This document shows positions 1 through 64,000 of a stretch of DNA of 64,000 nt, in pieces. Position 1 is the first letter of the stretch; each line of letters starts with the position of its first letter. Source of the DNA: Sphingomicrobium sp. (GTDB taxonomy: Bacteria; Pseudomonadota; Alphaproteobacteria; Sphingomonadales; Sphingomonadaceae). Location: the NCBI GenBank assembly GCA_025450755.1, contig JANWLR010000042.1, forward strand, positions 1 to 64,000, read 5' to 3'. Position numbers and translations under genes: made by a program. Below the pieces are notes generated by a model that was not told the origin of the DNA, ran no database searches, and saw only the letters and a program-made list of their open reading frames with translations.

Positions 1-393
1 CACTTCGACAGTGAGATCCAGATCGGTGCGCTCGCCAATATGAAGTGGACCGAGATCAAGCCGCAGGTCGACGAGGTCGAGGTCCCGGACGGCAAGAAGA
101 TCATTGTTCTTTCGAAGGGCCGCCTGGTGAACCTCGGCAATGCCACGGGTCACCCGAGCTTCGTGATGAGCTCGAGCTTCACCAACCAAGTGCTGGCTCA
201 GATCGAGCTTTTCACCAAGGGCGATCAGTACAAGAACGACGTCTATGTGCTTCCGAAGCACCTCGACGAGAAGGTCGCGCGACTGCACCTCGATAAGCTC
301 GGCGTGAAGCTGACGAAGCTGAACGACAAGCAGGCCAATTACATCGGGGTCTCGGCTGAAGGGCCCTTTAAGCCCGATCATTACCGCTACTGA
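1..393 (+). CDS. ahcY: Adenosylhomocysteinase (S-adenosyl-L-homocysteine hydrolase), C-terminal part, truncated by window start
   Basis: Open frame continues to base 1; C-terminus ...[31 protein letters not shown]...[28 protein letters not shown] is the characteristic AhcY end. Confidence 0.97.
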
Positions 394-1971
394 TCAGGAG
401 TCTGCGACGGCCCCCAGGGTCTCGCGCAAGGGCCCCAGCCATTCCGCATAGGGCTTCCATCTGCCGATGCCGCTGCGATTGAGCGGCCGGCGGACCTGCT
501 CTGCGCTCGGTGTGCGGACCGTGCGATCGGATTCGTAAAAGCTGAGCAGATCATCCGTCCATTCGAGACCCAAATATTCGAGCGCTTTGCGCAACTCCGT
601 CTCGGGCGCGTCAATCAGAGTCTCGTAGCGAATGCTGCAGATGAGGTCCGGCGCGGCTGCACCCAAATGATCCATCAGACGCGTGTAATCGACGCAAGCG
701 CGCGCTTGATGCACGAGGTCAAACGATGCCGCATGGGCCGAGCCGAAGTGGTGCGTATAGTTCGAGAAGCAGCAATCCATCGCGTTGCGGCGAATCTCGA
801 TAAAGCGGGCCTGCGGCAGGATTTCGCGGATGAAAAGGATGTCGCTCCAGTTCGAGGGCATCTTGTCGATGAAAAAAGGCGCGTCGCTGCGTCGATGGTC
901 TGTCGAGCGCCGTAGATATTCCGCTCCCAACGCGGGTTTCTCCTCGGCCGAAAGGCGCGAGATATATTGCGGAACCGTCAGCGGCCCGCGTCGCATGTGC
1001 ATCTCGAGCGACGCTCGCATGAGCGCCCGAACATAGGGGAGCTCACCGGTCGCCTCGATCTCGGGATGGCAACTGAGTATCTGCTCGAGCAGCGTGGAGC
1101 CGGAGCGCGGCAAGCTGACCAGGAAAATGGGAATTGGTCCGGTGCTTTGCGCGGGCATGTCCAATCGCCCGACCGGAATCATTCGAATGAATTCATCGAC
1201 CTCGCTTGAGAGCTCGCTCGGATCATATTTGATGAGCTCGGCGCGGATCCGGTTGCCCTCACCATAATGGCTGAATGCTCGTTCATACTCTCCGCGGTCA
1301 TGCCATCCGCGGCCGAGCGCCATGTGCAGAGGCTCGACATTCAGGATATCGACGGCGCGCCCGACCTCCCTCTCCATGATGCACATATCTTCGTCCGTGA
1401 GGATTTTCGACTTGATGTCGGCGAGGCCCCACCAGGCCTCGCCGCGCTCGGGATCGTCCTCGATCACGTGTCGGTAAGCGGCGATCGCTTCGTCCGTTCG
1501 CCCGGCGAAGCGCAGGCTGTGACCGTAGGTGATCCAATGCTGCGCCTCAGCACGGGAATCCGCAACGACGCTTCGATATGCTTCGATCGAATCTTCGGAG
1601 CGGCCCAACCGGTCGAGAATCGAGGCTCGTGTGGCTCTCAAGGAGAGGTCGTCGAAACTCTTTTCGAGCTGCGTGAAGGCCGCCAGTGCTTCGCTGAGCC
1701 GATCCTGCCTGAACAATGTGATTGCGAGGCTTCGTTGCACATCGAAGGAGTTGGTCCCGAAGGAAATCGCTCGCCGAAGAAACTGCTCGGCCTGGACGAA
1801 GGCGCCTGTCTCCAATGCAATTTCGCCAAGCAGCGCCAGGCCGCGAGGTTCGTCGCGGTGCTCCCGCAAATGCTGAATGAGCACCATCGAGGCAGCGTCA
1901 TTGTTCTTTTCGCGAAAGAGCCGCTCGGCCTCGGTCAATCGAGGATAGGCTCTTACGCTTGTAGAAATCAC
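394..1971 (-). CDS. TPR-repeat sulfotransferase family protein
   Basis: 525 aa; N-terminal TPR-like helices, then PAPS-binding type motif PIFLVSLPRSGSTLLEQIL and a downstream RRNAMDCCFSNY region typical of sulfotransferases. Confidence 0.88.
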   Translation of the reverse strand: MISTSVRAYPRLTEAERLFREKNNDAASMVLIQHLREHRDEPRGLALLGEIALETGAFVQAEQFLRRAISFGTNSFDVQRSLAITLFRQDRLSEALAAFTQLEKSFDDLSLRATRASILDRLGRSEDSIEAYRSVVADSRAEAQHWITYGHSLRFAGRTDEAIAAYRHVIEDDPERGEAWWGLADIKSKILTDEDMCIMEREVGRAVDILNVEPLHMALGRGWHDRGEYERAFSHYGEGNRIRAELIKYDPSELSSEVDEFIRMIPVGRLDMPAQSTGPIPIFLVSLPRSGSTLLEQILSCHPEIEATGELPYVRALMRASLEMHMRRGPLTVPQYISRLSAEEKPALGAEYLRRSTDHRRSDAPFFIDKMPSNWSDILFIREILPQARFIEIRRNAMDCCFSNYTHHFGSAHAASFDLVHQARACVDYTRLMDHLGAAAPDLICSIRYETLIDAPETELRKALEYLGLEWTDDLLSFYESDRTVRTPSAEQVRRPLNRSGIGRWKPYAEWLGPLRETLGAVADS

Positions 1972-1980
1972 CGGGATTCC

Positions 1981-2772
1981 TCAGGTGTAGCCGAGGAGTT
2001 GGCGAAGGCCAGGCGCAGCATAGTCGACAAGCCGCCGATGCCTATCGGGCAATTTGTCGGGGATTTCCAGAGCGACGCCGGTGAGGTTCTCCCGAGCCGT
2101 ACCGCTGCGCCGCCGGTCAGAGCCGACCTTCACGCGCTGACGCCAATCGGAAGGAAGCGGCGAAATCCCGCACGCCTCGAAAAGCGCGCCGAAATAGGTT
2201 TCTGCTTCGTCACTCCCGAGATCCCGAATGTTTTGAAGAAGGTCTTCGTATCGGACCGGGTACACGTTCGATGAGCCGAGCCAGGCGGCCACGTTCAGGT
2301 CGTACATATCGGCGAGCTTCGGCGCCTTCGTATGGATTCCGAAGATCATCAGCGACAGAAGCTCGTCGACCGTAAGCTTGCCTTCCTTCAAATAATCGAC
2401 GTTCCCCTGAAACTCCTCCGACAAGTAGAAACGGGCGCGGGCAAGAACCCAATCATAGGGATCGCGGTAGAGCAGGATCTTTCGAACATGCGCGAGCTCG
2501 ATCGCCGACGCGTCCGAGAAGAACAGGTGCCCGTAGCTGAAGAAGGGAAAGTTCGGCAGGAACGCGTGGAGATGGTCCTTGAGGTTGCCCCACTGGATGA
2601 ACTGCTCGCGGTATTGCTGATCGAGCGGCACGAACATCCGGATGATATTCTTGAGCAGATGTGACCCGCTCTTGGGGATGCTGTTGAGGAAAAAAGGCTC
2701 ACGGATCGGCGCCGGATTGAACTGGGTCGTGTCGCTGTCGAGCGTGTCGCCCTTGAGTTTGATCGTCGCCAT
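1981..2772 (-). CDS. Sulfotransferase-like protein
   Basis: 263 aa; PFFLNSIPKSGSHLLKNII (5'-PSB-like loop) and KILLYRDPYDW (3'-PB-like). Confidence 0.75.
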   Translation of the reverse strand: MATIKLKGDTLDSDTTQFNPAPIREPFFLNSIPKSGSHLLKNIIRMFVPLDQQYREQFIQWGNLKDHLHAFLPNFPFFSYGHLFFSDASAIELAHVRKILLYRDPYDWVLARARFYLSEEFQGNVDYLKEGKLTVDELLSLMIFGIHTKAPKLADMYDLNVAAWLGSSNVYPVRYEDLLQNIRDLGSDEAETYFGALFEACGISPLPSDWRQRVKVGSDRRRSGTARENLTGVALEIPDKLPDRHRRLVDYAAPGLRQLLGYT

Positions 2773-2802
2773 CGATGCTGTGGTTACCGGCTGCGCGGTT
2801 CG

Positions 2803-2832
2803 AAAAAAAGGGCGGCAGTTGCCTGCCGCCCT
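2803..2832 (-). terminator. Intrinsic terminator-like hairpin after the TonB-dependent receptor
   Basis: On the minus strand: AGGGCGGCAG-GCAA-CTGCCGCCCT followed by TTTTTT (perfect 10-bp stem plus U tract). Confidence 0.85.
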
Positions 2833-2850
2833 GACGTCAAGTCTTACGCC

Positions 2851-5800
2851 TCAGAATTTCTTCGAGATATTGAAGAATATCCGGCGTCCCAGGAAGTCGT
2901 ATTGCGATGTGCCGACGACGGGGCCGATCTCCGAAGGCAATCCGCCGCCGCCGATCGTGCTGACCCGCGGCGGGCGAGTGTCGAAGATGTTGCGCATGCC
3001 GAGCGTCAGCTCGAGCCGATGGGCCGGACTGCCGAAGTCCTTGGTGACGGAGACCGCGTGGTAGAAGGTCGCCGGGACCCTCACGACGACGCAGTAATTG
3101 CCCCAAATGACCGAGGTCTGGCACAATGATCCGCCGTGGCGGTCCTTGAACTTCTGTTCGTTCGAGGATGCTCCGTAGAATTCCGTGTGCCACAAGAACG
3201 ACCAGCCTCCATGCGGCTTCCAGGTTACGTTGAGGTCGCCGACGAACTTGGGATCTCCGATGTCGCCGTTATTCGACACTGCCGGGCTCCCCGGCAGGAG
3301 GACGATCGAATCCTTCAGCTGGTAGGTCGCGTTGCCCAGAACCGTCAGTGAACCCCAGCGCCCCAATCCCTGCTGAACGAGCGCCGTGAAGTCGACGCCC
3401 TTGTTCCGCTGGTCCGAGATGTTGATGTACTTATCGTGGACATTGCTGATCGCATAGGGATCGGTGCCGTTCGTCCCGCGATCGAAGAGCGAGCAAAGCG
3501 GATCGTTCGGGAAACTCGGCGAGTCATAGCAGCCGAAGACGATATTCTGGGCTCCGAGCTGGGAGATTTCGCCCTTCACCCTGATGTCGAAATAGTCGAT
3601 CGCCAGGCTCATCCGGGTCTGCGGGAGGAAGGCGAACGAGGGCGTCAGGATGATGCTTGCAGTTTTGGCGGTCGAAGTTTCCGGATGGAGCACACCGATT
3701 CCGCCCTGCGAGAAGACCGTCGCGGTGATCGATCCGCCGCCGTAGTTGCTTGGAATTCCTGCGGCGGCACAATTGTCAGCCTCGCGCTGATCGATGTTAC
3801 CCTGCGCGAGGTTGAACGCATAGTTGACGCAAGGATCGATCGTCCGAGCGCTGACGAAGCTGGTCTCGTTCGCCTTGAATTCCTCGAACAGCGCAGGTGC
3901 GCGGAACGACGTCCCATATGTGCCGCGGAATCGCAGCCAATGATTGACCGCCCAGTTTCCGCCAAGCTTGTAGGTCCAATTCCATCTGTCGCTTGAGGTG
4001 GCCCCCGTCGTCGATTGCGTCGCCGTAACGTTGGTCACTCGAGCGGCGCCGCTGAATGACAGGTCGCGGAAGAAGGGATGCTCCTTGATCAAAGGCACCT
4101 GGATTTCGCCATATGCTTCGGTCGTGACCTCGTGACCGGCTGTGATTCCAGATTCGGAAGTCCCCCAGGCGTTGCCAGCCAGCGTGATCGCGCCTGGCGT
4201 GTCGACGATGCTGTCACGACGAGCAGTGACACCGATCGCCATCCCGATCGGTCCTGCCGGCAGGTTGAAAAGATGACCCGACATCGACGCTTCGCCGGAG
4301 AGCTGTTTGTAAAGCGTCTCGCCCGTTTCCCATTGGAATAGATAGTCCGCTTGCGCCGGCGTGAAGTGCCCGAAGAGGAAGTTCGGATCGAGCCAGGGCA
4401 GATCGATGCACTGCTTCTTCGAGATCGGCGTGACCTGGCCGACGCACGAGGACGTCTGGAAGTTGGTCATGTCGATGACGTCTTTGAGGATCTGTTCGGT
4501 GCTGTAGAGACCCTTGTTGTGGCTGTACTGGACGTAGGCGTCGTACGACCAGCCTTTAAAGAGACCGCCGAGGTCTCCGCGTAGGCCGCCAACGGCGCGC
4601 CAGTAGTCAACGCGCTGGCTGGTGTCGGAGCCGCGGTCCGTCACCGCCGTCGGGCTGAGGAAGTTCAGGCCCTGCCATCCCTTCGCCCAATAAGTGCCAT
4701 AGGGATCAGCGGGATTATTGTAGATGTCGCCGGTGAAGCCGAACGTCCAGAACTGCCGCCAGCCATTCTGGTAGGTCTTGCGCCGGTTCGCGAGGAACTC
4801 GGCATAGCCTTCGATATGATCCGTAAAGTTATAGGCGGCGTCAGCATAGAGCGTGTACCGCGTCGTCGCGGGGATGATCGTCTGCTCGCTCGCATAGGGG
4901 TTGAAATCGTTCTGAACGGCGTAGGACGCCGGATTGTATCCGGTCGGGAGCCAGCCTGGAGGTGCGACGAAGCAGGAATATGCCCCGCAACCGCTGATTG
5001 GCGGCAAGCCGTAGGTGTTTCCAGGGAAATATTGGATCAGGTTGACCGGCCCGACGTATGTGCCGTCAGCCAAGTGGAGGTTACCCGGCCCACCCAGATA
5101 ATTATATTCGTAATCGTAGGTCCAAACCTGGCCGACGGGCAGGTCTTCGCAATGATATTTGCCGGTGCGCGGGTCGATCAGGTCGGCGCGCTGGTTGGAC
5201 CCTTGCCTGAAGACATAGGCCTCGGGGCAGTTGAGGTACGACCGGTCGCCGCGTGCCAGCTCGTTCTGGTGGAAATAATCCAGCGCGATGAGGATGTGGC
5301 CGCGGTCAGTCGACCTGCCCCACATGATGCTGCCGCTGTACTGCTCTCCGCCCCGCTTCGTCGGAATGCTGCCGAACCCATCGATCTGGAGTCCGTTGAA
5401 GTCGGTCTTGGTGATCAGATTAACCACGCCCGCAACTGCGTCCGATCCGTAAATCGATGATGCACCCGTCTTCAGGATGTCGACGCGTTGGACGATTGAC
5501 TGCGGGAGCACGTTGAGGTCGAAGGAGGAGACGCCGCCTCGTGTGCCCGCCGGGCCTGCGCGCCGGCCGTTCAGCAGCACGAGTGTGCGGTTCGGGCCGA
5601 GCCCGCGAAGATCGATCGTCTCTGCACCCGGGCCGCCGTTCGTGACGAAGTTGGACGACAATGCGGACGTGATCTGCGTCGACCCAGCAGCGATCGGCGA
5701 GGACTGGAGCATATCGGCAGTGTCGAGATAGCCAGCCTGCTTCGAAAGTTGCGGATCGATCAAACTGACCGGGTCGGGGCTTGTGAACTCGGGTTGGCGG

Positions 5801-6075
5801 ATGCGCGTTCCGGTGATCACGATGTTCTTCTCGTTCCCAGTGACGGCACTGTCGCCACCTGTAGCAGGGACTTGCGCCGGCTGCTGCGCCTGTTGCTGGG
5901 TATTGGTCGGCGCGGTCTGCGGGGGTTTGGCCTTGGGTTTCCCCGATTGATCGGTCGCGGGGGGCGTCTGGGTGGTCGGTTGCGCGAATGCCGGCGTCGC
6001 AATTATGAGTGCGCCGATCGACGCACCGATGAGAAGCTGCGCACGCAGATTAGCTGCAGTTGGGTTGGCTGCCAT
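2851..6075 (-). CDS. TonB-dependent receptor (plug + beta-barrel)
   Basis: 1074 aa; signal peptide MAANPTAANLRAQLLIGASIGALIIATPAFAQ, plug motifs NIVITGTRIRQPEF..., LVLLNGRRAG, SSIYGSDAVAGVVNLITK, C-terminal aromatic ...GRRIFFNISKKF. Confidence 0.95.
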   Translation of the reverse strand: MAANPTAANLRAQLLIGASIGALIIATPAFAQPTTQTPPATDQSGKPKAKPPQTAPTNTQQQAQQPAQVPATGGDSAVTGNEKNIVITGTRIRQPEFTSPDPVSLIDPQLSKQAGYLDTADMLQSSPIAAGSTQITSALSSNFVTNGGPGAETIDLRGLGPNRTLVLLNGRRAGPAGTRGGVSSFDLNVLPQSIVQRVDILKTGASSIYGSDAVAGVVNLITKTDFNGLQIDGFGSIPTKRGGEQYSGSIMWGRSTDRGHILIALDYFHQNELARGDRSYLNCPEAYVFRQGSNQRADLIDPRTGKYHCEDLPVGQVWTYDYEYNYLGGPGNLHLADGTYVGPVNLIQYFPGNTYGLPPISGCGAYSCFVAPPGWLPTGYNPASYAVQNDFNPYASEQTIIPATTRYTLYADAAYNFTDHIEGYAEFLANRRKTYQNGWRQFWTFGFTGDIYNNPADPYGTYWAKGWQGLNFLSPTAVTDRGSDTSQRVDYWRAVGGLRGDLGGLFKGWSYDAYVQYSHNKGLYSTEQILKDVIDMTNFQTSSCVGQVTPISKKQCIDLPWLDPNFLFGHFTPAQADYLFQWETGETLYKQLSGEASMSGHLFNLPAGPIGMAIGVTARRDSIVDTPGAITLAGNAWGTSESGITAGHEVTTEAYGEIQVPLIKEHPFFRDLSFSGAARVTNVTATQSTTGATSSDRWNWTYKLGGNWAVNHWLRFRGTYGTSFRAPALFEEFKANETSFVSARTIDPCVNYAFNLAQGNIDQREADNCAAAGIPSNYGGGSITATVFSQGGIGVLHPETSTAKTASIILTPSFAFLPQTRMSLAIDYFDIRVKGEISQLGAQNIVFGCYDSPSFPNDPLCSLFDRGTNGTDPYAISNVHDKYINISDQRNKGVDFTALVQQGLGRWGSLTVLGNATYQLKDSIVLLPGSPAVSNNGDIGDPKFVGDLNVTWKPHGGWSFLWHTEFYGASSNEQKFKDRHGGSLCQTSVIWGNYCVVVRVPATFYHAVSVTKDFGSPAHRLELTLGMRNIFDTRPPRVSTIGGGGLPSEIGPVVGTSQYDFLGRRIFFNISKKF

Positions 6076-6440
6076 TTCGATCCCCTGTTTGGCCGACCCA
6101 CCACACGGCCAGCTCCCAATCCGCTACGCTCGGATGGAGGTTTACCCGAGTCAATCTGCAAGTAATGTTCTGTTCATTCGCTTGTCGAAAGACAGGGTAC
6201 TGTTACCTTGGTGCAACAATTAACGGGCTACCGCCGACGATTGTGAGTGCTGTTAACAGGACGATCGGTTCATCAACCCAAGCACATCGAGTCCAAATGT
6301 CAGGTAGCCGACTTAAGCTTTTGGAAATGTTGTAATAATACTACACAAATCGAAATTCATCGGGCTTGGTCCCGTCGCCGATTGCCACTAGCTTTCTGGC
6401 CGCTACGGCCACTCCAACCTAAGTGGAGGGGTCCCTGTAA

Positions 6441-9400
6441 ATGCGTGCTTTCGGTAGCGTTTCTCGTTTCTCATTCTCAGTTTCGGCAGTCGCTCTTAGC
6501 GCCGCGTTCGCCTCACCGGCACTAGCCCAGTCGGAGCAGACGCAGGTCCAGGCGCAGCAGGCCAATACAGCCCAAGCGTGCGCCAGCATTACCGATCCAG
6601 CAAAGCATTCGGCCTGCATCGAGACCAAGGCGACACAGGCGCCGCACGCCGCTGCGCAGGATCAGGGCCAGATCGTCATCACCGGTTCGCGAATTGCACG
6701 GCGCGAGAACCAAACGGCATCGCCGGTCGAGATCATCTCCTCCAAGGACATCGAGGCGCGCGGCTTCCAGACGGTTGCCCAGGCGCTCAACGAACAACCT
6801 TCGTTCGGCGTCCCGGGTGCATCGCCGGTGGGTTTCAATCAGTCGGGCTTCGGCGCCGGCCAAAGCTTCGTCGACTTCCTTGGCCTCGGATCGCAGCGCA
6901 CGCTGACGCTCGTCAACGGCCGCCGCTTTGTCAGCTCGAACACGTCATCGATTTTCGGACCGACCGGCGAGGGCGGAAGCCAGGTCGACCTCAATGTCAT
7001 TCCGACCAAGCTGGTCGACCGCATCGAGACGGTCGCCGCGATCGGGGCGCCGATCTATGGCTCGGACGCGATCGCGGGCACGATCAACGTCATCCTGAAG
7101 CGGAACTACGAGGGCTTCGACCTCGACGGCCAAGATGGCTTCTCGACGCGCGGCGATGCTCCGGACCGGCGCATCCGCTTGCTGGCAGGCCATAACTTCG
7201 CCGACGGACGAGGAAACATCACGATCTCCGGCGAATATGATAACTCGAAGGGTATCCTTTATACGGCCCGCGACGTCACATCTTCGGACGATCGCTACTG
7301 CAGTAACCGCGACAACCTCAGGGCATCGAATGGCTCGCGAATCCAGGTGATCTGCCCGGACGAGCGCATCCCGTCGATTTCGCCCTACGGCATCCCGATC
7401 GTAGGCGGCGCGGCATTCGGTCTCGATTTCCCGCTTAGCCCGCAACAGTCGAATCTGTTCATCGGCGACCCGAATCTGAACTTCGGAGTCCAGGACACGT
7501 CGGGCAACCAACTCAAGTTCGACCAGAACGGCGCCCTAATCCCGATCGACTTCGGCCGCACTGTAGGACCCGACACCGGGTTCAGCGTATTCACCAGCGG
7601 CGGCAACGGCTTCTCGCTGCGCGACGTCGAGAACCTGCTGACCGACATCAAGCGGTACAGTGGCATCAGTGAGATGTCCTATCAGCTGACCGACAACGTG
7701 CGGCTCTTCGGCGAGGGCTGGTACAGCGTCAGCCAAGGTCGCAATCTTGCCTCTCAGCCGGTCTACAACAGCGCGCTCTTCGGTTCGGCGGGAAGTCGAG
7801 ACGGCAACCTCATCATCCCGCTCAGCAATCCTTTCCTGTCGGACGCTGCGCGCACTGCGATTTTGAATTCGATCCAGAACAACCCGCTGTCCGATCAGAA
7901 TTTCCTCGGCGCCAATCAAGATTATTTCTACCTGGGCCGTGCAAGCGTGGACCTCTCCCCCGGCGTGTCGACCGGCAAGAATCGCGTGATGCGGTTCGTC
8001 GGCGGCCTCGACGGCACATTCCATGTGCTGCCCGGCCGCACGTGGAATTTTGACGCCTATCTGAACTACGGTAACTCCAGGACGACCAGCCGCAATCCGG
8101 AGCTGAACCAGCAGAACTTCCTGAATGCGATCAACGCGGTGCGTGACGCCAGCGGAAACATCGTTTGCGCCCCCGGCTATACGAATTCGCCGATCGCCAC
8201 AGTGAGCGAGACCTGCGCTCCGCTCGACCTGTTCGGCGGACAGACCAGCCAGGCGGCCCGCGATTATGTGACGACGATTGCGACACCGACGAACGTCAAC
8301 AAGCAATATGATGCCGTCGCATCGATCTCGGGCCCGCTCGTTTCGCTCCCGGGCGGGGACATCTCCTTCGCGCTCGGCGCCGAGCACCGGGTCGAAAGCT
8401 CGAACTTCGATCCGGGCGCTTTCTATTATGGCGCGGGGACCGGGGATTCGTCGCAGCGTACAAGCTATGGTCGCTCGGTGCCGATCGACCCGGTGTACGG
8501 CAAGTATCACACCAACGAGATCTTCGGCGAGTTGAACGCGGCAATCATTTCGCCGTCGAACAACATCCATTTCGTCCACGAGCTCACCGTTCAGACGGCG
8601 GGCCGGTACATCTGGAATTCGCAGGCCGGTGCGGATCCGACCTACACCGCGCAGATTCGCTATGCGCCGTTCCGCGACATCGCGTTCCGTGGCGCCTACA
8701 CTCGGGCGGTCCGGGCTCCGTCGATTACCGAGGCGTTCAATCCGACGTCCAGTGCGTTCGGTTTCGCGACCGACGTTTGCGATCAGGACCTCGTCAATAA
8801 TGGTCCCGATCCGGCGACGCGCGCAAAGAATTGCGCCGCCGCGGGCGTGCCGGCGAATTTCCACTCGCTGGCGAACGACCGGACGATCCAGACTTATACG
8901 TTCGGCAATCCCGACCTGAAAAACGAGAAGTCGGATGCGATCACCGTTGGGACCGTGCTGACGCCGCACTTCATCCCTGGCCTCAGCGCGACGGTCGACT
9001 ACGTAAACATCAAGCTCAAGAACGCGATTAGCGAGTTCTCGAACGATCAAGTCGTCGCCGCATGCTATGATGCTGCCGATTACCCCAACAATCCGTTCTG
9101 TGGGCTGATCACGCGCGACTTCAGTGGAACTCCCGCGACGAACAACAACTACGGGCAGCTGACGAACGTCGGGAGCAGCTACTTCAACTCGGCGACGCTT
9201 CGGTACAAGGGCGTCCTGGCCGAGCTGGCGTACCGCCACTCGTCCGACTTCCTTGGCGCTGGAAGCCATCTCGGGTTGAAGGTCAGCTACCAGTATCTCG
9301 ATACGCTCTCGTCGGTCGTGACCGCGGGTTCGGCGCCGGTGCTGACCAGCAACTCAGTGGGCTATTCACGGCACAAGGGGATCGCGACACTGGGCTATGA

Positions 9401-9686
9401 CCGAGGTGGGTTTTCCGGGCAGATCGAGGCCAATTATATCGGCAGGGCCCGGATCGACCCGAACAGCCCGGTCGACCTCTATGATCCGGCCTATGTGAAG
9501 AGCTTCGTCTACTTCAACCTGTCGCTGGCCCAGAATGTCGGCAGCCGGTTCACCTTCCACATCGATGTCGACAATCTTTTCGATGCCAAGCCGCCTTACC
9601 CGTACCCGGCGAGCGGCGGGACGGTCCCGTACTTTGCGGGTGTCCTTGGTACCTACATCCGCGTGGGCGCAGGCGTGCACTTCTAA
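6441..9686 (+). CDS. TonB-dependent receptor (plug + beta-barrel)
   Basis: 1081 aa; signal peptide, QIVITGSRIARRENQTASPVEIIS, LTLVNGRRFV, APIYGSDAIAGTINVILKRNYEG, terminal barrel strand ...YIRVGAGVHF. Confidence 0.95.
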   Translation: MRAFGSVSRFSFSVSAVALSAAFASPALAQSEQTQVQAQQANTAQACASITDPAKHSACIETKATQAPHAAAQDQGQIVITGSRIARRENQTASPVEIISSKDIEARGFQTVAQALNEQPSFGVPGASPVGFNQSGFGAGQSFVDFLGLGSQRTLTLVNGRRFVSSNTSSIFGPTGEGGSQVDLNVIPTKLVDRIETVAAIGAPIYGSDAIAGTINVILKRNYEGFDLDGQDGFSTRGDAPDRRIRLLAGHNFADGRGNITISGEYDNSKGILYTARDVTSSDDRYCSNRDNLRASNGSRIQVICPDERIPSISPYGIPIVGGAAFGLDFPLSPQQSNLFIGDPNLNFGVQDTSGNQLKFDQNGALIPIDFGRTVGPDTGFSVFTSGGNGFSLRDVENLLTDIKRYSGISEMSYQLTDNVRLFGEGWYSVSQGRNLASQPVYNSALFGSAGSRDGNLIIPLSNPFLSDAARTAILNSIQNNPLSDQNFLGANQDYFYLGRASVDLSPGVSTGKNRVMRFVGGLDGTFHVLPGRTWNFDAYLNYGNSRTTSRNPELNQQNFLNAINAVRDASGNIVCAPGYTNSPIATVSETCAPLDLFGGQTSQAARDYVTTIATPTNVNKQYDAVASISGPLVSLPGGDISFALGAEHRVESSNFDPGAFYYGAGTGDSSQRTSYGRSVPIDPVYGKYHTNEIFGELNAAIISPSNNIHFVHELTVQTAGRYIWNSQAGADPTYTAQIRYAPFRDIAFRGAYTRAVRAPSITEAFNPTSSAFGFATDVCDQDLVNNGPDPATRAKNCAAAGVPANFHSLANDRTIQTYTFGNPDLKNEKSDAITVGTVLTPHFIPGLSATVDYVNIKLKNAISEFSNDQVVAACYDAADYPNNPFCGLITRDFSGTPATNNNYGQLTNVGSSYFNSATLRYKGVLAELAYRHSSDFLGAGSHLGLKVSYQYLDTLSSVVTAGSAPVLTSNSVGYSRHKGIATLGYDRGGFSGQIEANYIGRARIDPNSPVDLYDPAYVKSFVYFNLSLAQNVGSRFTFHIDVDNLFDAKPPYPYPASGGTVPYFAGVLGTYIRVGAGVHF

Positions 9687-9710
9687 CCGGCCGCTCTAAC
9701 GGGGGGAGAG

Positions 9711-9747
9711 AAGGGCGGGAGGCTAGGTGCTTCCCGCCCTTTCTTTT
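9711..9747 (+). terminator. Intrinsic terminator downstream of the TonB-dependent receptor
   Basis: AAGGGCGGGA ... TCCCGCCCTT (9711-9720 / 9732-9741) followed by TCTTTT. Confidence 0.85.
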
Positions 9748-9793
9748 GAACCGCTTCGCCCTATGAATCGGCGAAGGGGGTAACGGCGCGATT

Positions 9794-12148
9794 ATGAGCG
9801 CTTCGGGCGCAACCTATGTGGCGATTGTGGTGCTGGCGCTGCTCTGGCTCGGCATCGCCGCGGCCCTGGCTGTGGCCGGCGCACGGCGATTTCGGCTTGC
9901 GCAACAGGTGCTGGAAGCAGCCCAGGCGAACGCGCGGCTAATTGAGTTGATGCCCGCTCGCCCGCTGCTCGTACGGCAAGACGACCGCGTCGAAGTAGAC
10001 CAGCAGTTGCTGCGGGACCTGGGCCTGGAAAAGCGGCCTGCAAAGCTGCCGGAACTCGTCGGAAACGACAGCGGCATTGCGCCGGACGACTTGGAGGCGC
10101 TCACCGATGACATAGAGGCCGCGCGTGCGTCGGTTGGACGGCTGTCGCGCAAAGTGCGCGCGCATGGCTCTGGACGAATTTTCGACGTGCGCGGCGGACC
10201 CGCTCCGGGTGAGCAGCCAGGGACCATGCTCCTCTGGTTCTTCGACACCAGCGCCGGCGAGGAGGAGCGGGCAAAACTGTCGCTTCGCCTCAAGCAGACC
10301 GAGGCTGCGCTCGGTTCGCTAACTCATCTGATCGAGGCCGCGCCATTCCCGATGTGGTACCGCGGATCCGATCTCAAGCTCGGTCTCGTGAACAGCGCCT
10401 TTGTCCATGCTGTTGAGGGCGAGGATGCCGCTGACGTGATCGAGCGCTCGGCCGAGCTTGTCGATGCTCAGGGCGCCGATAGCGCCGTTGCTACCGCCCG
10501 CGAAGCTCATGAAAGCGGGCGCGTTGTGTCACGGATGCAGCCGGCGATCATCCATGGCGAACGGCGCATGCTTCGGGTTGTCAACGTGCCCTTGTCGACG
10601 GGCGCCGTCGCGGGGTTCGCCATTGACATACAAGACCTGGAGGACGCGCGCGCCGAACTCGCCCGTTATATTGAATCACAGCGAGAGCTTGCGGACCGAA
10701 TGACCGCCGGCACGGCCCAATTTGATGCAGACCGGATGCTGAGCTTCTTCAATCGTCCATTCGCCGCAATGACCAAGCTCGATCCCGAATGGCTCGCCGA
10801 GCAGCCGGAATTCGACCGGTTGATCGAGCGCATGCGCGATGAGCAGCGGCTTCCCGAAACGCGCGACTTTCCTGCCTGGAAAGAGGAGCGGCGCGGCTGG
10901 TTCACAAGCGCCGAGGAAGTGCTTGAGGAAGAATGGATGCTTCCGAACGGCGACCATATTCGCGTGGTTGCCCAGCCTCTTCCGGACGGCGGACTTCGCT
11001 TGTTCCTCGAGGACCGGACCGAACAGCTGCGCCTCGCGTCAGCCCGTGACACTCTGCTTCGCGTGCGCGCAGCGACCTTCGACAATCTGTTCGAGGCGAT
11101 CAGCGTATTTGCCAGCGACGGGCGACTCTACACCTGGAACAGCCGCTTTCTCGAAGATTGGGAATTGGACGAGGAATGGCTCACCACGCACCCCCGGGTT
11201 GACGAGCTGGTTCCAGCGATGGCTCGAAAGCTCGTCAACCCAACCACGGCTGCTCAGATCCGCGAAATGGTCCGCCAGACGACCAATGAGCGCCAATCCG
11301 CCACTGGCCGGATTTCCATGACCGACGGACGTCATTTCCAGTTCGCCGCAGTTCCTCTGCCGGATGGAAACGCGCTCTTCACAATGGTCGACGTGACGGA
11401 CTCGACGCGTATCGAAGCGGCACTCCGGGAGCGTGCGGCAGCCCTCGAAGAAGCCGATCGGGTGAAAACCGATTTCGTCGCCAACATGAGCTACGAGCTA
11501 AGAACCCCCCTGACCTCGATCGGCGGCTTCGCGGAACTCCTAGCCGGGGGATATGCCGGCGACCTATCGCCAAAGGCGCGGGATTATGTGAGCGCCATCG
11601 TCGAATCCGTGGAACGCCTGTCGAAGCTGATCAATGACGTGCTCGATCTCACGACAGGCGACACTCGTGGCGTGGCGCTTGAGAAGGAGCGTGTCGACAT
11701 TGCGGGACTTTGCCGCGCTGCGGTCGAGACAGCGAAGGAAAGGGCTACGGAAAAGGCGCAGAAGCTCGAGGTGGGGATATCCCAGACTGCGGGCTATGTG
11801 TTCGGGGATGCACGGCGGTTGCGCGAGTCCGTCGAACACGTACTCCATAACGCGATTGCCTATACGGACCGGAAAGGCCGCATTTCGCTGAACGCCGATG
11901 GCGACAAAAAGAATGCCGTCATCCGGATCCAGGATAATGGGTCGGGGATCGACAGCGAAGACTTGCCGCGAGTCTTCAACCGTTTCGACAGAGTGGTTGA
12001 GGCCGGCATGCGCGGCGAAGCGGCGCTCGGCCTTGGTCTGCCGCTAACCCAGCAGTTCATCGAGGCGCATGGCGGCACGGTTGAACTGGAATCCGAAAAG
12101 GGCAAGGGCACAACGGTAACGCTCACGATTCCTCGCGGAACACGATGA
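9794..12148 (+). CDS. divL: DivL-like PAS-containing histidine kinase homologue with Tyr in the H-box
   Basis: 784 aa; N-terminal TM helix, PAS-like regions, DHp motif DFVANMSYELRTPLTSIGGFAELL (Tyr at the normal His position, codon 567, bases 11492-11494), HATPase motifs IQDNGSGI, GLGLPLTQQFIEAHGG; adjacent to tsaE. Confidence 0.85.
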   Translation: MSASGATYVAIVVLALLWLGIAAALAVAGARRFRLAQQVLEAAQANARLIELMPARPLLVRQDDRVEVDQQLLRDLGLEKRPAKLPELVGNDSGIAPDDLEALTDDIEAARASVGRLSRKVRAHGSGRIFDVRGGPAPGEQPGTMLLWFFDTSAGEEERAKLSLRLKQTEAALGSLTHLIEAAPFPMWYRGSDLKLGLVNSAFVHAVEGEDAADVIERSAELVDAQGADSAVATAREAHESGRVVSRMQPAIIHGERRMLRVVNVPLSTGAVAGFAIDIQDLEDARAELARYIESQRELADRMTAGTAQFDADRMLSFFNRPFAAMTKLDPEWLAEQPEFDRLIERMRDEQRLPETRDFPAWKEERRGWFTSAEEVLEEEWMLPNGDHIRVVAQPLPDGGLRLFLEDRTEQLRLASARDTLLRVRAATFDNLFEAISVFASDGRLYTWNSRFLEDWELDEEWLTTHPRVDELVPAMARKLVNPTTAAQIREMVRQTTNERQSATGRISMTDGRHFQFAAVPLPDGNALFTMVDVTDSTRIEAALRERAAALEEADRVKTDFVANMSYELRTPLTSIGGFAELLAGGYAGDLSPKARDYVSAIVESVERLSKLINDVLDLTTGDTRGVALEKERVDIAGLCRAAVETAKERATEKAQKLEVGISQTAGYVFGDARRLRESVEHVLHNAIAYTDRKGRISLNADGDKKNAVIRIQDNGSGIDSEDLPRVFNRFDRVVEAGMRGEAALGLGLPLTQQFIEAHGGTVELESEKGKGTTVTLTIPRGTR

Positions 12149-12579
12149 TCCTCAGAACAGAAGAGGATACGGCGCGGGCAGGGGCCGCGCTCGCGCGTGT
12201 TGCCCGTGCAGGAGACATAATCACGCTTTCCGGGCCTCTCGGAGTCGGCAAGACGGCACTTGCTCGCGGCTTCATCGAGGCCCTTGGGCATGAAGCGGAT
12301 GTTCCAAGTCCAAGCTTCGCGATCGTTCAACCCTATGAAAATCTCAATCCATCCGTCTGGCACGTCGATCTTTACAGGATCGAGGTACCTTCAGAGATGG
12401 ACGAACTAGGCCTCGACGCGGCCGCTGATGCGATCCTGCTGGTCGAATGGCCAGAGCGGGCAGGACGGGCGGCGTGGCCGGATTCTCTCGCATTATCGCT
12501 GGACTTCGGTCCGAATGCCGAGAGAATCTTGACAGCAAAGGTGCCCCGGTCATGGGAGGGCCGATGGCCCCCTCAATGA
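12145..12579 (+). CDS. tsaE: tRNA threonylcarbamoyladenosine biosynthesis ATPase TsaE
   Basis: 144 aa; GDIITLSGPLGVGKTALARGFIEALG (P-loop), PSPSFAIVQPYE, VWHVDLYRIE; ATGA overlap with the upstream gene. Confidence 0.95.
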   Translation: MILRTEEDTARAGAALARVARAGDIITLSGPLGVGKTALARGFIEALGHEADVPSPSFAIVQPYENLNPSVWHVDLYRIEVPSEMDELGLDAAADAILLVEWPERAGRAAWPDSLALSLDFGPNAERILTAKVPRSWEGRWPPQ

Positions 12580-13562
12580 CTCCGCCGCCACATGCCCCTG
12601 ATTTTCTTGCCGCATTCGGTTGGGCAGGCGCCGAAATCCTTCCGCTCGCCGGCGACGCGTCATTCCGGCGCTATTTTCGGGTGGTGCTGGGTGACCGAAG
12701 TGCGGTCCTGATGGACGCTCCGCCGCCCCACGAAGACCCGCAACCGTTCATCGCAGTAGCGGAATGGCTGATCGGGCGAGGCCTGAGCGCGCCGGAGATT
12801 CTCGCACGCGATTTGGAGAAAGGGCTCCTGTTGCTCGGAGACTTTGGCAGTGCGCGCCTTCGCGAGACGCTCGACGTGGATCCGCAGCGCGAACGCGAGC
12901 TGTATGAGCTGGCGACCGACCTGCTCGTCCACCTCCACGAACATCCGCCCATGGAAGGGCTCAACCCACATGGGCTCGACCAGTGGCTCGAGGAACTGAA
13001 GCTGTTCACGGAGTGGTACTGCAGCGCGGTGGGCGCCGATGTCGACGTGGATGCCTATCAAGCGGCCTGGCGCGAGGTGCTCGAACCGATTGCAGGTGAT
13101 GGTCTGGGCCCCGTAACGGTATTGCGGGATTACCATGCCGAGAACATCATGCTGGTCGAAGGGCGAGGCGGGGTCGAGCATTTTGGCCTGCTCGATTTCC
13201 AGGACGCACTTGCTGGACATCCAGCGTATGACCTCGCTTCAGTCCTGGAAGATGCCCGGCGCGATGTATCTCCGGAGGTCGAACGGACGATGATAGACCG
13301 GTACGTCGCAGCAACCGGCCACAATGAGCAATTCGAGCGCGCCTACTGGTCACTCGCGGCACAGCGCAACACGCGCATCCTTGGGGTCTTCACACGCCTG
13401 TGGAAGCGCGACAACAAGCCCGGCTATCGCCGCTTTCAGCCTCGCATGTGGGGCCTGCTCGAGCGGGACCTTGCTCAGCCGAACCTCAAGCCAGTTCGCA
13501 ACTGGTTCGATGTAAACATCCCCGACGAGTTTCGTCGCGCACCGTGGAAGCAAGCTGCATGA
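12564..13562 (+). CDS. amgK: Aminoglycoside-phosphotransferase-fold sugar kinase, AmgK-like (MurNAc/GlcNAc anomeric kinase)
   Basis: Start MAPSMTPPPHAPDFLAAFGW...; GDASFRRYFRV, VLRDYHAENIMLV, FGLLDFQDALAGHPAYDLASVLEDARRDV; immediately upstream of a MurU-like gene. Confidence 0.88.
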   Translation: MAPSMTPPPHAPDFLAAFGWAGAEILPLAGDASFRRYFRVVLGDRSAVLMDAPPPHEDPQPFIAVAEWLIGRGLSAPEILARDLEKGLLLLGDFGSARLRETLDVDPQRERELYELATDLLVHLHEHPPMEGLNPHGLDQWLEELKLFTEWYCSAVGADVDVDAYQAAWREVLEPIAGDGLGPVTVLRDYHAENIMLVEGRGGVEHFGLLDFQDALAGHPAYDLASVLEDARRDVSPEVERTMIDRYVAATGHNEQFERAYWSLAAQRNTRILGVFTRLWKRDNKPGYRRFQPRMWGLLERDLAQPNLKPVRNWFDVNIPDEFRRAPWKQAA

Positions 13563-14320
13563 TCCAGGCCAAACGTGCCCTTCGAATTCGCGCCGAAGTG
13601 CCGGCGGAGGTCCCCCAGACGGCGATGATCATGGCTGCAGGACTGGGCAAGCGAATGCGCCCGCTTACTGCGACCAAACCCAAGCCCCTGATCGAAGTAG
13701 GCGGGAAGGCGCTGCTGGACCATGTTCTTGAAAAACTTCGCCTCGCGGGGGTGAAGAAGGTCGTGGTCAACGTCCATTATCTCGCCGACGCGCTCGAGGC
13801 GCATCTTGAGAGCCGCGACCACGGTCTGGATGTTGTCATCTCCGACGAACGCGACCTGCTGATGGAGACCGGTGGCGGACTCATCAAGGCGGCGCCGCTC
13901 ATCGACTGCGATCCGTTCCTGGCATTGAACAGTGATAATTTGTGGATCGATGGGCCTGCCGACACGATCAAGCTCCTCGCGTCGCAATGGGACCACAGAA
14001 AGATGGATGCGCTCCTGCTTCTTGTGCCGCAGGCTCGTGCGCTCGGTCATAAAGGCATGGGCGACTTCCACATGGATCGCGAGGGAAGAATCCGCCGCCG
14101 CGAACGCAGCCATGTCGCGCCATTCGTCTTTACCGGCATACAGATTGCATCGAAGCGGTTGCTGCGCGACGCGCCGGAAGGTCCGTTTTCGACCAACCTT
14201 TTGTGGGATAGGGCGATCGAGGAGGGTCGCGCGTTTGGCGCCGTCCATCAGGGGCTATGGTTTGACGTCGGAACTCCACAATCGATTCGCTTTACCGAGG
14301 CGGCGATCGAGAATGTCTGA
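13559..14320 (+). CDS. murU: Nucleotidyltransferase family protein, MurU-like (MurNAc-1-P uridylyltransferase)
   Basis: TAMIMAAGLGKRMRPLTATKPKPLIEVGGKALLDHVLEKL signature; ATGA-type overlap with the amgK-like gene. Confidence 0.88.
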   Translation: MIQAKRALRIRAEVPAEVPQTAMIMAAGLGKRMRPLTATKPKPLIEVGGKALLDHVLEKLRLAGVKKVVVNVHYLADALEAHLESRDHGLDVVISDERDLLMETGGGLIKAAPLIDCDPFLALNSDNLWIDGPADTIKLLASQWDHRKMDALLLLVPQARALGHKGMGDFHMDREGRIRRRERSHVAPFVFTGIQIASKRLLRDAPEGPFSTNLLWDRAIEEGRAFGAVHQGLWFDVGTPQSIRFTEAAIENV

Positions 14321-17189
14321 CCCAGGCCGGGTCGGCGTTTACACCATTCCCTCGCACCGCTCCTTTGCCGATGCGCTCGCAGCTGGGCTGATCGCCCAGT
14401 TCGGCGGGGCCCCTCTCGGACTGGCACAGGGACGAATCCTGCTGCCGAACAACCGGGCTGTGAGGGCAGTTACAGACGCCTTCGTCCGGGTGAGCGGCGA
14501 CGGGCTACTGCTGCCGCGATTGATTCCGGTCGGTGATCCGGAGCTCCACGAACGGCTTGGGGGGGGCCTTGACCGAATTGACGAGAATGACGCCGTTCCG
14601 CCTGCGATTGATCCTACCGAACGGTTGCTTACGCTGGCGTCGATTGTCCGCGGGGAAGGGAGCGCCGAAAGCTTGCGCCTCGCGGCCGATCTAGCGCGCA
14701 CGCTCGATTCCCTGCTGGTCGAGGAAGTGGCCCCGCATCGGCTGAAAGACGCGGTTTCGGAGGCGAGCGATCTTGCGCGTCATTGGGAAAAGTCGCTCGA
14801 AAAGCTCAAGCTCATCTACGATGAATGGCCGCAAATCCTGGCTGAGCAAGGAAAGATCGATCTTGCCGAGCGTCGCAATCGCCTGCTCCGTGGGTTGGCG
14901 AAGAGGTGGGAGCATGAACCGCCCGAGGGTTTCACAGTGGCCGCGGGCATTACGACGGCGGCACCAGCCGTCGCGGCACTGGTCGCGCGCGTGGCGCGAA
15001 TGCCTCGCGGAATGGCCGTGCTGCCGGGACTTTGGCTCAGCAATATATTCCCCCAAGAGGAATGGGAGGCGCTCGGGCCCGACGAAAACGGGCGCGGGGA
15101 ATCGACACATCCGCAGTTTCATTTGAAGCTTCTTCTCGACAGTATCGGCGTCGCTCGAAATGAGGTTCAAGCCTGGCGCTGGTCTGGCGGAGGTGCTTCG
15201 TCGCCGGCGCGGGGCCGCGCCGTCGCCAATGCCATGGCCGCCCCCAGCTTCTCGCACAAATGGGAGATCCTCAAGCCCGGCGAACGGCGCCTCAGCGGCA
15301 TTCGATTGGCCGTACTTCCCGATCCGGCTGCGGAAGCCCAGGCAATCGCTCTTGCTCTCCGGGAAGCGCTTGAAACTCCCGGAAAGGCCGCAGCTCTGGT
15401 CACCCCCGATCGTCAGCTGGCGGGCCGTGTTTCAGCGCTGCTCGCGCGTTGGCGAATCGAGGCGGACGACAGCGCGGGCAAGCCCCTCTCGGCTACACCG
15501 GCGGGAACGCTCATGCTCGCCGTCGCGAGCGCTTCGGCCGAGGAGATGGCGCCGGTGACGCTCCTGGCGCTGCTGAAGCATCCGTTGGTGGGCGGAGAAG
15601 GCGGCGAAAGAATTGCGTGGCTCGATTCCGTTCGCGAGCTCGACCTGAAGCTTCGCGGGCCGCGTCCGCCGGCTGGACTTGCTGGGCTCGACGCTCATTT
15701 CGGCGCTCTGCTGCAGTGGCGGCGGGTGCGTCAGAAGATCGAAGCTCTCGACGGAGTGCTCCGCAAACCCGTGTCACTGGCGGACCTCGCTATCATCCTG
15801 TCGGATGCCGCAGAGAGCTTGGCGGGCGATTCGGCATGGCGTGGCCCGGCGGGGCGCATGGCGGCGGAAAGGCTCGCGGAACTGCAGTCGTCGAAGTCTG
15901 CACGGCAGCTCTTGGTTGCCGCCGAAGACGTCGTACCCCTGCTTCGCCAACTGCTGGACTCGAGCGCAGTGCGACCGCCTTACGGCGGCCATCCGCGAGT
16001 CGCTATCTGGGGTCTGCTTGAGGCGCGTTTGCAACGTGCCGATCTGGTTGTACTCGGCGGTCTTAATGAAGGCGTCTGGCCTGCGCTTCCGACGCCCGAC
16101 CCATGGCTTCCGCCGAAGGTGCGCGCCGAACTGGAGATGCCGACTCTCGAATCCAGGATCGGCCTTGCCGCACATGATTTCGCAAGCATGCTGGGGGCTC
16201 CGGAAGTGCTGATCACGCGCGCGCGGCGCGATTCAAAGTCACCGACCATCGCCTCGCGGTTCCTGCTTCGCTTGGACGCAATCAGCGGCGGGTTGCCGCG
16301 GGACATTCAGCTCGAGCGGCTTACCCGAGCACTCGACGATCCCGGGCAGCCGCAGCCGGTTGCGCGACCGGCTCCATCGCCGCCGGGCGAGCAACGGCCG
16401 GACCGTATCTCCGTAACCTCCGTGGACCGGCTCAAGGCCGATCCATTCGCGTTCTACGCGAGCGCCATATTGGGACTGAAAGCGGAGGATCCAGTCGACG
16501 CGGATCATACCGCGCGATGGAAAGGAGAAGCCGTCCATAAGGTCTTCGAAAACTGGTTGCAGCATGACAATTGCGATCCGGACAAGCTCAAACCCAGGGC
16601 CCAGCTGCTGCTGAAGGACGAGGCCATCCATCCGATGCTGCGCGCGCTGTGGGCGCCGCGGCTCCTTGAGGCGATCGACTGGATCGCCGGAATGGAGCGT
16701 GACAATCGAGCGGAAGGCCGAAGGCCGCTGGCCGCCGAAACAAGCGGCGAGACAGTCATTGCTGGCGTAACGGTTCATGGTCGCGTCGATCGCATCGACC
16801 GGCTTGCCGACGGCGGCCTTGCAATTGTCGACTACAAGACCGGCGCGCCGCCGACCCAGAGGGCAGTGGCCGAGGGATTCGCGCTGCAGCTCGGTCTACT
16901 GGGATTGATTGGCAGCGCCGGCGGCTTCGAAGACATCGACGGGGATCCGGAGGCGTTCGAATATTGGTCGCTTCAGCGTTATCGCGGCAGCTTCGGGCGA
17001 TTGATGCGCCCCGACAAGGACATGGAACCGGGCGAGTTCCTTGATCATGCCTATCGGAACTTTTCCAAGGCGGCGGCTGACTGGCTGACCGGAAGCGAGC
17101 CGTTCACCGCGAAGCTCAATCCGGCCTATGCGCCTTATGGAGATTATGACCAGCTGATGCGGCTCGAAGAATGGTACGGCCGCAAATGA
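14313..17189 (+). CDS. addB: Double-strand break repair protein AddB
   Basis: Starts MSDPGRVGVYTIPSHRSFADALAAGLI...; C-terminal PD-(D/E)XK nuclease region VHGRVDRIDRLADGGLAIVDYKTGAPP; precedes addA. Confidence 0.93.
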   Translation: MSDPGRVGVYTIPSHRSFADALAAGLIAQFGGAPLGLAQGRILLPNNRAVRAVTDAFVRVSGDGLLLPRLIPVGDPELHERLGGGLDRIDENDAVPPAIDPTERLLTLASIVRGEGSAESLRLAADLARTLDSLLVEEVAPHRLKDAVSEASDLARHWEKSLEKLKLIYDEWPQILAEQGKIDLAERRNRLLRGLAKRWEHEPPEGFTVAAGITTAAPAVAALVARVARMPRGMAVLPGLWLSNIFPQEEWEALGPDENGRGESTHPQFHLKLLLDSIGVARNEVQAWRWSGGGASSPARGRAVANAMAAPSFSHKWEILKPGERRLSGIRLAVLPDPAAEAQAIALALREALETPGKAAALVTPDRQLAGRVSALLARWRIEADDSAGKPLSATPAGTLMLAVASASAEEMAPVTLLALLKHPLVGGEGGERIAWLDSVRELDLKLRGPRPPAGLAGLDAHFGALLQWRRVRQKIEALDGVLRKPVSLADLAIILSDAAESLAGDSAWRGPAGRMAAERLAELQSSKSARQLLVAAEDVVPLLRQLLDSSAVRPPYGGHPRVAIWGLLEARLQRADLVVLGGLNEGVWPALPTPDPWLPPKVRAELEMPTLESRIGLAAHDFASMLGAPEVLITRARRDSKSPTIASRFLLRLDAISGGLPRDIQLERLTRALDDPGQPQPVARPAPSPPGEQRPDRISVTSVDRLKADPFAFYASAILGLKAEDPVDADHTARWKGEAVHKVFENWLQHDNCDPDKLKPRAQLLLKDEAIHPMLRALWAPRLLEAIDWIAGMERDNRAEGRRPLAAETSGETVIAGVTVHGRVDRIDRLADGGLAIVDYKTGAPPTQRAVAEGFALQLGLLGLIGSAGGFEDIDGDPEAFEYWSLQRYRGSFGRLMRPDKDMEPGEFLDHAYRNFSKAAADWLTGSEPFTAKLNPAYAPYGDYDQLMRLEEWYGRK

Positions 17190-17191
17190 AG

Positions 17192-17332
17192 CTAGCGCCG
17201 CGGCTTCTTTCTAATCTTCGACGCGTAGAGGAGGGCGGCAACGATCGCCGCCGAGCCAATGCCGACGGCTACGCCGGCCTTGACCAGCTTGTTACGCCGC
17301 TCTTCGCTGGCCCTGTCGAATTCGTCGTCCAT
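17192..17332 (-). CDS. Small single-TM protein (46 aa) antisense in the addB-addA gap
   Basis: Not in ORF track. Translation: MDDEFDRASEERRNKLVKAGVAVGIGSAAIVAALLYASKIRKKPRR*; charged N-term, one hydrophobic segment, basic C-tail. Confidence 0.65.
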   Translation of the reverse strand: MDDEFDRASEERRNKLVKAGVAVGIGSAAIVAALLYASKIRKKPRR

Positions 17333-17373
17333 CGGCGATTCTCTATGGTCTTGGGCGCGCGTTGGGAAGCGGT

Positions 17374-20300
17374 ATGAGCGAGCGGTTCAAAATCTTTCCG
17401 CCGCTGATGGATGAGCAGGCGCTCGCGGCCGATCCCAAGGCGCATGCGTCGCTTTCAGCCTCGGCGGGGACCGGGAAAACGCAGGTCCTCACGGCGCGGG
17501 TTCTCCTGCTTCTGCTTCAGGGCGCGCGGCCTGAATCCATCCTCTGCCTTACCTTCACGAAGGCAGCAGCCGCAGAGATGGCGAATCGTATCGGCGCTCG
17601 ATTGGCTGCCTGGGTGCGCATTCCCGAAAAGGTCCTGCGCAAGGACCTCTTCGCGCTCCGCGCCCAGACCGATCCGCAAACCATCGAACGCGCGCGCCAA
17701 TTGTTCGCCAAGGTGCTAGATTGCCCCGGGGGGCTGAAGGTCCAGACGATCCACAGCTTCGCCCAGGGCTTGCTCGCCGCCTTTCCGGCGGAAGCCGGGA
17801 TTGTGCCTGGTTTCCAACCAATCGATGGAAGGGCGGAGCAGGAGTTGGTACGCCGTACGCTCGCCGACCTGATGGCTGATTCAGAAGCGCGCCAAGATGA
17901 AGACTTAATCGGCGACGTCCAATGTCTCAGCCGGAGATTGGGTGAGGCTGGGGCGATCGAATATCTCCAGGCATGCGCGCGCGAGCCCGAGGCAATGGCG
18001 CGCCTCGGCGATCGAGCGATGATCGAGCCTACGATCCGCAGGCTAATGGATCTGCCCGATGAATCGGTCGAGGACTATATCGCGCATTATTGCGGCGACG
18101 ATCGCTTCGACTGCGATCTTCTTCGAGCCATTGCCGAGGCCAATCGCAAATGGGGTAAGCAGACGGGCCTCGAACACGCCCAGACAATCGAGCAATGGTT
18201 GACGCTAACGCCGATTGAACGTGCAGCCCGGCTATCGGACCTCTTCAAAATCACCAAGCGGGTCTATCCGGGGCAGGCGAAGGCCGAACCCCACTACGAA
18301 TCGCATGCTGGCCGGCTCGCCGTCCTCATCGAGGAGCTGCTCCGCATCCAGAACGGTGCGCTGCTCGCGCGCGACATTGCCGCGGGGCTGCGCGCCGGAC
18401 AGGCGTTCGCGAATGCCTATGCGAAAGCAAAGCGTGCAGCTGGAGTGGCAGATTTCAACGACCTCATCGAACGGACGCGCCACCTGCTCAAGCAGCAAGG
18501 GATAGGGGATTGGGTGCGCTACAAGCTCGATCGCCAGGTCGACCATGTGCTCGTCGATGAGGCGCAGGACACCAATGCTGCTCAGTGGGAGATCATTGAG
18601 CAGCTGGTCGATGAGTTTTTCAGCGGTTCGAGCGAAAGCGAAGGGCGGAGCCGCACTCTGTTCATGGTCGGCGATTTCAAACAGGCTATCTACGGCTTCC
18701 AAGGCACTGATCCACGCAAGTTTCAGGAAGCTCGTGAAGCATTCAAGCAACGCGCCGCCGCTCTAAGCAGCGCCGGAGATCTGTTCAGCTATCACCAGCG
18801 TGCAAGGGAGTTTCGGGACCTGTCGATCGCGGCGAGCTTCCGTTCCGCACAACCAGTGCTCGACGTCGTGGACGCCGTGATCGGCACTGTCGGACACAAG
18901 GCAATGGGGCTCAGCGATGCTCCAGCGAAGCACCGCGCGCACCATCTTGATCGCACTGGAAGAGTCGAGCTGTGGGAGCCGTTCGCGGTCGACCAATCCG
19001 CTGAGGATTTGGATGAAGGCGAGGAACGGTGGATTGCCTTGCGCGATCGACATTATGCCGATGCACTCGCCGAGCGCATTCGCTTGATGCTCGAAGAGGC
19101 GCCAGTCATCGCCTCGACCGGTCAGCCGATAACTCCGGGCGACATCCTTGTGCTGGTTCGAAGCCGGGGGGAACTCGCGTCACTGATCGTCGCGCGATTG
19201 TTCTCCGCCGGAGTGCCGGTCGCAGGAGTCGATCGGCTTCAGCTCCACGAGCCCCTCGCGGTGCAGGACTTGCTCGCCGCGGTGAAATTCGCAGTGCAGC
19301 CAAACGACGATCTTAGCCTTGCCTGCTTGCTCGTGTCACCGCTGATTGGATGGGACCAGGACCGGCTCCGGGAGCTCGCCTACGGACGGAAAGTTTCGCT
19401 GTGGCGTGAACTTCGGCAACGCGCGGACGACTTCCGGGACACGCACGACGCGCTCTCGGAACTATTGCGGATTGCTGATTTCGTGAACCCGTCGCGGTTC
19501 CTCGAGACGATCCTCACCGGACCGATGCAAGGCCGGCGGAAGCTATATTCGCGCCTTGGAATGGCTGCCCGCGATCCAATCGACGAAATGATGAACAGCG
19601 CGCTCGAATTCGAACGCAACGAGACAGCGTCGCTCGATCGCTTCCTCGCCTGGTTCTCGCGCGGCACAGTCGACGTGCAGCGCGACCCCGGCCAGTCAGG
19701 GAATGAAGTGCGCGTGATGACCGTTCATGGCGCGAAGGGTCTTGAAGCGCCGGTCGTCATCGTCGCTGACGCGACGGCCGATCCCGCGCGGCTTGGACGA
19801 ACGCCGCTGACTGTCGACGTTGAAGTTGAGCAAGCCGGCCTTGTTCCGCTTCTGCGCCCGAAGAAGGACGAGCGCTGCCCTCCCTTTGAGGAGATTATCG
19901 CATCCGAGGAAAAGCGCGATCTCGAGGAGCATCTGCGCCTGCTCTATGTCGCGCTGACCAGGTCCGCCGATCGGCTGATCGTGAGCGGCGTGATGCCGAA
20001 GGCGAAAAAGGACCGGTCCGATCCGCGGCCGGCCAACTCCTGGCACTTGATCGTCGAACAGGCCATGGCTGAAATGGGAGCGACGCCTTCCGACGGGCAT
20101 GTTGCGCTCCGCTACGGGTCGGACGCAACCTCGCGGTTGAAGCGCGCTCGAGCGAAGGTCGCTTTGCCTCCCGTTGCGATTCCGGCGTGGGCCACATCGC
20201 TCGCGCCGCCGGAGGCGCGGCCGCCGCGGCCGCTCGCACCGTCTGCGATCTCCGCGGACGATGAAAGCGCACCGCCGCCGAGCGAGGCAATTCGTGCTGC

Positions 20301-20766
20301 AGCATTGCGGGGCACATGGATCCATCAGCTGCTCGAGCGGCTACCGGCGGTCGATCCGAGCGCGCGGACAGCTGCCGCAAATCGCTGGTTGGAGAGTTCC
20401 GCGGGAATTGAGGATGCAGAGCTCCGCAACCAAATCGTATCCCAGGTCTGCGCAATCCTGTTCAATCCCCGTTTCGCGCCTTTGTTCGGCCCCGGCTCGC
20501 TGGGTGAAGCGCCTCTCGCTGCTACATTGCCTGACGGGCGCGTCATCGCCGGTACAGTCGATCGTCTGCTCGTCACCGAGAAAGAGGTTTCCGTTATTGA
20601 CTTCAAGACAGGATGGGTCCCGCCGACGGAAATCGACATTCCCAGCAGCCACCGCGCGCAAATGGCCGCTTATGCCGAGGCCCTGCAGGTCATCTTCCCG
20701 GGACGGAAGGTCGCTGCATCGCTGTTGTACACGGCAGCCCCGAAACTCATTGAACTCATGCCTTGA
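17374..20766 (+). CDS. addA: Double-strand break repair helicase AddA (UvrD-like + nuclease)
   Basis: [24 protein letters not shown] Walker [37 protein letters not shown]-terminal [11 protein letters not shown] nuclease motif. Confidence 0.95.
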
Positions 20767-20830
20767 GGGCAGCGCACCAAGTGCCCATATGCTCGTTAAC
20801 TTTTGCATTTCGCAAGGAGATTCGCCCGCC

Positions 20831-21151
20831 ATGGCAACCAAGACCGTTACCGACCAGAGCTTCGCCACCGACGTCCTCGGTTCCGACAGTCCTGTCCTCG
20901 TCGATTTCTGGGCGGAGTGGTGTGGGCCCTGCCGGATGATCGCACCGGCACTCGAAGAGATCGCAGGCGAGCTCGGCGACAAGGTCACGATCGCCAAGCT
21001 CAACATTGACGAGAACCCGGATATTCCTAGCCGTTATGGCGTCCGCGGAATTCCGACGATGCTGCTGTTCAAGAGCGGTCAGCCCGTTGCGCAGAAAGTC
21101 GGCGCAGCGCCGCGCAGCCAGATCCAGCAGTGGCTGGAGGGAAACCTCTAG
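20831..21151 (+). CDS. trxA: Thioredoxin
   Basis: 106 aa; [35 protein letters not shown]. Confidence 0.98.
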
Positions 21152-21595
21152 CTACTCGCAAGGGGGCTGCGTCCCCGCGAGCCCTCTCGTGTCCGGGCGG
21201 AACTTGTCGTGCCGAGGGAGTTCGTCCTTCGGCTCGAACCAGCCGATCCTGGTTCCCCAGAAGATGTGAAATTCGGGGCTAATCGCTTCCGGGTTGTCCA
21301 GCGTTGCGACGCTGAAATCCGCTGTCTCCGGCTGGTGGTTTACCTTCATGAGGAACGGCGTTCCGCATTCTCCGCAGAATTCGCGATGCCCAAAGCTGGA
21401 TGATGCCACAGCCTTCACCTTTTCGGCTCCGGCAGTCCACACGAAGTGGGGTTCAGCGACGCTCGCGAAAACCATCGCCGGAGCGCCGCTGCTGAGCTGG
21501 CACGTGCGGCAGTGGCACCATCCACAATCGAAAGGATCGCTCTTCAACTCGTAGCGCACCGCTCCGCACATGCATCCGCCTGTTAATTCCGGCAT
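21152..21595 (-). CDS. GFA (glutathione-dependent formaldehyde-activating enzyme/CENP-V) family protein
   Basis: 147 aa; GGCMCGAVRYEL, CGWCHCRTCQLSSGAPAMVF, FCGECGTPF cysteine motifs. Confidence 0.93.
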   Translation of the reverse strand: MPELTGGCMCGAVRYELKSDPFDCGWCHCRTCQLSSGAPAMVFASVAEPHFVWTAGAEKVKAVASSSFGHREFCGECGTPFLMKVNHQPETADFSVATLDNPEAISPEFHIFWGTRIGWFEPKDELPRHDKFRPDTRGLAGTQPPCE

Positions 21596-21717
21596 TTGTT
21601 CACGGTCCCTTTAATTGACTACGGCTAGGGCGCTCCTTACATCGCCGGGCGCAGTTTCCCAGAGCGTCGGCGAGGGTTTTCTCGTCTTCCAAACGCCCGG
21701 GTTTTTAAGGGAATTCC

Positions 21718-24459
<2,742 letters not shown>

Positions 24460-24473
24460 CGCCGACCACTGCC

Positions 24474-27400
24474 GTGGCGGCAATCGACCGGACAGAGCTG
24501 CGGCGGGCCTATCGGCCTGACGAGGAGCAAGTCGCAAGCGTTCGCATCGAACAGGCTCGCCTAAACGCGAGCGAAGCCAGCGAAGCGGCCGCTACCGCGC
24601 GTGCACTGGTCAAGAGCGTTCGCGCGCACAAGCCCTCGGGCGTTGACGCATTCTTGCAAGCATACGACCTCGGCTCGGATGAAGGCATTGCGATGATGTG
24701 CCTTGCCGAGGCGCTGCTTCGCATCCCGGACGCGCACACCGCCGACGAGCTAATTGCCGACAAGCTCTCTGGCCCCGATTGGTCGGAAAAGCTCGGGCGG
24801 TCGGATTCGTCGTTCGTGAATGCGGCCACTTTCTCGCTGTTGCTGACCGGCAAGGTGCTCGAGAGCGCGCAGGACCGTTCTGACAATTGGAAAGCTGCGC
24901 TTGGCCGGGCAGTCGGTCGCCTAGGCGAACCCGTAGTTCGAACCGCCGTCCGCGAGGCCATGAAGATTCTCGGGCGAAATTTCGTGTTCGGCCGGACGAT
25001 CGATGAAGCGCTGAAACGCGCCGGCCCTGAACGGCGTCAGGGCCTCAGTCACAGCTTCGACATGCTCGGCGAAGCGGCCAGGACTTTCGAGGATGCGGAT
25101 AGATATGCGCAATCCTACGCGAACGCCCTCGACCATATTGCCGCTGAGGCGAAGGGCGGCTTCAAGGCGTCTCCTGGTATCTCGGTAAAACTGACGGCGC
25201 TTCACCCACGGTTTGAATATACCCACCGCGAGGAAGCGCTCGCAACAGTCATTCCAATTGTCCGTGAACTGGCCCTCAAAGCCGCGAAAGCGGACGTCCA
25301 CTTCACCATCGATGCAGAGGAAGCCGATCGGCTCGAACTGCAGATGGACGTGTTTGAGGCCCTGCTTGCTGACGACATTTTGTTCGAGAATGGCTGGGGA
25401 GGATTCGGGATCGCCATCCAGGCGTACCAGAAGCGGGCGGCGCCGCTGTGCGATTGGGTGGCACAGTCAGCGCGAGCGCGCGGCCGCAAGCTCATGTGCC
25501 GGCTCGTCAAGGGCGCTTACTGGGACACCGAGATCAAGGCGGCGCAGGTTGCGGGATTGTCCGATTATCCCGTCTGGACCCGCAAGGTCGCGACCGACGT
25601 CTCCTATCTCGCCTGCGCGAAGAAGCTGCTTTCGGCGAGCGACATCATCTATTCCGCCTTCGCTACGCATAATGCGAACACGATCGGGCAGGTGAAGGCG
25701 CTCGCGGGTGACAAAGCGTTCGAGTTCCAGCGCCTCCATGGCATGGGCGAGGAACTGTACGAAGAGCTCGCTGAACTTGAGCGGCACATCGGCGACAAGC
25801 CGACGCCGGTGCGGATCTACGCACCCGTTGGCAGCCACAAGGAATTGCTCGCCTATCTCGTTCGGCGCCTTCTCGAGAACGGCGCCAACTCAGGTTTTGT
25901 CAACCGGATCGCCGACGAGCAGGTCTCGATCGACGAGTTGGTCAAGGACCCGGTCGCCGAGCTTGCGGCGCTCGAGCCCAAGCGCAATCCGAAGATCATC
26001 CTCCCGCCCGATCTATTCGGGACGCGGCGTCGCAACAGCACCGGGGTCGACCTGAGCGATCCGCTAGTGCGCGAGCCGTTGCTCGAACGGCTAAAAGCGT
26101 TCGAAGCCCGCAGCTGGATCGCAAAGCCAGGGATCGGAAAGGGCGAGGCCAGGCCGATCGTGTCGCCCCAGGACCATCGGATCACTGTCGGAACGACGTT
26201 CGAGGCGACCGCTTCCGAAGTCGATCGGATGGTTCGTTGCGCGCATGCCGCGCAAGTCGAATGGGATTCGCTTGGCGGCGAAGCGCGGGCAAAATTGCTC
26301 GAACGCACGGCTGACCTCTACGAGGCCCATGCGGAAGAATTTTTCTCGCTCTGCACTCGGGAGGCCGGGAAGACCTTGACCGACGCAGTGCTCGAAGTGC
26401 GCGAGGCCGTCGATTTTCTGCGTTTCTACGCATCCGAAGCTCGACGCCAATTCACCAAGCCGCTTCCGCTTCCGGGGCCCACAGGAGAGCGGAACGAGCT
26501 CAGATTGCACGGCCGGGGCGTGATCGCGAGCATTTCGCCGTGGAATTTCCCCCTAGCCATCTTCACGGGCCTGGTCTCGGCCCCCCTCGCCGCAGGCAAT
26601 GCAGTCATCGCAAAACCGGCCGGGCAAACGCCGCTGATTGGCGCGTTGGCGGTCGAGCTGATGCATCAGGCGGGCGTTCCCAGGGACGTGGTCCAGCTCG
26701 CGCCAGGCTCGGGGAGGGTCGTCGGCGGAACGCTGACTGCACATCCGCTGCTTTCGGGCGTCGTTTTCACCGGATCGACCGAAACCGCGCGCATGATCAA
26801 TCGCGCACTCGCGGAGCGCGACGGCCCGATCATCCCGTTCGTTGCTGAAACAGGCGGCCAGAATGCGATGATCGTCGATTCATCAGCGCTGCCTGAACAA
26901 GTTACGCGCGACGTCATTTCCTCGGCATTCCAGAGCGCGGGCCAGCGCTGCTCGGCCTTGCGCGTGCTTTTCGTGCAGGAGGATGTCGCCGATGGCATGA
27001 TCAAGATGATTGCCGGCGCAATGGAAGCGCTTAATGTCGGCGACCCGGGTGATCTCGCAACTGACGTCGGCCCGGTGATCGACGAGGCTGCAAAGAAAGT
27101 GCTCGATGACCACATCAAGTGGCTCGACAAGAATGCGAAGCAGATTTGCCGGCTGAAGGTGCCAAAGGCGGCTGCACACGGCTGCTTCGTTGCTCCCGTT
27201 TTTTATGAAATTAAGTCGCTAAGTCAATTGAATCGCGAGAATTTTGGCGCGATCCTTCACGTCATCCGCTTTGCCGGCGACAAGCTCGACGAGGTCGTCG
27301 AGGCAATCAACACGACGGGTTATGGCCTGACCCTCGGGCTGCAGAGCCGCATCGACACGGTCCGCGACTATGTCGAGGAGCATGCCCGCGTCGGCAACTT

Positions 27401-27590
27401 CTACGTCAACCGCAACCAGATCGGCGCCGTGGTCGAGAGCCAGCCATTCGGCGGCGAAGGCCTCAGCGGCACCGGACCGAAGGCCGGCGGGCCACATTAT
27501 GTTGCTCGATTTGCCACCGAGCGAGTCACCTGCATCGATACGACAGCGGCGGGCGGAAACGCTTCGCTAATGGCCTCGATCGACGGCTGA
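24474..27590 (+). CDS. putA: Bifunctional proline dehydrogenase/L-glutamate gamma-semialdehyde dehydrogenase PutA (no N-terminal ribbon-helix-helix domain apparent)
   Basis: PRODH region (SVKLTALHPRFEYTH, RLVKGAYWDTEIK, ATHNANTI) and ALDH region (SPWNFPLAIFTG, FTGSTETARMIN, ETGGQNAMIVD, SAGQRCSALRVLFV). GTG start inferred at 24474. Confidence 0.95.
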   Translation: MAAIDRTELRRAYRPDEEQVASVRIEQARLNASEASEAAATARALVKSVRAHKPSGVDAFLQAYDLGSDEGIAMMCLAEALLRIPDAHTADELIADKLSGPDWSEKLGRSDSSFVNAATFSLLLTGKVLESAQDRSDNWKAALGRAVGRLGEPVVRTAVREAMKILGRNFVFGRTIDEALKRAGPERRQGLSHSFDMLGEAARTFEDADRYAQSYANALDHIAAEAKGGFKASPGISVKLTALHPRFEYTHREEALATVIPIVRELALKAAKADVHFTIDAEEADRLELQMDVFEALLADDILFENGWGGFGIAIQAYQKRAAPLCDWVAQSARARGRKLMCRLVKGAYWDTEIKAAQVAGLSDYPVWTRKVATDVSYLACAKKLLSASDIIYSAFATHNANTIGQVKALAGDKAFEFQRLHGMGEELYEELAELERHIGDKPTPVRIYAPVGSHKELLAYLVRRLLENGANSGFVNRIADEQVSIDELVKDPVAELAALEPKRNPKIILPPDLFGTRRRNSTGVDLSDPLVREPLLERLKAFEARSWIAKPGIGKGEARPIVSPQDHRITVGTTFEATASEVDRMVRCAHAAQVEWDSLGGEARAKLLERTADLYEAHAEEFFSLCTREAGKTLTDAVLEVREAVDFLRFYASEARRQFTKPLPLPGPTGERNELRLHGRGVIASISPWNFPLAIFTGLVSAPLAAGNAVIAKPAGQTPLIGALAVELMHQAGVPRDVVQLAPGSGRVVGGTLTAHPLLSGVVFTGSTETARMINRALAERDGPIIPFVAETGGQNAMIVDSSALPEQVTRDVISSAFQSAGQRCSALRVLFVQEDVADGMIKMIAGAMEALNVGDPGDLATDVGPVIDEAAKKVLDDHIKWLDKNAKQICRLKVPKAAAHGCFVAPVFYEIKSLSQLNRENFGAILHVIRFAGDKLDEVVEAINTTGYGLTLGLQSRIDTVRDYVEEHARVGNFYVNRNQIGAVVESQPFGGEGLSGTGPKAGGPHYVARFATERVTCIDTTAAGGNASLMASIDG

Positions 27591-27812
27591 TGCGGTCCCG
27601 CGCTGGGACGTACCAAATGGTCTGTGGAGCGGGCGGCCGAGATCATCGTTTGCGGCTCTGCGGGGTGGTCCTTCTTAGCGGACACGAACACGCCTCGCCG
27701 GAGCGGCCGGGTCTGCACCCAGTCCGGCCGCTTCGATCATGCCTCGGAGCTCTCCACGATTTAAGGAGGAATGCGTAGAGCGCGCCTCCGATGCCCCGGC
27801 TAACTTTCGGTG

Positions 27813-28880
27813 ATGGACGTTGCCACCAGCTTTGCGCCCAGCACCGAGCTCGCAAGCCGCAAACATGCTCGCAAGGTCCGAACAGTCGCATGGTGGTTGG
27901 TGATTGTGCTGGGGATTGCCGCTATCGCAGTTGCGGCTTGGTGGTTCACCACGCGCCCGATCAACGTGGTTGGAAGTCGCGTTCGCCGCGGAAATGTGGC
28001 GGAGATCGTTTACGCCACAGGGTTCGTCGAACCTCAGCGTCCTGTCGACGTTTCGTCGCGCGTCACTGCGCCGGTCACAGCTGTTCTCGCCGACGAGGGC
28101 GAGAAGGTCGTGCGGCATCAGGCACTTGCAACCCTCGACGCGGAAGATCAGCGTCAAACGATCGGCCAGCTTTCCGCCGCTCGAATCAAGGCCGAGCAAG
28201 ACGAACGGCGCGCGCTCGCTCTTTTTTCGCAGGGCTGGATGGCAAAGGCGGGCCGCGACGAGGCAGTTGCGACCGCAAACGCCGCGCGCGCGGCGGAGGC
28301 CTCGGCTCGAGCGAAGCTAGACCAATTCACAATCCGATCGGGAATCCCGGGCGTTATTCTGCGGCGTGAGGTAGAACCCGGCGATCTCGCTACTGCGTCG
28401 AAGATACTATTCGAGGTCGGTGACCCCAAATTGCTCCGGGTTACTGCCACCGTTGACGAGCGCGACATTCCACTTGTCCGCACGGGCAGCGTCGCAATGA
28501 TGTCGACCGAAGCCTATCCGGGCCGGATTCTCCGCGGCTACGTCTACGAAATCACTCCGGGCGGCGACCCCGATCAGCGTGCCTTTCGCGTGCGAATCCG
28601 GCCCGAACAGGGATTGACCCTCCCGGTCGGCCTTACTCTCGAGGTGAATATCATGGCGGCCGAGCGGCAAAACGCGCTGCTGGTGCCGCCAAACGCTGTT
28701 CGCGATAATGCCGTCTGGGCAGTCGAAGATGGTCGGGCGGTTCAAAAGCCCGTCCAGGTGGGCATTCGAGGGGCCTCTCGTACGGAGATCAGAAGGGGCT
28801 TGAGCGATCTGGACTGTGTCGTCAGCAATCCTTCGGACAAGCTGAAGGACGGCCAACGCATTAGCGTCAAAGGCTGCTAG
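27813..28880 (+). CDS. HlyD/MacA-family periplasmic adaptor subunit
   Basis: N-terminal TM helix, GNVAEIVYATGFVEPQRPVDVSSRVTAPVTAVLADEGEKV lipoyl-like half-motifs, coiled-coil and beta-barrel regions. Confidence 0.88.
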   Translation: MDVATSFAPSTELASRKHARKVRTVAWWLVIVLGIAAIAVAAWWFTTRPINVVGSRVRRGNVAEIVYATGFVEPQRPVDVSSRVTAPVTAVLADEGEKVVRHQALATLDAEDQRQTIGQLSAARIKAEQDERRALALFSQGWMAKAGRDEAVATANAARAAEASARAKLDQFTIRSGIPGVILRREVEPGDLATASKILFEVGDPKLLRVTATVDERDIPLVRTGSVAMMSTEAYPGRILRGYVYEITPGGDPDQRAFRVRIRPEQGLTLPVGLTLEVNIMAAERQNALLVPPNAVRDNAVWAVEDGRAVQKPVQVGIRGASRTEIRRGLSDLDCVVSNPSDKLKDGQRISVKGC

Positions 28881-28881
28881 A

Positions 28882-30126
28882 GTGCTTGCCCGCGTGCGGC
28901 TCATCCTCGGAATAGCCGTCAAGCACCTTGCAAAGCGCAAGCGCCAGACCGCAGTCGCCATCGCCGGTGTGGGCATCGGCGTCGGTTTCTTCCTTGCCGT
29001 CTCGGCAATGATGATCGGTAGCCAGAACGATTTCGTCCAAAGGCTGATCAGTTCCGCGCCGCACATCATTATCTCGGACGAGATTCGAAGTCCCCGACCG
29101 CAGCCCGCCATTCGGGCGCTTCGCGGCACGACCGTCGAGATCCAGGGCTACAAGACCCGCAACGAAGTCCGGGGAATCAAAGACTGGCAGGAAATCGTGC
29201 AAGCAGCGGAGGCTATCCCGGGTTCGATAGTGGCGCCTTCATTATCCGGCGCCGTTACGCTTCGCGTCGGCGGCCGGGAAGAGCCGCTCGGCATCATCGG
29301 CGTTGATCCCAGTATCGAAGAAAAGATTGAAAACGTGCAGGACAATATGTCCGCCGGCACTTTTCACGATCTTGAGACGACGCAGGGCGGGGTGATCATC
29401 ACGGAAGACCTGGCCCAGCGGCTCGGGGTCCGAATGGGCGACACTGTGGGGGCAACCTCAGCGGCAGGGACCCGGTCATTGAAGATCGTCGGGCTGTTCG
29501 CCCGAGGCCGCGGCCAGTTCGGCAACAACGGCTATGTTCTCCTGCGTGAGGCTCAATCGCTGACGGGTCATCCTTTCATCATCAACCGCATCGGGGTCAG
29601 TATCCCGGACCCGTACGCGGCGCAGACTGTCGCAGCGAACCTTGAAGACCGCTTCGGCTACAAGGCCCAAAGCTGGCAGGAGCGATCAGCCGATTTCATG
29701 ACTCTTCTGCTGACCCGTAACGTGATCATGTATTCCGTCATCTCGGCAATGCTGCTCGTCGCCAGCTTCGGCATCTACACGGCGGTGTCGAACTCGGTCG
29801 TGGACAAGCGCCGCGACATTGCAATCCTCCGCTCGATTGGCTTCTCACAAAGCGACCTGCAGCGCGTCTTCGTCGCGGAAGGAATAATATTGGCGATCAT
29901 CGGCGTCGTTGCCGGTTGGGCGATCGGAACGTTGCTCATGCAGATTCTCGGATCGATCCGGTTCCCGATTCTCGGTCGTGTGGAGCACCTTCCGCTCGAT
30001 CGAAGTGCGCGTCAGTTCATGATTGCTGGATTATCCTCATTGTGCGCCGCGGCCATCGCCGCATGGCTTCCCGCCCGAAAGGCGGCGCGCGTGGACCCAG
30101 TCGAGATCCTTCGCGGCGCCGCATGA
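28882..30126 (+). CDS. ABC transporter permease (FtsX/MacB/LolE-like)
   Basis: 414 aa; N-terminal TM, periplasmic domain, three C-terminal TMs with DIAILRSIGFSQSDLQRVFVAEGIILAIIG and KAARVDPVEILRG. Confidence 0.9.
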   Translation: MLARVRLILGIAVKHLAKRKRQTAVAIAGVGIGVGFFLAVSAMMIGSQNDFVQRLISSAPHIIISDEIRSPRPQPAIRALRGTTVEIQGYKTRNEVRGIKDWQEIVQAAEAIPGSIVAPSLSGAVTLRVGGREEPLGIIGVDPSIEEKIENVQDNMSAGTFHDLETTQGGVIITEDLAQRLGVRMGDTVGATSAAGTRSLKIVGLFARGRGQFGNNGYVLLREAQSLTGHPFIINRIGVSIPDPYAAQTVAANLEDRFGYKAQSWQERSADFMTLLLTRNVIMYSVISAMLLVASFGIYTAVSNSVVDKRRDIAILRSIGFSQSDLQRVFVAEGIILAIIGVVAGWAIGTLLMQILGSIRFPILGRVEHLPLDRSARQFMIAGLSSLCAAAIAAWLPARKAARVDPVEILRGAA

Positions 30127-30803
30127 CAGCTTTGATGTCGACGCGCGCACTGTCGCGCACTCTTCCGACCGAACCACCTGTCACACTGGTACGAAATGTC
30201 GACCTGGACATTGCCGCCGGCCGGTTTCACGCGGTCATAGGACCGTCCGGATGCGGGAAGTCCAGTCTGCTGTATCTGCTGGGGCTACTTGATCGGCCGA
30301 CGGCGGGAACCGTCTTGTTCCGGGGCGAAGAAACGAACACGCTCAGTGGCGATGAGCGAGCCAGGCTCCGACTGGAGCAATTCGGCTTCGTTTTCCAGTT
30401 CCACTTCCTGCTTCCCGAATTCACGGCGCTGGAAAATGTCCTCATTCCCATCCGGCGCCTTGGTCGGCTGAACGGATCAGCAATGGCCGACCAAGCACTC
30501 GCAATGCTCGATGGGCTGGGGCTTGCTGGCCAGGCGGGAAAGACACCCGACAAGATGTCCGGCGGGGAGAGGCAAAGGGTTGCGATAGCCCGAGCTCTCG
30601 CGAACGACCCCAGCCTGGTGCTTGGCGACGAGCCAACCGGCAATCTCGATAGCGGAAACAGCGCGCACGTGATCCAGATTTTCCAGCGGATCGCCCATGA
30701 TCAAGGGCGGGCGGTGGTCTGCGTCACGCACGATCCGACGGTTGCAGCAGCCGCGGACGTTCGCATCCACATGCTTGACGGCGCGATCGAACGGATCGAA
30801 TGA
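30123..30803 (+). CDS. ABC transporter ATP-binding protein (LolD/MacB-like)
   Basis: GPSGCGKSSLLYLLGLLDRP, LSGGERQRVAIARAL-type signature (MSGGERQRVAIARAL), LGDEPTGNLDS; ATGA overlap with the permease. Confidence 0.94.
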   Translation: MTALMSTRALSRTLPTEPPVTLVRNVDLDIAAGRFHAVIGPSGCGKSSLLYLLGLLDRPTAGTVLFRGEETNTLSGDERARLRLEQFGFVFQFHFLLPEFTALENVLIPIRRLGRLNGSAMADQALAMLDGLGLAGQAGKTPDKMSGGERQRVAIARALANDPSLVLGDEPTGNLDSGNSAHVIQIFQRIAHDQGRAVVCVTHDPTVAAAADVRIHMLDGAIERIE

Positions 30804-31094
30804 AGTCCTGGCTCAACTGGCGGTTAGTGGCGCAGTCTCGCGAGAATTCCACAATATAGTGCCGTAAATAAATCGCGCCAGGAGAGCCCCAATGGCCATT
30901 CAACCGGAAGCTGCCAGAAAATGGGAGCGATGATTGAGCGCCCTCTCTCTGACTGCTCCTAATCCCAATTCCTTCTCCCCGGTATCCGGCAATTTCCGTA
31001 GCTGTCCCGCCCGGCCGGCACTCGTCAGTAATATCCCGTAATGTGCTCCGACCGGGGCGCCTTCATCCTCACGAGGATCTGAAGGAAGGTCGCC

Positions 31095-31853
31095 ATGAAA
31101 GATGAAGAGGCATCGGTTGCGCTCGTCACCGGCGCAAGCTCGGGCATAGGACGGGCGGCCGCGATAGCCTTCGCCCGCGCCGGCTACAATGTTGTGATCG
31201 CCGACGTTCACGAGGACCAGGGCCGAGAGGTTGCCGCCGAGTGTGAGCGCGAAGGTGCGACCTGTCGTTTCATTCGCTGCGACGTCTCTGATGAGAAGAG
31301 CGTGCAGAATTTGATCAGCGAAACTGTCATAAGCTTCGGGCGCTTGGATGCCGCATTCAACAATGCGGGTGTCGAGGGTGAGCTGGCGCCTGCCGGCGTA
31401 TGCACGACTGCCAATTTCGACCGTGTGATTGCGATAAACCTGCGTGGCACATTCCTGTGCATGCGCGAGGAATTGCAGCACATGGCAAAGCAAGCGACAG
31501 GTGGCGCGATCGTCAACACCTCGTCGATCGCGGGGCTGGTCGGTTTCCCCGGCATTCCAGCCTATGTCGCATCCAAGCATGGGATTGTGGGACTCACTCG
31601 GAATGCTGCGCTTGAATATGCGAAGCAGCAGATCCGCGTGAATGCCGTCTGCCCCGGAGCCATCGAGACGCCGATGCTCGAGCGCTTGATGTCGACCGGA
31701 GTTGCTCGTGAAGCCATCGTCCAGAGCGAACCGGTAGGTCGTATCGGCAAGCCCGATGAAATCGCCGCAGCAGTGCTGTGGCTGTGCAGCCCAGCCGCAA
31801 GTTTCGTCACCGGTCAGGCGATTGCTGTCGATGGAGGCTGGACAGCTGCCTGA
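31095..31853 (+). CDS. SDR family oxidoreductase
   Basis: VALVTGASSGIGRAAAIAFARAGY, NNAGVEG, NTSSIAG, YVASKHG, ITGQ-type end FVTGQAIAVDGGWTA. Confidence 0.96.
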   Translation: MKDEEASVALVTGASSGIGRAAAIAFARAGYNVVIADVHEDQGREVAAECEREGATCRFIRCDVSDEKSVQNLISETVISFGRLDAAFNNAGVEGELAPAGVCTTANFDRVIAINLRGTFLCMREELQHMAKQATGGAIVNTSSIAGLVGFPGIPAYVASKHGIVGLTRNAALEYAKQQIRVNAVCPGAIETPMLERLMSTGVAREAIVQSEPVGRIGKPDEIAAAVLWLCSPAASFVTGQAIAVDGGWTAA

Positions 31854-31864
31854 TCAATTGCCGC

Positions 31865-31895
31865 TCCGCGCGTCGATTGTCGCGCGGATTTTTTC
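31865..31895 (+). terminator. Intrinsic terminator after the SDR gene
   Basis: CCGCGCG-tcgattgt-CGCGCGG followed by ATTTTTT. Confidence 0.75.
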
Positions 31896-32024
31896 GGTTG
31901 ACGGGTTGGCGTTAGTTAGGTGCAGAGCTTCCTAACCCATGTTATAGCAGGTCCTGACTCGCATTCGCACGAGCGTAAAGAGCTTGCGGAGCGTGTTGCT
32001 GCTCGGGGGCGGAGGTGTGAACAA

Positions 32025-32183
32025 ATGCAACGGTTCGTTGCGCGTGAGAACGTCAGGCGTTTCAAGGAGCAGCTGAAGGACTGCAATGATGAAGGGCAGC
32101 GGCAGACCCTGAGCCGCTTGCTTGCCGAAGAAGAAGCGAAGCTGAAAAAGCTCCTTCGCGGTGAGGTCGATTGGGCGGCTTAG
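32025..32183 (+). CDS. Small conserved-type hypothetical protein (helical)
   Basis: MQRFVARENVRRFKEQLKDCNDEGQRQTLSRLLAEEEAKLKKLLRGEVDWAA; start chosen at 32025, ORF open from 31920. Confidence 0.6.
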   Translation: MQRFVARENVRRFKEQLKDCNDEGQRQTLSRLLAEEEAKLKKLLRGEVDWAA

Positions 32184-32362
32184 ATCGCTTCCCGGCGCGT
32201 CTGTTTGCTGCTCGAACTGCTATGAAACGTCAATTCCCGCTCACGCGCCAGATCTTCGAAGGCCTCTGACAGACGGAGAAGGAACGCCTGTTCGGGCTTT
32301 CCAGCGAATTCGCCGGCTTGCGCCCGGCAGACGGCTGCCTGTTCTGCAAGTGAAATGGTCAT
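32180..32362 (-). CDS. Small hypothetical protein
   Basis: MTISLAEQAAVCRAQAGEFAGKPEQAFLLRLSEAFEDLARERELTFHSSSSSKQTRREAI; overlaps 32025..32183 tail to tail by 4 bp. Confidence 0.55.
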   Translation of the reverse strand: MTISLAEQAAVCRAQAGEFAGKPEQAFLLRLSEAFEDLARERELTFHSSSSSKQTRREAI

Positions 32363-32656
32363 GGCGTGCCCCTGACTAACCTGCGGCGCTCCCGGGGTCC
32401 GTTGCCTCCAAAGACGCAATGCTTCCAGGAACGCCGCAAGCTTGGCCAGTCATGTCATCGTAGAGCTTCGGACCAAAGCTGCGCTAACAGCTTCAAACGA
32501 CGCGCCACTCCTTGACTGGCAAGCCAATGGTTAGACCACGCCGCGCGCTCGCCCCAATAAGATATTATACGGATGCGGGCGGGTCGCTGACGCGATGTCC
32601 CTAGATCAAGCGACGCTCTTGAACGTTTTAAATTGACAACCATGTAAGTAGCAGAT

Positions 32657-32777
32657 TGGCCCGTTTCCCCTTTCGGGTCGGTCAGTCAGAACCCTGGGAG
32701 GGCTGACGGGCTCACCCGCGCCGAGGCTCGGGTGAGCCTACTGGGGAGGGCTTCCGGGCCGTACGCATGATTGCGTA
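32657..32777. ncRNA. Candidate structured RNA / cis-regulatory leader (consecutive stem-loops)
   Basis: GTCAG-aa-CCCT-ggg-AGGG-CTGAC (32685-32707), GGCTCACCCG...CGGGTGAGCC (32709-32738), TACGCA-tgat-TGCGTA (32762-32777), weaker CCCG...CGGG upstream. Confidence 0.35.
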
Positions 32778-32829
32778 TGCAATCGCATTTTCAAGTCACT
32801 TAGAACGCCCTTCGAAAGAGAAAGCGGCA

Positions 32830-33102
32830 ATGTCGACTTCAATTTCGAACACGGGCGCAAGAACGCTTCGCTTCGGCTTTTGCGGGGCAATAACGGCCGC
32901 GCTGATCTACACCGGCCTCTGGGCCGCAACTCAGCTTCCGATTGGCCCGTCAGACTTGATCGTCGAACTCTTCACCACACGCGAGCCCGCCAGCACTGCG
33001 GGTCTGAGGGAAGGAGTGCTCTACGCGGCGCTGATCGGCTCCTTCATCGCGGTTATCGGCTATCTTGCATTTGAAGGGCTTCGCTGGCTTGAGCAGCGAT
33101 AG
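32830..33102 (+). CDS. Small two-TM membrane protein, hypothetical
   Basis: MSTSISNTGARTLRFGFCGAITAALIYTGLWAATQLPIG...GVLYAALIGSFIAVIGYLAFEGLRWLEQR; two hydrophobic segments. Confidence 0.65.
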   Translation: MSTSISNTGARTLRFGFCGAITAALIYTGLWAATQLPIGPSDLIVELFTTREPASTAGLREGVLYAALIGSFIAVIGYLAFEGLRWLEQR

Positions 33103-33130
33103 CGTCAACTGGACCACCTTTGAAGAGAAG

Positions 33131-33154
33131 TGGCTCCCCGGGCCTAATTCAGAC
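33131..33154. repeat. att-like direct repeat (left copy), degenerate 3' end of tRNA-Asn
   Basis: tggctccccgggcctaattcagac vs tggctccccgggcctgattcgaac at 37103-37126 (21/24 identical, first 15 perfect). Confidence 0.8.
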
Positions 33155-33170
33155 TTTGGCGGAAAACTGC

Positions 33171-33241
33171 GAAATAATTTGTAGAACCTACCCGAAATAG
33201 CTCATTTTGGCCCCTTAGAGCCCGAATTATTTGTAGGACCT
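33171..33241. repeat. Imperfect direct repeat next to the left att site
   Basis: gaaataatttgtagaacct (33171-33189) and gaattatttgtaggacct (33224-33241). Confidence 0.55.
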
Positions 33242-34334
33242 TTTTCATTGCTTTTGCGGCTGGCCATTCGGGTCATGGCAATGTCTGCGAGGCGCTTCTG
33301 GTCAGCAGCTGCAGTGTAGATTGCGACATCCTTGTCCTGGCTCCAATTGCCGGCCGCCTTCAGTTCGGCTTGCGTGGCCCCACTCTCAGCCAGACGGCGG
33401 GCGGTGGCCTTTCGGAGACCATGGGCTGAGCAGTGAGGCAGACCGGCCTCGTCACAGCGACGCCGGAACCACATGCCAAAGCTAGCCGGAGTGGCAAACG
33501 GGGTGCCGTTATCGCTGAGCAGATAAGCCGTCTCTCCGATCCTATCCATCGCTTCGATGGCGGCGGTGAGCGGTGCAGCCTCCCTCAGCCAGATATATTT
33601 CTTGGTCTTCTCATTCCAGACATGGATCCACCCGTTCTTTCGGTGCCGCGGGCCAAAGCGACTGGCATCACCGCGACGCAGCAGGGTCCAGAGAATGATT
33701 TCGATGGCGAGCCGCCCCATCGTTCCCAAGGGGTAGTGAGCTTGGTACTGCTCGATCTCTTCTTCTGTCCAACTGTGGAACCAGGTGTCTTGGGCACCTT
33801 GCCGCGCCGGGCGAGGCGCAGGGGATTGGTTGTGATCCACTCGAGCCTGACAGCCAAGTCGAAGATGCGGGTCAGATCCTTCTCAAGGCTCTTCGCCGCG
33901 TTTGGTCCGCCGATCTTCTTACCCGCCGCGTTCTTACTCACCTTTGCCTTCGCTGAGAGGATGGCCTCAACGTGGCTAAAGCGCAGGCCTGTAACCGGCT
34001 TGGAACCGTGGGCTTTGCAGAAATCTTCAAGACGGGCGCGCACCTTTTCCTGCGTAGTGACGCCGGGGCCCGTGTACTCTGGGGTGCTGTAATAGCGGTT
34101 GATTAGGTCGCGGATCGTGTGCGGCCCTGCCGCCTCTGAAATCTTCGATGGTCGCAGGCCGGCTACGACCGCTTTATACTCCTCGCTCGGGTGCTTGGGG
34201 GTGCCGGGGTGGTCCTTGAACGAGTAATGATGCTCGCCCTGCTTACGGTAACGATAGCGCCGCTTGCCGTGCCGGTCTGTGAAGGCCGTCACATTCGGCG
34301 GAAGTCTCTCTGAGTCAGATGAACGTCGTCCCAT
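33202..34334 (-). pseudogene. Tyrosine site-specific integrase, frameshifted
   Basis: N-terminal part in ORF 33585-34334 (MGRRSSDSERLPPNVTAFTDRHGKRRYRYRK...NPLRLARRGKVPKTPG), continues in another frame as FHSWTEEEIEQYQAHYPLG...LLRRGDASRF...SAHGLRKATARRLAE...DVAIYTAAADQ (ORF 33202-33840). Consistent with a 1-nt deletion near 33775-33785. Confidence 0.88.
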
Positions 34335-34543
34335 TCTGGTGGGGGCTCCTTCGTCGTTGTGGTGGATCGTGCGCGCACTGCTCCCCCGCGAGGCGCTCGC
34401 GCGCTCGACGAGAGAGGTGGCTGGATGGATGTCTGGTGAGTGCGGCGCAGACCGAACTGGTCTGACTGCAGCAAGGGTTAGGTCACCTGTTTGCGTTGCG
34501 CTTTTGTGCCGCTACGCTCCGTATTGCTCGGGGCGGAGGGTGC

Positions 34544-34612
34544 GTGACCAACAAGTTGTATTACGGCGATGTGCTGTCTGACCGCAGCGGCAATACTGAG
34601 TCAGTGAATTGA
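34544..34612 (+). pseudogene. 22-codon ORF resembling the N-terminus of a site-specific DNA methyltransferase; probable deletion remnant
   Basis: GTG start after GGAGG; MTNKLYYGDVLSDRSGNTESVN*, similar to the N-terminal NKLYYGDNLDVL... block of N6_N4-type MTases; its TGA overlaps the next gene's TTG (TTGA, 34609-34612). Confidence 0.5.
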
Positions 34613-36999
34613 GCCTCCTAGCATCGCTTGCCGCGGCTAGGACCGAAGAGGACGTCAAGGACGCCTATATCAAGGCACTTGGCCTCAAGTCCTACTCCAA
34701 GAACCTGGTCGACATTCAGACCCAGGAAATCTGGTTCGAGGCGAAGGCAGTCTCAACGCCGGCGATCGTAATGTTTGGCCAACTGCTGTTCTACATTCGC
34801 GCTGCGAAGAAGCGCGGAGAGCCTGTTCCGGCATTCCTAGCTGTCATTGACCGCGACAAGGCGGCGATCATGCCTACCGAGAAGGCGTTGCCGCTGCTCG
34901 AAGATAAACGCATCGTCTGGCCCAAGGCCGGTTCACAGGCGGGTAAAGAGCTCGCCGCTCAGATCGCACCCTACGTGCAAGCGCATATCGTGGAATACAC
35001 GATCGAGCATGATGAGGCCGCATTCATCAAGGCCGTTAGGGACGCGATCCGTGAACGCCGGATCATCCGCACTCCAATCACCCCTGACAATCTCCGCCAG
35101 GTCTTCGACCGGTGGGTCGACATGGTGGGGAGCGAGCTGGGGCCGGTCAAGCCGGCCGATTATGCCGTGCTGTTCTTCGCCGACATAATGCACGACGGCA
35201 CGAACGAGGCGATGCGTAACCTACCCGCGCGTCTGTTGTTCAGCGGCGAAAAGCCCGTGTTCATCCTCGGTGCCGAACAATATGAATTGGCGAGCGAGCG
35301 AGGTTATCGTAATTTCTGGGCGATCTATCACCGCCCGCCCGAGCAGAAGCACCGTCACTATCTGCTTGAACGTCGCGACAGCCTACTTCCTGTCGACGAA
35401 CAGAAATTCAAAGGAGCCTACTACACACCACTGCACATTGTGGACAAAGCGTATGACCAGGTGGTCGCCACGTTGGGTCCTAACTGGCAGGACCGCTATC
35501 TCGTCTGGGATATGTGTGCTGGCGTTGGAAACTTAGAAGCCAAGCACAGCAACCTTCGTAACGTTTTCATCTCAACCCTCGACCCAGAGGATGTCACGAT
35601 CATGAAGTCGAACCCGGCGTTCGCCGGGGCGGAAATTTTTCAATACGACTATCTGAACGATGACGTCAGCGACTTCGGGGAGATCGACTACGATCTCTCA
35701 AACAAGGTTCCACCGGCCCTGCGCCAAGCCATTTCGGATGCACGCGACGGCAAGAAAGGCGCGAAGCCTATCTTGGTGCTGATTAATCCGCCTTATGCGG
35801 AGAGTGGGTCAGGGGCCGGGAAGGGCGACGAGAACAAGATTGGGGTGGAAAAAACGCGCATCAACGGCTGGATGCGCGAGATGAACGTGGGTTTCGCAAG
35901 CAAAGAGTTGTTCGCGCAATTCCTCATCCGCATTCGTCACGAGTTACCGAACGCTAAGCTCGCGATGTTCAGTACTCTCAAATATGTAAACGCTCCGAAT
36001 TTCGAGCTATTTCGAAGAGTGTGGAAGGCCGAATTCCTCAGCGGGTTTGTTGTCCCCAGCCGATCCTTTGACAGTCTCAAGGGAGAGTTCCCAATCGGGT
36101 TTCTGATTTGGGATCTGGCCAAGAAGATTTCGATTGGTGATATTGAGACCACCGTCCTCAACCGCGAGGGGACCGTCATCGGCGACAAAGCCTACGTTGT
36201 TCGTCCTGTTTCTAACTTCCTAAACGCTTGGATCCCCTGGCCTAAAGCCCGCGGCGAGTACACGGTTCCGCTTGCAAATGCGCTTACCGTCTCGGCCAAT
36301 CCGCGCAAGAAGCGCTCCTGCGAGGGCGCTTTGGGGCATCTATTCGCGGGCAATAATGATTTCCAAAACGCTGCCACGGGAACGTTACTAACGTCGTCGA
36401 TATACACGGGCAGAAATGGAGGCGGACTGTTTGTTTTGCCCAATAACCTATCATTGGCAGCTGTCATGTTCTCTGTCCGCCGGCTCATCAAACCGACCTG
36501 GCTGAACGATCGCGACCAGTTCCTGCAACCATCGAAGCCGCTGACTGACGAGTTCAAGTCCGACTGCCTCGTATGGATGCTGTTCAATGGCAGCAACCTA
36601 ACCGCTGGCGCGGATGGCCTTCACTGGAATGATCGCGACTGGAGCCTGATCAATCATTTTATTCCATTCACCGAGGCCGAGGTGGGCGCGAAGGGGCGGT
36701 TCGAGAGCGATTTTATGGTCCGCTACATAGCGGGTTTGACGCTTTCAGCCGAGGCGCGGGCCGTTCTCGATGAGGGGCGCAAGCTGTGGACGCGTTTCCA
36801 CGCGACGCAATTCCCTCGCAAAATTCGTGACGAATATAAGCTCGGTCGCCCAGACGCAGGCTGGTACCAAATTCGTCGCTCCCTCGAAGCTTACGGCGAC
36901 ACCGAACTGACTGACTTCGCTCCTTTCAGGACTGCGTATGCAGCGCTCACCGAGAAGCTGCAGCCGCAAGTCTACGAGTTTGGATTTCTCCCAACGTGA
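34609..36999 (+). CDS. Fused putative PD-(D/E)XK nuclease / N6-adenine DNA methyltransferase (Type IIG/ISP-like restriction-modification protein)
   Basis: 796 aa; N-terminal KNLVDIQTQEIWFEAKA (D-x(n)-ExK-like), MTase motif I-like VWDMCAGVGNLE, motif IV INPPYAESG; C-terminal region could be a target-recognition domain. TTG start. Confidence 0.75.
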   Translation: MSLLASLAAARTEEDVKDAYIKALGLKSYSKNLVDIQTQEIWFEAKAVSTPAIVMFGQLLFYIRAAKKRGEPVPAFLAVIDRDKAAIMPTEKALPLLEDKRIVWPKAGSQAGKELAAQIAPYVQAHIVEYTIEHDEAAFIKAVRDAIRERRIIRTPITPDNLRQVFDRWVDMVGSELGPVKPADYAVLFFADIMHDGTNEAMRNLPARLLFSGEKPVFILGAEQYELASERGYRNFWAIYHRPPEQKHRHYLLERRDSLLPVDEQKFKGAYYTPLHIVDKAYDQVVATLGPNWQDRYLVWDMCAGVGNLEAKHSNLRNVFISTLDPEDVTIMKSNPAFAGAEIFQYDYLNDDVSDFGEIDYDLSNKVPPALRQAISDARDGKKGAKPILVLINPPYAESGSGAGKGDENKIGVEKTRINGWMREMNVGFASKELFAQFLIRIRHELPNAKLAMFSTLKYVNAPNFELFRRVWKAEFLSGFVVPSRSFDSLKGEFPIGFLIWDLAKKISIGDIETTVLNREGTVIGDKAYVVRPVSNFLNAWIPWPKARGEYTVPLANALTVSANPRKKRSCEGALGHLFAGNNDFQNAATGTLLTSSIYTGRNGGGLFVLPNNLSLAAVMFSVRRLIKPTWLNDRDQFLQPSKPLTDEFKSDCLVWMLFNGSNLTAGADGLHWNDRDWSLINHFIPFTEAEVGAKGRFESDFMVRYIAGLTLSAEARAVLDEGRKLWTRFHATQFPRKIRDEYKLGRPDAGWYQIRRSLEAYGDTELTDFAPFRTAYAALTEKLQPQVYEFGFLPT

Positions 37000-37036
37000 C
37001 GCGAAGCTGGCTACCGGAGGAGCCTGTTGCTCCACT

Positions 37037-37053
37037 GGCTAACCTAGTTAGCC
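37037..37053. repeat. Perfect inverted repeat at the right end of the island
   Basis: GGCTAAC-CTA-GTTAGCC, 50 bp from the tRNA 3' end; terminator or recombinase/operator site possible. Confidence 0.5.
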
Positions 37054-37102
37054 AAAGAATGGCATCTAAACCATTGAAATATAAGGACTTTTTTGGAAGA
37101 GT

Positions 37103-37177
37103 TGGCTCCCCGGGCCTGATTCGAACAGGCGGCCACTCGATTAACAGTCGAGCGCTCTACCGCTGAGCTACCGGGGA
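37103..37177 (-). tRNA. tRNA-Asn (anticodon GTT), CCA encoded
   Basis: Minus strand TCCCCGGTAGCTCAGCGGTAGAGCGCTCGACTGTTAATCGAGTGGCCGCCTGTTCGAATCAGGCCCGGGGAGCCA; acceptor TCCCCGG/CCGGGGA pairs; anticodon at 37143-37145. Confidence 0.97.
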
Positions 37178-37232
37178 GCAGCCCTTTCGGGCAGGCCGGC
37201 TAGATAGCGAAGCCTTGCTTAAAGGCAAGTGA

Positions 37233-38069
37233 CTAGGTCGCGAATTGCTCCATCGCTATCCGCTCATCGAGCGCATGTTCCGGGTCGAACAAAAGCGTGA
37301 GCGAACGCTCCTTGTCGAGGCGCACGTCGACCTTCGCGACATCCCGAACCTCTATCTGGTCGGCGACGGCCGAGACTGGCCTGTTCGCGGCCTCGAGAAT
37401 GGTGAAGCACACAGCGGTGTCGTCGGGTAGGATCGCGCCGGACCACCGTCGCGGTCGAAAAGGGCTGATTGGCGTCAGCGCGAGCATCTTCGCCTGAAGC
37501 GGCAATATCGGACCATGCGCCGACAGGTTGTAAGCGGTCGACCCCGCAGGCGTCGCGACAAGCACGCCGTCGCAGGCCAACTCTGGAAGCGCGACGCGAC
37601 CATTGACCGAAATCTGGATCTTCGCAGTCTGGCGCGTTTCCCTCAGTAGCGAGACTTCGTTGATTGCGGCGTAAGTGTAGGATTCGCCCTTCACGGTCGT
37701 GGCGCACATCTCGAGCGGAGCAACGCGGATAGCCTTCGCCCCGGCGATCCGCCCCGGGAGGCGATCGATCCGCCAATCGTTCATCAGAAAACCGACCGTA
37801 CCGCGGTTGATTCCGAATACCGGCTTCGTGCTGCCCACCTCGAGCATTTTGTGGAGCGTCTGGAGCATGAAGCCGTCTCCGCCGAGGGCGACCAGCGTTT
37901 CCGCATCGTCCATTTCGGCAAACGTGTAGCGGCGGCGGAGCAAAGCCTCAGCCGCCTGAGCGACCTCCGTGTGCGAGGACAATAGACCTATCCCGAGATT
38001 GCGAAGGTCCTCGTGCGCATGGCTGGCAGAACTGGGCGCGTCCGCGTTCAACCCGTCGCTCCTTCTCAA
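37233..38069 (-). CDS. nadK: NAD kinase
   Basis: TLVALGGDGFMLQTLHKM, PVFGINRGTVGFLMN, ACDGVLVATPAGSTAYNLSAHGPILPL. Confidence 0.96.
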   Translation of the reverse strand: MRRSDGLNADAPSSASHAHEDLRNLGIGLLSSHTEVAQAAEALLRRRYTFAEMDDAETLVALGGDGFMLQTLHKMLEVGSTKPVFGINRGTVGFLMNDWRIDRLPGRIAGAKAIRVAPLEMCATTVKGESYTYAAINEVSLLRETRQTAKIQISVNGRVALPELACDGVLVATPAGSTAYNLSAHGPILPLQAKMLALTPISPFRPRRWSGAILPDDTAVCFTILEAANRPVSAVADQIEVRDVAKVDVRLDKERSLTLLFDPEHALDERIAMEQFAT

Positions 38070-38184
38070 GCGTCGACCGGCTCCAAGATAGTGGCTGTGC
38101 CGTCGAACGTCACTGTCCCGTTTCGGGCCGTGGCGGAGACGTGACGTTTCGCCCTCGGCACTCGGCCGTTAGTCCCCAAACCGT

Positions 38185-38249
38185 GTTGACCAGGGACACA
38201 TCAGTTTGGGTAGGGTGAGGAGTGCATGTTGACCTGGGACGACATCAGT
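38185..38249 (+). repeat. Imperfect direct repeat spanning the upstream region and start of the EAL gene
   Basis: GTTGACCaGGGAC-ACATCAGT (38185-38205) and GTTGACCtGGGACgACATCAGT (38228-38249). Confidence 0.7.
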
Positions 38250-39062
38250 AACTGGGGACGGCGGGCGTCGGATACAGGGGCACCGGCGCCCGCCAAACTC
38301 CATCGCGATATAATGCTCGAAGCATCGATTGCGCACGAGCAAGTTGACGTTCTCTACCAGCCATTGATCGAGCCGGCGTCGGGCCGAATCGTGGGTGCCG
38401 AAGCGCTCGCGCGGTCACCAGTGGTTGCCGATGCGCAGCTGCTCTTTGCACGCGCAGCCGCTGGCGGGCTGGCCGAGCGCCTGTCGCGGCTCGTGCAGCG
38501 CAAGGCGCTTCGAAACGCGGCGGTGTGGGAAGGTCCGCTGAAAGAGCTCGGTCTCTCGATCAATCTCCTTCCCGCTGACGTCTCCCGTCCCCACTACGAT
38601 CGCTGGCTTCTGGATGAGATAAGCGCATCTGGCATCGATCCTGCACGCGTCACCGTAGAAATCACGGAGAGCGCACTCCTTTTGAACCATGAGGAAGTGG
38701 CGGAGCGCCTCAGTCGCCTCCGTGAGACCGGGATCCGTATCGCGGTCGACGATTTCGGTACGGGCTATGCGAGTCTCGCATATCTGACCTCGCTCCCCTT
38801 GGATGCAATCAAGATCGACAGAGGGCTCGTCGCCGACATCGTCGGCGGTGAACGCGACCGGATCGTTGTGCGTGCGATGATTCACCTCGCCCGCGAACTC
38901 GAGCTGAAAGTTGTGGTCGAGGGGGTGGAGACAACGGGCCAGCTTGCGCTGCTCGCCGAATGGGGCTGCGATCTTTATCAGGGGTTCCTTGGGGCCGGTC
39001 CGCTCACGCAGGAAGAGCTCAGCCGCTTCGTTGCGGCATCAAACGCCGAACTCGTCGTCTAG
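38226..39062 (+). CDS. Stand-alone EAL-domain c-di-GMP phosphodiesterase (predicted)
   Basis: GAEALARSPV, VTVEITESALL, IAVDDFGTGYASLAYL, DAIKIDRGLV, VVEGVETTGQLALLAEWGCDLYQGFLGAGPL; catalytic residues appear conserved, no GGDEF. Confidence 0.92.
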   Translation: MLTWDDISNWGRRASDTGAPAPAKLHRDIMLEASIAHEQVDVLYQPLIEPASGRIVGAEALARSPVVADAQLLFARAAAGGLAERLSRLVQRKALRNAAVWEGPLKELGLSINLLPADVSRPHYDRWLLDEISASGIDPARVTVEITESALLLNHEEVAERLSRLRETGIRIAVDDFGTGYASLAYLTSLPLDAIKIDRGLVADIVGGERDRIVVRAMIHLARELELKVVVEGVETTGQLALLAEWGCDLYQGFLGAGPLTQEELSRFVAASNAELVV

Positions 39063-42000
39063 GCTGCTGCCTTCTTCTCACCGGCGGCGGCAACGCGCGC
39101 GAGACCCCGCGACAGTTGAAGCGCGCCATCGAGCCGGGCGTCCTGGGTGGGCCAATCGCGCGCTACGGTCATCTTGCTGTCGGGCCGGAGCTTGGCGGCG
39201 CCCTTGAGGCGATCGATGTACCCAAGCAGACCGGCCAGGTCTGGGAAACCGTCTGGCGCAAAGGTGACGACGGCACCTCTCGGACCGATGTCGAGCTTGG
39301 CGATGCTCGCTGCCCTGCAGCTCAGCTTAACCTCGACGATTTTCATGAGGTTGGCAGTTTCCTGCGGGAGCGGACCGAATCGGTCGATCAGTTCGGCGGC
39401 GAATGCGTCGATCGCCTGCCGGTCATCAAGCTCGGCCAGGCGCCGGTAGAGGCCCATTCGAAGGTCGAGGTCCGGTACATAATTTTCCGGAATCATGATC
39501 GGCGCATCAACGCTGATCTGCGGCGTGAACTCCTCGCGCGCAGGTATCCCGCCGGCCTTCAGTTCGACGATCGCGTCCTCGAGCATCGATTGATAGAGCT
39601 CGAACCCCACCTCCTTGATGTGACCCGACTGCTCATCGCCGAGCAGGTTGCCAGCGCCGCGGATGTCGAGATCATGACTGGCGAGTTGGAAGCCGGCGCC
39701 CAGACTGTCCAGGTCGGCGAGCACCTGCAGCCGCTTTTGGGCCGCCTCGGTGATCGATCGGTCCGCGGGCATAGTCAGGTAGGCGTAAGCGCGTGTCTTG
39801 GATCGGCCGACTCGTCCGCGCAGCTGATAGAGCTGGGCGAGGCCGAAGCGGTCGGAACGGTGAACGATCAGCGTGTTCGCGCTCGGGATGTCTAACCCGC
39901 TTTCGACGATCGTTGTCGACAGAAGCACGTCATATTTGCGGTCGTAGAAGGCGCTCATTCGCTGCTCGACCTGGCCGGCGCTCATTTGCCCATGAGCGGT
40001 GACAAATTTTACCTCCGGCACATGCTCGGTGAGCCATTCCTCGACGTTCGGAAGGTCCGCGATCCGTGGCACGACGAAGAAGCTCTGTCCGCCACGATAA
40101 TGCTCTCGCAAAAGCGCCTCGCGCATCACCACCGCATCCCACGGCGTGACGTAGGTTCTTACCGCGAGGCGATCGACCGGCGGAGTCTGGATGACGGACA
40201 ACTCGCGAAGCCCGCTCATTGCCATCTGCAGCGTCCGTGGGATCGGCGTAGCGGTGAGAGTGAGTACGTGGACATCGGCCTTGAGCGCTTTCAGGCGCTC
40301 CTTGTGCGCGACACCGAAATGCTGCTCCTCATCGACGATCACCAGGCCAAGCCGCTTGAAGCGAATGCTCTTCGCCAGAACGGCATGCGTTCCGATCACG
40401 ATGTCGATTGTGCCATTGGCGATGCCATCCTTGGTCTTCTTCGCTTCGGCCGCCGGCACCAGCCGCGATAGCCGCCCGACATTGAGTGGAAAGCCATGAA
40501 GCCGCTCGACGAAATTCGAGTAATGCTGACGCGCAAGCAACGTCGTCGGGCAGACGAGGGCGACCTGCTTGCCCGACATCGCCATGACAAAGGCGGCGCG
40601 CAAAGCGACCTCGGTCTTGCCAAAGCCGACGTCGCCGCAAACCAGGCGATCCATCGGCTTGCCTGCTTCGAGATCTTCCAGGACGTCGGCGATTGCCCGC
40701 TCCTGGTCGTCGGTTTCCTCATAGGGGAAGCGGTCGACAAACTGCGGGTAGCTTGTGTCCGGCTCGGCAATGACGCCCGGTCGGGTCGCTCTTAGTGCAG
40801 CCAGCTTGATCAGCTCGCCGGCGATCTCGCGGATTCGCTCCTTCATCCGCGACTTGCGCCGCTGCCAGCCTTCGCCGCCGAGGCTGTCGAGCGCCACGCC
40901 TTCGCTTTCGCTGCCGTAGCGGCTCAACAGCTCGATATTCTCGACCGGAACGTAGAGTTTGTTGCCGCGCGCATATTCGAGCGCGACGCAATCGTGCGGC
41001 ACCTTACTGACCGGTATCTGTGTCAGCCCCTCGTAACGGCCGATGCCATGCTCGGCGTGGACTACGAGGTCGCCGGGCGAAAGCGCTGCAAGCTCGGCGA
41101 GGAAGGCGTCCGCGGCCTTGCGCTTCTTGCGCCGCCGAACGAGGCGGTCGCCGAGCATATCTTGCTCGGTGAGGACGGCGACGTCGCGCGCAGTGAAGCC
41201 GTGGTCGAGGGGGAGAATAAGCAAGGCGGGCTGTGTCTTGGAACCGAGCGCCTCCTGCCAGCTATCCGCCAGCTTCTGCGCCTTGAGCCCATGGTCATCG
41301 AGCAGGCCGCTCAGGCGCTCGCGCGCGCCCTTGGTATAGCTTGCGAGCACGACCTTGTGACCGCCTCGGCGGAGCTCGCCGATGTGCTTGGCGACAGCTT
41401 CGTAGACGTTGGCCTGTTGGGCTCGCTCAGGCGCAAAATCACGGGCGGGCTGGACTCCGAAGTCGATCACTCGACTGGAATCGGGCTCTGGGAAGGGCGA
41501 AGTGAGGTGCACGGGCCGGTCGGCGACAAAGCCTTCCCATTCCTTCTTCGAAAGATAGAGCGCGCCTGGCCCAAGCGGACGGTAGCTCCCCGGCTCGCCT
41601 TCCATCGCCCGGATGCGGTTCTGGAAATAATCTTCGATCGCTTCGCGCCTAGCTTGCAGCGCCTGCTCGGCCGCGACATCACGAATGATGCGGTCGCCTT
41701 CGCCAAGATGATCGAACAAGGTCTCGAGACGCTCTTCAAGCAGCGGGAGCCAATGCTCCATGCCCGCCATCCGCCGACCTTCCGACAGCGCTTGGTAGAG
41801 CGGATCCCGGGTTGCGGTCGCTCCGAATTTCTCGCGGTAGGCCGACCGGAATCGCTTGATGCTGTCCGCATCAAGCAGCGCCTCCGATGCAGGCATCAAC
41901 GTGAAGGCATCCGCCTTGTTGGTCGAGCGCTGGTCGGCGGGGTCGAAGCGGCGAATCGAGTCGATCTCGTCGCCGAAGAAATCGAGGCGAAGCGCCATCT

Positions 42001-42547
42001 CTTCACCGGCCGGGAACACATCGATGAGTGATCCGCGCACCGCATATTCGCCATGTTCGGCAACGGTGTCGGCACGCTGGTAACCCAGCGCGTTCAGTTG
42101 CCCGACTAGAGCGTCGCGCTCAATGCGGTCGCCTACTGCGATTCTCCGCGTGAGCTGACGAATTCGAAATGGCGTCAGCATCCGCTGCGTCGCCGCGCTG
42201 ACCGTAGCAACGAGCAGCTGCGGCTTCTCGCGCTTTGCCTGGAGGGCGCTCAATGTTGCGAGCCGCTCCGCCATGACGCGAAGTGCGGGGGAGGCGCGGT
42301 CGTAGGGTAGGCAGTCCCAGCCGGGGAGAGTCAGCACTTCGACTTCAGGCGCGAACAAAGGCACCGTCTCGGCAAGGGCACGCATCGCCGCTTCGTCCGG
42401 CACGACCGCCACTGCGCGCCCGCCGGAGCCTGTCCCATGCGCAGCTCGGGCGAAGTCCGCGGCGAGCCAAGGCAAGAAGCCCGTCGGGACGCCGGCAAGG
42501 GTCAGCGGCTCATGTACGCGAAGGACGCGCTGCAGCGGCTCGCTCAC
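39059..42547 (-). CDS. mfd: Transcription-repair coupling factor Mfd
   Basis: ~1162 aa; DLVVHAEHGIGRYEGL, DRLVCGDVGFGKTEVALRAAFVM, VDEEQHFGVAHKERLK, TLTATPIPRTLQMAMSG. GTG start at 42547 inferred from overlap with sdhE. Confidence 0.97.
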   Translation of the reverse strand: MSEPLQRVLRVHEPLTLAGVPTGFLPWLAADFARAAHGTGSGGRAVAVVPDEAAMRALAETVPLFAPEVEVLTLPGWDCLPYDRASPALRVMAERLATLSALQAKREKPQLLVATVSAATQRMLTPFRIRQLTRRIAVGDRIERDALVGQLNALGYQRADTVAEHGEYAVRGSLIDVFPAGEEMALRLDFFGDEIDSIRRFDPADQRSTNKADAFTLMPASEALLDADSIKRFRSAYREKFGATATRDPLYQALSEGRRMAGMEHWLPLLEERLETLFDHLGEGDRIIRDVAAEQALQARREAIEDYFQNRIRAMEGEPGSYRPLGPGALYLSKKEWEGFVADRPVHLTSPFPEPDSSRVIDFGVQPARDFAPERAQQANVYEAVAKHIGELRRGGHKVVLASYTKGARERLSGLLDDHGLKAQKLADSWQEALGSKTQPALLILPLDHGFTARDVAVLTEQDMLGDRLVRRRKKRKAADAFLAELAALSPGDLVVHAEHGIGRYEGLTQIPVSKVPHDCVALEYARGNKLYVPVENIELLSRYGSESEGVALDSLGGEGWQRRKSRMKERIREIAGELIKLAALRATRPGVIAEPDTSYPQFVDRFPYEETDDQERAIADVLEDLEAGKPMDRLVCGDVGFGKTEVALRAAFVMAMSGKQVALVCPTTLLARQHYSNFVERLHGFPLNVGRLSRLVPAAEAKKTKDGIANGTIDIVIGTHAVLAKSIRFKRLGLVIVDEEQHFGVAHKERLKALKADVHVLTLTATPIPRTLQMAMSGLRELSVIQTPPVDRLAVRTYVTPWDAVVMREALLREHYRGGQSFFVVPRIADLPNVEEWLTEHVPEVKFVTAHGQMSAGQVEQRMSAFYDRKYDVLLSTTIVESGLDIPSANTLIVHRSDRFGLAQLYQLRGRVGRSKTRAYAYLTMPADRSITEAAQKRLQVLADLDSLGAGFQLASHDLDIRGAGNLLGDEQSGHIKEVGFELYQSMLEDAIVELKAGGIPAREEFTPQISVDAPIMIPENYVPDLDLRMGLYRRLAELDDRQAIDAFAAELIDRFGPLPQETANLMKIVEVKLSCRAASIAKLDIGPRGAVVTFAPDGFPDLAGLLGYIDRLKGAAKLRPDSKMTVARDWPTQDARLDGALQLSRGLARVAAAGEKKAAA

Positions 42548-42819
42548 GGGACAATCCGGATGTAATCGAGCTTCCGCATCGCTTCGATCATGGGACCGGA
42601 AAAGCGCGGTGGCGGCTCGCACACGCCGTGCGCCCACGCCATGATGTCGACGTCCTGCTCGTCGAGCATCGCCTCGAAGCTCGTCCTCTCTTCCGCGCCC
42701 CAGCTCTCATGGTGCGCATCAAAAAAGCCGCCGATCAGCAGGTCGGCTTCCTTGGTGCCACGGTGGTGCGCACGCCAGGCGAGGCGCTTCAGGTCCGGAT
42801 CGGCGGGCATGCTGGCCAT
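42544..42819 (-). CDS. sdhE: FAD assembly factor SdhE (succinate dehydrogenase assembly factor 2)
   Basis: MASMPADPDLKRLAWRAHHRGTKEADLLIGGFFDAH...FEAMLDEQDVDIMAWAHG; RGTKEAD/RGMRE-like motif; typical neighbour of mfd/recG. Confidence 0.92.
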   Translation of the reverse strand: MASMPADPDLKRLAWRAHHRGTKEADLLIGGFFDAHHESWGAEERTSFEAMLDEQDVDIMAWAHGVCEPPPRFSGPMIEAMRKLDYIRIVP

Positions 42820-42873
42820 GTAGTGAAACTCGAGCATCATTGCGAGCGCTGCCTGAGGCGCTAACAACCGCTT

Positions 42874-44934
42874 ATGCGGCCTGACATTCTCAACCCGCTG
42901 TTCACCGAAGTGGAAGCGCTGAAAGGTGTCGGACCACAGGTGGCCAAGCTGTTGAAGAAGCTGGACGTCACACGGGTCGTCGATCTGCTCTACCACCTGC
43001 CGAGCGGGTCGATCGAGCGCGTACGTGCGCCCTCTGCGAGCATGGCTCTTCTGGGCCATATTGTGATTCTCGACCTGAAGCCCTTCCAGACGCGCGAAAG
43101 CCGCTCAGGCCGCGGCCCCATGCGCGTATTCGCCTCGGATGGAGACGGCAACACCATCAGCCTCGTCTATTTCAACAACCCGGGCTGGGCGAAGCGCAGC
43201 TTGCCAATCGGTCAGGTGCGCACCGTCTCCGGCAAGCTCGAGCAATATGGCGAAGAATGGCAGATCATCCATCCGGAGGTGAGCGAGCCGGGAAAGGGAG
43301 TTCAGCCCGCCGTTCGCGAGGCGGTTTACCCCCTCACCGAAGGGCTCACGAACCGGCGTGTCGGGGAACTTGTGCGAGAGGCGCTCGAACGCGCTCCCGA
43401 GCTTCCCGAGTGGATCGAGCCAAGCCTTGCGGCGCGCGAATGCTGGAGCGCGTGGCGCACATCGCTGGCGCTGATCCACCGCGAGCCTGCCACCGCGGAC
43501 GCACGCAAGCGCCTCGCTTACGACGAGATCTTCGCCAACCAACTGGCGCTTCTGCTCTTGCGCCAATCGCAAAGAAGGCACCGGACCGCACCGCTTCCCG
43601 GCACGGGTGAACTGACGGCCACGCTCAAGTTGCCGTATCAGCTTACTGGAGCGCAGCGGCGCGTCATCGAGGAAATCCGCGGCGATATGGCGCAATCTGC
43701 TCCGATGCTTCGCCTTCTCCAGGGCGATGTCGGCTCGGGCAAAACCCTCGTCGCCGTGCTGGCCATGCTGACTGCGGTCGAGTCCGGCGCACAGGCTGCA
43801 CTGCTCGCTCCGACGGAAATCCTCGCACGCCAACACCACGCAACCTTGCTTGGGCAGCTTGACGGCATCGGAGTTCGAGTCGCGATCCTCACCGGGCGCG
43901 AGAAGGGCAGGGCCCGCGACAGTGTCCTGATGGGTCTGGCCGACGGCTCGATCAATATCCTCGTTGGCACGCACGCGATCTTCCAGGAGAAGGTCGCGTA
44001 CAAAAAGCTCGGTCTCGCGGTCATCGACGAGCAGCATCGCTTCGGCGTCTCGCAGCGGTTGCTGCTCGCGTCCAAAGCCGAATATCCACCGCATCTTTTG
44101 GTCATGACCGCAACGCCGATCCCGCGGACGCTGACGCTCACTCAATATGGTGAGATGGACGTCAGCCGGATCGACGAAATGCCGCCGGGACGAACTCCGG
44201 TCGAAACGCGCGTGATCAGCGAGGAAAAACTCTCTGACGTGGTGGACGGGCTTGGGCGACACATTGCTGGGGGCGGTCAGGCCTATTGGGTGTGCCCGCT
44301 GGTCGAGGAGAGCGAGAAGAGCGACGCCGCCGCGGCCGAGGAGAGCGCCCGGATCCTCAAGCTGCGCTTTGGCGACGGCAAGGTCGGACTGGTCCATGGC
44401 CGGATGAAGGGACCCGACAAGGATTCGGTGATGGCGCGATTCGCCGCGGGTGATTTGGCGGTGCTGGTAGCCACCACGGTGATCGAGGTCGGGGTCGACG
44501 TTCCTAACGCGACGCTCATGATCGTCGAAGGTGCGGAGCGCTTTGGCCTGGCCCAGCTCCACCAGCTGCGCGGCCGCGTGGGACGCGGCGCGGGCAAGAG
44601 TACCTGCCTGCTAATTCGAAGCCAGAATTTGACGGAGGTCGGCCGAGCGCGCCTTTCGCTCATGCGCGAGACGAATGACGGGTTCCGAATCGCCGAGGAA
44701 GATCTGCGGATGCGCGGCCCGGGCGAAATTCTCGGCACGCGGCAGTCGGGCGAGGAGGCCTTTCGCTGCGCAACAGCCGAAGATGTCGAGACGCTTGCGC
44801 CGATCGCCCAGAGTGATGCGCAGCTGCTGCTCGACCGGGACGGCGGACTGTCCGGTCCTCGCGGCCAAGCGGCGCGAACCTGCCTTTACCTGTTCGAGCG
44901 GGACCAGGCCGTAGGGCTGATCAGGAGCGGGTGA
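42874..44934 (+). CDS. recG: ATP-dependent DNA helicase RecG
   Basis: RLLQGDVGSGKTLVAVLAML, VIDEQHRFGVSQR, MTATPIPRTLTLTQYG, QLRGRVGRGAGKSTCLL. Confidence 0.97.
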   Translation: MRPDILNPLFTEVEALKGVGPQVAKLLKKLDVTRVVDLLYHLPSGSIERVRAPSASMALLGHIVILDLKPFQTRESRSGRGPMRVFASDGDGNTISLVYFNNPGWAKRSLPIGQVRTVSGKLEQYGEEWQIIHPEVSEPGKGVQPAVREAVYPLTEGLTNRRVGELVREALERAPELPEWIEPSLAARECWSAWRTSLALIHREPATADARKRLAYDEIFANQLALLLLRQSQRRHRTAPLPGTGELTATLKLPYQLTGAQRRVIEEIRGDMAQSAPMLRLLQGDVGSGKTLVAVLAMLTAVESGAQAALLAPTEILARQHHATLLGQLDGIGVRVAILTGREKGRARDSVLMGLADGSINILVGTHAIFQEKVAYKKLGLAVIDEQHRFGVSQRLLLASKAEYPPHLLVMTATPIPRTLTLTQYGEMDVSRIDEMPPGRTPVETRVISEEKLSDVVDGLGRHIAGGGQAYWVCPLVEESEKSDAAAAEESARILKLRFGDGKVGLVHGRMKGPDKDSVMARFAAGDLAVLVATTVIEVGVDVPNATLMIVEGAERFGLAQLHQLRGRVGRGAGKSTCLLIRSQNLTEVGRARLSLMRETNDGFRIAEEDLRMRGPGEILGTRQSGEEAFRCATAEDVETLAPIAQSDAQLLLDRDGGLSGPRGQAARTCLYLFERDQAVGLIRSG

Positions 44935-44935
44935 T

Positions 44936-45673
44936 TTAGCGCGGGTCGAAGACTTCGCCCGAGATCATCGAACGAAGGACGTCACCGTCGGTCGCAAGGC
45001 ATCCGGCATAGTGCATCTTTGTTTCGCCAATCCGCCGCCGGAGTTGGTCTCGATCCATGCCGATGCCCAAATTCCTCATATGGCGGAGCACGAATGACGA
45101 TGCTCGCTCCATACGGTGATTGTCGATTTCCAGATTGGCGATCGCCTCCAGAGCAATCTGCTTCTCGGCCTGGCTAAGTGGCCCGCCGTCGCGCGGGATC
45201 GACCTTAATGTTGCCAATTCGCCGAGCATCTTGGCGCGAACAGATTCCAGTTCTGGAATCATGACGTAGACGATCCTGAACTCATATTTTTCTCGCTGCG
45301 GAATATGAGTGGAGATTTCCGAAGAAACAGCATTTTCCCAGGCGTAATTGTCATATGTGCCAAGTGGCAGCCAGAGACCCTGCGCCAACCCTCGAAACGT
45401 CGTGCGATCACCTGCTTCAACTGCCTCCTTCACGGTCGCGAGGCGATCGTTGAGGCACTTGCTCATCATCAGGCGGACATAATTCTGCGGCGCGTCGCCC
45501 GCACCTAGCTCCTGCCGCATGTCGTCAGTCGCTGCATGGACCTTTTCGCGCCACGCGAAATCCTCAGCGGCGGACTGCGCAACCAACGCCGTCAGGACGC
45601 CGAGCACGATGATGACGAACTCCCGCAAGAAGTCACGCCAGTCGCCGAACAATCTTGGCCCGCGAACTTTCAT
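44936..45673 (-). CDS. Hypothetical membrane-anchored protein
   Basis: 245 aa; N-terminal TM (FLREFVIIVLGVLTALVAQSAAEDFAWREKV), otherwise helical. Confidence 0.75.
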   Translation of the reverse strand: MKVRGPRLFGDWRDFLREFVIIVLGVLTALVAQSAAEDFAWREKVHAATDDMRQELGAGDAPQNYVRLMMSKCLNDRLATVKEAVEAGDRTTFRGLAQGLWLPLGTYDNYAWENAVSSEISTHIPQREKYEFRIVYVMIPELESVRAKMLGELATLRSIPRDGGPLSQAEKQIALEAIANLEIDNHRMERASSFVLRHMRNLGIGMDRDQLRRRIGETKMHYAGCLATDGDVLRSMISGEVFDPR

Positions 45674-45694
45674 CGGCGCCCCCCAACGCGAGAA

Positions 45695-46918
45695 TCATCT
45701 CACCAGCAACCCGTGCCTCTTCTTGCCCAGGCTGAGTTTCAGCGGCTCGTTCGCGGCCACAAGCTTCAGCCCCGGATCATTCACCGTAACATCGTCCAGC
45801 CGCACCGCACCTTCGACGATCTTGCGCCTGGCTTCCTTGTTGGATGGCGTGAAACCGAGCGCCGTCAGTGCATGGACGATGTTCATGCCCTCGCCGATCG
45901 AGAGGGTTGGCAGATCCTGACCGGCGCCCCCGCCTTCAAACGTTTCGCGGGCCGTCTGTTCGGCGGCGAGCGCTGCCTCCCGGCCATGGAGCATCGCCGT
46001 CGCTTCGGTCGCAAGGACGATCTTGGCTTGATTGATGTCCGCACCCTGGAGGCTCTCCAGCTTCCCGACGTCCTCGAGCGACAGGTCCGTAAACAGCTTC
46101 AGGAATCGCCCGACGTCGGCGTCAGCGGAGTTCCGCCAGAACTGCCAGTAATCGTATGGACTGAGCAGCTTCTCATCGAGCCAGACGGCGCCTTGCGCGG
46201 TCTTGCCCATCTTCGCGCCGTCGGCCGTGGTGATCAGAGGTGTGGTCACCCCGAACAGCTCGGTCCCGTCGATACGCCGCCCAAGCTCGATCCCGTTGAC
46301 GATATTCCCCCACTGATCCGATCCGCCGAATTGCACCCGGCAGCCGGCCCGCCGCGAAAGCTCAAGGAAGTCGTAGGCCTGGAGTATCATGTAGTTGAAC
46401 TCGAGGAACGTCATCGGCTGCTCGCGGTCCAGCCGAAGCTTCACGCTGTCAAATGTCAGCATCCGGTTGATGGTGAAGTGCCGCCCGACCTCGCGGAGGA
46501 AGGGAATGTACTGCAGCGAGTCCAGCCAGTCGGCATTATTCACCATGATCGCGTCTGTGGGTCCGTCGCCAAAGGTCAGGAATTGTTCGAAGACGCGCCG
46601 GATTGCTGCGATATTTTGGCCAATCTTCTCTTCGCTGAGGAGCTGCCGGCTCTCGTCCTTGCCAGAGGGGTCGCCGACCTTCGTCGTCCCTCCACCCATC
46701 AGAACGATCGGCCGATGTCCGGTCTGCTGCAGCCGCCGGAGCATCATGATCTGCACGAGGCTGCCGACGTGAAGGCTCGGCGCGGTCGCGTCGAACCCAA
46801 TGTAACCAGGCACGACCTGGCGCTCGGCTATTGCGTCGAGCGCCACCGCGTCGGTCACCTGATGGATGTAACCACGCTCGAAGAGCAGTTTCAGCAATGA
46901 AGATTTGTACGCCGTCAT
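45695..46918 (-). CDS. tyrS: Tyrosyl-tRNA synthetase
   Basis: YIGFDATAPSLHVGSLVQIMML, GGSDQWGNIVNGIELGRR, ADGAKMGKTAQGAVWLD (KMSKS-like), S4-like C-terminus. Confidence 0.97.
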   Translation of the reverse strand: MTAYKSSLLKLLFERGYIHQVTDAVALDAIAERQVVPGYIGFDATAPSLHVGSLVQIMMLRRLQQTGHRPIVLMGGGTTKVGDPSGKDESRQLLSEEKIGQNIAAIRRVFEQFLTFGDGPTDAIMVNNADWLDSLQYIPFLREVGRHFTINRMLTFDSVKLRLDREQPMTFLEFNYMILQAYDFLELSRRAGCRVQFGGSDQWGNIVNGIELGRRIDGTELFGVTTPLITTADGAKMGKTAQGAVWLDEKLLSPYDYWQFWRNSADADVGRFLKLFTDLSLEDVGKLESLQGADINQAKIVLATEATAMLHGREAALAAEQTARETFEGGGAGQDLPTLSIGEGMNIVHALTALGFTPSNKEARRKIVEGAVRLDDVTVNDPGLKLVAANEPLKLSLGKKRHGLLVR

Positions 46919-46978
46919 AAAACGCCGCTTAGCGTCGTTAACCTTCGCCTGCTACATTAGCTGCTAGATTAGGGCGCG

Positions 46979-47515
46979 ATGCAACTGAACCTGGTCCCGC
47001 ATCCGGCGACTCCGCCATCCGACCCAGCCTTCAAGGTCTGGGCCAACGTCGAGCATGCCGGCGCTCTTGGCGTGATCGCCTCGACCAACATCTGGTTCGG
47101 CGTCGGCGCGCCGGCGAGCCGCTTCGCAATTCCCGAGACGGAAGAGCCTGCCCGCGCGGAGGAACTGTGGAAGACCACCTGCTTCGAAGCGTTTCTCAGG
47201 GTGCACGGCGCCGAAGCCTATCGCGAATGGAATTTCGCGCCTTCGGGCGACTGGGCAGCCTATGATTTTACCAATCACCGGGAAGGGCGGACGGACGCGG
47301 AAGTGATGCCGCCCTATGTCCGGATCGAGGACAATCTGACCTGGCTGGCCCTTGGCGCGACCATCGCTGTCGACGCCAAGGCTGCGTGGGAGATTGGCCT
47401 CTCTGCAGTCCTCGAAGAAAAGGACGGCACCAAGTCATTCTGGGCGCTGGCGCATCCCGACGCCGAGAAGCCCGACTTCCACGACCCGGCTTGCTTCATC
47501 GCGCACCTGCCCTAA
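46979..47515 (+). CDS. DOMON-like domain-containing protein
   Basis: 178 aa; PAEELWKTTCFEAFLRVHGAEAYREWNFAPSGDWAAYDF; pattern typical of small DOMON-like proteins. Confidence 0.7.
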   Translation: MQLNLVPHPATPPSDPAFKVWANVEHAGALGVIASTNIWFGVGAPASRFAIPETEEPARAEELWKTTCFEAFLRVHGAEAYREWNFAPSGDWAAYDFTNHREGRTDAEVMPPYVRIEDNLTWLALGATIAVDAKAAWEIGLSAVLEEKDGTKSFWALAHPDAEKPDFHDPACFIAHLP

Positions 47516-47524
47516 GCAGCGCGC

Positions 47525-48724
47525 ATGACCCTGTTCGGTATCGATCGGCTTCTCGCCGATGCGGAGCTTCGTCGTCCGCTCGAAGGTAAACGCGTCGCAC
47601 TTCTTGCCCATCCGGCATCGGTCACCCGTGATCTGACCCACAGCCTCGATGCGCTCGCTTCCGCTGGGGTGAACCTCACAGCTGCGTTCGGCCCCCAGCA
47701 TGGACTGCGCGGCGACAAGCAGGACAATATGGTGGAGTCGGACGACTTCACCGACCCTGTCCACCATATTCCGGTATTCAGCTTGTACGGCGAGGTTCGG
47801 CGACCGAGCGGCCAGTCGATGGGCACCTTCGATACGGTTCTCATCGACCTGCAGGACCTCGGCTGCAGGATTTACACGTTCATCACGACGCTGCTGTATG
47901 TGCTTGAGGCCGCTGCTGAGCATGGCAAGAGCGTTTGGGTGCTCGATCGGCCAAATCCGGTCGGACGCCCGATCGAAGGACTGGCACTCCGGCCCGGCTG
48001 GGAGAGTTTTGTCGGCGCCGGTCCGATCCCGATGCGGCACGGGCTGACGCTCGGTGAGCTCGGGCGATGGTTCGTCGATCACTTCAACCTTGATGTCGAT
48101 TACCAGGTTGTCGAGCTGGAGGGCTGGAAGCCGGACGCTGGGCCCGGCTTTGGTTGGCCTCCGGAGCGCGTGTGGATCAATCCGAGCCCGAATGCGGCGA
48201 ACGTCAACATGGCGCGTGCCTATGCCGGCACGGTGATGCTCGAAGGGACCAGCTTGAGCGAGGGCAGGGGCACCACCCGGCCGCTTGAGCTGTTCGGCGC
48301 GCCGGATATCAAGCCGGTACGACTCATGGCTGAGATGGAGACGCTCGCGCCGCAATGGCTTGCTGGTTGCAAGCTTCGCGACATCACATTCCAGCCGACC
48401 TTCCATAAGCACGTCGGTGAGATGTGCCATGGCGTCTTCATTCATGCCGAAGGGCCCTTCTACGACCATGAGGCGTTCAGACCGTGGCGCCTACAGAGTC
48501 TCGCGTTCAAAGCGCTCCGCCGTCTTTATCCAGACTATGCTCTATGGCGCGATTTCCCCTACGAATATGTGTTCGACAGGTTGGCGATCGACGTGATCAA
48601 CGGGTCGCCGCTGCTGCGCGAGTGGGTGGACGACGCCAATGCGATGCCGGCAGATTTTGACGCTGTTACCTTGCCCGATGAGCGCGACTGGCACGAGCAG
48701 CGCGAGCCTTACCTGCTCTATTGA
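47525..48724 (+). CDS. DUF1343 family protein, NamZ-like exo-beta-N-acetylmuramidase (predicted)
   Basis: RVALLAHPASVTRDLTHSLDAL, FGPQHGLRGDKQDNMVESDDF, VPVFSLYG, GTTRPLELFGAP; DUF1343 signature blocks. Confidence 0.88.
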   Translation: MTLFGIDRLLADAELRRPLEGKRVALLAHPASVTRDLTHSLDALASAGVNLTAAFGPQHGLRGDKQDNMVESDDFTDPVHHIPVFSLYGEVRRPSGQSMGTFDTVLIDLQDLGCRIYTFITTLLYVLEAAAEHGKSVWVLDRPNPVGRPIEGLALRPGWESFVGAGPIPMRHGLTLGELGRWFVDHFNLDVDYQVVELEGWKPDAGPGFGWPPERVWINPSPNAANVNMARAYAGTVMLEGTSLSEGRGTTRPLELFGAPDIKPVRLMAEMETLAPQWLAGCKLRDITFQPTFHKHVGEMCHGVFIHAEGPFYDHEAFRPWRLQSLAFKALRRLYPDYALWRDFPYEYVFDRLAIDVINGSPLLREWVDDANAMPADFDAVTLPDERDWHEQREPYLLY

Positions 48725-49480
48725 GAATGTGCTTGTCGGCTTGGAAATTTTGATGTCTTCGTCCACCTTTCGGGTGACAGCCTGCGGAAGAGTGGCTGAT
48801 TCTCTACCGATACCGCTGTCAAAGCCTCGGACGCGATCCTGATGCGGTTGGCAGCTCCATAATTGGAAATGTCCGTGAACCACGGCTTTGCATAGACGAG
48901 GTAGATGATCGGCCGCTCAGTCCCGCTGCGATTCTGCGTTCCCTGGTGCCACAACCGGTAATCCATCGCATCGGCTCGGCCGCGCTCGATAAAGGGAAGC
49001 GGCGAACTACTCTTCTCGTAGCGGTCTTAGGTGGCTTTGCGTGAACAGCCTGGTTGTGCCTGTCTCGGGTGTGAGGTCCACCAGCGGAATAGCGATCGTG
49101 ACGGCGTAGGCTCCCATCAACGCTCGTACGACTTCATTTCCAGGGGATAGGTCCTCGTGATCCTTGTGCAGATGCTGGACCTTTGCGCGCGGCAGGGCAG
49201 TTACGATTGCAAGGCTGTCGATCAAAAAGATCTCGCCGAGCAGTCCCCTCGCCAATCGAAGGAGTTCCGGATTGGCGTACAGGTCCGGCGACAAATATGG
49301 CCCTTTCATTGTGATGGGCACCTGGATCCTGCGATTGCCGACCTTATAGCGGTCGGAGGAACTCGTGACGTCGGGGAACTGACGAAGATATTCTGCCCTC
49401 AGTTCATCGGCGAAAGCGGCGTCGAAGATGTGCTCGAGCACGACATAGCCATCTCTCGCAATGTGCGCCGTTTCGTCCAT
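48718..49480 (-). pseudogene. Phytanoyl-CoA dioxygenase (PhyH)-like protein, frameshifted
   Basis: N-part ORF 49007-49480 with HLHKDHEDLSPGN (HxD) ends prematurely ...HLRPLREE*; continues in another frame ...YEKSSSPLPFIERGRADAMDYRLWHQGTQNRSGTERPIIYLVYAKPWF (distal H and R). Confidence 0.75.
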
Positions 49481-49591
49481 GCGGCGGTTTTCTTCGGTTC
49501 AATCGCCCCTTGGCAAGTGCGTTGAATCCAGTTCAGCAATGAGGCGGAGCGGCGTAGAAGGGCAGGTCAGCTTTCACAGGGGATTAGGCCG

Positions 49592-50149
49592 ATGCGTGTT
49601 CGCCTCTTCATCTTCGCGGTTAGCATTCTTTCGGCGGACCCGGTTTTCGCACAAGCTGGCGATCAGAAAGCGGCCCAAAATGCAGCGAACTGGGCAGTAT
49701 TCGAACAATTCTATCCGACACGAGCCGCTGCCGCGCATGAAGAAGGTGCGGTCGGCTTTACTGTGACGCTCGACAGCAAGGGACTGGTCACCGACTGCAA
49801 GGTGACCCACAGCAGCGGCTTCGCGTTGCTCGATCAGGAAACGTGCAACGTCATCACCTTGCACGCGCAGTTCAAACCGGACGCCGGCCTCTCTCCTTCG
49901 CAGGTGCGCACCAGCGATGGGATCATTGTCTGGAAGCTCCCCGCCAGCACGACGACGCTCGCGACGCCGAAGCCGGTCAAGACGTCCGACTTGGACAAGG
50001 TCGTCTGCAAGAAGAGCATCCGCACGGGCACGCTGGCCGCGGTTGAGCGCACATGCCTGACGGTGCGCGAATGGGCCCGGCAGTCCGATGACGCCAAGGA
50101 AACCTGGGACGAAATGCAGGGGCGCAAAGGAACGACGAAGGGCAATTGA
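49592..50149 (+). CDS. TonB C-terminal-like periplasmic protein
   Basis: Signal peptide MRVRLFIFAVSILSADPVFAQ; GAVGFTVTLDSKGLVTDCKVTHSSGFALLDQETCNVITLHAQFKPD resembles a TonB C-terminal domain. Confidence 0.75.
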   Translation: MRVRLFIFAVSILSADPVFAQAGDQKAAQNAANWAVFEQFYPTRAAAAHEEGAVGFTVTLDSKGLVTDCKVTHSSGFALLDQETCNVITLHAQFKPDAGLSPSQVRTSDGIIVWKLPASTTTLATPKPVKTSDLDKVVCKKSIRTGTLAAVERTCLTVREWARQSDDAKETWDEMQGRKGTTKGN

Positions 50150-50238
50150 CCGACCGGCTCCCAAAGAGCGTGGTTAACGAAGAAGTAGGAGGTTGCTGAC
50201 TATCCATCTTCTCGTCATTGACCGGGAGCGCGCCTTCG

Positions 50239-51636
50239 ATGGCCACGCAGGGAATTGAGCAAGTCACGGAAAACGCCATCCGCGCAGTCGCGCGCGATTG
50301 CGGATCCCTGTCGATGGAGTGCAGCGACGTCGCCGGCTACGTCAAAGGGGTTTCAAGCCGCATCGCCGAGCATATGAAGATGCTCGATCAGCTCGAGGAG
50401 GTCACGACCAGGCTGCTCGGTGATCAGGGGCGAGTGAGCGACTCAACTGACGAAGCGCGGTTGCTGTCCGAGCAGGCGAAGGCCAAGCTCGAAGCAGGGC
50501 GCGAGGCAATCGAAGGCACCATCGATGGCTTCAAGGGCCTGACCGAGCTCGTCGTGCAGCTTGGTGAGCGCATGGCTGGCTTTGCCTCGGCGATGAACCA
50601 GGTCCAGACGGTTTCTTCGACCATCGAGACGATCGCGCGCAAGACCAATATGCTCGCGCTCAACGCGACTATTGAAGCCGCGCGCGCCGGCGATGCCGGC
50701 CGCAGCTTCGCGGTGGTGGCCGCCGAAGTGAAGAAGCTTGCTCACGATACACGCGCCGCAACCAGTCAGATCGCCTCGACGATCGGCGAGCTGACCCGAG
50801 AGGCGAGTGCAGTAACGACCGAAATCAAGACCGGCGTGGAGCGCAGCCGCGCTGCCCAGTCCGGCTTTGGAACGATCGGCGACACAGTCCGGGAAGTCAG
50901 CGAGATCGTCGGCATGGTTGATCGCCAGACGGAAGGCATCGCCCACTCGACGAGCATGATCCAGACGAGCGTCGATCGGGTGAAGGCAGGGCTTACCGAA
51001 TTTGCCGCGGATGCGCGCGAGAATGGCAAAGAGCTGCTCACCGCAGAGAAGCGGCTCGCGCATCTCGAGATGCTCTCGAACACGATGCTCGATACGCTAG
51101 CCAACTCGGGGGCCGAGATTGACGATACGCCGTTCATCCTAAAGGCCCAGGAAACTTGCCGCCAGATCCAGGCCGCGATCGAGCATGCGATCGACGCTGG
51201 CGAGGTCAGCCTCGATGATGTGTTCGACCGCGATTACAAGATCGTCGAGGGCACCAACCCTGTGCAGTATGACGTGCGCTTCAACGAAGCGGCCGACCAT
51301 TTTGTCCGACCGCTGCTCGATCGGACCAAGGGTGGCGATAACCGGATAATCGGTTCGGCGATCGGCGACATGAATGGCTATCTTCCAACCCACCTGACCG
51401 AGCGCAGCCACCCGCAAGGCCCCGATCCGGTCTGGAACGACGAGCATTGCCGCAACAAGCGCATCCTGATCGACGATACGACGCGGATGGCCCTCGCTAG
51501 CGAAAGGCCGGCGACGCTTGCGACCTACCGGATGGAGCTTGGCGACAAATATATTCCGGTGAAGAACGTCTTCGTTCCGCTTTGGATCAAGGGTCGTCGT
51601 TGGGGCAATTTCGAGCTCGCTTACCGCGATGATTGA
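50239..51636 (+). CDS. Methyl-accepting chemotaxis protein, apparently soluble
   Basis: [51 protein letters not shown] signalling hairpin; no clear TM segment; C-terminal ~150 aa extra domain. Confidence 0.9.
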
Positions 51637-51791
51637 CGAGCGCAGCACATGTCGCGGGCAGGTGCGAGCACGTCAACGCCGGCCTGAACAGGGTTCCCGA
51701 AAGCTTACCTGCAAATAAACCTCGTCTTTACGCCCTTGCGATACGACGATTCGAACAAGACTTCGCCTGACGACAGGACGAAAGGGGTGGA

Positions 51792-52463
51792 ATGGCAGTT
51801 AACCGGTCCGTCGGCCACAATCCGGTCAGCGTTGCCGAAGCGCAGCTCGCACGTGTCGCGGGCGAAGGATGCGCTCGCCATCCGTACCTCAATGCTTTGC
51901 TGGAAACCTCGGGCCGTCATTCGGGGCGCGATCTTGCAGACGCCGTGCACCTGCTGTGCAGCCTGCATGGCCGCTACCCTGGCCTGATCGAGCTCGCACT
52001 TCAGCGCTGCCCGAAAGGCCCGGTGCAGGATTGGCTCAACCGCGCGTCCGAAGGGTTCGAACGTGAACGCCTCTATGTGGTTCGGTTGACGTCCGCCGTG
52101 GGCCCGCTGCCAAGTACGCCGGGGGCGGCGGAGACCGAAGCGAGCCTCGTTGCCGCTCGCCACGCGCTCGAGACGCTGGCCATGTCGGAGCGTAATGGCT
52201 GCGCGCTTGGAGCGACGACCGCGCTCATCGGTGACTGGTGGCCGATCCGCCGCCTACTCGATCGCGCGGCGGCGCGCGTTGGAACAGAAGCGCCTGCGCC
52301 TTCTCTTCCCGACGAAACATCGGTTGTGGCGATTATCGACCGCGGAGCGGATGCGCCTGCAAGCCAGCGCGCCCTTGCTTTTGGCAGCGAGCAGCTGCTG
52401 CTCCAGCATCGCGCACTCTTCGATCTGCTAGAGGCCCGCGCAGAGGCTCGCGGAGACCTCTAG
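51792..52463 (+). CDS. Hypothetical protein
   Basis: 223 aa alpha-helical ORF, codon usage consistent with coding. Confidence 0.7.
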   Translation: MAVNRSVGHNPVSVAEAQLARVAGEGCARHPYLNALLETSGRHSGRDLADAVHLLCSLHGRYPGLIELALQRCPKGPVQDWLNRASEGFERERLYVVRLTSAVGPLPSTPGAAETEASLVAARHALETLAMSERNGCALGATTALIGDWWPIRRLLDRAAARVGTEAPAPSLPDETSVVAIIDRGADAPASQRALAFGSEQLLLQHRALFDLLEARAEARGDL

Positions 52464-52474
52464 ACAAGCGGACG

Positions 52475-52759
52475 TCAGGCCGCCCGGGCCAGCTCGGTCT
52501 GCTCGTTTTCGGCTTCACGCCGCTCGCTGAGGGCTTCGACCGTCTTCGGCTTCGGGAAGAAGAAGCGCGAAGCCAGGACCAACGCACCCAGCGCCAGATA
52601 AACAGCGATCGAAAGGGTCGGGCTGTAGAGCACGCTCGCTGCGAACGGGATGCGCAGAAAGATCGGATTGAAGCCGAAATCCTCGCCGATCGCTTCGCAT
52701 ACGCCCAAAATATTGTGGGAACGGAGCGGAAGAGCGACCTGATTTTCCTGCGCAGACAT
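52475..52759 (-). CDS. PspC-like membrane protein
   Basis: 94 aa; NILGVCEAIGEDFGFNPIFLRIPFAASVLYSPTLSIAVYLALGALVLASRFFFP resembles PspC domain. Confidence 0.75.
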   Translation of the reverse strand: MSAQENQVALPLRSHNILGVCEAIGEDFGFNPIFLRIPFAASVLYSPTLSIAVYLALGALVLASRFFFPKPKTVEALSERREAENEQTELARAA

Positions 52760-53010
52760 TGTTTTGAACTCCCTGGCAAAATCGTTGCTGATTACTGAGC
52801 AAGAGTTGTGCCAAATTAAAAAACAGTTCTATTTCAGCTGGTTGGAGGCGATACGCAAACTCGACTTGGCAATCTACGCCACGTCTGCAACCAGACAGTT
52901 GGGGGTTTTCACCATATGCTGCAAGTGCGATATTGCGGTGCAGCATTGATATTCGACGAACGGATGCAAACCTAAGTGCGGACGCTGTCCAAAGGGGCCG
53001 AACTGCAGTG

Positions 53011-53424
53011 ATGCGGATCATGATGAAGTCGAAGATCCACCGGGCGACGGTGACTCAAGCCGATCTTAATTATGTGGGCTCGGTCACGCTCGATTCTGCT
53101 CTGATGGAGGCTGCCGACCTGTTGGAAGGCGAGCAGGTAGCAATCGTTGATATCACCAATGGCGCCCGGATCGAGACCTATGTCATCCCGGGACCGCACG
53201 AAAGCGGCCTCATCGGCATCAACGGCGCTGCGGCGCACCTCGTGCACCCGGGCGATCTGATCATCATCATGAGCTACGCTGTCCTCGACGACGCCGAGGC
53301 GCGGTCGCTGAGCCCGACAATTGTCCACGTCAACGGTCAAAATCGCGTGGTGAAAATCGGCAATGACGCAGCCGAGCCGGTTCCTGGTTCCAGCCAGCTC
53401 AGGGGCGATCTGGCGGCGGTCTGA
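53011..53424 (+). CDS. panD: Aspartate 1-decarboxylase
   Basis: [58 protein letters not shown] self-cleavage site. Confidence 0.97.
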
Positions 53425-54628
53425 CGTCCGAACTCACGAGCAGCCTCCACGGCTCGGGAAGGTAATCCGTCGACATATAATAATAGAACAGGCACTGGCC
53501 CGAACTCGCGCGGTTGATGCCTTTGGCAATCCCGAAGGCAATCTCTCCGCTGAACACGGGTCCGCCGCTGTCTCCCGGAACGCAGTTCGGACCCTTCACC
53601 GTCACCCAGGTCGGCGAACAGGGGCCGCCGCACAAATCGCCGGGCGGAGCGTAGTCGGTTAGCTCGACCGTCGCGCAACTGTAGCCGGAGCTTTCGCCAT
53701 AATGGCAGACGAAGTCGCCGGCGCGGGTGCTTGCGACATTGCGCCAGGTTGCGAGCCGCCGGAGCGTTCCGGCGCCTCTGTTTGAATAGAAGAGGGGCAG
53801 GGGCGAATCCGGACTGCCATTGATCTGCACGTCCTGATAGCCGGCCCCCCAGGAGCCGATCATCGGCAGGTTTTCGGTCGTGCCGTCGCGATCGACATAG
53901 GTCAAATCGTCGGGACAGTGAGCCGCAGTGGTAACCGCAGTGGTCTCACCGTTGGTGACCACGTAGGCCGTCGTGCAGAGATTCGGGCGGTCCGTCAGGC
54001 TGCTGAGGCCTTCCACTCGGCCGCCGCCATCCACCGTCATGTTGGATTCGTTGAGATCGTTGAGCACGACCCGCAACGGCACGCCGCTGACTTGCTCCGC
54101 ACGGGCGCGGATCGATGCAGTGCCGAGCTTCTGAGCATCGGTACTCGTAACGAGCAGGACGATTTCGCCGGTCCGTTGATCGTAGCCGGCTCCGCGCGCG
54201 CTCGGAAGGTCGGCACGCAAGTCGATCAGGTGCCTTCGCATGGCGACGACTGCCTGGGCGTGGGTGGCCCTCGCGCCTGTCTTAAAGCTGATGGGCACGC
54301 CTGCGGCGCTGCGGTCGGGGACAGGCTGGTCGCCTGTCAGCAATACGACGATCCGGTACTCGGGCGAATGCTCGATCGAGATCCCGGCAAGCCGGTCCGC
54401 GAATTCCCGGGCAATCGCGTCGGTTGCTGCGACGCTGTCCTGCTGGGCTTTCAGCCGTCGCTGGGCCTCTTCAACGGGCACTCCGAACTGGGCCGCATAT
54501 TGGATTGCATCGTCCGCCAACGCTTCTTGCTGTGTCTGAACCGGCTGTGCGCCTGCACTTCCCGTGGTAAGGGCGAGCGCCGCCGCAAAGGACCACAAAA
54601 TGAACCAGGATCTTGCTGCCGACACCAC
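53399..54628 (-). CDS. Secreted S1-family (chymotrypsin-like) serine protease
   Basis: 409 aa; GTG start, signal peptide, [28 protein letters not shown]; long N-terminal pro-region. Confidence 0.88.
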
Positions 54629-55091
54629 CTTCGACCTTACTCCTCCGACCGAAGATCAGTTCCAGGCGCTTGTCGCCGACCTGACCGACGAAGAAAAGCA
54701 TGTCCTTCTCGAGCATGGCACGGAAGCACCATTTTGCGGCTTATTCCTGAACGAGAAGCGGCCGGGCGTATTCACCTGCCGGCTGTGCGGACTTCCGCTG
54801 TTCCACGGCGGCACCAAGTTCGAGAGCGGAACCGGTTGGCCTAGTTTTACGCAACCGTACTCAACCGATCATCTCAAATATGTCAAAGACAGTAGCTATG
54901 GAATGATCCGCACGGAGATCGTCTGCGGCCGCTGCGGGTCGCACCAGGGACATGTGTTTCCCGACGGGCCGCCGCCGACCGGCGAGCGCTATTGCATCAA
55001 TTCTGTCAGCCTGGCGTTCACCCCTGCAGGCGAGCGACTACCTGACAATCTCGGGCGTGGCGCTCCTGAGGGTGAAATCGTCGAAGGATAA
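54600..55091 (+). CDS. msrB: Peptide-methionine (R)-S-oxide reductase MsrB
   Basis: TCRLCGLPLFHGGTKFESGTGWPSFTQP, CGRCGSHQGHVFPDGPPPTGERYCINSVSL. Confidence 0.97.
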   Translation: MNQDLAADTTFDLTPPTEDQFQALVADLTDEEKHVLLEHGTEAPFCGLFLNEKRPGVFTCRLCGLPLFHGGTKFESGTGWPSFTQPYSTDHLKYVKDSSYGMIRTEIVCGRCGSHQGHVFPDGPPPTGERYCINSVSLAFTPAGERLPDNLGRGAPEGEIVEG

Positions 55092-55099
55092 CAAGAAGC

Positions 55100-55948
55100 A
55101 TGGCCGACCCGCGTCCCGGCGCCCCAAGAATTCCGATACTCGTGCTGTTCGTGTTCCTGCTGATTGCAGCCGTGGTCGGCGGCGTTGTCGCGCGGATGCT
55201 TCCGGTCGGCGCCGACGAATCCGCGCAGCCCCGAATCCTTGCCGGGCCGGGCGACGACAGCCTGGCGCCGCTGGTCAAGAAGACGGCGCCGGCGGTGGTC
55301 AGCATCGCAACGCTGGTTCCCTCTCCACTCGAACAGAATCCTTTGTACCAAGATCCATTCTTTCGCCGCTATGCTGGGATTCCCGACGCCGCGCTGCAGC
55401 CGACGATGGCCGCTGGCTCCGGGGTGATCATCGACGGCGCCAAGGGTCTGGTCATTACCAATTTCCATGTCGTCCGGAACGCCGAAGCGGTCCAGGTCAC
55501 ACTCAAGGATGGCCGTAAATTCGCTGCGGATCCTGTCGGGCTAGATCCTAACCTCGACCTTGCGGTCTTGAGGATCGGAGCCAAAAACCTGCCGACTTTG
55601 CCGCTCGGCGACAGCAGCAAGCTGCAGGTGGGGGATTATGTCGTCGCCATCGGCAATCCATTCGGGCTTGGCCAGACGGTGACCAGCGGAATCATCAGCG
55701 CGACCGATCGGCCGCTAGGGCAGGGCGATTCGCGTCGATTCATCCAGACCGATGCGCCGATAAATCCGGGCAACTCGGGAGGGGCACTCATCAACCTTCA
55801 TGGTGAGCTCGTCGGAATCAACTCTGCCCTGTTCAGTCCGACTCAAAGCGAGAGCAGCGCCGGCAATGTCGGCATCGGCTTTGCCATTCCGAGCAAGGTT
55901 GTGAAGCAGGTGGTTGCCGAAGCTGAGCGAGCGAAGCTGGCGCAATAG
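55100..55948 (+). CDS. HtrA/DegP-like S1C trypsin-like peptidase without PDZ domain
   Basis: GSGVIIDGAKGLVITNFHVVRNAEAVQVTL, NLDLAVLRIG, QTDAPINPGNSGGALINLHGELVGINSALFS; N-terminal TM anchor. Confidence 0.93.
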   Translation: MADPRPGAPRIPILVLFVFLLIAAVVGGVVARMLPVGADESAQPRILAGPGDDSLAPLVKKTAPAVVSIATLVPSPLEQNPLYQDPFFRRYAGIPDAALQPTMAAGSGVIIDGAKGLVITNFHVVRNAEAVQVTLKDGRKFAADPVGLDPNLDLAVLRIGAKNLPTLPLGDSSKLQVGDYVVAIGNPFGLGQTVTSGIISATDRPLGQGDSRRFIQTDAPINPGNSGGALINLHGELVGINSALFSPTQSESSAGNVGIGFAIPSKVVKQVVAEAERAKLAQ

Positions 55949-55949
55949 T

Positions 55950-56699
55950 TCAATCGTCAGCGCCGCTGCCGCTTCTTGAAAAGCTGTAGTCAATGCGGAT
56001 CCGGACCCAGGAGCCGACCAGTTCTCTTCCTCCCTTGCGTGGGGGTCGCACGCGGAACTGCCAAGCGGCCTGCCGGACCGCTGCGGCGAGATGGGATCCG
56101 TGAGGATATTGGTCGAGCTCGATGCAATCGTCGACCCGATCTCCAGCGATCGTCTTGCATTCGACAAGGCCCCAGCCGTCAGGCGGATTGGACGGGAGAT
56201 AGCCCGAGAGCTCCGCATCGGTCGGCTCGCGCGCCCATTCGGCGTTGAAGAGCAGTTCTCCATGCGGACCGCGACCGACTAACTCGCTGTCGCCGGCGCT
56301 GCCTTCGCCGGACGAGGCAATGTTGCGCAGATCGGCCGAGGCGAGTTGGTCGTGGCTCATCTCGATCCACGGCTGGCTCTTCTCGGCTGGAGCGGGCGGA
56401 GTGATCGTCGGTTTCACCGGCAGGATGATCGGCGGCGGCTTAGGCGTCGGCTGATTGATGGCGGTTCGGGTCTGACGGACAACAGCCTTGGTCGTCTCGG
56501 TCGAGGCGGCGCTGTGCGATTCCGGAACCAGGTCGATCGTGATCGCGGTCGATCGCGGCCGCTTGTCTGAAGCGACCACGCCGAGGCCCCACAAGACAAG
56601 CAAAAGCAGGAGGTTGACGCCGAGTGCCAGCGCGAATCCCGACGCACGCCGCTGCAACGGCGTTCTCTCATATGGCAGGGAGAGGCGATAGACTGACAA
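55950..56699 (-). CDS. TonB-like proline-rich membrane-anchored protein, hypothetical
   Basis: N-terminal TM, Pro-rich spacer (QPTPKPPPIILPVKPTITPPAPAEK), C-terminal globular domain. Confidence 0.65.
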   Translation of the reverse strand: MSVYRLSLPYERTPLQRRASGFALALGVNLLLLLVLWGLGVVASDKRPRSTAITIDLVPESHSAASTETTKAVVRQTRTAINQPTPKPPPIILPVKPTITPPAPAEKSQPWIEMSHDQLASADLRNIASSGEGSAGDSELVGRGPHGELLFNAEWAREPTDAELSGYLPSNPPDGWGLVECKTIAGDRVDDCIELDQYPHGSHLAAAVRQAAWQFRVRPPRKGGRELVGSWVRIRIDYSFSRSGSGADD

Positions 56700-56759
56700 A
56701 GCTCAGGATTTCTGCGTCCCGTTCGCGATTGACCTAGCCGAGGCCGAAGTGAACTGAAA

Positions 56760-57332
56760 ATGAAAGCGTTGAGAGTTCACCTTGCCCGCGTTCCCGAGCG
56801 GGCCGACGAACGCCGCGTGGCGCAGATCGTCATCAGAGACGCCCAGGAGAGCGACGCGGAAAGCATCGCTGCCATCTATGCTCACCATGTCCTCACCGGC
56901 ACCGCCTCCTACGATGTAGAGCCGCCTTCCGTCGTCGCCACTCGCGATAAGATCTGGCGCATTACCAAAGCCGGCTGGCCGTTTCTCGTCGCCGAGATCA
57001 ACGGGCAGGTGGCTGGTTATGCCTATGTCACACAGTTCCGCGACCGGCCCGCGTATCGCTACACCGCCGAGGACAGCATCTACGTCGACCCGGATTACAT
57101 GCGCCGCGGAGTCGGCAAGGCGCTGCTCGAGGCGTTGCTGCCCAGTGCCGCCAATTATGGCTTTCGAACGGTGATCGCGGTCGTTGGAGGTGCCGAGCCC
57201 GCCTCGATCGCTCTTCACAAGGCCTGCGGCTTCGACGAGGTTGGACAGCTGAGGCGCGCCGGCTTCAAATTCGGTCGATGGCTCGACAACGTCTACATGC
57301 AGATCGATCTGCGGGAGGCCAACGAAACCTAA
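56760..57332 (+). CDS. GNAT family N-acetyltransferase (phosphinothricin acetyltransferase-like)
   Basis: VIRDAQESDAESIAAIYAHHVLTGTASYDVEPPS, AEDSIYVDPDYMRRGVGKALLEAL; true start may be GTG at 56817. Confidence 0.92.
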   Translation: MKALRVHLARVPERADERRVAQIVIRDAQESDAESIAAIYAHHVLTGTASYDVEPPSVVATRDKIWRITKAGWPFLVAEINGQVAGYAYVTQFRDRPAYRYTAEDSIYVDPDYMRRGVGKALLEALLPSAANYGFRTVIAVVGGAEPASIALHKACGFDEVGQLRRAGFKFGRWLDNVYMQIDLREANET

Positions 57333-57499
57333 TCGTTCGCCGGGGCGCCCGGATGCGGGTCGCTCTCGATCAGCTGCTCATATTTTGCCACAAGATCCAG
57401 GTGCACCGAGCGCACCCAGTCCGATTTCGCAGTCTCGGCGGCCGCGCGCTCAGCGGCGATCCGCGCGAGATAATAGTCCCGGTCAGATTTCCTGGTCAT
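57329..57499 (-). CDS. Small hypothetical protein (56 aa)
   Basis: Not in ORF track: MTRKSDRDYYLARIAAERAAAETAKSDWVRSVHLDLVAKYEQLIESDPHPGAPAND*; stop overlaps the GNAT stop by 4 bp. Confidence 0.65.
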   Translation of the reverse strand: MTRKSDRDYYLARIAAERAAAETAKSDWVRSVHLDLVAKYEQLIESDPHPGAPAND

Positions 57500-57654
57500 T
57501 GCCCCACCCCGGCGTTACCAAATCAACCGGTCAGCTCTGCGGCTGCCAGAAAAGAGTTAAACACCAACGATTTAGACTGACAAGAACAAAGTTCCTGCTG
57601 TCTCGTATCCATTCAAGAAATTTGCGTCTGTCCGGCAACGACTGGGCAAAACTC

Positions 57655-57750
57655 GAAGCCCTGCTCGGGCGAGGGGATGGCGCCCGGGGCAGGGCTTCAT
57701 ACTCTGGTCTGCGGCGCCGCCCGAGCTCGCTGAAGACGAGGCGGCGCCGC
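57655..57750. ncRNA. Candidate structured RNA (two strong hairpins in a divergent intergenic region)
   Basis: GAAGCCCTGCTCGGGCG-aggggatgg-CGCCCGG(G)GCAGGGCTTC (57655-57698), and GCGGCGCCGCC...GGCGGCGCCGC (57711-57721/57740-57750). Confidence 0.4.
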
Positions 57751-57844
57751 TGAAGACAGGTTTACGCCCCTCCGATTACCCGCATGTGACCATTATTGGT
57801 TAATGCCGGCCAATCTCCCGATCGTTTCGGCGACGATGCAGGTT

Positions 57845-57870
57845 GGAACCCCAGTCGGCTCGACGACGTT
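57845..57870 (+). promoter_or_regulatory. EcfG-type (general stress response) promoter candidate
   Basis: GGAAC-N17-CGTT, 18 bp upstream of a 40-codon ORF. Confidence 0.45.
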
Positions 57871-57887
57871 CAGCCCGCCACCAAACC

Positions 57888-58010
57888 ATGGACGACAAGA
57901 CCATCAATCTTTGGCGGCAGATCGAGGATTGCCGGCGTCGCGGCAAGGGCCGCTCGGCAGACCGCTCCAAACCGGCGGCGGTGCCCACCCGCGAGACCGT
58001 CGCCAGCTAG
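57888..58010 (+). CDS. Putative 40-aa micro-protein
   Basis: Not in ORF track: MDDKTINLWRQIEDCRRRGKGRSADRSKPAAVPTRETVAS*. Confidence 0.4.
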   Translation: MDDKTINLWRQIEDCRRRGKGRSADRSKPAAVPTRETVAS

Positions 58011-58205
58011 GCTGCACTGGCGGGATTGTCGGCGCTAATCGGGCGCCCGCCCTATCTATTTTCAGCGGGAAGGCGCATATGCGGCGGCGCTATCAGTTGC
58101 GCATTGACGGTCTTGAGGCGCTTAAGCGGGCGTCCTTTTTCCTTCTCCTGCCGCTCCTAGCAAGAAGCGCCCCGGCGATCGGGGCCGCACGAGAGAGAAG
58201 AAAAT

Positions 58206-58457
58206 ATGACTACGGGAACGGTAAAATTCTTCAACGAGAGCAAGGGCTACGGCTTCATCCAGCCGGACGAGGGCGGGCAGGACGCGTTTGTCCACATCAG
58301 CGCGGTTGAGAACAGCGGCATGCGCACGCTGCGCCAGGACCAGCGCGTCACCTACGAGCTTCAGCCTGACCGCCGCGGCAAGATGGCTGCGGTGAACCTC
58401 AAGGCCGCCGATGGTGCGGCACCGGCCACGGACGAAGCGGCAAACGAAAGCGAGTAA
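58206..58457 (+). CDS. Cold-shock protein (CspA family)
   Basis: TGTVKFFNESKGYGFIQPDEGGQDAFVHISAVE; RNP1/RNP2 motifs. Confidence 0.97.
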   Translation: MTTGTVKFFNESKGYGFIQPDEGGQDAFVHISAVENSGMRTLRQDQRVTYELQPDRRGKMAAVNLKAADGAAPATDEAANESE

Positions 58458-58459
58458 GA

Positions 58460-58681
58460 GTGACCCAGCGGATGATCATCCGCAGCTCCAATCTCGAGTT
58501 CTTCCGGGCGCGCGCCGAACAGGCGCACGCCGACGCGGAGGAGGCGACGCTCGACCATGTGCGCGAGCGTTGCCGCCGCTCCGAAGCGGCGTGGCAGGCG
58601 CTCGCCGACCGGGCCGAGCGGAGCGAACGGCTACGTGTGTCGGAGGCGAAGCGAAAGGCTGAAGCCGGCCTCACCAGCTGA
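58460..58681 (+). CDS. Small helical hypothetical protein, co-oriented with csp
   Basis: 73 aa; GTG start 2 bp after the csp stop; EFFRARAEQAHADAEEATLDHVRERCRRSEAAWQALADRAERSERLR. Confidence 0.65.
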   Translation: MTQRMIIRSSNLEFFRARAEQAHADAEEATLDHVRERCRRSEAAWQALADRAERSERLRVSEAKRKAEAGLTS

Positions 58682-58803
58682 ATGTCCGCACTTCATGCGG
58701 TCCTAACCACAGTTAGCTTGCCTCCCGTTGGCAATCGGCGTTACTGCCGTTGCTGACGCCAAGGCGCCGAGTTTGCGTTCCTTTCTTGAAAAGGAGACCT
58801 GCG

Positions 58804-59097
58804 ATGAGCCTTCTTGATGGCATCCTCAACCAGGTGTCGGGGAACTCGACGGTCGAGAACCTCGCCGCAAAGGTGGGCTTGAGCCCTGAACAGGTCGAGC
58901 AAGCGGTCGCTGCGCTCGGCCAAGCCCATGCCGCACCCGGAGACACGGTAACGACCGCCGCGCAGCAGACGGGACTTCCGCAGGACAAGCTCCAGGAAAT
59001 CATTGGCCATATCGGCGGCGAGGGTGCGCTCGGGCGCTTCGCCGCGCTTTTGCAGCAGGACGGCGGAGTCCTCGGAGGCATTAGGAACATCCTGTAA
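58804..59097 (+). CDS. DUF937-like protein
   Basis: MSLLDGILNQVSGNSTVENLAAKVGLSPEQVEQAVAALGQAHAAPGDTVTTAAQQTGLPQDKLQEIIGHIGGEGALGRFAALLQQDGGVLGGIRNIL. Confidence 0.75.
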   Translation: MSLLDGILNQVSGNSTVENLAAKVGLSPEQVEQAVAALGQAHAAPGDTVTTAAQQTGLPQDKLQEIIGHIGGEGALGRFAALLQQDGGVLGGIRNIL

Positions 59098-59200
59098 CAG
59101 CGTAACAAGTCCCTGTTGTGTATGCGTTTTTCCGGTCTGTCAGTAGCCTGTGGGGTTGCGTCGATTGTGCGGCCTCCCAGTGCCGAGGGAGGAAAGAGCT

Positions 59201-59449
59201 ATGAAAAAACTCATGTTCGCACTCGCTGCGGTCAGCCTGGTCGCGAGCTCCGCGCCGTCGTTCGCAGCGGCCCCGTGCAAGGACTCCAAGGGCAAGTTCG
59301 TAAAGTGCCCAACCAAGCCCGCAGCCGCCAAGCCTGTCGCGGCCCAAAAGTGCCGCGATGCTAAGGGCAAATTCATCAAATGCCCGACCGCTCCGGCGAA
59401 GCCCGCGACCTGCCGCGACGCCAAGGGCAAATTCATCAAGTGCAAGTAG
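59201..59449 (+). CDS. Small secreted protein with three C-x9-C KGKF repeats
   Basis: MKKLMFALAAVSLVASSAPSFA signal; CKDSKGKFVKC, CRDAKGKFIKC, CRDAKGKFIKC. Confidence 0.75.
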   Translation: MKKLMFALAAVSLVASSAPSFAAAPCKDSKGKFVKCPTKPAAAKPVAAQKCRDAKGKFIKCPTAPAKPATCRDAKGKFIKCK

Positions 59450-59465
59450 GAAGAGGGAGGCTTTC

Positions 59466-60095
59466 ATGAACCGTCTAATCCTCGCGGCTGCGCTAGCCGC
59501 CGGCTGCACGCTCGCGTCCAGCACACCTGCACTCGCAGCGCCAAGGAATTACGATTGCTCCAAGCCTGGAAATGCCAACAAGGCGGCGTGCAAGACCGGC
59601 GCCAAGAACGCGCCCAAGGGCACGACCAAGCCTGCTCCGGCGGCCAAAATTGTCGCGCCGGCGAAGCCCGCCAGGGAAGCCAAGGCAGCTCCGGCCGCGA
59701 AGCCGGCGGCCAAGGTTGCGACGACGACCACCACCAAATCGGTCACCCGCAACTACGACTGCTCCAAACCCGGCAACGCCAATAAGGCGCAGTGCAAGGG
59801 TTCGACCACGGTCGCCACCAGCACGACCAAAACCATTCCCGCGCCGGCAAAGCCGGGCATGCTGCAACGGATGAAGAACGCCATGAGCGGCTCGTCGACT
59901 TCGACGCCCCAGCCCGCAACCGCCCCAAAGGCCACCCCTGCAGTACCGGTGAGGCCCGCAACGACTTCTAAGGCGACCGAGAACAACAACCCGGCCGGGG
60001 CGATCGCCCAGTGCAAGGACGGCACTTACAGCCACGCCAAGACCCACACCGGCGCCTGCTCGCACCATGGCGGCGTTGGGAAATGGCTCGGCTGA
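59466..60095 (+). CDS. Secreted Ala/Lys/Pro-rich repeat protein with C-terminal DUF3761-like domain
   Basis: Signal peptide; duplicated RNYDCSKPGNANKA(A/Q)CK; C-terminus CKDGTYSHAKTHTGACSHHGGVGKWLG. Confidence 0.78.
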   Translation: MNRLILAAALAAGCTLASSTPALAAPRNYDCSKPGNANKAACKTGAKNAPKGTTKPAPAAKIVAPAKPAREAKAAPAAKPAAKVATTTTTKSVTRNYDCSKPGNANKAQCKGSTTVATSTTKTIPAPAKPGMLQRMKNAMSGSSTSTPQPATAPKATPAVPVRPATTSKATENNNPAGAIAQCKDGTYSHAKTHTGACSHHGGVGKWLG

Positions 60096-60104
60096 GCGGC
60101 CTGC

Positions 60105-60833
60105 TTACTTGCCTGCCCGGCCCACCGGAGGAGGCGGAGCGGTGAACGCAGCCAAGTCAGCCATCCCGAGCGTTCGCTCGATGTCGGCGACCTTGGCCAC
60201 CGCCATGTCGAATCCGTCGCCGCCGAATTCCTTGCGCTCGATATCCTCGAACTGGTCGCCGAGTTCGTCATAGCCCTTCGGCCCGACCGCTTTCTTGAAG
60301 GCGGGAAATATGATCGTGTCCTCGCGAGCGGTGTGTGGCTCGTACATCCGCGAAAAAGCGGTGAGCACCTTCGCCATTGGTGCGGCGTCGGCGGTTGCGA
60401 CGCGGCCCGCTTTCGTTCGGTCGATGATGTAAGCAGTAATCTCCCGCCCGCGTGCATGCTGAGCGAGGAGCGTATCGACCAGCCTCGCAGCTTCGCCGCC
60501 GGCGTTGCGGACGATCGGAAAGATATGCGCCTCCTCCAGGAGCTGCTCGTGATAGTGCTCGCCAAACGCCTGGAAGAGCTTCGCTGCATTGGCCAGCGCG
60601 GCTGCGTCGATCGCGGCGGGGTTGGCGGCGAGCTTCGGAGCGACCTCGCGATAGACGATGAGGACTCGGCGGAGCACGCCATGCTCGCGCATCAGGTCCT
60701 CGTTGCACGTGACCTCGCCGCCTTGCTCCTTGTCCTCGTCGCGGTCCTTGCATCCGCCGAGCGCAAGGGCGGAGCCGGCAAGCGCGACCCCCGCGAGCGA
60801 GACGAGTGCACTCCTGCGGTCCTGGTTTGTCAT
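60105..60833 (-). CDS. Hemerythrin-domain lipoprotein
   Basis: MTNQDRRSALVSLAGVALAGSALALGGC (RR plus lipobox-like LGGC); MREHGVLRR, EHYHEQLLEEAHIFP, LLAQHARGRE, YEPHTAREDTIIFPAF hemerythrin ligand pattern. Confidence 0.85.
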   Translation of the reverse strand: MTNQDRRSALVSLAGVALAGSALALGGCKDRDEDKEQGGEVTCNEDLMREHGVLRRVLIVYREVAPKLAANPAAIDAAALANAAKLFQAFGEHYHEQLLEEAHIFPIVRNAGGEAARLVDTLLAQHARGREITAYIIDRTKAGRVATADAAPMAKVLTAFSRMYEPHTAREDTIIFPAFKKAVGPKGYDELGDQFEDIERKEFGGDGFDMAVAKVADIERTLGMADLAAFTAPPPPVGRAGK

Positions 60834-61042
60834 TGCAGCTTCCCTTCTGCCGGTGCGTCGCCCCTTAGCCTGTGGCGGCGGCGCCGGACGCGCCAGTTAC
60901 AAATCGGGTGCGGGGCGGGGTGAAAGGTCACAAAGGTCGCGCCGCTACGCGCACGCGCGAAGGGAAATAAGCCCGAAGGCGAAGAAGAAGGCGAAGCGGT
61001 CCATAGCACGATGCCTATGCGCAGAACGCGCTTTTCGCGGGG

Positions 61043-62128
61043 TTAAGCTGAGACTTCCGCATCGGCGCGGTCGAAGTGGATCACTACGCGCATGCCCTTC
61101 CCCGGGGCGGAAGACGAGACGATTCTCGCCTTCGCATTCTCCTCCAGCGACTTGACGATCAGAGCCGACATCTTGCCGCTTGTCGGCCAGCGCTGGCCTT
61201 TGGACAGCCCGACCCCGTCGTCGGCGACTGTAACCTCGCAGCCCGAGGCGCCGACGATGCAGTGGACGGTGATCGTGCCGCCGCCGCGGCCCTTGAAGGC
61301 GTGTTTCAGCGAATTGGTCAGAAGCTCGTTGACGACCAAGCCCGCCGGCATGGCGACGTCGAGCAGGACCGGCCAGCTGTCGACCTTGAGGTCGAGGCGG
61401 ATGCCTTCGACGGCGTGGGCGCGCATGACCGCCGAGGCGACTTCGCTGAGGTAGGTGCCGAGGTCGACGCTCTCCTCGCCCGTGGCTTCGGATAACGAAC
61501 GATAGAGCAGGGCGAGCGCCTCGATCCTGCCGGCAAGGCGGTCGAAGCTGGTTGCGACCGCCTGGTCCGGGAGCGCGCGCCCTTCAAGGCGAATGAGTGC
61601 GGTAATCATCTGCAGGTTGTTCTTCACGCGATGCTGAAGCTCGCGCAGAAGTGTGTCCTTCTCGCGGACCAGCTGCTCGAGCTGCCGGCCGTCGTCGCGG
61701 CGCTCGCGGACCTCGGCCAAGGCGACCAGGCGGAAGACCGGCTTGCGCGAATCGTCGCGGATGATGTTGGACCAGGCGTCGAGCTTCGCCGGTGATGCTT
61801 CGTCGATGGTGAAGGTGCCGATATAATCCTGGTCGTCCGCGATCGCGTCACTAAGATGGCGGTCGTCGCCGGCAGCGCTCGCGCTTCCGGTGAGAGTGGC
61901 CCAGAGCTTGCCGATCAGGTCGGCTTCCAGCTGACCGGAGAGGCGCTCGAACTCCTCGTTCACATAGACGATCCGCTCCGACGGGCTAAGCTCCGACACG
62001 GCGATGGCGACCGGGACGTGATCGAGGAAAGACTTGAACTGCTCGCTCCTTAGCGCGCCGGCGAGATGCGGCGTTTCGAGCAAGGTTTCAGTGCGCTCCG
62101 GGGCGGCGGTTTTTTCAATCGTGGTCAA
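61043..62128 (-). CDS. PAS-domain sensor histidine kinase, HisKA_2/HWE-type
   Basis: EKDTLLRELQHRVKNNLQMITALIRLEGRAL, GLVVNELLTNSLKHAFKGRGGGTI. Confidence 0.92.
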   Translation of the reverse strand: MTTIEKTAAPERTETLLETPHLAGALRSEQFKSFLDHVPVAIAVSELSPSERIVYVNEEFERLSGQLEADLIGKLWATLTGSASAAGDDRHLSDAIADDQDYIGTFTIDEASPAKLDAWSNIIRDDSRKPVFRLVALAEVRERRDDGRQLEQLVREKDTLLRELQHRVKNNLQMITALIRLEGRALPDQAVATSFDRLAGRIEALALLYRSLSEATGEESVDLGTYLSEVASAVMRAHAVEGIRLDLKVDSWPVLLDVAMPAGLVVNELLTNSLKHAFKGRGGGTITVHCIVGASGCEVTVADDGVGLSKGQRWPTSGKMSALIVKSLEENAKARIVSSSAPGKGMRVVIHFDRADAEVSA

Positions 62129-62144
62129 AACCGCTCCGCTAGAA

Positions 62145-64000
62145 TTATTGGTCGAGGAAGCTCCGCATCTTCCGGCTTCGGCTCGGATGCTTGAGCTTGC
62201 GAAGAGCCTTCGCCTCTATCTGCCGGATACGCTCACGGGTGACGCTGAACTGCTGCCCGACTTCCTCCAGCGTGTGATCGGTGTTCATGCCGATGCCGAA
62301 GCGCATGCGCAGCACGCGTTCCTCGCGCGGGGTCAGTGACGCCAGGACCCGCGTGACCGTCTCCTTGAGGTTGGACTGGATCGCCGCGTCGACCGGGATG
62401 ACGGCGTTCTTGTCCTCGATGAAGTCGCCGAGGTGACTGTCCTCCTCGTCGCCGATCGGGGTTTCGAGGCTAATCGGCTCCTTGGCGATCTTGAGGACCT
62501 TACGGACCTTTTCGAGCGGCATGGAGAGGCGCTCGGCAAGCTCTTCCGGGGTCGCTTCGCGGCCGGTCTCGTGGAGGAACTGGCGGCCGGTGCGGACCAG
62601 CTTGTTGATCGTTTCGATCATGTGCACCGGGATACGGATGGTGCGCGCCTGATCGGCGATCGAGCGGGTGATCGCCTGCCGGATCCACCAGGTGGCGTAG
62701 GTCGAGAATTTGTAGCCGCGGCGGTACTCGAACTTATCGACCGCCTTCATCAGGCCGATGTTCCCCTCCTGGATGAGGTCGAGGAACTGCAGGCCGCGGT
62801 TGGTGTATTTTTTGGCGATGGAGATGACAAGGCGGAGGTTAGCCTCGACCATTTCCTTCTTCGCGATGCGGGCCTCGCGCTCGCCCTTCTGGACCATGTT
62901 GACGATGCGCCGGAACTCGCCCAGCGAGGTGCCGGTCGACTGGGCGATGTCGGCGATCTCGCCGCGGATGCGCTCGACCGTATCCCGCTCGGCCGACGCG
63001 AAGGCGGCCCATTTCTTGTCCAGGCCGGAAACGTCCTTCAGCCAGTTCTCGTCGAGCTCGCGGCCGGTATAGGTTTCGAGGAAGGCGCGGCGCGGGACGC
63101 GGTGCCGCTCGGCAAGGCGGAGCATCTGGCCGCCAAGCGCCATCAGGCGGCGGTTGTAGGCATAGAGCGCATCGACAAGCGTCTCGATCTTCGAATTGTG
63201 GAACTGGACGCTCTCGACCTCCGCGGTCAGCTGCTCGCGGAGCTTCTGGTACTTCTTCTCGTCCGACGCGGGGAATTCCTCGCCACCCTGGAGCGCGTCC
63301 ATGCGCGCCGCCTGGATCTTGGAGAATTTCTTGTAGACCGAGGTGATCTCGGCGAATTTTTCGAGGGCGCTGGGCTTCAGCGTCTCTTCCATCTGGGCGA
63401 GCGAAAGGGTGTTGTCGTCGTCGTCGTCGTCGGCCTCGGCCTGCGGCTGGGTGCGCCGCTCGACCATGTCCTCGTCGTCTTCGTTGGCATCGGCCTCGGG
63501 CTGGTCTTCGACCTCTTCCTCTTCCTTGATGGTCGGGCCGGCGACCTTCTCGCTGATCTCGCCCTCGGCGCCTTGCTCGCCTTCCTCGGTCGCGGTCAGC
63601 TGCTCGGCGGTGGGGCCCTTCGAGAGCATCGCCTCGAGGTCCATGATCTCGCGGAGCTGCATACGCCCTTCGTTGAGCGCGTTGGACCAGCCGATGATCG
63701 CGTTGAAGGTGATCGGGCTCTCGCACAGGCCCCAGATCATTGTGTCGCGACCGGCCTCGATGCGCTTGGCAATCGCGATCTCGCCCTCGCGGGAGAGGAG
63801 CTCAACCGCGCCCATCTCGCGCAGGTACATGCGCACGGGATCGTCGGTGCGGTCGGTCGGCTCTTTCTTGACCGCTGCTGCGGGGCGGGGGCCGCCGTCG
63901 TCGAGCGGATCGACCTCGTCCTCGATCTGCGGCTCGGCCTCAGCTTCCTGCTCTTCGTCGTCTTCGCCGCGTTCCTCGTTCTCGACGACCTGAACGCCCA
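62145..64000 (-). CDS. rpoD: RNA polymerase primary sigma factor RpoD (N-terminus beyond window)
   Basis: [136 protein letters not shown]; frame open to base 64000. Confidence 0.98.

Follow-up and report, generated by a model that had tools for sequence, protein, structure and literature searches.

A conserved gene module of a TonB-dependent receptor and two sulfotransferases suggests sulfation of bacterial surface receptors or of their ligands

A TonB-dependent receptor, a terminator-like hairpin, a SULT-like enzyme and a TPR-containing sulfotransferase follow one another in a fixed order. Many genera share this order, with different genes on either side. Genes for comparable TPR-sulfotransferases recur next to those of outer-membrane or other exported proteins, which belong to several unrelated kinds. 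These conserved arrangements suggest, although they do not prove, that the carriers attach sulfate to receptors on their own surface or to the ligands of these receptors.

The module was examined in a 64,000-nt stretch of DNA from Sphingomicrobium sp. (the window), whose relatives by search are members of the Sphingomonadaceae and Erythrobacteraceae. The host assembly is fragmented, has a size of 2.19 Mb and is 84% complete. The three genes are located on the minus strand (Table 1) and are designated here as TBDR (the TonB receptor), ST263 (the 263-aa sulfotransferase) and TPR-ST (the 525-aa TPR-sulfotransferase). The gap between the two enzyme genes is 9 nt. All open-reading-frame coordinates and the gene order of the original prediction proved correct.

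Table 1. Features of the receptor-sulfotransferase module, in order of transcription
Feature	Position in window	Strand	Basis
TBDR, TonB-dependent receptor ('T1' clade), 1074 aa, signal peptide (judged from sequence), Plug and beta-barrel	2851..6075	-	Pfam; orthologues
Terminator-like hairpin, 10-bp perfect stem, GCAA loop	2809..2832	-	Fold energy; homologous gaps
T-run (U-tract) 3' of the hairpin	2803..2808	-	Sequence; homologous gaps
ST263, predicted SULT-like PAPS-dependent sulfotransferase, 263 aa	1981..2772	-	Motifs, AF2 fold
TPR-ST, 525 aa, GTG start, N-terminal TPRs and C-terminal Sulfotransfer_3	394..1971	-	Pfam; PDB relatives

Components and conservation of the module

TBDR is a Plug and beta-barrel TonB-dependent receptor with matches to PF07715 (Plug, 1e-15) and PF00593 (barrel, 2e-26), both above the Pfam gathering scores, and with an N terminus that resembles a signal peptide. 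Its orthologues are 45–58% identical and represent the first gene of the module in all related loci. A receptor with 54% identity to that of the window (genome G104, locus L027) occurs without any detectable ST263, and the enzyme is therefore dispensable for that receptor clade.

The 525-aa protein is a TPR-containing Sulfotransfer_3 protein, with TPRs at residues 34–186, a PF13469 match at 281–473 (2e-41), and the P-loop PRSGSTLLEQ. Outside the TPRs, its relatives of solved structure are mainly protein-tyrosine sulfotransferases; structure 8w5z was matched with E values of 3.7e-9 (single sequence) and 5.7e-19 (profile). This nearness suggests that TPR-ST is protein-tyrosine-sulfotransferase-like.

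ST263 had no sequence match in Pfam, NCBIfam or PDB. A profile search against PDB sequences was also empty, and the assignment to SULT-like enzymes therefore rests on fold and motifs. The latter include the P-loop PKSGSHLL and YRDPYDW; residues P33, K34 and G36 (P-loop), H82, and R103, as well as GHL and RDP..W, are invariant in 65 orthologues. The AF2 model obtained with the 65-sequence alignment had a pLDDT of 92.4 and a pTM of 0.89 (pLDDT was 64 in an earlier model from 9 sequences). The best 50 matches of this model in a Foldseek search against PDB were all sulfotransferase-fold proteins, including mouse SULT7A1, SULT2A1, estrogen sulfotransferase, plant SOTs, StaL, Teg14, and retinol dehydratase. 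The SULT fold was thus recognized by AF2 and Foldseek, and motifs and modelled fold together confirm ST263 as a predicted sulfotransferase. ST263 does not belong to Sulfotransfer_1 (PF00685): it had no match, and the best orthologue scored 18.4 bits against a cut-off of 22. Weak sub-threshold matches occurred in two orthologues only (PF00685, 0.0016; PF03567, 0.007). Judged from its position relative to strand and helix, H82 is probably the SULT catalytic histidine. The canonical serine eight residues after the arginine is replaced by Ala111, nearly invariant in the 65 orthologues, at what we take to be the place of the PAP-binding serine of canonical SULTs.

The original prediction had proposed a survey for conservation of the gene association and named its absence as an objection; this objection clearly fails, as the order of receptor and ST263 is kept. 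ST263 is present in 8 others of 150 genomes of the family; an orthologous receptor is located directly upstream in all eight, and TPR-ST is the third gene in seven. In several of these genomes the module genes overlap by 4 nt or nearly touch. When 84,980 species genomes were scanned, 205 relatives turned up, and 79 loci were retrieved. The carriers include Sphingopyxis, Sphingomonas, Qipengyuania, Erythrobacter, Croceicoccus, Aurantiacibacter and a Hyphomonadaceae MAG among alphaproteobacteria, and Idiomarina, Pseudidiomarina, Arsukibacterium and Woeseiaceae among gammaproteobacteria. In 74 of 77 assessable named loci from these two proteobacterial classes, the gene immediately upstream of the ST263 orthologue encodes a receptor of the same clade (a hand count that leaves out two contig-end loci, with L117 judged by eye). 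TPR-ST comes after ST263 in 46 junctions, while in 9 gammaproteobacterial loci ST263 is followed by a Trp halogenase (PF04820, 1e-131 in the one tested). Both the order and the orientation of the genes are strictly conserved, and the flanking genes differ between genera. No recurring biosynthetic, catabolic, or glycan-synthesis genes were found around the module. Distances between receptors correlate with those between ST263 (Mantel r 0.86) and TPR-ST proteins (0.92), values that shared descent alone could also give. They suggest that receptor and enzymes are co-inherited, in part through shared ancestry.

Several features of the neighbourhood were recorded as well. The C terminus of an adenosylhomocysteinase, identified by eye, is encoded at 1–393 (+) of the window and abuts the convergent stop of TPR-ST without any spacer. 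An adenosylhomocysteinase-like neighbour also adjoins the module in locus L017 (5820–7415). On the other side, a divergent second TonB receptor (6441–9686, +), which belongs to a different branch, separates the module from a histidine kinase gene. It looks inserted, since in L017 the histidine kinase comes straight after the module. Relatives of this second receptor adjoin the module in L019 and L022.

TPR-sulfotransferases beside receptors and other surface proteins

Sequence rank was used to choose forty other TPR-sulfotransferase loci of the family, and a TonB receptor adjoins the enzyme in 36 of them. BLAST with the receptors of the window found none of these, since it misses other receptor classes; the count of 36 was obtained with class-suited profiles, and it overturned the reading that TPR-ST paralogues do not adjoin receptors. 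The partners belong to several unrelated receptor classes and occur in both gene orders. Most of the 36 loci have the order enzyme–receptor (class A) and the others receptor–enzyme (class B), besides one divergent and one convergent pair. At a receptor density of 8–16 per Mb, chance adjacency is about 3%, so that the observed frequency is about 30 times that expected; the binomial p of about 1e-50 overstates the surprise, as the loci are related. The second TPR-sulfotransferase of the same genome (contig 88, L025) likewise has a receptor neighbour. The adjacency was also seen in other families of alphaproteobacteria and beyond, while relatives in several further families are not located beside receptors. 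Two tandem, diverged TPR-sulfotransferases on the contig of the window (L024, 7253–11184; 121–125 kb of C42) lack a nearby receptor, which sets them apart from the other members of the family.

On annotated plasmids, TPR-sulfotransferases were found beside TonB receptors (in one case one gene apart), autotransporters, a cadherin-domain adhesin, and a porin; 6 of 16 such cases had no adjoining surface protein. A Novosphingobium plasmid carries a sterol desaturase gene between receptor and TPR-ST. A plasmid of Comamonas endophytica (L177, 1–13213) encodes in one run a giant cadherin-domain protein, a TPR-ST, TolC, ABC and HlyD proteins, and the APS kinase CysC. The giant protein is a candidate adhesin that would be sulfated, exported by a type I system, and supplied with PAPS from the same locus. 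On plasmids of Kluyvera and Enterobacter 638 (L178 and L179), TPR-ST, a GT8 glycosyltransferase, and an autotransporter are kept together, and the autotransporter is a candidate for being both glycosylated and sulfated. Further plasmids harbour TPR-ST beside other autotransporters. In an Asticcacaulis plasmid (L173, 513–6587), one operon comprises a TBDR, a Sulfotransfer_2-type enzyme, an Asp/Asn beta-hydroxylase, and a TPR-sulfotransferase.

The hairpin and expression of the enzymes

The hairpin between TBDR and ST263, AGGGCGGCAG-GCAA-CTGCCGCCCT followed by TTTTTT, has the GC-rich stem and U-tract of an intrinsic terminator. No other strong site was found in the 9 kb scanned, where weaker scanner matches are no commoner than in shuffled sequences. 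The folding energy of the gap is -31.4 kcal/mol (z -2.9). A strong stem is present in 71 of 75 receptor-ST263 gaps (66–176 nt) versus 0.64 expected from dinucleotide shuffles; accordingly, the arrangement of receptor, hairpin, and ST263 is not due to chance. The stem sequence differs between alpha- and gammaproteobacteria, and at least five T within 8 nt occur in 53 of the 75 gaps. In seven loci (L018, L093, L098, L104–L106, L128), the stem is strongly conserved while the U-tract is replaced by TGTCATAG or CTTGTTAGG; because of this replacement, the stem may there serve mRNA 3'-end stability and not termination.

None of the 46 junctions between the two enzymes and none of 26 class A enzyme-to-receptor gaps contained a hairpin, while 6 of 8 class B receptor-to-enzyme gaps did. 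Hairpins also follow 15 of 28 class A receptors and 21 of 22 same-clade receptors that have no sulfotransferase. The latter count identifies the hairpin as the receptor's own 3' terminator and rules out a module-specific device. A leakier U-tract in the modules was unsupported, since it is not weaker there than in unpartnered receptors (p 0.37).

The original prediction saw little promoter room in the approximately 30 bp between hairpin and sulfotransferase start, and took read-through as the likely route of expression. The spacing agrees: the hairpin foot is 36 nt from the ATG in the window, and the median distance to the enzyme start is 34 nt (at most 35 nt in 42 of 71 modules, minimum 16 nt), so that most loci lack the room for an ordinary promoter. 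With this distance, read-through would be the simplest way to express the enzymes and would fit a catalyst needed in small amounts. The conserved hairpin is in line with this proposal, while its lack of module specificity is not. The alternative, compatible with any choice of substrate, is that transcription of the receptor stops at the hairpin while the enzymes use a promoter of their own, which might overlap the hairpin, with no read-through coupling. It agrees with the hairpin being the normal 3' end of receptor genes in this clade and no weaker in modules. We nevertheless consider it less likely in view of the short spacing, the strictly conserved gene order and orientation, and the failure to find a sigma-70-like promoter in the scanned region, although this last test is a weak one. 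An excess of receptor over enzyme through terminator read-through is plausible; of the receptor-coupled sulfation module originally proposed, this expression ratio is the less secure part, and the conserved adjacency, including the wider pairing of TPR-ST with receptors, is the part that stood.

Possible substrates and relation to known systems

We tentatively favour a three-gene receptor-sulfation module, in which cytosolic PAPS-dependent enzymes sulfate the partner receptor before its export and are expressed by read-through. Both enzymes would reside in the cytosol, use PAPS as sulfate donor, and transfer sulfate to Tyr, or Ser/Thr, of the receptor precursor prior to Sec export. The TPR domain may hold the unfolded receptor polypeptide, and the sulfated surface loops of the receptor could tune ligand binding. 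Most enzyme transcripts would result from polymerase reading through the terminator of the receptor gene, so that little enzyme is made per receptor. APS kinase was not found in this MAG (84% complete) and is encoded in 141 of 151 family genomes; being near-universal, its co-occurrence failed as a discriminating test. Comparison of 68 partner receptors with 22 other (unpartnered) receptors of the clade revealed no partner-specific conserved Tyr, only positions conserved clade-wide, among them Y320 (loop RADLIDPRTG..C..WGHVWTY). No residue could be singled out as the target because tyrosines highly conserved in partner receptors are also present in some unpartnered members of the clade.

The main rival to receptor sulfation, which we rank next and regard as a realistic possibility, is cytosolic sulfation of what the receptor binds. 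This ligand, which could be a small molecule, a peptide, or a glycan, would be modified after its import or, like a siderophore, ahead of being secreted and taken up again. TonB receptors import small molecules, and the fold of ST263 is that of small-molecule SULTs and of the antibiotic-tailoring enzymes StaL and Teg14. The Trp halogenase of gammaproteobacterial loci and the sterol desaturase of the Novosphingobium plasmid also agree with a modified ligand. However, biosynthetic or catabolic genes do not recur around the module, enzymes of this one type occur with many receptor classes, and their partners include autotransporters and an adhesin, which import nothing. Since TPR enzymes pair with several unrelated receptor classes, and do so in other families as well, the common factor appears to be the receptor and not one ligand pathway. 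Sulfation of a surface glycan or lipid (LPS, exopolysaccharide, or glycolipid) by enzymes that are only co-regulated with the receptor is improbable: bacterial sulfotransferases often act on glycans and GT8 genes accompany TPR-ST beside autotransporters, but glycan-synthesis genes do not recur near the module and the pairing is specific to receptors, far above chance density.

Sulfation of surface proteins before export is therefore favoured, because recurring metabolic genes are lacking and the receptor classes are many and unrelated, because other exported proteins replace the receptor and a hydroxylase or halogenase occupies the same position, and because cytosolic enzymes need cytosolic substrates. 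These neighbouring enzymes of other members, Asp/Asn beta-hydroxylase and Trp halogenase, act on amino-acid side chains. More doubtfully, the module of the window may be a two-enzyme version, specialised on one receptor clade, of a general system for post-translational sulfation of TonB receptors, autotransporters, and adhesins of Gram-negative bacteria by adjoining cytosolic TPR-sulfotransferases.

To our knowledge, RaxX/RaxST is essentially the only case of protein sulfation in bacteria that has been worked out. If the pairs described here do sulfate receptors, sulfation would be a widespread modification of surface proteins, which would alter ligand specificity, adsorption of phages and colicins, and binding of sulfate-recognising partners. 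A large group of enzymes whose sole annotation is now 'TPR-containing sulfotransferase' would also gain a function. The family of each part is already known, as is the principle of an enzyme encoded beside its exported substrate. Relative to the open literature searched, the new points are the association with TonB receptors, how widely it occurs, and the module with two enzymes; no description of a TBDR-sulfotransferase pairing was found in that literature, which is weak evidence of absence as subscription papers and preprints were outside its scope.

RaxST has no TPR domain. In the raxX-raxSTAB locus of Xanthomonas, this cytosolic sulfotransferase is encoded beside the exported polypeptide that it sulfates (PMC6637879, PMC4216712). 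The present module shares with it the conserved adjacency of an enzyme gene and a gene for an exported protein. It differs in that RaxX is a small secreted peptide with type I export, while the partner here is a Sec-exported TonB receptor, and in having two unrelated sulfotransferases. Eukaryotic TPST1/2 resemble TPR-ST, whose catalytic domain is nearest to TPSTs among solved structures and, in our alignment, has a GELP motif at the place of the catalytic GEE; unlike TPR-ST, they are Golgi membrane enzymes without TPRs. ST263 shares fold (TM about 0.5–0.6), P-loop, and GH motif with the cytosolic SULT family and bacterial StaL/Teg14, but is only 13–16% identical to them, falls below the Pfam cut-offs, has Ala for Ser in the PAP site, and almost always adjoins a receptor gene. 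In AIDA-I/AAH and similar autotransporter-heptosyltransferase pairs, a dedicated cytosolic enzyme is likewise encoded beside the outer-membrane protein that it modifies before export, but there the group is a sugar and not sulfate, and the protein an autotransporter and not a TonB receptor. SusCD-like and carbohydrate loci of TonB receptors carry degradative enzymes and regulators. As in the module described here, they link a receptor to enzymes in one locus (PMC1790865), whereas our module contains only group-transfer enzymes and has variable neighbours.
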